Source: Phytoseiulus persimilis | Taxonomy: Eukaryota > Arthropoda > Arachnida > Mesostigmata > Phytoseiidae | NCBI GenBank assembly: GCA_037576195.1 | Contig: CM075101.1 | Coordinates: 18,786,001-18,850,000, forward strand | Length of the DNA stretch: 64,000 nt | Direction: 5' to 3' | In this document: in pieces, positions 1 through 64,000 of the stretch | Position numbering within the stretch: position 1 is the first letter of the stretch | How the letters are laid out: the number at the start of each line of letters is the position of its first letter | Position numbers and translations under genes: made by a program | Notes under the pieces: model-generated | What the model was told of the DNA's origin: nothing | Seen by the model: the letters and a program-made list of their open reading frames with translations, nothing else | Databases searched by the model: none

Positions 1-2546
1 ATCGTTTGCGAGAGGAGGAGGCACTCTGAGTTTCTCACGCTCTCAATATGAAATTTGAGCAGATAGTTTTCCCGGCCCTGGAGGGGACTCGAATGCTCCT
101 CCACTGTCAACAGATTGCAGTCATGAACAACCTGTTCGACCGCTGTTCCTGGCATCTCTCGATATCCGCTCCTCGAAAACAATAACAGAGCCTCGGTTCC
201 GGTCGTGCTGTCAGCCTGACTCAGGCTGAGATCGTGTCCTAGAGGTCGGAAAATTTGAGTTGCACTCCCTCGAAGTGACTAGACTGTGTGGCCTTATCGC
301 TATGGTCGGATTATGCGAGCGTCATCTAGCCTGTTGGTGACTCATCAGTACCGGAATTGAGCTTATGTATAATGTTAATGAAATGTCGATCGTCTACCGC
401 CAAGCGTGACGACTGGCACGATTCTAGAACAGCACTGCAGACATGGCGGCAAGGGCCGGATGCTCTCATAGGAGCTTCCATCGAGTGTTTTTACCTGATC
501 ACTGCTGATTGATAACATAGCGGCGAACGCGACAAAGCGTCCAGGCGTCCAAGTTCTCTCTGCCTACGAGAGCAGACGCATTCGCCGGGCAGAGAATCCT
601 CGGAAGGGAGGCAGAGATTTCATTGCCATTGGCTCGAGCAGCGGAGATCGCTTTCCTGCCCAGGCGAAATTTCGCAACGTCCATCAACGGGAGCGTTTCT
701 TTCAACGAGATCGAAGCCATCATCTCTGCTGATCCTACTCTGCTGCAGTAGGAAAACTGATTCATTGTTACCCCCAGCTTGCTTGATACTACATCTGTTC
801 CAGCTTGTTCGGAGGCGGTGCAACATGGAAACGGTGACTGTCTCTAACAGAAAAAAAAATACACCTCGACTTGAGGTATCTCCAGTCGATACACCCACGT
901 CTCGTCTGTTTGTACTATGTCTCAGTATAGCATGCATCTCTATCCCCTTGTCGCTTGAGGTCATCATGCCGTGTGAGATCAATCAAGGGAACCCGTTTTG
1001 TTCGGGCGTGATTGATCGCATGCAGCGCTACACTTTTCAAACCCGAGATCGAAAGGAGAATGATGCTCCAGAGCATCGAGAAACAATCCGCGCGACGCCT
1101 CATCGTAGCTGCGAGGCTGCGGAGGCGAACCGTATCATGTTACTCGGGGTTCGTCGGTGCAAGAAGTTGTCAGTCGATCTTAGCCATGCTCACTGATCGT
1201 CATCGCGAGATCAAGAGTTAGTCGGAAGGTCGTTTGCTACGGTCGTGTAGATCGGCGGAGCCGCGCTGACGCTGCCTCGCGCGAGAGCTGCCGGTGGCTT
1301 GGAGGACCATTCCCATTCTCTCGGACGAATTCCGGAAGAGATTTCTCAGGCAAGGTGCCACAGACTCGGCGAGGGCTGAGACGAGAGAGAGAGGGGAGAG
1401 AGAGGGGGGGGGGGGCGTGGAGGCTCAGCCCTGGGTTTAGAGTGCTCAGTCCATCACGCACAGCTCCTCAATCCATGGTTGGATTCAGAATTCATACCAT
1501 ATGATGAATGAAATCGACAGAATGTGCAACGCTTTTGGGGAGGGAGTTGTACTACTCACTTGGAAGGTACCCGTACGATAGATATCAGTAATGGAAACTC
1601 GGGACACATCAAATTCTCGACCCTCTGTTAGCCGAGCAGACGATTTTGAGTCGGAACTGTCCCTCACTATTTCGTTCCCTCGATGACTGTTCATCCCGAT
1701 CCGAATCTGTAAATTGCGCAATGTTTCCTGTCATGTCGGAATTCCTGGGGCCCTCATAAGAAATCCATTCTTGGGACTGTCCGCTGGGGACATGTGTACA
1801 GCCTTAAGGCTACACATCTGGTAGGCTGAGCGGATCGCCGGCTTCGTCTTCCGGAGCTCATCTGGTTCTCGAGTAACGGAGTTGAGGGCGTGAACGACAG
1901 AGTGAAGCCGAGGGATCAGAACCGAAGCCTTGACGGCGAGGCCTCTTCCAACATCACGAAGTACACAGCGTACAGACCCATTCGCTGTCGCTGGCGACCC
2001 TGGAAGATTCCGAAGCCGTGATCTTCCCTGCAGCAAGACGACAGCAGACTCCGTCGACGTCAGTACCAATAGAGACAAACGACAGCGGCACCCTCCGAGA
2101 CAATCGTATCGTTCCGAAGCGTGCGATTCCTACCTAATTGCTCCTATGAGGGCGTCGAGCCCACCTGCGAATGCCGCTCCTTGGAGAAGCGAAGCATCCC
2201 GAAATGGACGATGATTCCGTCGACGCCACGACTTTGCGGGGAAGGGCGCCGCGCGGAACCTGGACCCGCGAAATGAGCATCTCTGCCTTGAAACTGGCGG
2301 GAGGTCGTTGTGTTTGTTTGAATTCAAAGTGTCGAAGCCTCGGTCATCCGTCGACCACAAAGCAATCGCATGCAACCTTCAGATTCCCTCTCTCTATTGG
2401 CGCAGAGCAAGATTAAAGGAGTCGTCGCAACTCCGCCGCGTAGACGGACGATCTGGTCGGACACCGAGCAACTCGAAGAAGCTCTCGACGTTCACTGGTG
2501 CACCTCAGAAGTCACTTGCGCCGCAACGCCCGCTGCCGGCCCCGCG
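1..2546. other. Upstream intergenic stretch, no gene recognised
   Basis: No open reading frame here resembles a known family or shows protein-like composition with splice sites. The only conspicuous low-complexity feature is a run of twelve G at 1404-1415 next to a GA-rich stretch. The last few hundred bases probably hold the promoter and 5' UTR of the SLC13 gene that follows. The reading frame of its first exon stays open upstream to an ATG at 2370, so a longer amino terminus is possible. Confidence 0.5.
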
Positions 2547-5500
2547 ATGGAGCAAACGCTTGTTCCGAAGAGGACCCCACTCGTCAAGCGATTCTGGAAG
2601 CTCGGGGTCACCTGTCTGGGGCCTCTACTCCTGTCACCACTGTACTTCATAAACACGACGGTAAGAGCATCAAATCCGCAGCAGGTGATCGCATCAACTA
2701 GCATAGGTATTCCGCACGTGTACTCTCGCACGTTGCGCAGTCACCGAACCGCCGCATCCGAGCGGGAAAGCCTCGAGCGGAGATGCGCGACACCTACAAA
2801 GGTATTGTGTGAATTTATTGAAAGTGTTCACAACGTTCGTGAGTCCTTCCCAATGGAGGAGACGAGAACGCCAAGGCATCCGACAGCATGGAAAGTCTGA
2901 GTGCCAACTGCACCGAATACTCAGAGAGATCGCAGGAGATCACCGCGGGATCAGATGTCACCAGACGAGATCCTCCAACTGAACCCCTCGACTGTTCTCT
3001 GGATGGACTTTTTTGCTAGAATCCGAAGTTTCTCAGGAACGCACTGTTTCCTTGAGACTTTCTTCATCCACTCGAATGCTTCCAGGAGTCGAGATGCGGA
3101 TTCGTCGTTTCTCTCATGGCGTTATATTGGATGACGGAGACGTTACCGCTAGCAATCACAGCGTTGCTACCTGTTGTGTTATTTCCATCCCTTGGAATCA
3201 TATCATCCGATGAGACCTGTCAGCAGTACTTGGTGAGTTTCCGCAAACAACCTGCGATCTCGATGGGAATAGCTCGGAAATGATGGAGGTGCTGGCGGGG
3301 AGGATCTGCGATGGATTCGGGTAAGATCGGTTCGGCCTCCTCAGGGTCGGATGGCTCTCACGAGCTCCCGAGTCTGAGATGATTAGCCTGGAAGTTCAGG
3401 TGATTTTTCGGAGTTATTCCATCGATCGCCAGAGGTTGACTCGTTGCAATGAGGGGGTATTTTCGGAAAATCACCTAAACTTCCAGGCTGTAGCGATGAT
3501 GACAGATACACCCCGATGTGGGTGGTCAACCCATGCACAAGAACGTTCAAGATGATGAGTCGAGTTGAAAAACCAGAGAGACTCAGCTATCCTGGGGAAC
3601 CCCAACTGTGTTGCATGAGGGACACGGGGTACGCGAACACAGCGAACGAGGTGCCTGTAAAGCACGTCGACCGGCTTCAACCCACAAAGGATGCGGAACG
3701 CTGTGATTCTTGACATATACCACCTACGGAAGACACCTCATGTTGTGTGGTGCGCCCCAATCCCAACGGGGCTCGACTGAAGCCCCGAGGATATTCCCTC
3801 CTGGGGGCACAATGGGAACTCGACAACGCAGACATGAAGTATTTGTTGCTCTGGATGCAGCGCCAGTGGGAGTTACGAAGCAATACCGAACGGCCCCTTG
3901 TGGGTCGAGTCTTCGGTTCCCACAAGGCAGAGTTAGGTGTGTTCTTAGAGAAAATACCTCATAACCAGAGTAAGCCCCAACAACCCGATCTCTGGTACTT
4001 CACACCGACTCTATAGGAGAACAGAAAAAAAAGGAGAGGGATACATTACGAGGAAAAATTATGTTACGAGAAGGAAACATGGAAACCATCTCTTCGGGAA
4101 CTCGACTTCTGGTACAAGATGCCCGATGATTGAACCCGACGCTCGAAACTTCGATACCACAAGTCCACTTGGCTGTGATACCAGATCACCAGCTTGCGAG
4201 CATGTCACCGACCATATCCCCATGCTATGCTCTGGTTTCTCAATCGAACAGGGTATTCGTCAACAGCCAAGCTCTCACCCTTCCCGTATGATTATCGCCA
4301 GGTGGAAACAAACATGGTGTTCGTGGCAAGTCTCGTGATGGCAATTACCATCGAGCATTGCAATTTGCACCGCAGGATCGCCCTGCGGGTGATGCTGTGC
4401 GTGGGAACTGACCCGAAGTGGTAAGTTTTCATACTGGACGTCGTTAAGGTTTCATCCGGCTATGAGCTCTCTAATGAGAGATGAGAACAATGCCTCGGAA
4501 GCTTCAAACCCAAACCACAACTCTTTGAGAAGTCGTAGGAGGGGATGATGAATATGCTTCCAGTCCGACACATTACTTTGTGCGGTGATGCTGTTCGGTG
4601 CGAAGCCACAGATGAAGTTCTGTGACGATTGAGCCGCATCCGAATGCGTCGAATTCGCAAATCGCGCTTGCAGGATCATGTTGGGTTTTATGCTCACTAC
4701 CATGTTCCTGTCTGTCTGGATCTGCAATACGTCAACGACGGCCATGATGATGCCTATCGTGGATGCGGTGCTCGCCGAGATTCTCACGACTCGTTGCAGC
4801 CCAGACAACTTGGAACTCGCCTCCTGCAGCGAGAAATCAACGGGAATTTCTCTCCTGGAGAAGGGACGGCAGTGCAACGGGAACTCCGAAAAGTATGTTT
4901 TGTCCGTCGTGCAGTCAATGCGCACTCATGAATCTCCACCTGGTTCTCGGGAATCGAGTCCCGATGACCAAATGCTCTCCCTGTCCTTTTCCCAGGGAAC
5001 TACTGAAAAGTCACACAATTTACTCGGAATACCGGGAGCGCCAGAAGAAAGAACGTCATCTCGCGAAAGGACTCTATCTCAGTGTGGCGTTCGCAGCGAA
5101 CATTGGCGGCACAGCGACACTCACCTCTGCGGGACCCAATCTCATCTTGAAGTTCATCATGGACGAGTGAGTCATCGTGTCAGAATCGGAGCTCCCCGAA
5201 AGCCCGATCGCCATCGGAACGCCAGAATTTCATTCCTATAGATGAGTTAACACTATGGAGCGTACTCACTCCACCCGTAATGCAGGTACTATGATGGCCG
5301 CCCCCCCATCGATTACGCTTCGTGGATCGTGTTCGCGGCGCCGGGCGTGATCTGTACGGTATTGCTGGTGTGGGGAGCGTTCCAGCTGCTCTATTTCGTG
5401 AACAGGTGAGAAGAGGCCGCATAGTTCGCGGACGATTCGCATGCAAGACGAGTTCAGTCTCCAATCGGAAAATTTTCCTAACTCAGGCCCCACGCCCTGG

Positions 5501-7657
5501 GAACGCAAGGACACGCCGCCAAGAAGACCATCAGTAAAAAGTACGAAGAGCTCGGCCCCATTACTTTCCACGAAACCGCGGTTTTGGGCCTGTTCATCAC
5601 AATGGTCTTGCTCTGGATGTTTCGAGATCCTCATTTCATGAACGGTTGGGCCCGGATTTTCCACTACGGCTCCATGTGAGTTGCTCGACTAGGGACCCCT
5701 TCCAGGATGAAGGACCATCTTCCTCATCCTGTTTCCGCCCAGATGGTCCAAAATGTTTTGGTTCTGATACGGTTGCTTGCAGTAAACCCAAAGACTCGAC
5801 TTGTGCGATGTTCATCATCGTTCTGCTGTTCGTGGTTCCTTCGAAGCCGAGCAAAGCCGGGGACTGCCCGCCATTGATTACCTGGCAGACAATCCAACAA
5901 AGACTTCCATGGGGTGTTGTGCTGCTCCGAGGTGGAGGCTTCGCGATGGCCGAGGCCACCAAGGTTTGTTTCACGCAATCGAAAGGAGTCTTCGCAAATC
6001 TTGAAACATTCTACACATCGGCATCGACCGCGTCGAGTGTGTGAGCATGAGTGACAACTCGGTTCGTGCGTATGTCTAGTTATGTTTGCGCTGAAATCAA
6101 CTCGGGACCCGCTTGCAGAAATCCGGGTTATCCGCCTGGATGGGACATCAGCTGGCCGTCTTCAATTTCCTGAAGCCGTCCTGGATGGCCTTCGCGATCT
6201 CAGCCATTGTCGCCCTCCTGACCGAGTTCGTCACAAACTCGGCGACGGCTACCATCTTCCTGCCCATCGTCGCGTCATTGGCAACCGACCTCCGGCTCAA
6301 TCCGCTCTATCTCGTTATTCCCGTCACGCTGGCCTGCTCATATGCCTTCATGTTGCCTGTCGGGACCCCTGCCAATGCCATAGTGGCCACTCATGCGCAA
6401 CTCAAAACCTCGGATATGGTGAGTCATTTAGTCGGTCGGTGGTAGCATTACGTGGAAATCGCTCGCGACGATCGCCTCTCGCTTCCGAAGGCGACTTTTC
6501 CTGATCTCGTGTTGATTGTGGGGGATTCGAGGCTCCTGCATACTACCGGAGAAAACTCCCAATCAGTTTGCAATTTATCACGAGTGGATCGCTCGAATAA
6601 CCCGCGGGAGGCGCGTCGGTTTACCACTCCCTGAAACGAGAGACGGAGCCAAAATCAGAGCTCACGATCTTGGATCGGGCGAATCTCTCGTCCCTCACCC
6701 GGTGGAGCACTCGCTTGACCTCTTGTCAGGCCGCAAAACGCGATGCTCCGGGAGTATCGTAATTCGGCGGGCATCAAAGCCAGACTCCCTGATCAGGTTG
6801 ACCTCCCTCGTCTCAGATACGCAATCATCCGCTTACCGTCTTCTGAGATTCTTCCAACAGAGTAAAGCTCACAGTTGCTCAGCATTAATGTATGGATGCT
6901 AATCTCAGTCGTCTCGATCAGAGCGAGGGCAAGCTCGCCGGCTCTCTTGGGAGCCCCGAAACGTAGTTGAGCTTCATCGCTGGCAACGAACGACACAGGG
7001 CAGCGGTTGAGAAGCCGTCCATGGAGTGGTGGTCTATGTGCTCGGACTGTCAAGAAGTTCATCAGCAAGTTCGAAAAGCGACATCCCACGAAAGCGACAC
7101 AAACTTCAGATTCCCCCGACTCAGTTCTACTCTCGTCTCTTGATGTATTTGAGTTGCTTTTCGGTCACGATACCGAGTCGAATACGACTCGAACGAAAGT
7201 TCGACCACTATTCTACTGTGTGAGCTCGAAGATCGTTCTCGCTCGTCGAATATTGATGTCACTCTTAGAAGGACACACTCCGATGCCGCAAAGCTGCGCA
7301 AAAGATGAATTGTCCCACAATAGGGTATTGGATGCAGTGTGGCTGAGATATCCGGGAAGCCGCTCTTCTGGAACTCGACGAATGAAAGAACTGGATCACA
7401 ACTTTTATCAACGTGCTTTAACCGCTCGTTCATCTTTGAGAGCCGCTCTCGAGCGAGAGATACGTGTTTTAACTTGACCTCGAACTTTCCAGCTGCTGCC
7501 GGGTGCGATTGCGAAGTCGATCTCGATCTGCACCATGCTCGTTTCATTGAACACATTGGGCCGGTTGATATTCTCCTTGGACACTTTCCCGGACTGGGCG
7601 TCGGAAAGCGTTCTCTACACGGCTGCGAACATGACCAGTTCAGCACCGGGCCATTGA
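2547..7657 (+). CDS. SLC13-family sodium-coupled di/tricarboxylate or sulfate symporter (INDY-like), ten exons
   Basis: Coding exons by GT-AG boundaries and phase: 2547-2660, 3086-3232, 4302-4420, 4674-4892, 4996-5166, 5286-5405, 5487-5675, 5783-5963, 6119-6418, 7493-7657. They join without frame break into 574 codons plus TGA, the usual SLC13 length. The family moves citrate, succinate or sulfate with Na+ across the plasma membrane. Visible family blocks are ALYWMTETLPLAITALLPVV (exon 2), EHCNLHRRIALRV (exon 3), TTAMMMPIVDAVLAE (exon 4), IGGTATLTSAGPNL near residue 236 (exon 5), LRGGGFAMAEA (exon 8), and the signature region TEFVTNSATATIFLPI with PVGTPANAIVATH (exon 9). Both substrate/Na+ binding Ser-Asn-Thr motifs deviate: Cys144-Asn145-Thr146 and Thr459-Asn460-Ser461. 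The start at 2547 puts about 20 residues before the first membrane helix; an in-frame ATG at 2370 is the alternative. The substrate cannot be assigned from sequence. Confidence 0.97.
3387..3487. repeat. 101-bp inverted-repeat (MITE-like) element inside SLC13 intron 2
   Basis: The left end begins CCTGGAAGTTCAGGTGATTT and the right end is its near-perfect reverse complement: about 24 of 26 positions match, with one C/T change inside the arm. A roughly 50-bp unrelated centre lies between the arms. The element lies wholly in the intron between exons 2 and 3. I could not define a clear target-site duplication, so the superfamily is unassigned. Confidence 0.6.
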
Positions 7658-10279
7658 GCTTCCTCAAAGAGCCCGGTTAAGCTTTCGTTCTCTCATTTTG
7701 GAATAACAGTGGATCCCATGAACGTTGGAAAAAGCGGGGCCAGAATCCTCCCGAATCTGTGTGACTCCGAATGTTGAAGTGCAATCAATGACTTTCAGAG
7801 TGTAACCTCGGAGAGGGAAGTAGAGCGTACCGAGTCCGCAAAGAAAACATCACCGGATTCTCCCGCAACTGATCTTTAGGGCAACCAAACATATCAACAA
7901 CGGCGATTGGGATCCGACGAAAGGTCAAGCATCCTCTCCAAGTGATCCTGAATACGCACAGCGAGATTCTGCTCGTTTCGAGGATGTTCCCCCCTGGGGG
8001 ACCACGAGTGTAGGTGGTGATGGCAGAAACTTCCAATATAACTTGCCGCAGATGTTAGCTGGATCACCGGTGCGACGCGAAATGAGTCCGAGCGAGGGCG
8101 ACTTGGACATCCTCGAACATATTGTTCCCGTAGCAAGCTCCGATAGATGAAACTCGATATATTTACATCTGCCTGTACATACGAAGAGACAGAGACGGGG
8201 GCGGAAATTCGAGGCTCATCCCCGAACGGAAAATTAAATTAAAAATTATTCTCTCAGGGAGTCTCGCTCTTTTGAACGAAATTCAAGGATCATCAACGCC
8301 TGATTTGGCAGTGGGGTACATAAGCATTTTATTAGATACCGAATATGCGATACAATTGAGTGTCTTTTCTTTTATGGCAACGCCCACATTTTCTGTTCTC
8401 AAATCGGTTCTCGACTCCGGTCTACTCGAAATCCTGATTGGTTCTGTTGGGGTCCTCCGTTTTTCTTTGTGTAACAAATGAATGTCCAGAGGCTCGATAC
8501 GTTGAGGTGACCCGAAGTCGAATGTTTTTGCGAGCGAACGCGATCATAATCGTCATCATCGTTAACAATTTTCAGCGATTCACTCACCGTGTTGGGCAGC
8601 CTTCAATCCAGTCACGACTTTCGAGGAGCGGGCTTGTTTCATTGCCCCGGGGTGTCACTGCTCGAAGGCTCCAGCGTGCCTCCGCATTGTCATTATAGCC
8701 GAAATAGAATATAGAATAGCGTAATTATCGGGCGACTCGTAAAATTGAAATGTACCGCAATGCTCAAACGTGAGTTCTTACTTCGCTGGTGACAAATCGT
8801 CTGCTCGGTGCGCTGGATCCGAAAACATGATCTCGCTCCACGCGCCAACAGATGAGAAAAGTTTTGTAGTTCCCGATGCATGAACAAAGGGATAGTTGTC
8901 GACTCTATGATTCTGAGTTCAGGGTGATTTATACAATTCATGTCACGGGCTCTCTACGAGCGGTGCCAATAGTTGAACAGATTTTCGCAAGCCCTAGCCG
9001 TAATGGCATAACGTTACGAAGAATTCAAGGAGGAGAAGAGAGAGAGATTTTGAATGTTTTGTAAGGCATCGGACGACGAACAACTATGCGAGACGCCTCA
9101 TTGCAGAAACTCGTTTCAGATGTCAATCCATAAATTTCCGCCGACCTGACGGTGGGAACGTCTCAGACTGGCGACAAGTTGTGCGCTGTCTTCACGTACA
9201 TCATTGACTATTCCAATATGAGCATGTAACGGTGAATGAAACGCAGGGCGTGCGATTCACCATCGATCCAGCAGAGCATGATCGATCGTGAGCGAGTCAT
9301 GACGGAGTAAAACTGACGTTCACGGTTGTAGATGTTGGCGATTGAGGAATATTCAGACATTCTATAGATAAATTATTCGCTCGATGGTTCACGAACAGAA
9401 CAACAGGTAGGGTATCATTGAATCTTCCCGAGGTGAGCAGGCGACGAGGAGATTATCGGAACGCATGCCGTCCGGAGCCAGCACTCTCATGGTTTGTCAC
9501 AGAAATGTGGTCCTTGATGACTCCGACCACATTTTTTGAGATGACCGCGCATAGCAAATGTTGACACTTTGCAAACAGAAGAAGGAGCTGACTCGCATAA
9601 GGCTGTCCAATCGCTTTCGAAAGACATCTCGGGAAGGAACCCCTCGCCTGATCCCACTGTAGAGATGAACAATGCTCAAAGAGGAAGAATCCATCGCGGT
9701 GTGGCACTTGCGGAAATCAGTGTTCATTGCGAATTCGCCACCACCTGTTCTTCATGGTGAGTTCGGAACTGTTCGGGGAGCTTTCTGAGTAGGGTCATCT
9801 GAGAAGTCGCGACCGGTCTTCTTCTCGTTCGTTGGATAACTGGGAAGCCTCGTCGCGTGCTTGTCTGTCCCCGATTACGTGACGATTCATCTGTGAGCTC
9901 GGCGTGGGCTTGAGATGAGAATCACTTTTCTTTTTCCTCGCTTCTCTCCCACGGCGGATAATTGCTCTGACCCGGCCAACTTCCGTCCACCGTTGACACC
10001 TACTACGATGTCGTCGCATTGTTTACGCTGCCGACATCTGCCGTTAGAACAACTTTCTCCGGTATCCGTCTGTCCGGCCAGCAGGTCTCACGTCGGCGTC
10101 GTGTGTGTTGCGCGCTGACCAGAAAGATGGGAAAAGGTGGCGAGGGTCTCGGAACCCCTCCCCATCCTGAGCTGAGCCGGGCGCCGATCAGTCAGAGCGC
10201 GCGCAAATGTCGCCCGATCTGCGTAAACGTGACACGCGCATTGCACCTTTATCGTGACACTGACCAGTACGGAGTTGCA
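7658..10279. other. Intergenic between SLC13 and cholinesterase-like genes
   Basis: No recognisable coding exon. AT-rich sequence near 8230-8250, with an ATTAAA-type hexamer, could serve 3' end formation of the SLC13 transcript; no canonical AATAAA stands out immediately after its stop. The last ~300 bases before 10280 presumably hold the promoter and 5' UTR of the next gene. Confidence 0.4.
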
Positions 10280-13214
10280 ATGAGGCGCTGGCCGCTCGTT
10301 TTGTTGTGTTTAAATTGTTTCACAGTCTTCATCGATGGAAAATCCTCGAAGCCTTGGCATTATGATAAAGCTGCGCGCATGAAAGCCCGCGAACAGAGGG
10401 AGCTGCCGCACACATTTGTCAAGGCAGGTCTAATACGGGGCACTCGAGCCCAAGTCAATGCGAGGCCTGTGGACGTCTACTATGCCGTCCCGTTCGCTCT
10501 GCCGCCAGTGGGACCCTTCCGGTTCAGGAAACCGGTGCCGGTCAAGAGATGGAAAGGAATCTTGGATGCTACGAGACCGGGACCCCCGTGCACCCAGAAA
10601 GACGTACAAGTGAATCAGTATTACTCTCGGGACTCGGTGAATTCGACAGAGGACTGTCTTCACCTCAACGTGTTCACCGCGGCGCGGTATTGTTTCTCAC
10701 AGAACCTCCTCCACTGTGGATCTAAGCCAGTGATCGTCTTCCTGCACGGAGGAGCTTTCCAGAACGGAGGAAACTCCGATTATGTATTGGATTCCAAGTT
10801 TTTGGCTGTTATGGGTGACGTCGTGGTTGTAATACCGAACTATCGACTCAACGTATTCGGCTTCCTCAATGGAAATGTCACAGAAGAGGTGAGTTTTATC
10901 GTCACGTACCTTCATCGGCTCAACGGATACCGGGAAGTTGATAAGAGCTGAGCCAACGACGGTTTCTGGCCTGGACTTACCACCTGATCAGGAATCAGAC
11001 CATTCTGGCTCCGCTTTTGACGTGATCCTACGTTAATAGGGCTTGATGACCATCGGGCCATACATCTTGGCGTGTGAATGGATTTCGCGAGGACTTGCGT
11101 AGAGGTAGACGTCCCGAATCCCGAGATAAACAGAAGTTCCCAGAACTATTGGATGAGTCCGGAATGACTTCGCGGAGCATTCAGGAGTCCATTTGATTGG
11201 ACAGTTTCACGCCTGAGCCCCGGAATCGGGTGGGGGTTGAAGACTCAAGAATCGGGTGATCCCGATGAGCGACTCATCGTCCTGAGAAGATCTAGTTGAC
11301 ATGATTTGGTTTCGATCTCTCATGGACCCACTCCGGCTCGCGGCTTCAGGGCTCCCAGCCCGACATCAAGCTGAATTAGACACGGGAAACGTCGTTCATG
11401 AACAATACACCTCCTATATGAGAGATGGATCATTCCATCGAATCGTTTTCCGTGATTCGTAGCATACAGCGTGGAATGTCACGGTTTATCTGTGCGAAAG
11501 TCGTTAAGTCATCGACGTTCTCATTCACTGTTCTCACTCACAGTCAACCCTGTGAGAATCGCCGCTCCTTTAGACGTGTCAGATCCCCGCCTCATCAGAG
11601 CTGGGAGCGTAGGCTTGTTTTCAATCTCAAGGAATGGTGCCCTATCGGGAGCTGGTCCAACATCAAGTCAACCGAAGTCAACCAGCTCTCTCTATGGAAC
11701 TGTTCAGCGGAGCGTCGAAGGAGGAACACAATTCGAAGCACATGTACACCGTCCGAGAACCTTCACACAATCTCCATATCAGCTTGTTTTTTGTCTCACG
11801 ATCGAGTTCCCGCTCGATCGGACGCAGACTTTGTCGTTGACAAAATCGGCTGGCGAGCAGAATCAGGGATAATCCATCTATCGAAAACAATCCAAAACAA
11901 GAGTTCCGTTCGGCTTCCCGTCATGAGAGACGAATTTCCGCAGCACAATTTCATTCCTGGATTTGATCGAGCGTCTCGTTGAAACTGAGAATTACAGTGA
12001 CAAACCGTTCCAAAAAATCCACCCGTCCCGAGTCGTGGCCAGGGACGGATTATTTTGAGTCGCAGGGATGTTTTGTTGAGATCTGATTAAGAAGTTTGAT
12101 TTTCACCGCTAACTTTCGCCCTGCAGGTGCCCGGCAACATGGGTCTCTACGATCAGATCCTAGCTCTGGAGTGGATCCAGAAGAATATCGCTTCTTTCGG
12201 CGGGGATCCGCGGAGAGTGACAGTGTTCGGTCAGGGCGCCGGCGCGGTCTCTATCGGGTACCACTTGATTTCTCCCATGAGTCGCGGTCTGTTCAAACGA
12301 GCCATCCTCCAATCCGGCTCTCCATACTGGAAGTTACCTGACAACACTTTCACCGGGAAAATGAAAGTCCAACAACTGGCGCTCGAGCTTGGCTGCGACG
12401 AGTACATCGTTCGCGGTCAGGTCCTGGCCTACCCCCGGGAAGTGATGAAGTGCCTGAGGAGGATACCGTCTCATACGCTCTACGAAGCGATGGCTAAGGT
12501 TTTCGGCAACGATGGCAGCACCATGATACCGAGCTACTTCAACGAGCTGCTGCCGAACGAGCCGATCACTTCTGCAGAGAGAGGTCATTACGAAAACAAC
12601 GTAGAAGTTCTCGTAGGAACGGTGACCGACGAAGGAACTCTGCCCGTGGATCAATTTTTCTGGAAACTGTTCGCTCTCGACTCGTTCTTCAGTGTTCCGG
12701 TGTCGGATATTTGGTTCTATGCGTCGCTGTTCTTCCAATCGGTGCTCGGGAGGAGCGTCGAGCCGATTCGAGGCCTTTACTCACCAGCCACGACAAGCAC
12801 TAGTGACAATTCAACGTCGTCAGCCAAGGAAGCGGTGGAAGCGCTGGCGGCTGCCGTGGGAGACTTCGGCGTGGTGTGCCCCTCGAGTTATTTTGCGGAC
12901 AGTTACTCAAAGCGGGGGAATCGTGTTTGGTTGTATCAGTTCGACCACAGACCCAGCTACAGTGCTTCCCCTGGATGGACAGGTAGGCATTGGAACGCGC
13001 CGAAGGTGTGGAAACGATGCAAGGTAACACAAAAGGTGCAGTTAAATTGACGTCGTGGTTGATTTCTGTTCTTTGTCCACAAGGGGTTGTTCACGGTGAT
13101 GACGTCGGATTCGCGATGGGATATCCGCTGTGGCACAAGTCTTCAACAGAAGAGGAAAAACTCCTGTCCCGACGAGTCATCCGGATATATGCTCATTTCG
13201 CACACACGGGGTGA
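10280..13214 (+). CDS. Cholinesterase-like (carboxylesterase/neuroligin fold) protein lacking the catalytic serine; 3' end incomplete
   Basis: Three exons splice in frame: 10280-10888 (donor GTGAGT), 12127-12982 (phase 1, donor GTAGGC) and 13084-13210 (donor GTGAGT, phase 2). The chosen ATG opens a good signal peptide, [14 protein letters not shown]. Alpha/beta-hydrolase marks of the cholinesterase family follow in order: [15 protein letters not shown] (oxyanion-hole region), [32 protein letters not shown] with the acid Glu372, and GVVHGDD with His492. At the nucleophile elbow the family sequence GESAG reads GQGAG, so the serine position is Gly240. An active esterase is therefore unlikely; such proteins often act in adhesion or binding (neurotactin, gliotactin, neuroligin). 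Without the last splice the frame stops at 13212-13214 right after AHFAHTG; with it, an undetected downstream exon supplies the C-terminus. I did not find a convincing one. Confidence 0.93.
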
Positions 13215-16200
13215 GTCGATTTTCAGCGCTTCCGAGATTCCAGAACTCCGGAAACCCAGTCGGAGTGCTTCGAGGCGCTCGCGAGCATCTCTCCATGATC
13301 TATCGACTGAGCTGGGGCGGGAGTTTCTTCGTCTCGATTCTCGGATAGAACTTCTCGAACGTTCTCGGCAAATATTCTTGTGATTTTTCATTGTATTTAG
13401 TCGATTCCAAGGGGTCAGGACATTCGACACTGTGAGTTTCTCCGCTTATTTCTGCTTGTTTTGCGTGTCGAGCTACGTAAGAAAACACACAAACAAGACC
13501 GTTAAAGCCTTGGAGGGAGCCCAGGATCTTCCTTGAAGGCCCAATCGCAAAAATAACGATCCCCTGGGAAACAAGCTGAAGTTACCCAACGCGTACCTTC
13601 CAATGTGTGTGGTTTGCGGCAGCTGCACACGTAGCCGTTTGCGTGAATTACGGTTTGTTTGCTCTCTCTCCCTCTTTTCGCGGACTTCTTATAAATTCTG
13701 GCAATGCACAACCGCCCGGCATGCGGGAACAGCCGGAGCGATGAAGACGAAAGCAGACACGGACTGGAAATATTTATAATGGAGTTGCGCCCCTACACCC
13801 GGAATATGCCCTGCTTGATTTCTATGAGCGCATTCTGCTATTATTAGATACGCTCATTTGCGATCAACGGGTGTGCGGCCGAATCGACACAAAACCGTTG
13901 TCTGACGGTGAAGTTGGTTTTCTTGAAAGTTGAAAATCCCAGCTGTGATGCTTCCCGGTCCCCGTATTACATCAGGGAGCGAACGTGTGGAAAAACTGAG
14001 GAGCTCCGAAATCCCCAAACTTGAACTCGAAACGTGCGCCAGTCGGGATTTCAATCAAGAGTGAGAGGGACCGATTCCTCACGGGGGGTATTCCAAATTG
14101 TTGGAAACTCACACTGTCCGGGCGCCGGGGCGACTAGCGGAAGCGCCGTCTTGTTTCACAGGGGAATAAGTCGAAAATTCATGTGCTCTCACTAATGTCG
14201 CATGCTTCTTGATGGGACTCGACACACATTGACAAACTACGGGAATCGGATATGCTTTTCGTTTATTTTTGAAGTTCCGCAGTTCCTTGCATAACCCATG
14301 CCTGATGGTGATGTAATTTCCAGCATATTGTGACGGTCTTGTTTTTTGTATTCTTTTTATGTAGCACATAGTTCGGGACTTCATCGCGGCGCTTTCGTAT
14401 CCGATGCTTTTTTCGCGCCTCTGATCGTGTGCCGACCAGCCATCGACGCTTTTTTTTTATGCAGTTCCCTTCGGTTCTCTTCACTTCGAACCTTTGTATA
14501 GAGTTTGTCTATGGCGATCATCTGTCCTTTTCCTGTGACGCGCATTAAACGTATGCTCGTACGTCTTCATAAGTCTCGTTCACAGACTCGTATCCCCGCG
14601 AGAAAGCCATCAATTCCGAGAGCCGACTTTTCGATCGCCATTCATGAACCAGATAGCTTTTATCGACGGGGCCGTACCGAAGGGGATGCAAACACAAAGG
14701 AAAGTTCACGTGGATTTCGGCCAGGAAAGTATCAGATCACATGCCTTGATTCCGATACTTCTCGGATCCGGACCGGGATCAGCACCTGAGAAGAAAAGAC
14801 ACGAACCGTGAGATATCAGGAGCCTCTGATCCGACCTTCGAAGACCGTCGCTCCTTCATAAACATTCGTACTGACGTTGCGAAGGTCGCTTTTCTGTTTG
14901 TTTTTGCTCGTTTCTTCTCTTTCGTTGTGCGCGGTCAGCGGACGGAAGCTGTTGATGCGATGGACAGTCGGTGGATCTGTCAATTAGGATGGACCTCTCG
15001 CCAAGGTACTGTTCCAACGTGAGCGAAGTAGTCGCGGTGGCGACGTTGAATCAGCATGGCTCGGGGCACACACGTCGGAGCAGACACTAAGAGTGAAAAA
15101 AGTGTCGGGCAAATTCGGAATGGAGGGACGCGTTCCGGGGAATGATTTCAGCGAAACGCGCACGTACTCCCATCCTGAGTCCAGTCGGGAACTGAACGAT
15201 CCGAAACGAAGACTCAGCTGTTCAGACGGATTCTGGTTCCGAATGGTTGCCGTGTGAGTGTTCGCATTCATTCTTTACCCCTGGGTGTGAGCCGGCGGAG
15301 GTCAAGTTGTAAGCGATGGGAAATCGGAAAGAAAAGCGGATTAGGAGATGCCGAAAACGCGGCTCAATGGATGGATGGATACCTGACATGAGGACGTCCA
15401 CGTCCAAGATCTGAAGGGTTTAAATCGTTGCTATCAACCGCGAGTCCCGTGTGAGCGGATTCATTCTCCGTTCACGATCTTCTAAACGAGGCGGGTTGAG
15501 AGAGCAGCACAAGGCCTATGACAGCGCCTCCCTGAATGGATTTTCTGTCGGGAAGAGCGTAAACTTGTCGACGAGTTTTGAGGCTCATCGAACGTCTCCG
15601 AAGACGCTCTCCTCTTATCACAGGTCATCACTTCACGTAATCCAACATCTTGTGCTCGATCAACGTAGCTTGACGGTCGCCCGCTCGCTTGTCAAGATAA
15701 TCCGATAATATTCTCGTGTTTCTCGCGGAGTCATCGGGCTGCCTTCCTTCCGGTCAGCCACTCAATTTCGAAGTGACTATTGGCGACAACAAAGATTATG
15801 GACCAATCAACAAAACCTCAATCGTTGCCCGGATGATTCTACTTTTTGATGCTCTCGGCCTGACTCGAGCTGGGAACATGGAATTCTCCAGCCGGGAACA
15901 CCAACTGCATCCGGCGAACTTCATGGGCTGAGATTTGAGAGAATTTGGTATTTCGCCAAGAAATGAATGACTCGAAGAATCTCGACGAACTCATGGCACA
16001 CCTAGTCTCGTTCGAAACTCACTCTTCCCCTTGAGGACCGACGGTGAGGTCATCTCATGAAAACCAAGCAACCCGCAAAACGTCAATCACGGAAGCGCGT
16101 CTCACGGCTGGTACAGCGATGGAATTTACTCGCAAGTGGAATCGGAAGAATTGTTCTAAATTTGCCCTCGGGCCGACTGGGATACGGAATGCTGCCGCAG

Positions 16201-17455
16201 AGCGGGGCTTCGACTGGGGAAAGGCGAGAAACTTGAAATATCAACAAGCTGAGGTGTGGTGCTGTATCTTCTTTGTGGTCGGGCTCTTCCGCCCTCGACA
16301 GCCGCTCGTCTTTTCGGCGACTGGTTAGCTGACGCGGTTCGTCGCCGTTGCCTCAGTCTGCCTTGCTGGCTGCTCAGGTGTCCGGCTGACAGCGACTCAA
16401 ACACAACAATGGACCCGTCGTCTGCTAGATAACTGTTTGAGTGACTGACCAGCTCGGCTCGATTCGACCGCGGCCACGGAATAGACGAGCCAGTAGTTCT
16501 TTAATGACAGTCAACTCATTGACACTCGCGCTGATGTTGCCACACCAACAGTCGGTCCTTCAGCCACTGTCTCAGCTGCCGCCCGACCAACTGTATCAAA
16601 TACTGACACACCGATTGTCTTTCTGACTGGCTTTATATTGTCGGTCTGAGAAAAGCTTCGCGTCAGCCCAGCTCATGCCGATACAGTTTTTTTACTTTGT
16701 GGCGGCGGCAGGAATACGAAGAACGAATGAAGACGATCAGCCTTCGCTTACGACACCGGGGCGCATTTAACAGTGTACCGCCTCGGATACTTTGCTCCAC
16801 TGATCGCAGCATGCGTCGAATCGATTTTGCTTGGCTCTGATTCGGCTCGATAGTGAACTTGGCTGTTTGTTTGTCCCTCGATTGTTTGTCAATCTCGCGG
16901 ATCTAGCCGGGGCTCTAACTATCGGTCGGAGCCCGGAGCACGTACCGATGGTTAACACCGTACCGAGCCGGGCACTGCCCCGATCGGATCTGTCGCCCGA
17001 TCGCTTGTGTTCTCAATGAACCCGCTCGTTTAAAAATACGTCACTCAAATTAGCTAGTATTATTCGTGTATAGCACGTGCTGCTGCACGTGATCCGCGGC
17101 TCCGAGCGACGGCCAAGCAGCGATAGGGAAACGCAACGAAACCTCACGACACCCGTGTCTGTTCGCTCATTTTGATTCAAATTTCAAAACACAATGGCTT
17201 GCTCCAAATTGTCCCTTCCATTCGTCATGGAAAATCTTGTTCTCTAATTCCTCATTGTTTGGGGACTGTTGCTGATTGATGAATGTCTGGGATGCGGAGA
17301 GGAAGCTTGAAGAGGAAGTTTCAAGAGAAAAGGAAATTTTGAAAACGTCCACCGAGCGTTTCATCATGTCGATCCCGTGAGATTCCCGCTCTGCGATAAG
17401 TCGAGCTTAACATCGTATCAGAATCGATTCGTAATCGATTTGCGGCTCGGATTGC
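13215..17455. other. Non-coding stretch or large 3' intron of the cholinesterase-like gene
   Basis: Two possible acceptors in the right phase for the missing exon are seen near 13400 (after TTTAG) and 13943 (after CCCAG). The peptides they open (GRFQGVRTFDT and GCDASRSPYY) do not resemble a cholinesterase C-terminus, so neither is proposed. I recognise nothing else here. Confidence 0.35.
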
Positions 17456-17456
17456 A

Positions 17457-17602
17457 GGTTTTCGTTCCATGAAACCGGTGAACACTCATTCATCGTCGTT
17501 GGAGGAGGTTCTAGTGGTTTGGCGGATCGTCCCGCGCTGCCGAAGACGCTCATGAGAAAGCAAGCTGATTACAGAGTTGCGTTCATGCTCGGTTTTCTCT
17601 AA
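17457..17602 (+). pseudogene. Isolated FAD-binding (GMC-oxidoreductase-like) exon fragment
   Basis: After a TTGCAG acceptor-like site the open frame reads FSFHETGEHSFIVVGGGSSG, followed by LADRPALPK, and closes at a TAA near 17600. The stretch FIVVGGGSSGLA matches the beta-strand-turn-helix dinucleotide-binding start of GMC oxidoreductases (usual form D-F-I-V-V-G-G-G-S-A-G). Similarity ends after about 14 residues and no neighbouring exon continues it. It may be a relic or a chance match. Confidence 0.3.
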
Positions 17603-20600
17603 GATCATCCGAACCCGCTCCTCCTCTCCTAACCTGCGCGATGCCAAACTATAATTGAATTCTTTTGTGCGTTTTCGCGTAGACCGTCGTTCGGAAGTCG
17701 CGAGGTCGAAGCAGTCCCGTTACCAGGAGTTGACGTGGCGGCTTCGGACATTGTTTAGCGACGCGACCGCCGTCCTTGCTCGGGGAGCCAATCTTCAATT
17801 ATTGTGTAAGCTTGAATCCGTCAAGTCATTCAACTTTCATTCGCTATCGGGTTCTGCTTCAATGAAGTGTGACCAATGTCGCTAATTGGGCTTTTAGGTT
17901 TCGACATTGAGAACTCGTTGTGCGAAACTTCGCCAGTGAACAGCTGATCATCGTTTCTCAGCAGATTCTGTGCTTCCTCCCTGAGGATGAGAATCGTTGT
18001 CACAGGAACCGACCAAGGCGAAGCTGGCTCGCGTTTCAGAAGCTCGTCTTCATCGCTTCCGCGCTAAACGTTGGGATGCTGGCCGTTTCCAGACGGACTG
18101 AATATTGATTCCCGGACGATAATACTACAGGATCGGTGCGCGATCGAGCTCGGGTTTCGTAACTCACACGACTGCTTTCCCTTCGTTAAGATTCTCGTAG
18201 CGGAGAGCTGCGGCAATCTAGAGGGTTACCGTCAATCGAATTGAATCATCATTCCGGAAGAAATCCGATCACGCAGGAACGCAAGATTCTCGATCCATGA
18301 AACTTCAGCGGCGAGTGATTCAACCATGCCGCTCTGTTATGGGCGAATCTGAGCACGTGCGTGCGGCGTCAACATTCACGACAGCGGTCGAGATCTGTTG
18401 ATATTCAGAGCAGCGAGAAGTTGACGCTTCAGCTCGCGATGTACGCACTTCGCATCGGTCCCCAGGTGCAGGTACGGGTATCTGACGCCGGATAGCTTTT
18501 GCTTTCGGCTGTCATTCTTCGAAAGTCAGTCATGTCTCGCTTTTTTCGGTTTCCCGTCTTGCGACACTCGCGGCAAGACCCCAGACAAGACGGAGAAACA
18601 AAGTGCTTGAGAACGTCAACCTGACAGAGGGCTCTTCCGGAGGCGTGAGAACTTCTGTTCAAGACGGTCTGCTTTTTGACCCGCACTGCTCACCCTTTCG
18701 TCTCGTCATCTAAAATGCTCACGGACGACTGGGAAATTCCTCCGTCAGCATCGTGGATTCTCCTCAAAAAAAGAGCTGCAAACTCGATTCATTACGGCGG
18801 GTCAACTCTTGGAAATCTGTCTTTCTCGCGACCGTTTCTTTCGTTTTTTTAGTCTCGAGATAAACCTTTCGGATGATGGGCGGCAACGGGGGAAACCCGA
18901 GTTCAGGCGCGACAAACTCAAACGGTGAAGACGCCAGACGAGACTCCCAGCTGTCCTGGCTTCACGAATAATATCTCCGTGATGGAAGCTTGGATACTGA
19001 ACTTCAGGGGCCTTCACAGTAAAAAAGGGAGGTCGAACAATGGCGGAACACTTTCGACGCCCCAAAGCTTCAATTCAAGATCGACGCCAGAATTCGTCCC
19101 CGCTTTTCTACATTCTCCATTCTGTAGCCGCAAAATTATTCTTCTGAGCAGCCAGCAACTCTGTGATCCATCGGAGCCGATAGGCGAAGCGAACGTGAGA
19201 GGAGCAACGGGGTGTCAGTGGGAACCCGGGAAAACGTTAGTAGGCTGAAACTCAAGTGAAAAAAAACGTCAGCCGTGTCCCATGACGCGCGAGCTCTCAG
19301 TCCGACGGGGAACTTGCCGCCCAACGAGTCACAACGTGACAAAAGAGCATTCCGTGTGACCTGAATTAGAAACAACGTCAATCCGCACCTTGACCGAGTC
19401 GTTCCAGAAGAGTGTAGGAAGTACAACGAGAATCAATTTTGCACTTGAATTTCGCATCAACTTCAGTTATCCAAATTTCTATAGATTTGCCCCGATCGAT
19501 GCGTCGGGACGCTAGTTCGATTTTTGAGTCGGCCATACCGAGAAGCAACTGCGCCGACAGAGTCGCCCGACTCTAAGAGGGAGAGGAAAAAATTACGAGA
19601 GGTGCGCAAAAAATAGGAGAGGGAGAAAGTCAATTTCAGACAGCAGAACCCGATCCGAGGAAGATAACCTGCCTCCAATCTCCTCCATCTCATGCTCTGC
19701 TTGACGAACGGACACTCATTCAGAGAACTGTCAAGTCGACGGAATAAAGGAGCCGCAAGATCTTGAAACAATGTAATACGATATTTAAGTCAGCGGAAGA
19801 GAAGACGGAGTCACCCAGCCACCCACAGACGGAGGCATCGTTTTTTCTTTTTCGGCCGTTGGTCGGCGCGGCGCCTCAGTACCACGACAAAAACGGTCGC
19901 GGACAATAGACAATTATCTTGACAACAGGCTTGTCGTCCGTCTGTGTGATATTCCTGTGTGTTTGGCGCAGCCTGTCTGTGTGCTCGAGTGTTTGATGTG
20001 AGATGCATGCAGCGGGCGAACAAATCCGTTGTCACAAAATCGCTATCGTTGAGAGATCACGCCTCACGTTGTTTCAAGCTGTAATAAAGTCTTCGGCCGC
20101 GCAGGGCTGAGCCCAAGAAGCCGGCAATCAGCTCGTAGTCGATCACCGGAGATCCATCTAATAGCATTGCTGCAGAGAGCACTCGAGGTCGAGCGGCCGC
20201 TTGAAGCTCGTTCGAAGTTAATTTTAAACAGCTGAGTCACGCCATGCAGGAGCATCACGAGAGTCTTGACGAGGTCACTCTCAGATACGGCAAAGAGGGG
20301 TTCCCCGATAGCCTCGCAAGATTCCGCTGTTTCCCAAGCGGAGATTTCAACATCGGTTGGCGGAAACTCTTCCGCCAGAAGAGACACGCTGTATAACGGT
20401 GCTCGAGCGCCTTCGGAGGTGGAGAAGAAATAGATCGAGAATGGCGCGAAAGACGGCGTCCAGAAAGATGAACGGAAGAAACCCAGAACGCGTCTTGCAA
20501 TCGGTGAGCAGCGGAGTGTTTCGACCGCGCGACTTTGAGAAATGACCGGTCAAAGGAACGTCGTTCGATTCCAAGTGTGCGGATTCGCCCACAATTCAAC

Positions 20601-22408
20601 CACCTCGACGATCTGTTAGCCTCGCTCGCTCCATCCGCGTTCCCTCTATAATTCACTTCCAGTCGGGCATTCAATGGGCAGGATTGACCTGGACGCGCCC
20701 GCAACTGCGCCCGACTAACAAGGAATGAGCGCGCCCCGCCCCCGAGTCATACACGTATTTCGGTGTACAAGGAACACATATGGAGGACGTATCCCGCTTA
20801 TCATCGCGTCGACAGACGTTTCGGGAGAGCGGGAGTGGAGATCAACACTCTGTGAGCTGTTTGATGAGTCTATATATCCATTAACGTCAATGAGCTTATC
20901 GGTTCTAGCTATAAAAAGTCACAGCTTGCAACTTTTTGACTTTAATAAGCTTACATATTCAAGGATCAAATTCGAGAACAATCCGATTTTGATCGTCGTT
21001 TCCGTTCTGAGCGTTTCAATAATGCATGGGAATGCCTCGAAAATGGGGAGCGGACACGGCTCACATAGCGGTACAAAGCCGCATTTTGTTGCGCTTCGGA
21101 AGCGATTGCCGATCTCAAACTCAGAGCATCTGGTTGCATTGTGTCGGCCAGCACGCTGACGGCTTCGAGCTTTTCTTGGTCAAGTTCCGTAGGGATCGAT
21201 ATATCCAAATTTGAGCTCTCAACTGGAGGTTTTTTCGACACCAACGACAACTTTTCGTCCGAAAATCTATCCAATCCATGAATCCAAGAGTCCCAATGAT
21301 CTCATTGTGCGGGGAAGGTCGTCGAAGAAAGTCGATCGATGATGTTGGTGTCAGCGATGCTCAATGTCAGCGAATCGAAGTGACTACGATGCTCGGAGAA
21401 TGCAAAACGGGAAAGATCGGGAGCTCCCGAGTGGAGGACTTGAGCGCCTTGTTCCTCAGCGAGCTGTTCTAGTTGTCCGATTTCCGAGGCGGTTCTCTGA
21501 CAACAGCGAACCGGGAAGAAGGATTTCGCCTTTCATCGGAGCGAGATGCGGATGGCTATCTGTCTCCCCACTGTGTTCTCTTGTGTGAAACCTCATAGCG
21601 ACGTTCTCTGAAACAGAACCAGAGAGGAAGACAAATCCACGTTTCATGTGTCGCAACTGCTTTTCGCGCTCAAATCCAGGAAATCGTCGGTGAGGAGATC
21701 CCATCTGGCAGAGGTCGACAAATGATTTCAAGCCAAGAATTCATGGGGCCCCCGTCGTTGCGGTATGCTCCGCTTTGAACGTATCCATCTCTCTGTGTTC
21801 TGATGACATGGGTAAACGAACGAACCAACGAACGGACAAATACGTTCCCGGGTTCCGCCCTCTTCAGAATTCTCGTTGGCTCGCTACGTTTTTGAATCTT
21901 GAGTCCTGTTCATCTGCTTCAAACACGATATCGTCGTCGTTGTCAACAGAAGCCGACCTACTATGAGAAGTCGATGGCGCTCAGTTCAAAGATGCTTCGG
22001 AGACGCCGTCGTTCAGCATCAACTCAGTTGTGCTTCCATCCGACCATTCTTCCACTACTCTATTCATTTTCTCGAGAACTCGCCCTCAAACAATCCGCTT
22101 CCTAAGAGCAGAAACGACCAACAGCCCCAAAGATAGCTGAGTCGGATAGCCAGAAGTAGCAAAATGAGGCTAGTTGACGAGGATTCAGATCTGAACGAGA
22201 GCGATTCTGGAATATTCGTTCTGATAGTGTCACTGGTTACGAGTTCTTCCTCAAGACGGATATTCCGGAGCCTCAGATTGATCTCCCAACGTATGGCGTG
22301 TGATCCAGCCCTGATGTCCGATATTATACGAGTACTTAGCGTCGCGAGAGGATCTTTAGCCATCCAAGACTTGTTGCTTTTGGAACAAGTCGGGAACCCC
22401 GTGGTAGT
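17603..22408. other. Anonymous stretch, no gene recognised
   Basis: Open frames here are short and unlike known proteins. One minus-strand frame, roughly 20387 down to 20064, has a somewhat protein-like amphipathic stretch (ESDLVKTLVMLLHGVTQLF) but no clear splice sites or family resemblance. I do not call it a gene. Confidence 0.4.
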
Positions 22409-22479
22409 AGACATCATTCTCCGTACCGGGGTGGTACGTAAATTCATTTCCCGTACTCCGTACGCCGGAAATCATGTCT
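22409..22479. repeat. 71-bp foldback element, short relative of the 35.37-kb element
   Basis: It begins AGACATCATTCTCCGTACC and ends GGAAATCATGTCT. These match the ends of the longer foldback element at 35371-35557 (AGACATCATT...ATGATGTCT), and both share the internal GTAC/CCGTACTCCGTAC vocabulary. No obvious target duplication flanks this copy. It looks like an older or internally deleted family member. Confidence 0.65.
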
Positions 22480-25400
22480 GCCTGGGAGGGAAGAGTAACG
22501 TTGATACTCAAGGGACCTCAGATATCCGGCGGCTGTTTGTACGACCTGAATGACAGACGAGAGTGGATAAGTGCAGATGACATACGTTTCTTTCTTCCAG
22601 CGTTGAAAAACGCTTCAACGTCAATCGGGTTGACGTAGCAGAACGAATGCCGAGTTTTGACATGCATTCTGACGTGTGAGAAATGATAAACCGCTTTGAA
22701 ATCGAGGAAACGTTATTCCACCTCGGCATCAGTTCTGCTTCCGATGCGAATGATGCTTCGATGTTTCTGATGAGGGCTGATCTCCAGTAGCTGTTGTTTC
22801 TCATCGATGCCGACACCTTTGGATCCGTATCGATCTATGAGTCTCAGCGGTTCTCTGGGCTTTGAGGTCGGGAATACACCATCTAACATCCGAGAGAGAA
22901 GTCTTCCATGCGGATGCAGAAAGAACTCATGAGCTGGCTCACTTCGTTCCGCCGGTTTCTTTGCTATGAAGTGCCGAAGTGGCATCCCGCGGCTTGGCCG
23001 CGTAGATTGCAGCTTAGAGCTACATATTCAAGCGAGTGAAGTTCTCGAAAGGGGCATGAGGGGAGACATTAACGTAAAACGAGTCATTCTGAGAAGCTTT
23101 CTCGTGACAGCTTCGGTTACACGAACGTGACGCCGTTTCGTGAGCAAATCGAACAGTCCACATGAATTACGTCCGTGAAGCGGCATTTAAAGGAGTCCGA
23201 AGACATTCGAGCACTATGACAAGTGAGTTTCGAAGACTCCGAACATTGTTTTTGTTCTTGTTGGCTCGTAGTTTAACTTCCTGGCTTTGTTCGAGCAGGG
23301 CCATGGTTCGTCCACATAGTGACCTTCGACCCTATCGCGTCCGCTCATCCGCTTGCGACGCCGCGCGCCTTCCATAACAACCGGACAATGAGAGGAGCAA
23401 ATCTTCAGCCGATACTATGCGAAATATGAGCTGAACTTGAGCGTAGAACCGGGCACGCGGAGTTTGGTCCGGGGCATCTATCGCACAGAAGAGGCGCGAA
23501 GTTCGAGAAGAGACAGGGGATTTCGCCGCTTCCATTCCTTTCGTCGTCCCACTAACTGAACTTCGTATCAGACGAAAACATCGCAGAGGCAGCTCGAGCA
23601 ATAGTGAGGAGGAAGGAGAGTCAGGTGCGGTGCTCACTGAGACGGAATGATATGATGAGTCATTTCAGTACACGCCACTGTGTCAACTTGATAGATTTTT
23701 GTAGCTTCCGACAAAAACACGCAAGGCTCAGAGGGCGAAGAAGGGCTCCAGTCGGAAGTCTGAAAGCAAGAACGACTGCCGTGATGACTTCTTTCCTTGA
23801 CGCGGCAGCGGCAATTGTCAAGATGTCGTATACAGACCGAATGCCCCGATGTCGCCTACGAGGGAAACGAACGAAAGCCGGCCACAACATTTCCGACCGT
23901 CGGCTCTGCGTACGCGTTTCCAAGAAACTGTTCAAAATGGGAGGTGGGAAGCATGGGGACGCTCCTCTGTAACCATCGGAGTACCGCGGAACCCCCTAAT
24001 GGCTGGTAATAACGGAGAAACTCGACTGGGTCGAATCAAATCTATGTACGGTCACTGTAAGACAGATCAGCCAGGTGGCAATCGGCTTTTCCGGTGCGTT
24101 CAAAACTCTCCGAAGATGAAGCAAGCTCGTCCTTCTCTCTCCCACGGATCCTGTAAAGCTGGTGATGGGGATCACATCGTGCACGGTGCCTCTTGTGGAG
24201 CTGTGCCTCTGGGCTAAAGCCCATACTGTCAAGACGCAAGACGTATGAGGAAGATGATGAGAATCGGTACTGATTGTTGGAATCTTAGATCCGAGGGACG
24301 AAACCGGGCATGTTCTCCTGTCGAGTGCTCTCCACTTCACAAGCATCCTTGATCGAAGGACCTTTGGAGACTTCCCCGGGAATTGGAAATATCGGAAAAA
24401 GAAACACCACCCAGTGCACCATCGTTGCCTTGCAGCACCGGGAGTTATTGGAGTGGAGAGATGATGTGTCGCTTGCAACCGTTTCAACCTGAATCTCTGA
24501 TTTTCGTTCTGTCCGCATTCGCTCGCCGATAGTAGCTTTCGCACGGTTGAGGCTATAGAATCGCTTTCATCCTATTCCTGCACATTCGTTCGAGACGATT
24601 GGAAGTCCAGGTCAAATCACAGTCAAGCGTTCTGAGTGCCCTCCTTAGAGTGATTTCAACTTGTTCGTGTTCCTCCGCATTTCAGGCAACCTCCGACCGT
24701 CAACGGTGATGTTTGGCCCTCATACACAACGAACAAGCCACATTATTTACAGGTTCGTATAGAGACCTCTTTAAAAGCTAACTCTCAACAATCGACATGA
24801 TTCAGTATTCCTTATTCGACCGCGCTTCATTCTCAAGGGATACATCAGATAATCAGTTCACGAACTTCCACCGATTACAGATCACAGCGAAGAACTACAC
24901 GGTACACCAAAATTCACTGCGTCAGGGTTATTGTGATTTTTGGAGAGCATATCTCTTGCCGAAGAAAATCTGAAGGTTCGACGAGAGAACTCCGAGCGTC
25001 ACTCTCGGACTTTGACCAACTCCGATGAATCCGCTGCCAAATCCATTCATATTTGAAACTTCATCGCCAATGCCTGTTTCATCAAATGTTCCGCATGTCT
25101 CGGGTCCAACATTAGATTGAAGGGATTTCGGAAAGATACGATTGTCTGGCTCGATGGATTCATGCTTTTCAAGATATCTCCGAGATGTGTCAATGCGATC
25201 GCAGCTTTCTGGCATCCACGGAAACAAGATTCATCGGATCAGAGGCAGCCCAGATATGCTCCGTGGAGATATCCGTTAAAGTTATGCCGTGTATCTCTGG
25301 TGCGGAAGTGAATTTTCGGAGTCATTGTAAAGAATCACGAGTAGGTATGGATGCCGTATTTATTATCAGTTGGAATCTCCTCGTGTTACACTTCTGCCAC

Positions 25401-26437
25401 GCATAACCCGCTTCCCGCCCGGGTGAGGCTGGAATTTCTCGGTCGGATAGTGATTGTTGCGATCGATTCATTGAATCAAAACCTCTTCTATCCGAGCAGT
25501 TTTCCGCAGTTTCCCACATTTCACTATTGGAGGTGGCTCGCACTGTAAATAAGTTAATTCGGTAATCCTGTGAATCCGACATATCGTCACAGCGCTGCGA
25601 CACAATTCGAACTGTGAACCCTCAACGGTTATGTGCGTCCTCCCGGATGACCTTCTTGTACTAGAAAGAGAGCAGTCTCTGCGGACAGCTTTCAACGTTT
25701 TAAGAAGGACGACAACTCGCCAGCCTGCTTTGATTGGCCGATGAACCTCTCGATCGATGAGCTCAAACCCAAGTGGTGCCACCGCGCATCTGCGTTACCC
25801 CTGGAAATCGCACATCTGGCGGCATCGAAGCCGTAACTCCATACCAAGCACTCCACAGATGCCTTGCTTTCAAATGTTTTTGTTGATGAATGTTCGGAAT
25901 GTTATCAGTTGTGAACAAGGTCCGTGCTTACGAGAGCCAAAATTTGATTGAGATGAAGAAGGAATTGAGGACGCACAACACGAGGTGTGAAATCTCACGA
26001 AATCTCACGAACGGAATGTCCACCAATGCAAGCCGACTGATAGCCATATTTGAACCTCCTGAAGAGGAATGCAGTTTTCTACATCGATTACGACGATATC
26101 TACCACAACCGCGGACAGCATGCGAATGGTTCTGTTACTACGTTATACCATTTCCTCCGATGAGTTCTGGTCCAATTGTAACTGAAGCGTTGAAAATGGC
26201 TCTCAGTAAAATGTTTCCAAGTTTCGTGGAGGCTAACTTTTTTCTTTGCCTCTTCTTGTTTTTACCGTGGGCCTCCTTGGTCCCGTGGGCTTCTCTGGCA
26301 TTTCTTTTGTAGATTTTGAGGCGTGACGAGTGTTCGCTACTGAAGACTGTCCCGTTCTCGTACGGATATTCGTTTTTCTTTGTCTGGATAGCGAAATTCA
26401 ATCATTCATATTCGATTAGACAGTTGATGATCTAGAG
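22480..26437. other. Anonymous stretch, no gene recognised
   Basis: Several open frames on both strands reach 100-180 codons (for example minus strand 24544 to 23996), but they overlap each other and show no motif I recognise. I treat them as chance frames in roughly half-GC DNA. Confidence 0.35.
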
Positions 26438-26451
26438 CAGTGGTTCCCAAA
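26438..26451 (+). repeat. hAT-type terminal inverted repeat end
   Basis: CAGTGGTTCCCAAA is the typical outer end of hAT/Charlie-type transposons. It is followed by a GTCGA-rich palindromic subterminal region up to about 26600, and the transposase fragment starts about 260 bp downstream. The matching opposite end was not found, which fits the rearranged state of the element. Confidence 0.6.
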
Positions 26452-26697
26452 GTTGTCGATATCGACCCCTGGGGGTCGATGGCCGATCTCCGATTTACAG
26501 AGGTGATGCCGGATAGGATTCGACCATACTTCTTGGCGTCCACGTAGGTGGATCAAGGGTCGACGGTCGACCCCTTGGAGGACGGCAGTCCATGAACTTG
26601 GGAACCCGAAGAAAACTATGAGTTCCCTAAGGTCTTACAGGGCGGACGAGCTAGATGTTTTCAGTTCAGCTACCTAAGCAACTGGAAATGACTATCA

Positions 26698-27341
26698 AAC
26701 AGCCAGGTAGGCGGAGGCGGAGCATTTTGTAAAGTATGCGTGCTGTTCGCAAGAAGAGACTCCGGACGAGGAGGCTGTCGAACGTTCGGTACATTCGTAA
26801 CGTCGCTCAGTAAATTCAAGAAAGCCGTCGAAATGATTAAAGAGCATGAAAAAGCTCAGTATCACGTTCGTGCGGGCATCGATGCAGAGAACTTCATCGA
26901 GTGGTTCAGGAACAGAAGCAAGCTGGACATCAGAAACATGGCCATCGCCGGGAGGAAGAAACAAGCCATAGAAAGAAGAAATAAGCTCTCTTCCATAATC
27001 AAGACCATTATTTTTTGTGGGAGACAAGACTTGCCCCTAAGAGGCCACAGGGAAGACGAAGATCCTTTCGAAGAACCTTCTCATAATGACGGAAACTTTC
27101 GTGCGCTGTTGAGATTCCGTATCGATGCTGGTGACTCGATTTTGCGGGATCGTCTCAGCCACGCAAATATCAATGCCACTTACATCAGTCCACGCATCCA
27201 GAACGAAGTCAATCGTTGTATCGGCAGAGGTTTCAGATCGAAGATTTCTGCAGAGGTGTCGAAATCGGTTTTTTTCTCAGTTTGGCTGACGAAACACGAG
27301 ATGCGAGCAGATCGGATTAGTTTACAATTTCCCTGTGTTAT
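26698..27341 (+). pseudogene. hAT-family transposase fragment (TTF zinc-finger edge plus DUF4371)
   Basis: The translated frame contains GGGGAFCKVCVLFARRDSG, then FGTFVTSLSKFKKAVEMIKE, then IIKTIIFCGRQDLPLRGHRE, then NDGNFRALLRFRIDAGD. This order (zinc-finger C..C edge, DUF4371 core) is typical of the hAT transposases related to the 52-kDa repressor/ZMYM proteins. Near 27280 a +1 shift is needed to continue into the expected SLADETRDAS, and that frame then stops within about ten codons. The catalytic C-terminal half and dimerisation domain are absent. The region is therefore a dead fragment. Confidence 0.85.
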
Positions 27342-27347
27342 GTTACT

Positions 27348-27614
27348 TCAAGGAACTAAAAGAAAGTAATTGTAGAAAACTTTCTGATGTTTTGCGAAGT
27401 ACTTCTCATCGTATTTGAGCTTTGCGGTAGATTCCACGAACCTGCCGATATCGGTCGCTTGGACTGTCGGCTTGAATCTTTTCGGTTCACTCTGAGGATC
27501 GAGCCTTCAGTCCTCATCCTCTTGGCGGAGTGGCTCTCGAGGAACTTCGACTGTTGCACCATCCGCCGATTTTCTTTCGAAAAACGAAGTCAACGCGGCC
27601 TGCTGTTTCTTCAT
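27348..27614 (-). pseudogene. hAT transposase N-terminal fragment in inverted orientation
   Basis: On the minus strand the frame starts MKKQQAALTSFFERKSADG, meets an in-frame TGA after the acidic EDED, and then resumes in the same frame with PTVQATDIGRFVESTAKLKY and DEKYFAKHQKVFYN before a stop. The SFF start and DIG.FV pattern are the usual amino-terminal block that precedes the TTF finger in these hAT proteins. Here it points toward, and abuts, the plus-strand DUF4371 fragment. The simplest reading is an internal inversion of one element. Confidence 0.7.
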
Positions 27615-30600
27615 AGCTCTGTTGATATCAGACGCCGATGCTAAAAAAACACTTCGAAGTTGGAGAAAAGAGAGGTCACAAATATCAAAGGATAATTCCA
27701 AGCATTACAAGGAGCAAACGAAATTGTCGCATGACAAATGGAGCACTTTGATTTCTCAATCATACCCTTGCTCTCCCCCGATCGTCTGCCATCAAACCCG
27801 TTAAGCTTCGTCGAATTACGATCTCAGACATCTCGTAACGAGCCAGGTTTTTGTCCGGATCTGGAAGAGACACTCCGTGAACATCGGAATATGACAAACA
27901 CTGATTCGGAGAGATGGGGATTCATGAGACCGGGGATGGAAGGCGTCCTTCCGAGCATGCTAACTGAGCTATATCTCACGTCGGTCGTCGGCTGGAAACC
28001 TCGCTGGTGACGAGCGCCAACAAGCAGCGAATTCCGCTGGTCAGTTTCCTCGAGCAGCCTCGCGGTGCACGTCAATGATGGTGCTTTAACTAATTCCACC
28101 AACTATACGCGCCCAATAAATGTATGTGATGATTTCGCTGAGCCCTGACGGATTGTGCGTGACCGGTTCGAGTGAATCGTTTCCTCCGAAAACTCATTGT
28201 CCAGGCATTTATTCAAAACACCGATCGCTCGGCGCCGACGAACTGCGAGTTGGGAGGTTTGATGGACATTTTGCAAGATTTCCCATCTATCTCGAAGTAA
28301 TGTCTTCTCGAGACCTCAGTGATCACTGGGCTTTGCAAATAACTGCACACCATTCATGAAGTGATCTGGTATGGCTAGGATATTTTGCAAAGAGTTTCAC
28401 AGCGTTAACGTCCGGAACCAGCTGATTTCATGGGAATAGAACCGACAACTCAGTTTTTCGTAGCCCCGTCCCATATCCTTGACACAATTTCATAATCTAG
28501 AACTACAGATTTCTCGACGTCCTGATTCTCTCGTTCTTCATTGGCAACCAGTCTCAAACTGTCAATGCAATCCTTGATGTCCTCCCTCGAGCTGCTTCCA
28601 CATTTCGATGACCCCAAGTCGCTGCTTTCGGCTCTGAGATCATCGTTGCTGTGCCAGTGGATGAGAGATCTCCGTTTTCTTGAGGGATCCTGTCACGGTT
28701 CTTCAATAGATGCCTCAACATGCGGGTGCGACGCACATTGTCGCTACTTCCACTGTGCTTTGTTTCTTGATCTTGCCGGATGCGTAGAGCTTCCGTCTTG
28801 AAGATTGAGTCCACCGCGTGCGGTGCTCTCTCGTGAAGTCCTTGGACGGCTTGTTGATGGAAGCATCAAGAGCCTGAAGGTGATGCATGAGAGCTCCAGG
28901 TATGATTGCTGGTCGAGTCCTCATTTCGGATGCGTGTTCGAACTTCGTTAAACGGGAGCCATCACACGAGATGTCAGTGACACCATCTCACTAGTTCGGC
29001 GAGCGAACCAAATATGCCGAGCGGAGTCGATCGTCCCATGATTTCCGACGGCTCAGCTCAAATATCATTTGATCACATTTCCACTGGATGTGCCATTCTC
29101 GGAAAGGATTCTCCGAGCGTAAACTGCAGGTTTGGAAACCATCAATAAGACCCTGATGATCGCTTCGAACTGCGTCTCTGTGGCTGAGCGAAGACAACCG
29201 CGCTTCGCAGACCAACATACCATCGGTTGAGCCATTCGACCATTCATCGTGGTTTTCAAACTGCGGGCCTTCAGGTTCGCCCCAAACGTAAACACAATAT
29301 CGGGGACTCGTCGTTCGGAGTCCGGGACACGTGCTAATCCGTAAACTGTGGCCGATCAGCCGAAATCTAGGCAGACTGTCTCTCTATCTCTGACCGATCG
29401 GTCGGTCTCGGCCGAAGAGACATACTAATGCTATCGATCCGAGAATCGGAAGAACAAGTTGGCGAACCCGACCCTGACCTCTCGGTGAAGAATGGAGGAC
29501 TCGAATACGTTCCAGTCGGACCTTCGAAAGAGAAAATATTCCAACCGCCCCGTTGACCGTAGCAGGGGGAAAAGCAGTGGCTGAACAACAGGAAACGAGG
29601 ACTAACAAGCAACAACAAACGATGCGAGAGGATATTGCGAGCCAAGCGTCGCCACGCATGCTACGGAATCACCATTGGAGACTTCAGTTAAGGCGGGAAC
29701 GACTCGGGACGGCGACGGTGACGGTGATCCCGAAAATCAGACTTTCGAACCGCTTGACTTCTAGATGTATGAATCTCGAGAAATAGTTGGATTCCCATCA
29801 ACAGAGGAACGCCGCTTCTCCCCTGCGAAACGAATCAGAGAGCAAAGCTTTCCTCACGGGGTCACACATATCGAATCGCCTCGGCACAGGAGTCGGATTA
29901 GGCATGGGTGTAACAATATTTCCCTTTCGCGAGAGAGTTGTTGGGCTGCGCCGTGATAGGGATCAAAACATCAAGTACGGAACCATGAGTCAAGGAATCG
30001 TCTGCAAAAGAAGTAGTGAAGTCGGCGCCGAACAGTGGAACTGAACACAAGTCTTCTCTGTTTCAAAGCGTTGTCTCTTCAGGGTATCCCAAAAACAACA
30101 AAATTTCTGACTTTTCAAAAACTTCTCCGCTAGGCAGGGTGACACGTCTGGGAGCTGCCCAATAATTAGAAGGAATACGGTCGTCTCGGGTTTCTCTGTA
30201 AAGACAATAATGAAGTTAACAGAAATCGGATCGTGGGATTCACTGCAGCTTCTCGTTTCAGCTCTGTGCTGAAATGGTTCCCAGAAGAATCAGACATAGA
30301 CTCGAGAACGTTCTAAGGATGACTCCCGGCTGGTCTGAGGATCGACATCCCATAGCTCAGGATAAACCTCGAACATCCATGCTCCAAGGTCTCACACAAT
30401 CTCGGTCTCATGTTTTGGTACCAAGACATTCTGATGTTTCGTCAACGGGCGTATTGGACGATTCTGCTGTGGCTCCTCAGGGCTTGCATCCAAAATTGGT
30501 TCAATTAGGTCAGGTGACAATCAACACGCGTTTTCTCCCTATCCCTCGACCGTCTCGGAACTGCGATGATTAGTGTGGCTATTCATTTGTTTGCGGGAGA

Positions 30601-31610
30601 CATCCTCCTCTCTCCATCGACGACGTCCCCTTGTTCGGGTCCACAGTTCACGAGCCAACCGAAGCCGTTAGCGTTGTGATACGAAGACCGGCATCTCCGA
30701 GGCCAGTTTCCATGGGTTCCCGAGACGTGAATGAGTTCCGCTCTCCCACTGGTGCATCTGACCGGAGTCAAGCCGAGAAGCCGAAATGAGTTCTACGTCA
30801 AAAAGTGCTCCGTCTCTTAGCAGGGCAGCGAGTAATACTCGTTCTAAACTTTCAGATAGACTGACGTAGCATAGAAAATCTTCCCATCAATCAGTAGGAT
30901 CTAAGCATGGCGCTGGATCTGCGAACGATATCGGATTTTTTCGCTCACCCAGGTAGCACTACCGGAATGCTCTGCAATCCGTCAATGATACAGCGGTGGC
31001 AGGAGAGCAAAAAGAGAGGATTGATTTGGATCTGTATTCTGATCAGAGTACTCTAAATCGCGATCCCGAGCATGCATGAAATCCACCCGGCCAAGGAATC
31101 GAGAGATCACTCTATTGAGTCATGAACTCGGGAACTCATGGAGTACCGGGTCGCTGCTCGAAGCCGTCATGGTCAAAGTCCTATGCCACCGATCAATTCA
31201 TCGCAATGAAGAAACTCCCTTCAGAGGAATTTAGCTCCACTTGGTTAGACTTGGCTCTTGAACGACGTTCAGGGGTGATAAGACAACAATGCTGGCCCTC
31301 CGGCGCATCGCTATTAAGTGGGCAGCCGCACGGAATGCCCGTGGAATGAACTGAGAACGCGAGTCTTGCAGCGACATGTTCGAACGTGGATGTCCCAATG
31401 GACAACTCCCATTTATTTACCTGGGTCCGGAACGACTGTGTTGCACTACGCTCAGCGGCAGCGTTGGACTCCGAACTCATCTTAAGCTGGAAAACACTTC
31501 AAACGCTTTGAGGCAAGGATTGTTTCAAGTATCGATCGAAGGGATCATCCAGGAACTCCTTGATGTACTTCATGAAGACATCATTCAAGGCTTTCTTCGT
31601 AGATTCCAGA
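27615..31610. other. Anonymous stretch, possible old transposon debris
   Basis: No gene recognised. Near 29248 the plus strand reads GTGGTTTTCAAACTGCGGGC, which resembles a degraded hAT terminal repeat, but its partner was not found. Minus-strand frames between 28.0 and 28.9 kb contain protein-like peptides in shifting frames. I cannot assign them. Confidence 0.35.
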
Positions 31611-31949
31611 TTAAGCGATTTCCGCAGCCCCACGCAAAAAGCATGGCTTTTTGGCACATCCTGCGGTTAGAGAGAAGCAATCCTGGGAATCGTCAGCAGG
31701 ATATACAACAGAATATACTGAAACCTTCGACGTCTCCGTCGAGCTACTGACCTCAACAGCCGCGAAATGGGGAACTTCACCTCGATCGTGTGGTACGGGT
31801 AGAATTACAGGAATATAAAACTCCACAAAGTCGCAAACGATAGGCACGTTATAAGGGTGCAGCGCCTCATAAAGTCGTCCATGTAGCTCTACCTCCCAGA
31901 AAATGATGCACCGAGCCTGCGTCGTTCCGTCTCGCAAGAGGAAAGACAA
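31611..31949 (-). pseudogene. Unrecognised ORF with weak OB-fold-like (RPA-type) resemblance
   Basis: The minus-strand frame (112 codons) includes LLRDGTTQARCIIFWEVELH followed by GRLYEALHPYNVPIVCDFVE. The alternation of strands and the spacing recall replication-protein-A-like OB folds found in some mobile elements and nuclear proteins. Upstream frames at 32350-31867 on the same strand look protein-like but are out of frame with it. No splice sites connect them. Function is not assigned. Confidence 0.25.
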
Positions 31950-32459
31950 TTTCAGTCAATTCATTGCTCACGCGCAAAGCCGGAGTGAAGTCTCTGTGAG
32001 ACAGCTCTCTCACACGTTGCGGGAAGTCAAAGACGGATCGGGAGCTCCGAAAGATTGTCAAACCATATCTGACGATGCGGATGAGTCCATGCGAGATAAT
32101 TCAGAGATAATATATTTCTCAACAAGATCTCACCAGTTCGTTCGATAGCGCAGTTGTTCCTCAACTCGAAAGCATTGAGTTTTCTGAGCTGGAGGTCAAA
32201 GATGTTCGACTTCCACTTCAGCGTGTCCTTGAGGTGACTCAGCTGGTAGACATCTTTGTATTGCGTGTGGAAACCTTTCATCATGAGCGCGATAGTGTCC
32301 CGCATGATATTGCTTGTAAGTTTGCCAGGATCCTGGTCTTTCGCATTCATGGAGAATAGATTTGAATAATTTGAATGTCAGACGCCAGTATCTCCTAATG
32401 TTTAGGAGCGACGGCAGCGCTGGTCGCGGACCGCGAATTCACATACCTAGTTCACTTAC

Positions 32460-33869
32460 CATCCATCTGTGGCCCGGACGTGGCGCCGTTGTCTCGGGGT
32501 GAGTTCTTCGCCCACTTGTTGGACGGAGCGGCCGTCGTGCCGTCGATTTTTTTCCCGTTGGCTCCGTCTTGGGTGTAAGGCCCTACGAGGGTTGGGAAGA
32601 ATCGTCAGACATTCCATGCCCAGCCGCAGAACAATGAAAATTATAGCTCGCGGTGGAGAGCAACTGGAGCTCGCGGCAAGCCGTCATGACAGGGTCTAAA
32701 GCCGCGACAGAGGCTCGCAACAAATCAGAATGGGCAGGGTCTCTTACCAGGCGTATCGAGGCTCATATCATCATTCTTTGGTTCGAGAACACCCATGAAT
32801 GAGAGACACATCAAAGCGAATACAGAAACAACGGCAGCTTTCAGTATCAAATTATTTCTCCATGCTGCTGAACTCCCTCCCGATTCGGAGGCCTGGACCA
32901 TTGAGGATGCCTTGCTGCTCGTGCTCGCCGCGTGAATTGGTTTCTGTTTTCGGATTCTCGGCGATCGGTTCCACTGCTGCCACGGGACTATGCTCTCAGT
33001 TCTCAACGTTTCGAGGTTCTCGTTAGGACTACGTAGCTTCGAGTCACCTGAGGAGACAGAAGATGTCTTCATACCTATATCTGCTTCAATGCTCGAAATG
33101 CGCGTGATTCGAGTCGAAAGTGGACTCATGGTCAGAGCCAGAGACGTCATGCAGTGACCGGTTTCAGAGACTCCCGCAAACATGCAAGCATTGTGAGACA
33201 GGTATCGACGTCACGCATTATGAAGTTTCTCCCCCGGAGTGTCTTTTCATGGATGTCACACATTTTCTCGAGAGACCTTGTATGTTGATAGGAGTGGCTA
33301 AAATCGGTCAGTAAATTAAGTCTCTGGCACTGATCATAATCGAACATGTCTTGAAGCATCAAAGATGAAAGATGCATGCTTTTGAAATCTCTGATAGATG
33401 CAGGTGGCAGCGGGATGGCGGCTGCTCGGTCTTGCTCGACCATCTTTGGCACTTCCGCAACTCGGCTGATGCTCTGGCCAACTCCTTTGACGATCTGTCC
33501 TTCATCGGGCTGAGCCGGTTTTTGCGACACAGTTGCGCCTCCTTGCTTCGAGCGGCGTTCGGGTTTCATCATTGCGTGTAAGTGCTCAGCCAGTTTTTGC
33601 ACTTCCCTCACGAATCCATCCAACAAGGAGTATTTCGACTCGGGGTTTTCTTGAGAGTTCCGAGCCGATTTTTTCCCTTTACTTAGACGCTGTTGCTTTT
33701 CTAGAGGTGTTTTTGGAATCAAAGCCTCATCTTTCAGGCGCTGACCCGTGTCTACCTGCTTCGGGGACTCGTTTCCCTTCAATGGTTTTGACTCTTTGGA
33801 GCCGGCCCCGCTCAAGGCTCGGGCTCCTGGTCGCGAGTCCAGAGTGACTCTATCACGAGACGGCTTCAT
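32460..33869 (-). CDS. Uncharacterised gene with one transmembrane segment; exon model partial
   Basis: Two minus-strand exons are supported by matching splice phases: 33183 (or further upstream) to 32748, ending at donor GTAAGAG in phase 1, then 32582-32460, after CCTCGTAG and before donor GTAAGTGAA, again phase 1. The first carries a hydrophobic helix, LILKAAVVSVFALMCLSFMG, preceded by a Ser/Thr-rich region; this suggests a single-pass membrane protein. The second encodes a polar linker, GPYTQDGANGKK onward. Upstream lies a 240-codon frame (33869-33147) that is Lys/charge-rich and looks coding, but it is in a different frame and overlaps the first exon by 37 bases. Either a frameshift separates two halves of one protein, or the two are alternative or separate starts. 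No downstream exon was found and I recognise no family. Confidence 0.5.
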
Positions 33870-35360
33870 TCAGCTTCGGGGAGAAGTTATAACGGGGAAA
33901 ACTAAGACTCGCTGGTAGACAACAACTATTGAGTTTGTTTTCTTTCCACCTTGCTCACATGTGATGCTCATCTGATCCGATCAGCTCCGCGGTTGACAGT
34001 GCTCTGAGTTCGTTGTCTCTCGACTATTGGGAAGACTTGACATTGTGATGCTCTTTGTTCTCCAATAAATCGTTGTCTTGACGGTTGAGCTAGCTCGCCA
34101 AACCATTTCCGACACAAGCTCGGTCTCAAGTCGAAGGAATGCTGAAGAGAGAGACATGAGATTGCAGTATTCAGTAATCCCGATGTTCATACATGGTTTG
34201 ATCGCCGCTGGAAGTGGTCAGAAAAAGCTTCCTGGAGCGGCTACTCAGATTCGCTCGCAGATTGGCAGGATATCAAGGGAGATGATATCTCCTGCTTTGG
34301 TCTAGCAAGGCGCACGTAGTCATGATGGCGTCTCGTAGGAGAAATGATCGATTACGATTCGAGAAATTCTAGGAAAGAACGGAGTGAGCCTCGATGAGTT
34401 ATCGTCGATGATGACGATAACTAGTGACGAGCTTTATCGGACGGACGGAAGTTCTGGAAGCTCATGTTGACGAAGAAATCTCGGTCAAGTTCAGAGGATG
34501 CGAAAGTCTGGATGCTTCAACTGATCGGAGTTCAAGGATTGAATGTTGAAAATAAGGCACCGGTCATCCGAGCGGTTGTTGAGTACCGGACTCGTACTTC
34601 TCGACTCTCCTGCCCCTAAAAAGGCAGCACTACCCAATCCACACAGCTATCTGGGTCCGGAAGGCTCGAAATAGCTGTCTTTGAGGAATGATCGAGAAAG
34701 CATTCATCTCAAGGCAAAACTTGTTTGCTTTCACTCCGTTTGTCCTATTGATTTTCCACAAGAGGCGTCCTCTGATAAGCAACCTGAAATGGCAAGCCGG
34801 AATCGGATCGCGATGACGATTGTGATCGGCGCAGGCTCCCGAGCTCGGCGAGGACGATCAGGGCAAGGACCACGCCGGAAAAGATGCAGAACTTGAGCTC
34901 CAACAATGGCGGACACGGACCTGAACAGGTCGGACAGTCTGACGAGGCGGTTCCGATGTGGTTTCCGCTCGTATTCGCTGATCCGTTCCTCCCGGCGTCT
35001 GGTCCGGTCCCAACAATCGTTGAAACACATCCAGCCCATCCCCGTTATAGAGTCATGCTCTTATGCACAAGTCCCCTCTCAAGATGGTCGCGACAATGCG
35101 TGTCTCGACGCCAATAACAAAAGATTCGAAGCACACCAAACGGTCGTTCCAGAATTGGAATTCCGTGCTCTTGAAGAAACGAGTCGATTCGAGCCACTCC
35201 GCGGCTGATACGCCTCTGACATCGTTATTGCTCTACTGTCAAGTGGTCTCGTCTGCGCTATACTGTTTGATCGATTCGTTCCGGATCTCGCTGCTCAGTC
35301 CGGACTCAGAGAACTTCTGGATAGGAAAATATCCTCGGCAGATCCAAAGTAGGAGAAAAC
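33870..35360. other. Intergenic, no gene recognised
   Basis: No convincing coding signal. A short inverted repeat, AGTTATCGTC...GACGATAACT, lies near 34396-34420. Nothing else stands out. Confidence 0.4.
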
Positions 35361-35370
35361 ACTCGCAAAT

Positions 35371-35557
35371 AGACATCATTTTCCGTAGTACGGAGTACGG
35401 CAATTGAATTTCCGTACCGGCCCAGTACGGCAATTCAGTTTCCGTACTTCCTGGTACGGAAATTCATTTTCGCCGCCCCGGTACGGAAAATGAATTGCCG
35501 TACTGGGCCGGTACGGAGATTCAATTGCCGTACTCCGTACTACGGGATATGATGTCT
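35371..35557. mobile_element. 187-bp foldback (MULE-like) MITE with perfect 10-bp target-site duplication
   Basis: The element starts AGACATCATTTTCCG and ends ATATGATGTCT. Almost its whole length is a palindrome: GTACGGAGTACGGCAATT on the left arm is mirrored by AATTGCCGTACTCCGTAC on the right, around a GC-rich centre near 35463-35477. It is flanked on both sides by ACTCGCAAAT (35361-35370 and 35558-35567), an exact 10-bp duplication. Target duplications of 9-11 bp are characteristic of Mutator-like elements, so I infer a non-autonomous MULE/foldback. It has no coding capacity. Confidence 0.88.
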
Positions 35558-36027
35558 ACTCGCAAATTGTCCGTGGAGGGCGGAGGCTGGAGTTCGAAAA
35601 TAAGGTTAACAATGGACTTGCGTATTTTCAATCCTCGGATTCTAGCTCATCTTTTCCTGAGGACAGTGGGTCTCCCCCTGAGCTCAGACAAGGTACCGCT
35701 TTCTCTGAAGCATGGCTTGTGTGCTCGATGTGGGGAATCGGACGGTTCCTGGTGGGAATGGGTTTGCTGAGATTCCACGCAGCCGTGAAAGTCGCGGAAA
35801 GAAGTGAGGATTCAAAGTCTGAAAGCTGAAAGAGCTTCTCGATTGAGCTCCTTCGCTTCGCAAGAAATTTTCGGAGCCAGAAGAGTTGACAATGAGTACC
35901 GTCCTGTGTTCCGAGCACGCATTCAGTTCACTTCAATCTCGCAGTCAGAAATACAGTTTTGATAGCGACACGACAGACGATGGGAATTAAAAACCCTTTC
36001 CTAACGACAAATGTTGAAATTGGCTAA

Positions 36028-36033
36028 TTTATT
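36028..36033 (-). terminator. Putative polyadenylation signal of the cuticle protein gene
   Basis: AATAAA on the minus strand about 210 bases after the stop codon of the cuticle protein gene; it is the only canonical hexamer I noticed in the expected interval. Confidence 0.5.
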
Positions 36034-36243
36034 CTCGTCCTGCGGATTGGTATACGAGTTTTCAATTGGAACATTGTGGGAAAAATCAAATCACAGAGTT
36101 TCTTCCGATCATGGCATCAACGAGTTGTTCCTGAAACTTGGCAGTCTTTCCGGGACTTTCTTTTTTGGGAGGCTTTCTCAACAATTATTCTCCTAACCGA
36201 GGCTACGAGGAGGAAACCCCGATCAAATTCCAAATGGAATGGC

Positions 36244-37271
36244 TCAGGCCTTGTGGTGGACAACGTGGAGGTCGTGATCATCGTGCCCGTGGACTTGGAT
36301 CACATGGGGGGCAGCGTGGGTAGTGTAGGTCACAGGGGCATGGTGGGCAACGGCGTAGGAGACGGGAGCGCTCTGAATGGTCTTCACGACAGTCGGCGCA
36401 GCTTGAGTGTAGGTTCTGATCAAGGGGGTAGACTGAACTGTTCTGATTATAGTGGGTGCAGGAGCAGCGACTTTGATGATGGGAGCGGGCGCGGATTTCA
36501 CGATTGTAACTGGAGCGGGGGCCTGGACTCGAACAATCGGGGCAGGGGCTTGAACTCGAACAACGGGGGCAGGGGCTTGAACTCGAGCAACGGGGGCAGG
36601 GGCTTGAACTCGAACAACGGGGGCAGGGGCCTGAACGAGTCGGACGTTTTGACGCGGCTCTTGAGCACCGTACTGAATCGCGGCCTGTTCTCCTGTGATG
36701 GCGGACGAAGAATACTTCGCATCGGCGGCGTCTTTGGACTCGGTTCCGATTTCGTTCGTGGTAACCTCAGCGCGGAATCCGTTCTCATCTGCGACGTAGG
36801 TTACGGTGCGCTGGCGTCCATCGGCCAGAGAAATGGTGTAGGAGCCCTGACGGCGGTTGTTGGCGTCGGAGGTTTCCTCCTGGCTGTGAGAGCCCTCAGC
36901 GGACTCGGCTTTGTACGCAAACTGGTAGGGAATGGGGGCGTACTGTTGCTCCTGGGCGTACTGCGACGACTGCGTGATGTGAAAAAAAAAACATTAGTCT
37001 GAGATCTCTACGTGCACACAGCATAATGGAAGGTAGAGGCACAGCGAGAGGGAAGCAGTCTTCCGCATTCCCAGACGCCTCTGATAAGGGGAAGGGAGAG
37101 GCTAAGGAGTCAGGGTGTGCAAGATTTCCAAAGAGCTGAGTACATCCGCAGATGAACTCGGGCTGGACAACACGGGAACCAAGAAGTATCCTCTATTGAA
37201 GGAAGAACTCAAATTCAACTCACTGCACCAACGGCGCACAAAGCGGCGAGAGCTACTGAGAAGGCACGCAT
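36244..37271 (-). CDS. RR-type (Chitin_bind_4) structural cuticle protein, secreted
   Basis: Two minus-strand exons. Exon 1, 37271-37224, encodes the signal peptide MRAFSVALAALCAVGA and ends at donor GTGAGT. Exon 2, 36969-36244, begins after TTTCACATCACGCAG in phase 0 and encodes 241 residues to HHKA and stop; the total is 257 aa. The Rebers-Riddiford chitin-binding domain spans about residues 25-85: YAPIPYQFAYKAESAEGSHS, then GSYTISLADGRQRTVTYVAD and ENGFRAEV. After it comes a low-complexity tail in which VVRVQAPAP-type units repeat about five times, then more Ala-Pro-Val/Thr-rich sequence and a His/Asp-rich end. An intron immediately after the signal peptide is usual for arthropod cuticle genes. 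The product should be exported and bind chitin in the exoskeleton. Confidence 0.97.
36515..36635 (-). repeat. In-frame tandem repeat encoding VQAPAPVVR-type units
   Basis: A 30-bp period, read on the minus strand as GTTCRAGCCCCTGCCCC units, repeats about four to five times inside the cuticle protein exon. The repeats keep the frame and encode Ala-Pro-Val-Arg blocks. Such repeats expand and contract readily, so copy number is likely polymorphic. Confidence 0.8.
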
Positions 37272-37320
37272 GGTCGATCGTAAAGTTGATTAACTTGCAG
37301 ATTGGGGGCATCCGCTGCTA

Positions 37321-37327
37321 TTATATA
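37321..37327 (-). promoter_or_regulatory. TATA box of the cuticle protein gene
   Basis: The minus strand reads CTGTATATAATAGCAG, with TATATAA 50 bases upstream of the ATG. That predicts transcription starting about 20 bases before the start codon. A TATA promoter fits the stage-restricted, high-level expression common for cuticle genes. Confidence 0.7.
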
Positions 37328-38481
37328 CAGCACTCCAATCGCCCTCTTCACGAAAGAAAGGAAGATCTGCGCGTGTTTCATTTGTATTCAGCGCAACGAC
37401 TTTTCTTCTGTTAGCGGCAGAAGCAAAAGCACGAGAGAATTTTCGCCTGGAAGCCTGACGAAACTCAAGCTGCATTGCTCACCCTGCATGTGAACAGGTA
37501 TCAATGCGTTACAAAACAGGAAAGAGCTCCTTCCGAATTTGAGACGGTCAGTCGGGTATGAGCTCGGATTGACTTCCGAGCCGCAAGGTGTGACATCGGG
37601 TTCGAAGAAAGAAGTGATTGGGTTTGTGGAGAAAAATTCTGATCCAGTAGCAAGCTGGTGATGATCTCCCTCATTTGACAACGTCTCCATCGTGCCCGAT
37701 CGCTTCTTCACTCCCTCAGAGCGGTCTCAAATAATTCAGCGAATGAGAATCAAGATTCAAGCCTGGAGCCTATGCGGCGAGAATCGTGGAATATCGGGAG
37801 AAATTCTCGGCCACATATCATCTAGTTCGTGAGTTTAACGGCCATTGAACGAGCGGTATCTGCGATTCGCTAGAACAAGGTCAAGATTGAATAGCCAAGG
37901 ATGCGTCGCGACCGGATAAAAATGACATGTTCATTCAGAACATATCGGATGCGGTTTTTCCAACCGAATGATATTTGGTGAAGTTGATACTGAGGCACAC
38001 CATTTCTCAGCGGTGAATGAGACCTTGACGCTCAAACTCGCGTTTTCGTCGATATCTCCCGTGGAATGCGAACGAGATCTCAGAAAGGCGTTCAGGCGCA
38101 CAATCACACCGACCGAATCACGGGCATCGAACGGCCACGGAAAATCCTGTCAGCGACATCAGCGAAGGAACTAATTCTGTGGAATCTCACATCCAAGCTC
38201 TGTCTAAGCTAGGTTGGCTTTCAGAGGTTTTCAGAACGATCCTTGAGGCTTTTCAGAAGTTGCCAGGAAACTCTCCTCGTCGCCGTACTTTTCAAGCTCC
38301 GTCAGAAACTCACACCACTGATCAGAACTACGAGCAAGAGCTTCCATCGGATATTAGCAAACATCACAGCTCAACCGCGAGCTTGGTTGCAGTGACGCCA
38401 TCTCAGCCGGTCCCGTGGTAAGCGAGACGTCATCGTTATGCAGTCTGTCGAATTCACAATCTGATAATTTTATCACCGACA

Positions 38482-38907
38482 GTGGCATTTCAATGGAAGA
38501 CTGTCGTCGGATTCAGCGCAATGCCAGGCGATAAAAACGGGATCAGTGCATGCAGAAGATACTGCGCTGAAATGTTGGAGATGCGACTGCAAATATTTCT
38601 GGAGTGGGCCAGGCGCCACGGGGGACACACTGCGCTGCAGTGTTATTCTCACCGGTGGCCAATGGGAAAAGCCGGTACCTTCGATTTGACAGTTCAGGAA
38701 AGAGAATCCTTTCTCGCGGAAGCGCTACGAACGAAGATTCTTCAAAGTATCAGATGCTTCCGAGAGAGGTATCGTAACACACGACCCATGACAATCAAAC
38801 GAAGGTGTTTCAAAAAATTCGTGAATGTTACCGAAATTCCCTATTTTTACTTGATCTGCTCTCCTGAGAATAATTCGCCCTCTGGGCCTCATGTTGACGC
38901 AATGTAA
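38482..38907 (+). CDS. Hypothetical ORF, function unknown
   Basis: A 141-codon frame with an ATG, balanced composition and several aromatic and cysteine residues (RRYCAEMLEMRLQIFLEWAR, KRRCFKKFVNVTEIPYFYLI). A second plus-strand frame just upstream (38179-38418) ends at a GTAAGC donor-like site and could be an earlier exon, but joining was not established. It may equally be a transposon remnant or chance frame. Confidence 0.2.
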   Translation: MAFQWKTVVGFSAMPGDKNGISACRRYCAEMLEMRLQIFLEWARRHGGHTALQCYSHRWPMGKAGTFDLTVQERESFLAEALRTKILQSIRCFRERYRNTRPMTIKRRCFKKFVNVTEIPYFYLICSPENNSPSGPHVDAM

Positions 38908-41325
38908 CACGACACCCCTTGCCTCCCCTAAAGGTGAGCACTTCGATACCCACCGTTTCAATCATTCTGAATTTTTGACGCGGTTGCGGACCAGCTCATC
39001 AGAGCGATCACCTTCTGTGTCCATGTCAGACACGAAGGCGACGAACAGCTCGAAACCTGTTCAAGATCTTTACCTGTGTTGCCTCGATCCACCCGACTTC
39101 GATCGATTCTTGCTGACAACCCCCGCTTCGGTCCTGATCCTCACATCGTTTCACCTCGAGATTCAAAATCGTTTCCGTCCTTCTCCGTCGTGGTTCGTCC
39201 TCGGCCGGTTTCTCCGTTTCCGTCGGGGTCTCCCACCTTACACACATTCGGCAACAAAGCTCGAGGTATTGATTTCAGTGCGTCGCGAGCGGTGGAGTGC
39301 ATCAGAGCTCTCCAGAGGATATTTCCCAGTGAATTTTTCCCGACCGGAGGGAGAATTCTGTGAAACCAATTTGAACTCGACCACCTTACACTTCGACGGT
39401 GATCCTTCATGAGAAGTGGACACATAGTTTCCCCCCGGAGCTCCCCAAAAATATTAAAACAACGGCAATACCGAGGTATCCATTTCAGAGGGACACCTCC
39501 GTGTTGAGCTTCCAGACCTGCTGTTTTCTCCGAAGCTTTCTAGAGTATTGGAGGCTCTGTAGGGTCGGTGTACGATCAGGAGCCGAATTTTTCGACGTCC
39601 GACTTTTGGACGTCGAAACGCTCCGTCCTCGGCTGAAACATTGCACTGATACCTGAGGTTCTCTTCACGTCCAGAGTCCGTCGAAAACGAAGTTAGCATT
39701 CAATGGATTCAAAACATACTCTTCTCCTCGCGGATTTCCACGAAGCCTCATGTTTCGATCGGGTTCGCTGAAGCTTCATCCTTCATTCTCCAGCTTCATT
39801 GAACTTCCCAGGCCAACGCGTCCACACACTCTGTGAGATAATCTGTCTGAGCACTCACAAAATGAGCGTTCAGAATAACGTCCGCGCTGTCGAATACCTT
39901 CAATCGTCTCCTCATAAGTCAGGAAGGGGATGATCGTGAGTCGCGAGTCACTTCCTTCCCTTCGCAAACCTGAGATCCCAGAATGTCAAGGCGCATGCAG
40001 GGGACCGAATCACGACCTTCCGAACGCATCCCTTGACACCTTCCAACCCCCTGAGAAGTTTCGCTTCAATCCCTCCAAAGCCTCGCCAGTAGTTCCGTCG
40101 AAACTCCACTGGGTTAAACAATTAACCTGGTCGTTTGGAGGAGCTATAGAAATTCAGAGCAACGGATTTCGAACCAAGGTCTCATGGGTTCCGAGTTCAG
40201 AGTGTGGGAGCTTGCAGTATCCCGATTCCCAGAGAACTTATCGTGAATCCCCCGCGGATATGATAGCATCAAGCGACGGTTCCTTCAGGAACTCTCAATA
40301 TTGCAGCCCACTCATAGGTCGAAGAATAATCAGATTTCGAGGTCTCCCTTGCGTATCGTGTCTCCGAATGTGAAATACATTGCTATCATGTTGTTACATA
40401 ATCTGGGATCGAAGTTCCACGCGAACCCGCATGGGGCATCCGACAGAGGATCCGTCCCGGGCATCGTCTGAATTAGGTACGCTACTGACCTGAGGACCAG
40501 TATTTTCTCATCGATTCAGGGGTATCTGCCCAAACAATTGCGAGACTGTTGTAAAGTACATGCATCGAAAGCTCACGGAACTCTCAGAGACAGCAGGACC
40601 GTAATTGCTGCTATCAGGCTCGGCGTCAGTAGCGTACCGACCTTCGACGATGCCCCGTGCGGGCTCGCGCGGAACATCTATCTCAGATGATGTAACAGCA
40701 TGATACCATTGTATTCCATATTCATGTGTATGGATGTGATGAAGCCACAATGCGCAAGGGAGACCTCGGAATCTGATTATTCTTTAACTCTTGAGACGAC
40801 TACAATACTTAGAGATCGTGGAAAAACCGTCGGTTGATGCGACCGTATCCGCAGGAGATTCACGATAACTTCTCTGGGAATCGTTCCACCAATCGAATGA
40901 AGAATTTGATTGCGGAAGCTTCCACGCTCTGAACTATGAAACCACGAGAGCTTGCTATGGCATCCGTGGCTTCAAATTTCTGAGGCTCCCCGAAACGACC
41001 AGGTTAACTATTCAACCCAGTTGCGTTCTGACGGAATTACGAGCGGGGTATGGAGGAACTTTCTCGATGGTTAAGCGGTGTGAGGGTTTTCAAGAAGGGT
41101 TCTTCAATGTTGCGTGCGGAAGATCGTGATTTGGTGCGCGCATGCGCTCGTTGTTCTGTGACCACAGGTTGTGAAGAAGAGAGAATGGCTCTCGAGCTTT
41201 CCCTTCCAGACTTATCAGGAGACGATTGAAGTTATTTGACAGCGCGGACGTAATTCTGAACGCTCATTTCGTGCCTGATCAGACGGATCATCTCAAAGGC
41301 TGTGTGAGCGCGTTTCTCCCACTGT

Positions 41326-41347
41326 CAGGGGCATCCTGATGCCCCTG
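41326..41347. repeat. Perfect 10-bp-stem hairpin
   Basis: CAGGGGCATC, a two-base loop and GATGCCCCTG form an exact inverted repeat. A second GC-only palindrome, GGGGCGG/CCGCCCC, follows at 41362-41376. Function unknown; the pair could be a recombination scar or a fragment of a repeat end. Confidence 0.6.
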
Positions 41348-43661
41348 CAGCCTTGATGCCCGGGGCGGACCGCCCCTCCGCACGGTACGCTAGTGCTCGG
41401 CGTCGAGATCGAACGTGTATCTCTCGTACCGACCTGTTGGTGCGTGAGCGTCAAGCGAAGTACCCAAGATTCCCGCCACAGAGTGTCCTTCAAGTCGGCC
41501 ATTCCCGCCCCTCCAGCACGCCAATCTGCCAGATCCTCCCCCGCGCTGTTCGCCACGAAAGTGCCTCCGGAAAGGAAATAAGAGGAAGGCTCCACGGGAT
41601 CGTCATCACCGGAAAATCAGGAGGAAGTTCTTTCCGCAGATTGTTTACGACGCTCAGAGGGCCAGCGGCAGACGAATATGAAGAAGCAGCGGTGGCGCTG
41701 CAGTCTGCTCCCCGCTGCAGCCAGCAGTCGGCGGTCAGAGTGAAATCGACTTCTTCGAGCTTTTCAATCGGATCCAAGATTGTAGATCATGCATATCCTC
41801 TAATCAGGGTCTGGAGGAACGTATCTTGATACGTTATTCGTTTCTCCCGGGTCAGTCCGACGCCCATATGGGGCCAACGAGTATGGCTGGATAACTGTGG
41901 ACTCGGTAGACTTCCAAGAAACATGCGTTGCAGCAGTGCGGCTCCATGTGGCACTCTGAATGACCCATTCCCCTGATGTCTCGCGATGGAGCGAACCTAA
42001 AACATGCTTGGACACGAATCGATCAGGAGGTTCGAATCACTGATCATCTCATGATAATCAATCGATTAGATACGCTGAGAGTTGGAGTTTCTTGATTCTT
42101 TCTCTTCATGAATTCCCCATGAGCAGGGCCAGAGACTTTATGCTCCAACCGATTGAGCTCTGTTCAGAAATACATGAGACATGCATGAGAACGGCACATT
42201 TGGGGAAAGGAAATTTCTAGGTCACCTCCGTACTTGTCTTACATAGCTTTCTTATTCATGGGAGTCAGTCGAGCCGGTTAGTGCATGAGATCCCCGGCGT
42301 TACTCATAAGCTACGAGTCGAAGCCTACGACTCATGACAGGTAAAATGGATTCGTTAGAAGTTTTCCTCTGCGATTTCCACAATGAACCCACGCCACGGT
42401 GAACAGCAAGTGCGCGCAAGTGGGAGTTCTCCAGGGGAAACTCCGATGTCTGGTTCAACGACACATTTTGAAAGTCTTCCGAAGGGACCGATTCTACTGC
42501 GCCATTGCGAGCTTCTGGAGCGCGGCAGACGGTGAGAAGGCGTGGGCGGCTGCGTCGGTCGGACTCAAATTGAGATAAAGACCTCTGTGATCACTCCTCC
42601 AAAGACCTCCCATAATGGAGACCATTGCCCCAGTAGAGGTCATAACATTCACATATGACGATTCCTTGACCGAGACCCAGTATGGCAACATACGGCTCGT
42701 CTAACAAACCATGAAGGATTCATTCCTTGCTGGAATCGGTGTGAAATCAGTCCATAGAGCTACGTATCTTCCTCTATATGTAGCGAGAAGTTCTGCAGGG
42801 GAGAGCCGTTCTCTTGTGGCGTCACTCATGGAGAGAGGTTCTTCCTGAACGTTTGGAAATGTTAGTCACCTGGGCAAGGCTTCGGTTCCGATTTAGCTTG
42901 CAAGCAGCATATGCTGACGAAACTCCTTTCTCTCGGAATATTGTTCGCTCAGTTCAATTTCATGATTGTGACTCCGATTAGAGCTTCTTCTTTCGGAAAA
43001 TGCACCTTCGGTCAAAAGAACTTAAACATCGCTCCTTCTGATGATATCAGCCAGACTCATGCACGCATACGATGACCTGATCGTGGCTTCGAAAGCCCTC
43101 TCTGAGCAAACTGGGATTCTGATGATTCCTCCTTGAGCCACCCCCTCGTCGCTTCGTACACACGACTTCCCCTGCTCTCGATCTCTGTCGGGATCTCGCA
43201 TTCGCTGAGGATTCCAGCGACTTCCGTCTGGCCTTGCCGTTGTGGCTAGTTCCACGAGCGCACCGTCCAAGAGAAACACTGCAAGACTTGGGACCACTCT
43301 CTCAAAACTGCAACAACAAGCACTCAGTACCACCAGCGGAGTGTGCCAATCCGGTCGATACCCCGCCGTCCAATTGAGCAGGCGTGAGGAGTTGGGGAGG
43401 AAACGGGAGCGCTGTACTCTGGTTGCTCTGAACCTCGCTGTGATTCTTCCTCGTTTCATAAATGATGGGGCTCGCTTTCCTCGTTTCAGCCTCTGGAAAT
43501 CGGGCCGCGACAAGACGCGGCATGTCGACCCGCGTGACCGCGATTTCATCTTCGAAAATGCTAGCCTGATGGATCTCACGACTAACAACTCATTGAGCTC
43601 ACGAATGACGAGTATGGGGGAACAGACGAGATAGGACCCGTTTAGGGCCTCGAAGGAATTC

Positions 43662-46600
43662 GGAAACCAATTATATGGGGTGGTTGCCCTCCCCTAGGGG
43701 AACATTCCCCGGTGTTCAGTTCATTCAAATCATTCGTTGCAAAGCTGAGGAAGAGCGCTACTACGCCACTGGTTCTGTTCTCCAACATTCTAGAATAATG
43801 ATTTTTAGAATCCAGTAAACATAACACTAGGGAGCCATGCGTGTTGAAGGATGAAAATATTCATGATACATGCATCCGGGACCCATCAATTATGCATGAA
43901 AATATCAACTCGATCGGAGTAGTCCTAAGGATAGAAATTGGCAAATGTTCATCTCGGGCCCCTCTGGTGGGCATCATGCCCAGGCCGCTGCAGTCATTAG
44001 GCTTGAGCTCAGTAATGGGGAGCCCCGCGAATTTCTCATGCGAGTTCATGGATGGAAATACTCCTGTTAGGTGCGTCCGGGCCTATCGCACCACAGCCAA
44101 TGAGCCTGACCTCATTAATGAAAAGCTCCAGCATTTTTGCCATGCTTTGCTTATTTTTGGACTAATATTATCGTTATCATCATATCATTCGAACACGGCT
44201 ATCAGTTTCCATCGCTGTCTTCGTCGATGACGGGAACCCTAGCAATATCGTGGAACAATGAATTCAGAATCTCTGCTCGTCTCACAATCTTGGAGAGATA
44301 GCGCGCGTTGAATAGGGAGTATACCACGGCCGCCACATGTGAGCCGCAACCTATCATGCGAGTCCCGTTCGCACACTCGCAATAATGACGTTCGGTTGCT
44401 GCATGACTTATTCCAGGCACATAATCAATGTAGCAACGGTAAGTCTTCCTCTTCACATGGCGCGACCGAACTTCCAACCTCAGGATATTGCTGTAGTCAC
44501 GATGCGTGTTGAGGTTGATGGTTCCGTCCTCATTCAGCATTCGAGCGAGATAGGACACTGACTGAGGAAATACCCCACTGACCCTGCTCAATCCATTCTC
44601 CTCAGCTTATCGTTCAAGCGTATTCTGGACGTTTCGCCTTTGTCGAATGCGCCCCAGAACCTCATCCAACATGGTCTGATCGGATCTGCGACGCTTCCCG
44701 AAAGTGTTGCTCAGGAAGCACGCGATTTTGGTCAGAGCAGCGATCTCGGGAAGGGGGTCAGTATCCACTCAATTATCCAGGATTCGATACTTCTGCTTGA
44801 TGATGCCATACACTGCTTCAACAGCGCATCGGATTTTCGTTACACAGCGAGAGTGGTTGGCCTCATCTGTGGACAGCTGCTTACGATTACCCTTCAAAGT
44901 CGGCATCCGGACCATGAAACCGCGCTGCTCCAGGTTAGCTACCACATCTCGGGATACTTGAACTAAAAATCAAACATAACCGGCCCCCAAGAGCCCGCCC
45001 AAGCTTTCCGGATTGCGATCTCCGAGAGCGACCTCCATAATGCGAGCATCGTTGATATTCGCAGTGAACGGTCCTAATATGTCGACGACGCATCCCGTTG
45101 TTGTGCAAACAGTGGAAGGCTCGCAGAGTGCCGTTCTTGTCTGATCAGAGTACGACTTCCTCTGGTAACAATTGCTGGCGCTCTTCCCGTGACGAGGATA
45201 TGTTCCATCGCAAATCAGTGCCAGACGATCCGTTCTTCCAAATAGGTTTCTGACGTCTCATTCTGGATCAGGTCAGCTCAATAACGAGCATTGAAACCAA
45301 ATCGAAAAGGGAGAACGTCTTTCTCGAACGAGCCGACGACCACAATATCGCTGACCTGCTGAGTACGCTGCAATCCCAGCAGAGCGGCGACCGCAGCGTT
45401 TGAGTTGCCGCTTCGCATTTTGAGAGGGAAAATTACCAGAGCCTTAACGATACTCCGTTGTTGCACGTTGCGCATGGATCTCAGCATCAATCCGAGTTGG
45501 CCCAACTGGTCGTAACTGAGGCCCGTGAACAACATGATTTGTTCATCTGTCAGGCTGAGGCTGCCGACTCGGTCTCTGATGGTTGCACCGGCTTCCTTGG
45601 CGAGCACCTCGATGCACTGGGCGAGATCTTCCTCATCAATGAGTGAAGTGTCGGCACTCAGCCGGAGCCGCATCAAGTCATCTTCATTGAGTCTGTCCCG
45701 AATCAGGCGCGATCCACAGCATCGATTGTTCTTGGGGACGAATAGTCTCCGTTTCAAGAATACCTGCATCCTGAGTTGAGGTGGGACTCTTTTGCGACCT
45801 TGTATTGAGGCGCAAACGAAACAAAACTTTTCTGTAGAGACAACCCTCTTGCACGGCATCTCAATAAGTTGCGGATCTCCATGCTTCACGTGAATCGGTG
45901 GCAGCGTGGAGTCTTCGTAATTGGGATCAGGATCAGACGAACTGCTGGATTGACGGTTAGTCGAAAGTCCTGAACCCGATGGGCCGGCGTCCGCCACGCC
46001 CAGGTGGCCCGCCACTGTCGCAGGGCGCTTAGCGATTGCACGGCACATAGAACAGAACCGATCACCCATGGTCACTGCGTTTCCGGAAAGGCTATTCCCT
46101 AAATGCGGATGTCGTCGTTGTTGCTGATGGTTTTCTCTACGTTGCTAACCCAGATTACACAACCGCAGCGACGTTCACGGGGCATTCTCGCCAAGGGTGG
46201 AAATCGAATTTTCTAGGCACGGACACAGTAGAGAGTTGTCGAACTTATATCTCGTTTGGAGAGTACACAGTGCACAATCCTCTGTCTTGGTCGGCCCCGG
46301 TGAATCCTCTTCATACCCAGATGCTTGATTCATTCTGACATATTTCCAGAGACACATGTTCAGTCTTCGCGCGTATGCCGACTGGGTCGGGGATAGCGAT
46401 TTCTGAAAGATGCCGCCCCTCCCGACTACGCTGACTCTGTGCATCAACTGGAAGCAGGGAACGGAACCTCTCAAAGACCCTCACAGAAAGTGCCGCCCGG
46501 GCTCGACCAGCCGGCCAACCTTCGGTCCTCCGTGCATAAGGTCACGGAGCGCACATCTACATTTGCAGCACAAAGGCTCCGCTGTATCGTTCTGAAACCG

Positions 46601-47133
46601 AATGAACTCAGTTCAAAAGTGGATGTTTCGTTAGTCCGAGTTGTGAGTCAACGCGGCAATGATTCAGATGACGTCCGCGGGCTTCGCGATACCAACAACA
46701 CATGGCAAATATGCTGGGGCTCCTCATCAGTTAGCTCAAGCTCATTGGCTGTAGTGCAATGGAGGGGGGATGAAGATTTGCCAATTTCTATCCTCAGGAC
46801 TATTCCGATCGAGCTGATATTTGCATGCACAATAGATCCCGGGTGCACCTCACATGAATATTTCCATCCATTAACTCGCATGCGAAATGTGTGGGGCTTC
46901 CCATTACTGAGCTCAAGACTAATGGCGGCAGCAGCCTAGGCATGATGCCCACCAGAGGGGTCCGAGATGAAGATTTGCCAATTTCTATCCTTAGGACTAT
47001 CCTGATCGGGCTGATATTTGCATGCATATTCGGTGTGTCCCGGGTACAAATATTATGGAGGGTGATTGGGATGGAATAAATAGCGGAAAATGTTCTCCTG
47101 GGGGAGGACAATCACCCCATATAATTAGTTTCC
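43662..47133 (-). mobile_element. PIF/Harbinger-like DNA transposon, inactive
   Basis: The element is bounded by 45-bp inverted repeats, 43662-43706 and 47089-47133, which differ at five positions, all transitions. Each begins GGAAAC and contains AATTATATGGGGTG. Inside each end lie longer subterminal inverted repeats (about 43830-44150 against 46690-47060), and in the right arm a ~200-bp module is duplicated in tandem. Between them the minus strand carries the decayed transposase. True outer ends may extend to GGACCC motifs near 43634 and 47174. I did not find an unambiguous 3-bp target duplication. Confidence 0.75.
44202..46075 (-). pseudogene. DDE_Tnp_4 transposase with C-terminal SWIM zinc finger, pseudogene
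   Basis: Reading on the minus strand, an intact first frame (46075-45278, 265 codons) has CxxC pairs near its start, then a helix-turn-helix block resembling HTH_Tnp_4 (SLSLTDEQIMLFTGLSYDQL). A frameshift near 45270 leads to the catalytic domain: RTDRLALICDGTYPRHGKSA with the first Asp, GPFTANINDARIMEVALGD with the second Asp, and IRCAVEAVYGIIKQKYRIL with the Glu. This frame has three in-frame stops (TGA near 44970, TGA near 44780, TAA near 44610). It then runs on without shift into a C-terminal region with the SWIM-type CxC...CxH finger, HYCECANGTRMIGCGSHVA. All catalytic acids remain, but the gene cannot make one protein. Confidence 0.9.
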
Positions 47134-50100
47134 ATTCGGCTGTACCCTTTGACCTAGTGACCAAGCCAGGGGTCCTTTTCGGCGAGCTCTGACTAACCCA
47201 CTGCCGAAGATTGAAGGACGCTTCTCTGAGTTGACTAGGCTCTGAGAGCTGAAGGACCCGCCAAAACTATGTTTCTCTTGTTTTCACCTGTAGGCTGCAG
47301 AGGCGCTACCCCGATGGAGCCCTTCGTTCCTCAGAATCGGAGCGGAACACAGTCGGCAGTTCTGAAACTCATTAGCCAGTAACATCGCAGAGCAGTGCTT
47401 TCGTTTGCTCTAGGGCTGATGGATTTGCTGTAGAACTCAGCCAGTGTTTCTCGGAACCGTAAACTCGGGGATCTGCATCGCTTTCAGCGACATCAGAGGC
47501 AGGCCGAAAGCATACAACACGAGTGATAGGGGTTGTTGGATGGCGGATTTGTTTTCGAATTCTTCCCCTGAGCTTGACGAATCGACTCTCGAGCATCGCA
47601 CTTGAAAACATCGAAGGTATCTAACATATTTGGCCAGAGCGGCCGAAAAGAAATCGCCTTGTCAAGACCTAGATGACTTCCTCTCCTCAGCTCGTGAATC
47701 ACTAGTTGAACCCGGAATTGTACACATAGATGAGCGTTATCCTTCGCCATCGTGCGGGTCGTGGGCACAAGAGCATCAACAAGTCTTGAGTCAGAGGAGT
47801 CATCAAACCAACAGGAATAAACTGCCTCCGTCGGCTCAGATTGAATCTGACTTATCATCACGCAATATATCACATGCTCTATGGAATGACGTGCATCAGC
47901 TTACTGTGCACCTCCGCCAGATCTGAGCATAGTCGGCTCATGAGCTCCCGCTGAATGACTTTCCCATCTTTTCTCAATTTTCTCTCGTTGGCGCTCTCGA
48001 TCAAACAGATCACGCAAAGGGCGGCAGGTGGAAAGTCAAAAACTGCCAGAAGCCGCTCTCTTCCCTGAAATAAACACTCTCATTATTTCATTGCACACGC
48101 ATATACCTTCAGTGAACACCGCGGATTGATCATACCACGGACAAAAATGATGCGACGCAGACCGTTTTTTTTTCGGAATGATGCATCCGCTAGTGGAATC
48201 AACTTCCTGGGTCTCAGAGGCGGTCCTATGATTATTCAGCTTGGCAACGATTGGTTTTCCTTGGTTTCCGAAAAGCATGTGATGTGGCTGCTTTCGAGAG
48301 GGAATAGATTGAGACCGAAGTACATACGTTTTATTCCACTCAGATGTGATTGCTACACTCATCCGGCACGTTAAGCCATGGAGCCAGATTATTTCGAATA
48401 GTCAGGACCAATTGTGTGACCTGATTTCTTGAGCCGAATCAGAACAGACCTGGAGATACGCTGAGAACATAGATGAGCACCGTCTTATTCGCACCCGGGC
48501 TCTCCTCAGTCTTACACAGTCTTCAGCGGAAATTTCAATCAAGTGAAACAGATTTCCGGGGCATTGTGACCACAACGCCGAACAGTATGAACACAAACTT
48601 TTGCCCGTGAAAGGCATCCCGGACGTTCTACGGGACGGTCAACTTGCTAGGTCTTAACTGAAGCTTGGAAGTTCAGGCATTCATCTGTGTATACATCCCG
48701 GCTTTCCACATATGGAATTGGATGAATGAGTCTCTGCTGGCTCAGTTCATCAGCTCTCATGGCAATAATGAATAATTCATCAATCTATCCTTGCATTAGC
48801 CAGATATATCCATGGTTTGATGAATGATGATCGATGAATAGCGCCTGAATTTCCAAGCTCTACTCAGAACTCGAGCGTTTTTGTTGTTGAAATGTGTAGA
48901 TTGGTCGAGAACAGCGATTCTCGGAGCGACTCAAAATGAAACCAGCAAATGGCAACTATCGAGTTCGTTGAGGTGCGATACGACGCGGGTTTGAACGTCA
49001 CTACAACGCCCGAAGTTTCGCATAAACTCGCGTCCTCGCGTTACCCCGTATCTCTTCGGGGAAAATCCTCTGGTATCATGCACGACCAACACTTTTTGTA
49101 GTCTCAGACTCCCGGGACGAGAGAATGGGCGGCGGGTTTCGATCCCATTCTCGATTTCCAGCGGCATCTTCTCCTGCGTTGAATCACTCCCCTCGATCGG
49201 CCAATATTTGCCTTCTACACGGTCGGCGGAGCAGCCCTCTCAACAAATAGGCTGCTCTGTGGAACGCGATTCTCGACCGATCTGCGCGATTTTAGAACCG
49301 AAATGAGATTGACCGGAAGGAGGAAGAGATGGAAAATCCGAGATTGGGATAGAGCAAACGAAAAGTTCTCGAGTTCCCTCAATGTGATGCAATCGCTGTT
49401 TCCCAACCGAGTCCACTCTTACCCGGCGTGTTCAAGAGCCCAGACACCGACATATCATGGGCTGAACTCCTACCGCGGGAGTTCTCGGCGGGAATTTCAC
49501 CGGCTCTGCTCCTGAGCTCGAGGAGACTTTTCGGTGGGAGAAAGGGGACCGCCTATTTTCTAGAAAACTTCGCATCCTCCATTCTCAAATATTGCTACAG
49601 TGATCCGGAGGTGTGCTTGAAGACGAAAAGCTGAAATGATTTCAATGAGCAGTCGAAACACCCCGGCGAATCCCTCGGTTCGAGTGACTGCTCACAGACC
49701 TCAGGCCGGGCAAAGCTCAATCCGCCTGCTTCGCATCCAATTTGCGAAGATGATTTCGAACAACCCCACTCGAGCTCGACTCGGATCGGATGAGTTTCAC
49801 TGCCGCAAACATGTTCCCTACAGGTCCGACCCCGTGTTTGCAGCCCGGCAGACAGCATGAGCCAGAAAACGCACAGCTAATTCATTTCGGGGGCGAACAA
49901 CTCCGAACCCCTTCAATCACTTCTTCTTCGTCGACGGCCGCTGCAATCGCTGGCTTACTGTTGCTTTCATGAAGACTCCGAATCGGACTCGCCAGCTTGT
50001 TTACTTGTTGAGCCCATCCGCGTGTATCTCTGGCCCCAGGGGTTGCGAGAATGAAGGGGTACAGCTCGAGCTACTCGGGACGGTCGACAACAACCCGGCA

Positions 50101-51932
50101 GCGTCGTGGCGCCTGAGAGCTTTTCTAGGGATATCTCCTCACAGGAATTCTGAACGCACAATACAGCGATGCTCAACAGTCTCATTTGAGAGGTACGACT
50201 GAATTTCGAAATGCATTTCGATTAGCCAGAGGAAATTTCCGTTATGGTTTGTGACCAACTAAGAGAATGCGTGATATTCGCATGACCGGAAGAATCGTCT
50301 CGCTGATTCTCGATTCAGAAACATCAGGAGAAACGAGCTTGGCCGTGGCAAGTTTCACTGGACAGCGTCAGTGTGACTCGACTCCAGATTCCGATTCCCC
50401 ATAGCTGCACGGCCTTTCACTTCAACCAACGAATCGGAGGCCTTGTTTAGTTCAGACTGGCCGTCGCTGCCAACAAAATGTTCATAAGAAGCCCCGAATG
50501 TCTGCCTGTTCCACAGACAATAGTCTGATCGAGCGTTGCCTTCTGAGCGAAGCTGAGATACATTTCCGTCTGTCATCTTGTCCGAAAAGGTTCGGGATGT
50601 CGAATCAAAAGCGGTGTCAAGAGAGATGGCCGCTCGACCTGATTCTACGACTGGCGATCAGTATGAAACCGACGTCTCGTCGGGTGGGATGAATCGGTCT
50701 CGTGGACTTCGGAAGAAAACCCTCCACCTTGTTTTAGGAAATCCGTCACGTCCTGAGGCCGAGTATCGATTTGAGCTCGTCAGCGTCGAAATTTTTGTCA
50801 GTAAACGTCCCTGGAGCTCCACACATCTGACCCGTACAGATGGGCAGGAATCGGCTCCCGATTCGAAAACAAGTCCTTCGATTCGATGAATACCCGAGAT
50901 GGGGTCTTCTGATTGTTCGTGGAGCGGCTTGGTTGAGCTCGATAGCCATCGGCGCGAAACATCAATCGTAGGCGGCTTCCGCTTTTTCCGCGAGAAAAGT
51001 CACTGAACCCTACGCTTAGATCAGGCTCAATATTCATGTTCTTCCGATCCTCCCGTTGAAGTCACATGCCAAATCAATTAAAATGAGAAGAACGGCTGCA
51101 CGCTCGAGCCGCTCCGACCGAGCGATGCCTACGGCTCGTCGACGATCGATGGGGAATTTCTCTACACCATCGAGTTCTTAGCTCTGGCTGTCAAGATCGC
51201 TAGCCCACGTTTCGAGTCTACCGAGCCTGCTTTCCAAAACTATTTCCGAGCGGACGGAAAACGAGTCGATCGACTTCATTGGAGCAATCGTCTGGAGCTT
51301 GTCTGGGTGCACCTGTTATGACTCGTGGCAGTTCACCCGAAACTAAGCAGATCGAGTGGAACTCGGAGCCATGAATCGACGAAGATGCGGGGAGACCAGC
51401 AAATCGACAGCGAGATCTCGAGGAACCCTCGTTCTCGCCACTCACAAGAACCACGCTGAGAGATTCAAGTCCGTCGAAGATGCTCGAGGGTTCAATGTGA
51501 GAGGGAGGAGGTCCACCGCCCCACGCAATAAAAAGCCGGGTCGCTCAGACAAGGTTCGAGTTCTCGCTCCGACCTGATCCAGAGCATCACCTAGCTCCTC
51601 AGCAGCTCTTCGCTTTAGAGTCGCAGAGTAGCTCCGGAGCTGAGTCCAGGCGGACTCACAGCACGCTCTTCAACTGTTCGCAAGATCGGGTATGAGCTGC
51701 GGATCGACAGCTTAGGACTATGTGTTTCATCGCTCGGCTTCCTGATTTCACTCCGTCGTGCCTTCGCGCCAAGACTCCGTATAGTATCCGGTTGGCGGGA
51801 GGAGTTTCGTGCGAACACCGAAACTCGCTGTAGTGGCCATCTCTGGACCAAGGTGGCCGCCTCGTGGTTTTTGAGGGCAGCTTCGTCCTCCAAAGTACGC
51901 TCATCCGTCGTCGATAGTGTCGTAGGATTGAA
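47134..51932. other. Anonymous stretch upstream of the microRNA cluster
   Basis: No gene recognised. Frames such as plus 49428-49634 or minus 47873-47493 look mildly protein-like but lack recognisable domains or splice support. The promoter of the microRNA primary transcript presumably lies somewhere here. Confidence 0.35.
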
Positions 51933-51996
51933 TTCTGATAAATATCACTCGGTTTTGTGTATGCTAAGCGAACACCGGGTGCTCATTTGTCAAGAA
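51933..51996 (+). ncRNA. mir-36: miR-36-like precursor hairpin, copy 1
   Basis: TTCTGATAAATATCACTCGG on the 5' arm pairs with CCGGGTGCTCATTTGTCAAG on the 3' arm, with G:U pairs and one bulged A before the terminal GAA. The likely mature product is the 3' arm at about 51973-51994, with CACCGGGT at its start. The loop is 8-16 nt. Family assignment rests on the ACCGGGT core and the arm. Confidence 0.82.
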
Positions 51997-52053
51997 TGAG
52001 TGTCCGAAGTCATCGAGTCGCACCAAAACGAGGAGGATATCTGCTTCCGAGCT

Positions 52054-52124
52054 CTACGATCGTGAGTGAATGTCTGGTGCATTTGAAGAGATTGTGATGA
52101 CTAGAGACTCACTCACTTTTGTAG
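52054..52124 (+). ncRNA. mir-279: miR-279-family precursor hairpin, copy 1
   Basis: Base stem CTACG/TGTAG, an asymmetric internal loop, then GTGAGTGA/TCACTCAC. The 3' arm product starts TGACTAGAGACTCACTCA at 52098 and would run to about 52119 (22 nt). It has the miR-279 seed GACTAGA and the first eleven bases of nematode miR-44 as I recall it. It lies 57 nt after hairpin A of the same pair. Confidence 0.9.
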
Positions 52125-52339
52125 AACCCGACTCCCGAAGCTCGCCGCTACCGCGCATCCACCGCACGCCGCCTCCTCCGATACGAATTCTCGAGCCTGC
52201 GACTTCGGCTCTTGGCAGTTAGCTTCCGGTGGGACGGTCTGACAGCCTCGGACCTGGCTCCTAGCGCCATGACTGAAGACCAAGGTCTCGGAGATCGTAC
52301 GAGGGACTGCGGGCTCGTCAGTCTAGCATTTGAACTGAG

Positions 52340-52403
52340 TTCTGATAAATATCACTCGGTTCTGCATAAGTGAAATAAGCACCGGGTGTTCATTTGTCGA
52401 GAG
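52340..52403 (+). ncRNA. mir-36: miR-36-like precursor hairpin, copy 2
   Basis: Same 64-nt architecture; 5' arm TTCTGATAAATATCACTCGG, 3' arm ACCGGGTGTTCATTTGTCGA. A U:A pair at the base of copy 1 is a U:G wobble here. Expected 3' product about 52380-52401. Confidence 0.82.
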
Positions 52404-52551
52404 CGAGGGTTCTTCGTCGTCGAATTGCAAGTTGGCTCAGCAAAGGGTAAGTCAATAGCATGCCGCCTCTTTTTTCTCTGCGTGCTCCACAATCGATAGT
52501 GCATCCACGATGTGGTTCGATTCCTGCGACTATTCTATGAGAAATGAGATT

Positions 52552-52622
52552 TTACAATAGTGGGTGAGCGTCTTGTGCGTCGTAAATAGTTCAGGTGACT
52601 AGAAACTCACTCACTTTTGTAA
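52552..52622 (+). ncRNA. mir-279: miR-279-family precursor hairpin, copy 2
   Basis: The base stem is TTACAA/TTGTAA, a different sequence from the other copies yet still fully paired. The inner stem GTGGGTGAG pairs with CTCACTCAC through one G:U. The 3' product begins TGACTAGAAACTCACTCA at 52596 (to about 52617). Confidence 0.9.
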
Positions 52623-52717
52623 CTATCTCACCCGTCAACTTCACGGGGTCTGAAGACTCTCAAATGCGGTGAGGATCCTTGCAGTGCATGCTGATTCGGA
52701 GCGAAGTTTGAACTGTG

Positions 52718-52781
52718 TTCTGATAAATGTCATCCGGTTTTGTATTTCGAAAACTAATACCGGGTGTCTATTTGTCAAGAA
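52718..52781 (+). ncRNA. mir-36: miR-36-like precursor hairpin, copy 3
   Basis: 5' arm TTCTGATAAATGTCATCCGG; 3' arm product about 52758-52779 beginning TACCGGGTGTCTATTTGT. It starts with U if cut one base later than in miR-36, giving seed ACCGGGT. Nearly identical to copy 4, so copies 3 and 4 are probably the most recent duplication. Confidence 0.84.
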
Positions 52782-52966
52782 TAAAGTCCTGAGTCATCCG
52801 CTCCCCTCACGACCAGCAGAACAAGGTTCTGACGCAGGTATCGGCTTCTCTCCCTGATTTAGGCTTCCCCAGCTTTCAAGCATGAATCTCCCGAGTATGC
52901 ACAATGCCTGAACCATCATTCGTGCACGAATGCACTAGACCCCATACGGAATTCCTCAATCGCTCT

Positions 52967-53038
52967 TTACGGCCGTGAGTGAACGTCTGGTGAATCGTTC
53001 AAGTTCCGTGATGACTAGAAACTCACTCACTTTCGTAG
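52967..53038 (+). ncRNA. mir-279: miR-279-family precursor hairpin, copy 3
   Basis: TTACGGCCGTGAGTGAACG on the 5' side. Base stem TACG/CGTA, internal loop GCC/TTT, then GTGAGTGA/TCACTCAC. The 3' product begins TGACTAGAAACTCACTCA at 53012 (to about 53033); its first 18 bases match copy 2. Confidence 0.9.
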
Positions 53039-53172
53039 AGATGCGATTACTCCGATCAAGGAACGGGGGTCGATAGAATGCCAATATGATGTGTCTTGAG
53101 CTTGAACAGACTCCATCGTGTCTCCCGAGGATCAGCGGCAATTCCTGGCTTATTGCGAAAATAAGACGCGTG

Positions 53173-53236
53173 TTCTGATAAATGTCATCCGGTTTTGTAT
53201 TTTGAAAACTAATACCGGGTGTCTATTTGTCAAGAA
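53173..53236 (+). ncRNA. mir-36: miR-36-like precursor hairpin, copy 4
   Basis: One substitution from copy 3, in the terminal loop. 3' product about 53213-53234 beginning TACCGGGTG. The flanking sequence GAATAAAGTC after the hairpin is also shared with copy 3. Confidence 0.84.
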
Positions 53237-53432
53237 TAAAGTCTTACGTCATCGATTCGTCCCTGTGTCTGCTGGCAACGGAGAACGCTCGTTTCTGACG
53301 AGAAACTGCATGTCTTAAGGTGTTGCAGGGTAGCTCACAGGAGAGATCTGAAGCTCTGGAGACTGACAGACCTAGCAACAGGAAATTTATGGGGCGACAG
53401 TCCTTCATCCGCGGGGAGTCCTCTATCCGCTC

Positions 53433-53504
53433 TTACGGCCGTGAGTGAGTGTCTGGTTCGTCGTGTTGTCCCTCGGATGACTAGAGACTCACTCACTTTC
53501 GTAA
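53433..53504 (+). ncRNA. mir-279: miR-279-family precursor hairpin, copy 4
   Basis: Base stem TTACG/CGTAA, inner stem GTGAGTGA/TCACTCAC, loop different from all other copies. 3' product TGACTAGAGACTCACTCA at 53478 (to about 53499), identical to copy 1 over its mature length. Confidence 0.9.
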
Positions 53505-54427
53505 CGATCAGGAATCTTCGAGCAAGAGACCTCAGGGCCCTAAAAGGGGGGGGGCAATACTCGTGTAGGGGAGATGCAGACTCTGTGGCTCTCCTACCCC
53601 GCCTCAAATGGATGTCGACTTGGTGTAGATGTTTGCGTCTTGCTGACATATGCCATGCTGAAATAAATCGTATATTGATTCAAAACATTCCGAGCTGCTT
53701 ATCACTGGATCTGATGACACGATTCTTGGTCGGGGTGCCACTCCACTCGAGCTAATGAATTCAAAAGAATGGCAACCATCCGCGATAATTAAGATAGCAG
53801 ATAGTACTGTGTTTGGTGATGGTTGCCTGTTCATGGTGTCCAGTGAGTTTTTCAATCGATGTGGTTGCATCCACATCGAATGGTGAGTTCACGACGAGCT
53901 TCTCACAGGCCTCAGAAACCCAGCGGCGTCATTTTCAGCGAGGAACGTTGTCGGTCGAGCTCCAAGTTGTTTAGCTGGCAGCAGAAGAGCTCTTCATCCC
54001 GAAGGAAGCCCTAACGCACGAGAGATTCAAAAGCTGTTTTAGCTCACATCTAAGTCCGACAAAGCTGGAGAGGGTTTCTTTCTGAGTGCGGAAGGCTTCC
54101 GATGACTGAATGAGATGAATCTATCATTTTCCAACAAGCCATATATTCCGGGATCACGCCTCGCGGGGGGGGGGCGAACTATCTTGAATCACATGACTCG
54201 GCTCGGTATGAAGAGACTGATAGAGCAGCGCAACAGCTGCATGCTCAATGCGTTTGGACTTTCGAGAGATTTGAAATGTAGGGAATCCAGCGGCAAGCAG
54301 CCGAGGGATCAAGATGTCCTTCTGCCAATGCAGAAGTCTCCTGGGCATCAGCAGAAATTCAGAGCTCTCGCCAAGAGTAGAGCAGCTGGTAAATCGAGTC
54401 ACGTCACTCGGGTGCTCTCGACTGGAG
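53505..54427. other. Spacer after the fourth hairpin pair, no gene recognised
   Basis: Contains a G run near 53547-53555 and an open frame near 53690-53880 whose peptide (IIKIADSTVFGDGCLFMVSS) looks protein-like but is short, unsupported by splice sites and unidentified. Confidence 0.3.
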
Positions 54428-54429
54428 TA

Positions 54430-54754
54430 CAGTACAACCTCGATTATTTCAACCCCGATTATTTCAACCTTCCGCATTTCAACCTCGATTATTTCAACTC
54501 TGCGGAACAGGCCGAAGAATGTTTAGCGGAATCGTATTTTTACGTGGAAGATGAATCCATAGTTCAGAATCTTCCATCGTCAATGTATCTCGTATGTTTC
54601 TAGATCGGTTAGCGTTCGAACTCGGACTCCCACCCCCCGAATCGGTTGCGGAGTCCAAGAATGTGGGTGATTTTGCCATCTCTCGAATATTTCAACTTCC
54701 GATTATTTCAACTTTTTTTTGCATCAATTGGTTGAAATATTCGAGGTAGTACTG
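54430..54754. mobile_element. 325-bp pogo/Tigger-like MITE
   Basis: The ends are inverted repeats: CAGTACAACCTCGATTATTT on the left, and on the right the reverse complement of CAGTACTACCTCGAATATTT. They continue into TCAACC, and a TA dinucleotide lies on each side (54428-54429, 54755-54756). CAGT...CCTCG ends and TA duplications are typical of the pogo/Tigger branch of Tc1-mariner. Direct repeats of GATTATTTCAACC-type units follow the left end. No transposase is present, so it depends on an enzyme elsewhere. Confidence 0.8.
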
Positions 54755-54756
54755 TA

Positions 54757-57700
54757 TGTTCTTCGGCACAGAGGAACACTCCGCTGTCAACCCGGTCCAG
54801 CCCGTGGGCTCCGAGTGGCCAGATTGCTCCAACTCAATCTGATTCAGAATTGCTCCAAATATATGAGGCGTCGTTCTTGGAGATAGACTTCACTGCACTC
54901 CGGGATCTGACAGCATCATCAGTATATCACGGAATCAGTTTCCTGTACTGGCAGCATGACTACTATTCACGGCAGAAGGACACTATCTCAAGAGCTGGAC
55001 CAAGAATGGGAACATCTCTCGCTGAGGAACGTCCAGGAGCTGAATAAATGTTGTTGCGCGAACCTCGTGAGAGAGTTCAAAACCCACGGGAGCAAACGTG
55101 ATTGGTACTTGCTCGTGCTCGCACACATGGAAACACCATTCGTGGAAATCATGGGGATGGAACTAAGAGCAGAAATCGTGTCTGCGTTTCACAAATTCGT
55201 CGAAGGGTGGAAGAGCCAATCCGACACAGCGAGAGTAGGACCCGTAGGTGATCAAATAGATGTATCCAAGAAGTCACATCCTCGCCACACACCTCATCCA
55301 TGGCTTCCACCATCTTATACGGAGTAGTGGCAATAACTGTCACGTACCGAATCACTCGTCTTCATGCAGATACTGCGGACAGAACTGCGCACGAAATCAT
55401 GCCATGGTATGCCAGAAGAGTCCCAGATCAAAAGAACTAGGAGGCTCATAGTTCCATGAACTCTCAAGATACAAGCAATCTGAATAATGGTCCATACTAG
55501 TCCACATGTTAAGGGGAGTGAGATTTCTTCACTCCCTCGACTCCACTAGTTTCCACCGCCACTCAAAGAACGAACACTAGAGGACTTTCTGATACGGCAT
55601 GCAGCCGTATGACGTGACCAAATGTACGGTCTGCAGCCCACGCCGCCCGCCGATGTGGTCGATCGAGAACAAAGATGATTGTCTCAATATTGCACTCCAG
55701 TTTACCCCGTCGTTCGAATGGCACGAGCGTTCCCATAACGTACACTCCGGAACCTCGTCCTGAATTCCCGAAGATCTCGACGGCACCTCTGAGCCACTTC
55801 GGGATCATGGAATGTGAGCAATGGAGTGTGAAGTTCTGGAAAAACTTAGAGAGGAGTTGCTGGAACCATGATTTCCCACATTGCTGGCATAGGCTTGATG
55901 GGACGGGTGTCACTGGGCTGAATGCAGAAGAAAAAGCTATCCAGAATTCCAGGTTGGGGCCGAGGGATTTTGAAAGATTTCCGCCGATCACGGAGTTGAG
56001 GGAGAAAAAGAAAACACAGGATTTCTGACCGGCGCGAGAAGGCCGGTTAGACTCTGTGAAATTGAACCCCCCAGCGTCATTTGGTAAAACACCGTTGGAG
56101 CTTGGGTGAATGAGCTAAGAAATTGACTGAATTCCCCGATCGAAGTTCGAACTTATCACGTGGGAGTTCAGAAGGGATGGTCAATTCAGCTGTGTTTTTT
56201 GTGGGTCTCGCAGCGGCTCCACGGGATCGGTAGGAGCACGTATCAGGGCTGTCTTGAATCCTTCCGAGCTTGCCCGGAGTTGTTTGGGTCTCGCTTTTTC
56301 CAATGCCATCAAAGTCGCTGAAATGTTTCACAGGAGGAAGTCTGCCGGGATGCGCTCTCTCCGAGTCGAATAACAGGGTAGTTCGAGCAGTGTCGGTGAT
56401 CTCCTTGATTGAGCCGACCGACTATTTACCACAGTGACTTGAATTCTCACCAGACGGGTAAATATGCTTCGGTGCCTGAAACATTCTCAATCACTCAATG
56501 CGCTCCCTTCTGAAGATTGAATACCGAGGCGCCCAGATAGACACTTCGAGTACTGTGACTGTACACTGTCAAAGTGGCCAAAGATCTAGGTCGAAGGGGT
56601 ATTCGTCACGAGAGCCGTTTGGGAACGGTGGTATCCGGACTTGATCATTGCAGTGGTAGTTTCTCGGTGATCTCATATTCGGGTCACAGCGGGAAAATAC
56701 ACTGGACTCCCAACTCCATTCATGCGAAATCCACACCCAGAGCCTCTTCGAGCAAATACATCTACGAAACCTTCCCCCTTCGCGTTCTGATCTTCACAAA
56801 ACCCTGTGTCCCATGATTGGTATGCTCTCTGGGAGCTTTTTAGAGGGTCTGAGCCACTCCCCAGGGTTCCAAGAGACCGGGTCGATGATAAACTGATAAC
56901 ATAATCCGCATGAAGCAGACGAAGTCTCTCGAATCAAGGTTCGTCAGCGTCAGTTGCTGAAATTCGCACAGTAATTTTGGCTGAGTACAGATTCTGTTCA
57001 TGGAGATTACGAGACTCTCGAATTGCGGATATCGTGTCCCGACAAAAGATTCTTGATAACCTGGGCCAATTCGAGTGTATCTCTCGATATGAAGTTCCAC
57101 GATGTCTGGAGTGGACGCCAAAAAAAAATGGAAGAGCGATCGTCCCTCCAGCCAGTCAGACGGTCATTCATCTCGCAGCCACCGACTTCCGATTAGACGG
57201 CTTGCCCGCCCGACCGCTTGTCTGCTCAGTGGATGGTTGGTAGATGCTCATACCCAGTGTAACGAACCCGCACTGGAACATGAATACGGTCGAGTTCGGT
57301 TTGAATATCATGGACGGTGCTGGTTCGGCTGTTGAAGTTGAAAACGATGCGTTTGGTACATGTCTATCCTCCGCATTGGAGGGGAGCATTCGCCCCATGT
57401 TTCAACACACGTGAGGAATTTTAATCAGAATATGAATCGGGAGAGACGCCGCGGTCTTGATCCATCAAGACCCTAAAATGTACGCAAAGACGCCGATCGG
57501 CTCCTCCGCTGCTTTGGCGGGGGGGTAGGCATTGTTTTGGCGCGCTTCGAGCTGCGACTCTCCTCTCTCAAGGCTTCTACACATGACCGTAGTAATTCGG
57601 AACCTGAGCCCTCGAATTGATTGAGTGGAATCAGAAACGAGATTGTTTGATGACAGTTTGAGGGGTGTCGAAAATCCCACAGGATTCAAGCGTAAAGAGA

Positions 57701-58328
57701 CCTTCGAGCGTCGGACGACTGAAATTCTTCTTCCCCTGTTTCCCAGCTTCGGAACATTATTCGGATTGTGCGTTGCTCAAAATATTATTCACTGTTTGAG
57801 CTGTTTGGCGGTTAACTCACTTATCTTATCCACAGCTCTGTTTGTTCCAGATAACGGATGGCAATTGTCTAGATATCTGAGAGATTTCACAAAAACTCAT
57901 TTCGGGCGACGCTCGGGGGTGCGGAAGCGTATTCCGCCAGTGGGCGCGCTCCGTACACTCTTCTACGAACAGGTTCACTCTCCATAGACGGTGAGAAGGT
58001 TCCGCAGGGTCTCTTTAAAACGGCCGCTAGGAGACCTCAGAATCACTCGAAGCCTACGCGACTCAGTCCGTGCATCGAGGTTCTCCATACAAGTACGATA
58101 GACATGCTGTCGATTCTACGGCCTATCCCGTTCAAAATGGAACTTCTGCATCCCAGGACTTCACGGAGGGGAGACATGGAGAAATTCCCTGGAGAAAAAC
58201 CTACAAGCACAGGTATCAGTTTCGTATTCCCAGTTTCTTTCTCAGATTCATCGTGGGTTCAACGGAACATGATTCTGCGGAATATTTGTGGAAGGATGCC
58301 TCGATTGGAATGCTTCAACTGGTCTGAG
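54757..58328. other. Stretch between MITE and fifth hairpin pair, no gene recognised
   Basis: Overlapping plus-strand frames at 54850-55450 encode protein-like peptides, including a cysteine/histidine cluster (SSCRYCGQNCARNHAMVC) near 55355-55410 that recalls a zinc knuckle of a gag or DNA-binding protein. The frames shift and carry stops. A minus-strand frame at 57121-56840 also looks protein-like but is unidentified. This may be decayed mobile-element sequence inserted between hairpin pairs 4 and 5. Confidence 0.3.
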
Positions 58329-58391
58329 TTCTGATAAGTACTACCCGGTTTTGCGGAGAAAAGCTGAAACCGGGTTGTCATTTGTCAATAA
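58329..58391 (+). ncRNA. mir-36: miR-36-like precursor hairpin, copy 5 (distant)
   Basis: 5' arm TTCTGATAAGTACTACCCGG; 3' arm AACCGGGTTGTCATTTGTCA, expected product about 58368-58389. Relative to the other copies the stem pair runs CATCCGG/CCGGGTG have become TACCCGG/CCGGGTT: the two sides changed together. Seed ACCGGGT is preserved. Confidence 0.82.
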
Positions 58392-58489
58392 CGAAAGACC
58401 AACATCCTCGATCAACGACTCTCAAGAACGTTCCCCGTCTGACAACGCAACGTCTGCCGACTCCTAAAATATCCGTAACAACCGGGTGC

Positions 58490-58561
58490 TACAGTCGTGA
58501 GCAAACGTCTGGTGCATCGTGTATAGAAACCGCTGACTAGATGTTTTCTCACGCGTGTAGT
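58490..58561 (+). ncRNA. mir-279: miR-279-family precursor hairpin, copy 5 (distant)
   Basis: Base stem CTACA/TGTAG; the next stem GTGAGCAAAC pairs with GTTTTCTCAC, a block changed on both sides relative to copies 1-4. The 3' product at 58535-58556 begins TGACTAGATGTTTTCTCA, so the seed is intact while the 3' half differs. It lies 98 nt after hairpin A of this pair. Confidence 0.88.
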
Positions 58562-60205
58562 ATACCGACTACTCAACATTTCGCGGACCACTTCCTGGAA
58601 AACCTTCCTCGGAGGCACCCGGGAGCATTGAGCCTCAAAATCTGAGATACCAGATTGGTGATAGCGATCTCTGCGTGCGGAGAGGCGTTCGCTCGAGAGG
58701 ACTCGGAGGACGCCGCGTAGTAGGAGGCCATCTCATCGGAAAGCAGGAGTTCCGAGATTCACAGAATAAATGGATGCCGCGTCGTGAAGAAAGTTGCATT
58801 TCTTCCTGTTGGACAGGAACAGAGCCGAGCCGCATGTAGTTCCGGGATTCGTGCGGAGGCTGTTTTCGCTTTCTCAGCTTGTGGAGAGCCTCATACGGGA
58901 CTTTCCTCCATCAGCGTTGAGGAGGGTTGGGCAGGGATAAATTCTCTCGGGATTCCCGCTTGCTGGGAGACCTCTACCCAACGATTTCACGCCCCATCGG
59001 AGACGAACCATGCATGGATTATTTTGGTGAAACCGTCCCGTTTCACTGACGCTCACTCTTGAGCTCGTCCTCGATTCTAGTGGCGTCTACACTCCAGAAC
59101 TCTTCTCTGTGTAAGAGCTTGCAGGGAGCTTGCATTCTGTTCAATGACTGCAATTCTTTCAGATTTTCTGAGCTCTCCCAACGTTCCGCTGAGGGCCTAG
59201 GTAATTTCTCCTCAATTCAAATCTGTGTGAATGGCGTTATCTGCCGCTATCTCGATGGAGGTGCAGACGGCGTTCTGTCCTGGCTTTTGACCGCAGTTGA
59301 GACATTCGTAGTATCGCGGCTGTTATCGTCTGAAGACCAGCAGAGAGAGGGAGAACTATTTGCCTCAAAGAGCTGACGTGAAAGAGACACTAGAGTGTCT
59401 TCTCGTGTTGCATGCGGAGCGAAACTTCAAGTGATATGAATGTTGTCTTGCCAGCACAGCAGATATTCTGTACTCCTCAAAAGTGCTGGAAACCATCTCT
59501 CCAAATCCAGAATCTCTGGCCATGTTGGAGAAAGTTTGCATTTGTCGAATCGCTCGTCGAGACTCATTGATGGCTCCTTCAAAATTCGGAGTCTATGAGC
59601 TCCCGAAGATGCGATCCCAGAGAGAAGCTCGGGCAATGCGTCGTAGATGAAATGGAGCCAGAAGAAACGGGAAAGTGCTCTGGATCATTCTCGTATCACT
59701 GTAAGCATGCTCGATTGAATTTCATACTCATTCGATCCGAGTCTGGGTAATATTCGCGGCAATGGCTGTACAGAACCAAGCTTCTCGACATTCTCTCCGA
59801 ACAGAGTTGGAACTACAGAAACCATCCCCGGAGAGTGAGCCTTTCGAACCAAGGCTGCCCCTGTTGATGTAGCAGCGCATGCATCCAACGTAGTCTCGAT
59901 GACATTGCATGGGCTTGCAACCTTGTTCACCATTGTTCATCGTCAGCCACGCCGACCAGAGGCCGAATGATGTTTCGATTATACTGGGAATTCGTTGAAT
60001 GACTCTGTCTGATCTGTGGAATCACGGTGGATTCCCCTCCGAATTCCATGCCGGTCGATCGATACCATCGGGTTCGACTTGTCGATTGCTCTGAATAACG
60101 TGGGCATCACTGACGCCGAAGCGAGCGATTCAAACGCAACTCCAGCTCCGTCGTTCCTGCCCGAGAGCAACTACTTGCGCGGATCCAAGCTTCAAAAGCT
60201 GGATG
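58562..60205. other. Anonymous stretch downstream of the microRNA cluster
   Basis: No gene or repeat recognised; open frames on both strands are short and mutually overlapping. Confidence 0.35.
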
Positions 60206-60233
60206 GAGCTCGGCACCCCAGGGTGCCGAGCTC
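60206..60233. repeat. Perfect 13-bp-stem hairpin
   Basis: GAGCTCGGCACCC, two bases, then GGGTGCCGAGCTC: an exact GC-rich palindrome. It immediately precedes the degenerate tandem repeat that follows. Too short for a microRNA precursor; function unknown. Confidence 0.7.
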
Positions 60234-60261
60234 GAGAAAAGCAAAGAATGTCTCGTAAGAG

Positions 60262-60640
60262 TGTCTTTCCTCGTTCTCATCGTACTCTAGGGATGATTCC
60301 GCCCTCGAATGAACATACCCTCATTCTCAACATACTTCGGAGATGATTCCGCCTTGATCAGACCATACTTTCCCCCCTTTCTGAGCGCACTCAGGAATTG
60401 ATCCCGCCTCGGTCCAGTTATGCTCTTTCCACGTTCTGACCATGTTTTGGTGAAGATTCCGCCTGACTCTGATCACGTTTTCTTCCCGTTCTCACCACAC
60501 TTCAAAGAGGATTCCGGGGTCGATGTGACCATACTCCTCGGTATCCATGCGGGTGATTGCAGGGTAAATGCGACCCGATTTCTGGGGGTCTGAGGAGGTG
60601 ATTCCGGAGTTGCTTTGACCACACCTTCCGGGATAGATGG
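60262..60640 (+). repeat. Degenerate ~55-bp minisatellite
   Basis: Five to seven imperfect units of about 50-58 bp, each built around GATTCCGCC preceded by a TTCTCA-C-ATACTT-like segment and followed by GA-CATACT. Units have diverged strongly, and the last ones (GATTGCAGG, GATTCCGGA) are barely alignable. No reading frame stays open through it, so it is non-coding. Confidence 0.65.
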
Positions 60641-63600
60641 AGGTGAAACGAGCATGCTCGCACAAAACAGGACGCCTGCATCGATTCTCCGAATGCATCG
60701 AATCAAAGTCTCGTGGCCTAAGATTTGTGAGAAGCTCGATAGACTAAAGTACGTTATTCGATTAGGGATGCGTCAGTGAAAAGAGAAATATTCTAGTTTG
60801 CTTTCGTAAGAGTTCAGCTAGAGGTCGGAAGGGCTCAGTCTGTGGAGAGCGCATTTGAAGGGGATAATTGCTTCGCGTATCTCGGCTATTGCTGACGCGG
60901 CTGGTCCACACTGAATTCTTTTTTTTTTTGCACCGGGCCCACATACACTTGTGTGACATTCATTGCCGAAGGAGCTGGAGAATGAGCCCCATTTGCTCTC
61001 TCGAATTGCTCTGTCTAGGTCAACCGTTTTTGCCGATGTTCAGGGATCTAGACCCGGCCACTCGCTTGAGCCAGTTGTCTCTGACCAGAGCTTCAGTGCC
61101 GTAGCGCAAACGCATCATGAACGCACTTCTCATACGAGCCCCACAAAGGCTGGAGTCCAGAAGGATGGAATTTCTCTCCTTGGAAGTTCTGCATCCCTAT
61201 GAATTCAATCCGCAATCCGTATCAAGAGCGCGAGAAGCGGAAAATCAGATCAGCAGAATGAGTGCCCCATGCACCGCTTCAGCGCGAAGTTTCTCGAAAA
61301 TGCCAACTCCCCAGCCACTCCTTCTGCTATGCAAGCAAGGACAACACTCGTTGTCAGAGACAAGACTTCCCCAAAGAAGTCGATTTTTCTCAGAACCAGA
61401 CGCTCCCGCTATTGTAGACCCACCTGGAACAAGAACGGGAATTTTAGTGATTGCTGATTGATCATTGGGTAACGAAGCGATGCAGGCGAGCCTTGCCCGC
61501 TCTCCATGTGGTTTACATTCGCAGCTTGGAAAACCAGGAAGGCTACTGTTGGTTTTTGATGTGTCCCGCCGATATCTCGAGAACCGAATGGAGGAACGCG
61601 CTATAGAGCAGCCCCTTGTTCCATGAAGTGGGATTCTGCATGCACTGAGGAGACGTGTCATAAGTCAGAACCGGGAAGTCGGTCGTTCCTTCCGACCTCC
61701 CGCGAGCGGTATGAACGCAGATTCATTGATTACGCTCTTCTGCATTCTCTAGCGACGCCAGGCGGAATCGGGTGATTTGAAAAATTCCGGCTCGCTGGAA
61801 AAACCATCGCGCGTTCGACCAAGAGCGTTCGAGGGCCACTTTGCTGCAGGTGATTCAGAAGTTTCGGCGCGATGGATAATTGATCAACCCACCCTCTATA
61901 TGAAGCATCTGCCAGATGACGACAGCGCACAGGAAGCCCGCATTGAAATGGCTACGGATTACACTCTGGCGATGTGATAAAAAGCAATCATGGGTCGCGC
62001 CTCGATCTGGAGGCAGATATGCGAATGCCGAGGAACCAGTAGACGCCCTCGCCGACCAGAAGCAAGAGCAGACGAGTCGCCCGTAAACGAGATATCTCGA
62101 TATTATGCAGAGGCGTAGAGGGTAGGGTCGCTTCTGTTTCGCGGCCGCTTGAGGAAAAGGTTGAGAAGCACCGCCATAGGGTAGCATAGGGTTCGGAAAT
62201 CCTGGAACCACGGAAGGGCGACTCAGACTTCCGGGAGCCATACATCGACAGCATAAACTGCTGAACCCACCGGCGACTCTGGGGAGTTCAGCGATGTCGC
62301 CTCCACATCGTACCAGAGCGAGTAGAGAATCCTCTTCCCCTCCTCCGAACTCGACAAATTTAGGACCTCGGCCTTCAGCAGTACTGATTGTTCCTTCGTT
62401 AAACTGTTCGTAAACCACGGTAGGCGCTCGAGACACCATCGTCTCCGCTCAGAGGGAACCGGGCCCAATCCGGTCAGCCGACAAATCAGAGACAATATTC
62501 GAGCGAAACGGTTAGTCCAAGCGAAACGAATCTTTGTGAGTGCAACGAACAGGAGTGAATCACATCCATTACCTATCAACGATCGGGATGTCAACACGGA
62601 CAGCTCGATAATCTGTTGGGAAACATGCGTATAGGTTCCATCACAGGAAGAAATGCATTACTGTCACAGCGGATTATGTGGAGTCGATGACTATTTTAAT
62701 CTAAAATGCTCGTCATTCGTTTCTTCTTGCACTTATCACGCATCCTCGCGGCCGGGCGGCCTATCTTGATGCGGCAACTAAAACCGGCGCCCCGCCTCTC
62801 CGCAGGTTTTCACATCAATCTTGATGAAGGATGGACGCCCTGCGTCGACAGGAACTTCGCGAGCGGAATATACTTCCCGGGGTCGGTGGGGGTGTGTATG
62901 GATAGATCGTCCTCGGAATAACTGTAGTGGGCCCCGAAAAGTACCTTCTTCGAAATCTTCTCCGGAGGACGCTCGGGACAAGAAAAAAGTGTGATCAGAG
63001 CTCTGGTGGCTCCATGTCGCAGATCATGGACGATCGTTTTTCGTGGCGGGCAAAAATCGAAATCCATCGCTCCGATAGGATTCACGACGCAGAGCACCGA
63101 AAACTTGATTCCTGAGAGTGCAGGGGAGTTGCGAACGGGGTTCCGGCGCGTACGTGGCTCGGTTTCTCACTGTTGACAACTTGAGAGAAATTCTTCACCG
63201 GCAACAGTAGAAAATTCACCCTTTCTTCGTTCGCGTCACGGAACCGGGGGAGTCGAGTCTCCGAATCTCAACGGATCACAGTAATCGGAATAGTTCTTTC
63301 ACATCGCTTGGGAGCAACCACGGGAGTTGACCTCCAATATGTTCGACTGGATGGCTCGCTCCAACTGTTCCTCAACGCAAAGTTACCTGAATCCAGAGTG
63401 CAACGACGGAGGCTCCTGGAGACTGCTCGAAGGCCACGAAATTTCACCGCTGGCATATTCCATTCGATTGTTCCATCGAAATTGCGTTCACAAAATCATG
63501 ACGTCGAGCGACCAAATGAACCAAAGAGATCCGTACCGAACAAGCAGGTGATCAGACTCACCGGCGTTGACGCAACGACGGGTGCCCTGACGGAGTCACA

Positions 63601-64000
63601 CGAAAAGTAGTTCCCTCAACACTTTTCGGAAAAGTCCCTGACGAGCGCAGATTCAAGTTAAGCGAAGGTAGCTCCAAATGCGAGATTCTTGGACCAGGCA
63701 GAGACTGTGAAGCAGGAAATGCTGGATAGAAGAGAAGCCGAACAGCGGAAATGATGACGAAACCATGAGGAGTGTCAAGTCTCATGACCACGTCTCGCTC
63801 CAAACGCTTCCCCAAGAGTTGAAATGTTTGGGGTCACTGCGAGTTTGGATTCTGACATTTTCGCTCATCGATGGCGAACTCTTGAGGGACCACTCAGCTC
63901 TTTCGAGCAGAGACGCTATCGGCACAGTGGAATCTCTGAGGAACTGTTCGGAGGATTGAACTAGAGAAATGAATCCCGGCATCCTCGGGAGGCCACTCAT
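60641..64000. other. Terminal stretch, no gene assigned
   Basis: Two minus-strand frames look possibly coding: 62597-62223 (containing LPWFTNSLTKEQSVLLKAEV) and 63097-62810 (containing NPIGAMDFDFCPPRKTIVHD and HTPTDPGKYIPLAKFLSTQG). Neither shows a domain I recognise or a confident splice pair, and they are not in a consistent frame. They could be exons of a gene that continues past the window end. Confidence 0.3.

Follow-up and report, generated by a model that had tools for sequence, protein, structure and literature searches.

The locus described here, from the mite Phytoseiulus persimilis, raises the question of whether a regular alternation of two kinds of short hairpin is a cluster of microRNA genes and, if so, to which families its members belong and what they might do. 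In the window, the 64,000-nucleotide contig stretch under analysis, ten hairpins lie on the plus strand as five pairs in strict A-B order, all of them where the original prediction had placed them. A1 (MIR-36/MIR-3-like; 51921..52008) carries CACCGGG in a 3p arm at about 51972-51993 and is followed by B1 (MIR-279-like; 52044..52135), with a 3p arm from 52098 and the seed GACTAGA. Pair 2 consists of A2 (52328..52415; 3p arm about 52379-52400, with CACCGGG) and B2 (52542..52634; 3p arm from 52596), pair 3 of A3 (52706..52793), where TACCGGG replaces CACCGGG, and B3 (52957..53050; 3p arm from 53012), and pair 4 of A4 (53161..53248), with the same replacement, and B4 (53423..53516; 3p arm from 53478). 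Pair 4 ends 4.9 kb before A5 (58317..58403), which reads AACCGGG, and the last hairpin, B5 (58479..58572; 3p arm from 58534), is diverged in its 3' half and retains the seed.

Two short words mark the array. The 3' arms of all five B hairpins begin with TGACTAGA and those of all five A hairpins contain ACCGGGT, giving five plus-strand sites of each in A-B order, as had been claimed, and the distances from ACCGGGT to TGACTAGA (124, 215, 253, 264 and 165 nt in pairs 1-5) agree with the variable A-B spacers of the prediction. Over both strands of the window, 6 copies of TGACTAGA were counted where 1.5 were expected, and 11 of ACCGGGT where 4.3 were expected; none of 100 shuffles contained as many of either. 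Searches with A and B models turned up no other copy of either within the window. Beyond its edges, over about 29.5 kb on the downstream side and 9.5 kb on the upstream side, B gave nothing at E<=10, and the single match to A (11.3 bits, E 3.9) is at chance level. In the 50 kb with which the window opens, no Rfam microRNA family scored at E<=10. Pfam returned nothing at E<=0.1 for ten open frames around the cluster, taken as single open frames, and therefore no host gene was identified for it.

Folding was one of the checks proposed with the prediction. For each of the ten hairpins only 0 to 3 of 1000 dinucleotide shuffles were as stable, so that 997 or more folded less well, with minimum free energy z-scores of -3.44, -3.86, -4.71, -6.11 and -6.3 for A1-A5 and -4.29, -4.49, -5.47, -4.49 and -5.95 for B1-B5. 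Raw stability alone is not distinctive: of 6392 overlapping 90-nt windows, A3 comes 1147th, and 480 form a single-loop hairpin of at least 26 bp. Among copies, identity is 79-85% in the arms, 30-41% in the loops and 26-31% in the flanks, with 25% expected at random, and the spacers between hairpins are unrelated, so that conservation is confined to the arms. Stable folding, conserved arms and a variable loop, one mark of a bona fide microRNA gene, are thus all present. Changes affecting both partners of a base pair occur in 7 of the 30 A pairs (shuffled mean 3.7; 3 of 500 shuffles as high) and in 11 of the 32 B pairs (shuffled mean 4.6; 0 of 500 as high), and a CNNC motif lies 16 to 18 nt beyond the assumed Drosha cut in eight of the ten hairpins, compared with 18.8% of window positions, counts that are not independent because the ten hairpins are paralogues. 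The RNAalifold covariation term was favorable for A (-2.44) and not for B (+0.2). Taken together, folds, arm conservation, paired changes and CNNC give good support, at the level of sequence, to the proposal of a microRNA cluster, and the ten predicted hairpins are very probably real microRNA genes. That they are instead a non-microRNA tandem or mobile repeat is very improbable: the arrangement is indeed tandem, but only the arms are conserved between unrelated spacers and A is known solely from the cluster locus in the searches made, BLAST with A1 and A5 matching cluster copies only, and on these grounds a repeat origin was rejected.

The B hairpins are the easier of the two types to place. 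All five carry the 3p seed GACUAGA, and all five match Rfam mir-279 (RF00754), at 41.8 bits (E 7e-6) for B1, 35.6 bits (E 3.2e-4) for B2, 28.5 bits (E 0.027) for B3, 32.0 bits (E 0.0031) for B4 and 32.6 bits (E 0.0022) for B5, while Rfam mir-44 matches three of the five (B2, 28.2 bits, E 0.0044; B3, 18.6 bits, E 2.8; B4, 31.8 bits, E 3.6e-4). Every B score is below the RF00754 gathering score of 56 bits, for which reason we use the label MIR-279-like and no more, in keeping with the original assignment; the best mir-279 copies elsewhere in the genome, at 50.3 and 49.0 bits, are also below it. The sequence UGACUAGARACUCACUCAC is common to four of the five cluster B hairpins, and the exact pattern TGACTAGARACTCACTCAC occurs at four places in 181 Mb, all in the cluster, with none for its reversed control. 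The same genome has a canonical-looking mir-279/mir-996 pair, 1 kb apart, on C53. Cluster B shares the seed and hairpin of mir-279/mir-996, but a tree branch (95/94) sets the C53 pair apart from the eight remaining loci, cluster B among them. A search for A copies around the five mir-279-like loci outside the cluster, reaching about 8.6-10.7 kb to either side, gave a single fragment near C53 that is at chance level (10.5 bits, E 6.3).

The A hairpins had been described as miR-36-like, a claim that stands in part. CACCGGG is present in A1 and A2 and missing from the other three, ACCGGGT is common to all five, and the mir-3/mir-309 seed CACUGGG occurs in none. The one Rfam match, a weak one, is to insect mir-3 (RF00716): A1, searched alone, scores 24.1 bits (E 0.006), A4 22.4 bits (E 1.8) and A3 21.7 bits (E 2.6), all below the gathering score of 54 bits, while for A2 and A5 mir-3 gave nothing at E<=10, and for A2 no Rfam family of any kind did. 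No MIR-36 or mir-35-type family appeared among the Rfam matches of A at E<=10, and Rfam 15 may contain no such family. Within the searches made, A is present at the cluster locus alone. A1 scores 92.9 bits against model R1, which was built partly from A1. Among 60 candidates scored of 18616 across the whole genome, none matched Rfam mir-3, a result of little weight. A loose A pattern allowing up to 3 mismatches gave 1179 matches against 722 for its control, and only its two places with 0 mismatches, both inside the cluster, were used; none of seven non-cluster loci from this pattern matched the A model at E<=10. The pattern CACYGGGYAAAGTNTGTC was discarded, having 42 matches compared with 83 for its reversed control.

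These results bear on a different origin for A, in which B is a derived MIR-279 paralogue beside which A arose de novo in mites, its likeness to miR-36 or miR-3 being convergence to one short word, with the pair duplicated afterwards. Such an origin is conceivable but appears unlikely. The sub-threshold A scores, the lack of any mir-3 match for A2 and A5 and the retention of CACCGGG in two of five copies all favor it, as does a survey in whose available text the only chelicerates with mir-3791 are the horseshoe crab and two spiders, Metaseiulus being among those surveyed without it (Leite 2016, PMC4987109). Insect authors, in the available part of PMC3923130, likewise argue that clusters of this kind gained members de novo. 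Against it, the alignment of A1 to mir-3 covers both arms and a distal UUUGUC, more than a seed, and insects and nematodes also have both seed types adjoining (PMC2486268, PMC3923130, in the parts available).

Either arm of A may be the guide, its 5p and 3p arms being about equally conserved (85% vs 82%). The 5p arm (TGATAAAT...) could be the main active one; it is conserved at least as well as the 3p, and its product, from the assumed start TGATAAA, would have a 5' U. The ACCGGGT word would then lie on the passenger strand. We regard this as improbable: pairing alone would explain conservation of both strands, and the mir-309/3 and mir-279 products in the available text of PMC4691753 are 3p.

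The original proposal of whole-pair duplication is supported in part. A and B distances between pairs are correlated (Mantel r 0.53; 3 of 120 permutations as high), as that proposal would have it, but the correlation is weak once pair 5 is dropped (6 of 24 permutations), and A3 and A4 match as hairpins only, with 70 of 71 positions identical and a likeness that dwindles over the first 15 nt or so beyond these; they look to have been homogenized as hairpins alone. Pair 5 might be a separate, older transcription unit, with pairs 1-4 as the one cluster, a reading that we doubt. The 4.9 kb gap contains a repeat element, B5 has diverged furthest of the B copies, A5 is one of the most distant A copies, and the 2-kb limit used for clusters by some authors (PMC2486268, part seen) would exclude the pair; its strand and order, however, are those of pairs 1-4, and a limit of 10 kb is used by others (PMC6828783, likewise).

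We consider it probable that the locus, in a phytoseiid-like mite, is a microRNA cluster comprising five tandem pairs, probably on one or two plus-strand primary transcripts. The genome looks phytoseiid, with a cuticle protein 86% identical to its Galendromus counterpart. Processing of such transcripts by Drosha and Dicer would yield B 3p guides with the MIR-279-like seed GACUAGA and A 3p guides bearing ACCGGGU (MIR-36/MIR-3-like), which would jointly repress messages bearing a site for one seed or the other, at a dose raised by the tandem copies. Insect mir-309~6 and nematode mir-35 and mir-42~44 suggest, purely by analogy, that the site of action is most likely the oocyte or early embryo, where maternal and early messages would be cleared or timed. 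In the available texts, the mir-309/3 and mir-279/286 families take part in insect maternal message turnover (PMC4691753, PMC3923130), early worm embryos are a setting of the mir-35 family (PMC10139094), and in tick eggs five microRNAs, miR-279 included, account for 80.6% of the microRNA transcripts (PMC3141673). CAGGTAG is absent between 44 and 60 kb, where the shorter CAGGTA occurs three times.

The closest arthropod parallel, absent from the original prediction, is the insect mir-309~6 early-embryo cluster. It and its homologues (mir-9d~3791, mir-279e~2944c) are multicopy clusters that evolve fast and join a CACUGG type (mir-309/3) to a GACUAG type (mir-286/279) (PMC3923130, PMC4691753, in part). 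The mite combination is alike by resemblance only; it alternates the two types strictly, and its A reads ACCGGG where the insect type reads ACUGGG. Heptamers of the mir-9/4 type (TAAAGCT) and mir-2/6 type (ATCACAG) are absent from 49-60 kb on either strand, and a mir-2- or mir-9-type member (mir-4/9, mir-5/6/2944) was rejected on that basis. Aconitase synteny with insect mir-994~318, mir-9d~309b or mir-9c~318 was also rejected, aconitase matches lying on C2 and C4 and the cluster on C1. These missing members, and the missing aconitase neighborhood of some insect clusters, temper the case for a common ancestry of the mite, insect and nematode clusters.

Tentatively, and with more doubt than confidence, the mite array, insect mir-309~6 and nematode mir-42~44 may derive from one ecdysozoan transcript of a mir-35/309-type and a mir-279/286/44-type member, kept for early-embryo regulation and re-amplified repeatedly. 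If so, a de novo insect origin of the mir-309/3 and mir-286 families would be overturned. A chelicerate array alternating the two types is an outgroup for the question posed by Ninova et al., and its five copies offer a system to study dosage and homogenization of paired microRNAs. Should A belong with mir-35/mir-3791, a chelicerate BLAST survey that included the phytoseiid Metaseiulus missed such genes (PMC4987109, part seen).

The accessible portions of PMC3763532, PMC3562263, PMC4592253, PMC10499020, PMC11456543 and PMC4378230 hold no report of the A-B neighborhood in mites or ticks, and a search conducted mostly outside the subscription literature found no paper on both families with mites, chelicerates or a worm-fly comparison. 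In the part of PMC4987109 available, Parasteatoda has 34 copies of mir-3791, 13 of them within 50 kb, an expansion said to resemble the mir-35-41 cluster; alternation with mir-279 is not reported for it in that part. In C. elegans, mir-42 (mir-35 group) and mir-44 (grouped with dme-miR-279, 286 and 996) lie within 307 bp, and these groupings and clusters, from the available text of PMC2486268, fit the original statement that nematode mir-42/43/44 neighbors these two families. The worm cluster differs in having a mir-2-group member (mir-43) and no alternating array of pairs, but its neighbor types resemble those of the mite, and B4 scores equally on Rfam mir-44 and mir-279.

All ten predicted hairpins are present at 51.9-58.6 kb of the window, on the plus strand and in A-B alternating order; the sequence to which the window belongs is 54.7 Mb long, in a genome of 181 Mb. 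Pairs 1-4 are packed into 1.6 kb, followed by a 4.9 kb gap and then pair 5. No description of a mite array of such alternating pairs was found in the literature searched, of which coverage was partial. A short element between pairs 4 and 5 (54427-54757) has inverted ends with 27 of 40 positions matching and at least 39 further genome matches at 85-93% identity (40 of 266 candidates scored), and is thus probably a MITE-type repeat. Elsewhere, a cuticle protein (36244-36993) is 86% identical to a Galendromus occidentalis protein, versus 61% for Tropilaelaps and 49% for Varroa (best 8000 candidates scored), which points to a phytoseiid or closely related mesostigmatan mite, and exons of the carboxylesterase family lie at 9971-13050 (+), the second having a closest relative at 78% identity and the next with most of the exon covered at 39% or less, many of these being tick proteins. 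An open frame at 26692-27369 (+), with a weak DUF4371 match under the cut-off (E 3.3e-6), is perhaps a transposase-related remnant.

Each hairpin is more stable than its own dinucleotide shuffles, only 0-3 of 1000 being equally stable, and in this respect the original prediction held; raw stability of this kind is commonplace in the window. Stronger evidence than fold stability is the profile of conservation between copies, which in the A hairpins (3p arm with ACCGGGT) is 85% in the 5p arm, 82% in the 3p arm, 41% in the loop and 26-31% in the flanks, and in the B hairpins (3p seed GACTAGA) 79%, 84%, 30% and 26-30%, with 25% expected at random. Both-sided changes affect 7 of the 30 A pairs (shuffled mean 3.7) and 11 of the 32 B pairs (4.6), counts biased in favour of paired changes by structures derived from the same alignments. 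Extra pair types in A were equalled or exceeded by 154 of 500 shuffles, and the RNAalifold covariation term is -2.44 for A and +0.2 for B. The CNNC motif, a Drosha-site signal in animal primary microRNAs, occurs at +16 to +18 past the assumed cut in eight of ten hairpins (A1-A5, B2, B3 and B4; absent there from B1 and B5), as against 18.8% of window positions, and in nine or seven if the cut is shifted by one base; the binomial value of 5e-5 is too strong, because the copies are related.

Rfam mir-279 matches all five B hairpins (E 7e-6, 3.2e-4, 0.0022, 0.0031 and 0.027), so the proposed miR-279 likeness stands as a likeness, although none of the five reaches the Rfam cut-off of 56 bits; mir-44 also matches B4, B2 and, weakly, B3. 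The genome-best mir-279 matches, likewise under that cut-off (50.3 and 49.0 bits), are two canonical-looking mir-279 hairpins about 1 kb apart at C53:65260-66385 (-), resembling the insect mir-279/996 pair. With the five B copies, a solitary B-type hairpin at C1:6867577-6867648 (-) and two hairpins with 3p arms TGACTAGAAC at C2:35812666 and C4:23763179 (both +), the genome holds at least ten mir-279-like loci, a lower bound from 57 of 8442 candidates scored. A tree built from all ten loci splits the C53 pair from the other eight (branch 95/94), places the C2 and C4 hairpins together (90/86) and groups the solitary copy with B2 and B4 (82/91). This solitary copy lies 12 Mb from the cluster; the B model of the cluster gives it 62.1 bits, and it is 81% identical to B4, with zero matches to the A model at E<=10 in the surrounding 20 kb.

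The miR-36 likeness claimed for the A hairpins fared less well: ACCGGGT is common to all five, but CACCGGG is found in A1 and A2 only, and Rfam points instead to mir-3 for A1, A3 and A4 (24.1 bits, E 0.61; 21.7, E 2.6; 22.4, E 1.8; 10-kb search), with nothing for A2 and A5. A 3p start as in miR-36 would give three different seeds across five copies, and a start one base later ACCGGGU in all five. Searched alone, A1 matches mir-3 at E 0.006 along both arms. As a control, the window's first 50 kb yielded zero microRNA families at E 10; because E rises with length, mir-3 matches down to about 22 bits would have shown there, but not weaker ones. Given the mixed seeds and the weak mir-3 matches in three copies, we call the A hairpins MIR-36/MIR-3-like and assign them to neither family.

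Amplification by whole-pair duplication, as originally proposed, predicts agreement between the A and B distance matrices, and the Mantel r of 0.53 (3 of 120 relabellings as good) is in its favour; without pair 5, however, 6 of 24 relabellings do as well. Moreover, A3 (52706-52793) and A4 (53161-53248) are alike as hairpins alone, with 70 of 71 positions identical, loop included, and likeness lost within about 15 nt beyond the hairpin, the wider flanks being unrelated. Since B3 and B4 share only 79% identity, A3 and A4 probably reflect a later, seemingly recent, hairpin-only duplication or gene conversion. BLAST with A1 returns A1-A4 only, and with A5, A5 only.

The cluster would be transcribed as one or two primary transcripts from which ten precursors would be cut, yielding 3p guides of two seed types that may act jointly, with tandem copies raising the dose. 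Published work links both seed types to early embryos. In beetle and fly, the mir-309/3 and mir-279/286 families are involved in maternal message turnover (PMC4691753, PMC3923130); mir-35 is associated with worm embryos (PMC10139094), and the five microRNAs that dominate in tick eggs include miR-279 (PMC3141673). In Daphnia magna, according to PMC6828783, adults have peak counts of mir-3791, mir-279b, mir-279e, mir-9b, mir-2944 and mir-309, with counts of mir-279a, c and d not highest in adults.

Compared with insect clusters, the mite array lacks mir-2/6-type and mir-9/4-type heptamers, and the aconitase neighbourhood of some of them is missing. It nevertheless shares with them a mir-35/309-type beside a mir-279/286/44-type gene, as described in PMC3923130. 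The mir-309-6 cluster is without a counterpart in worm, according to PMC10139094. The nematode parallel drawn in the original prediction fits C. elegans mir-42~44, which joins the same two types (PMC2486268). The boldest reading is that mite, insect and nematode clusters are of common ancestry, its main rival being that the same combination arose by convergence on short seeds.
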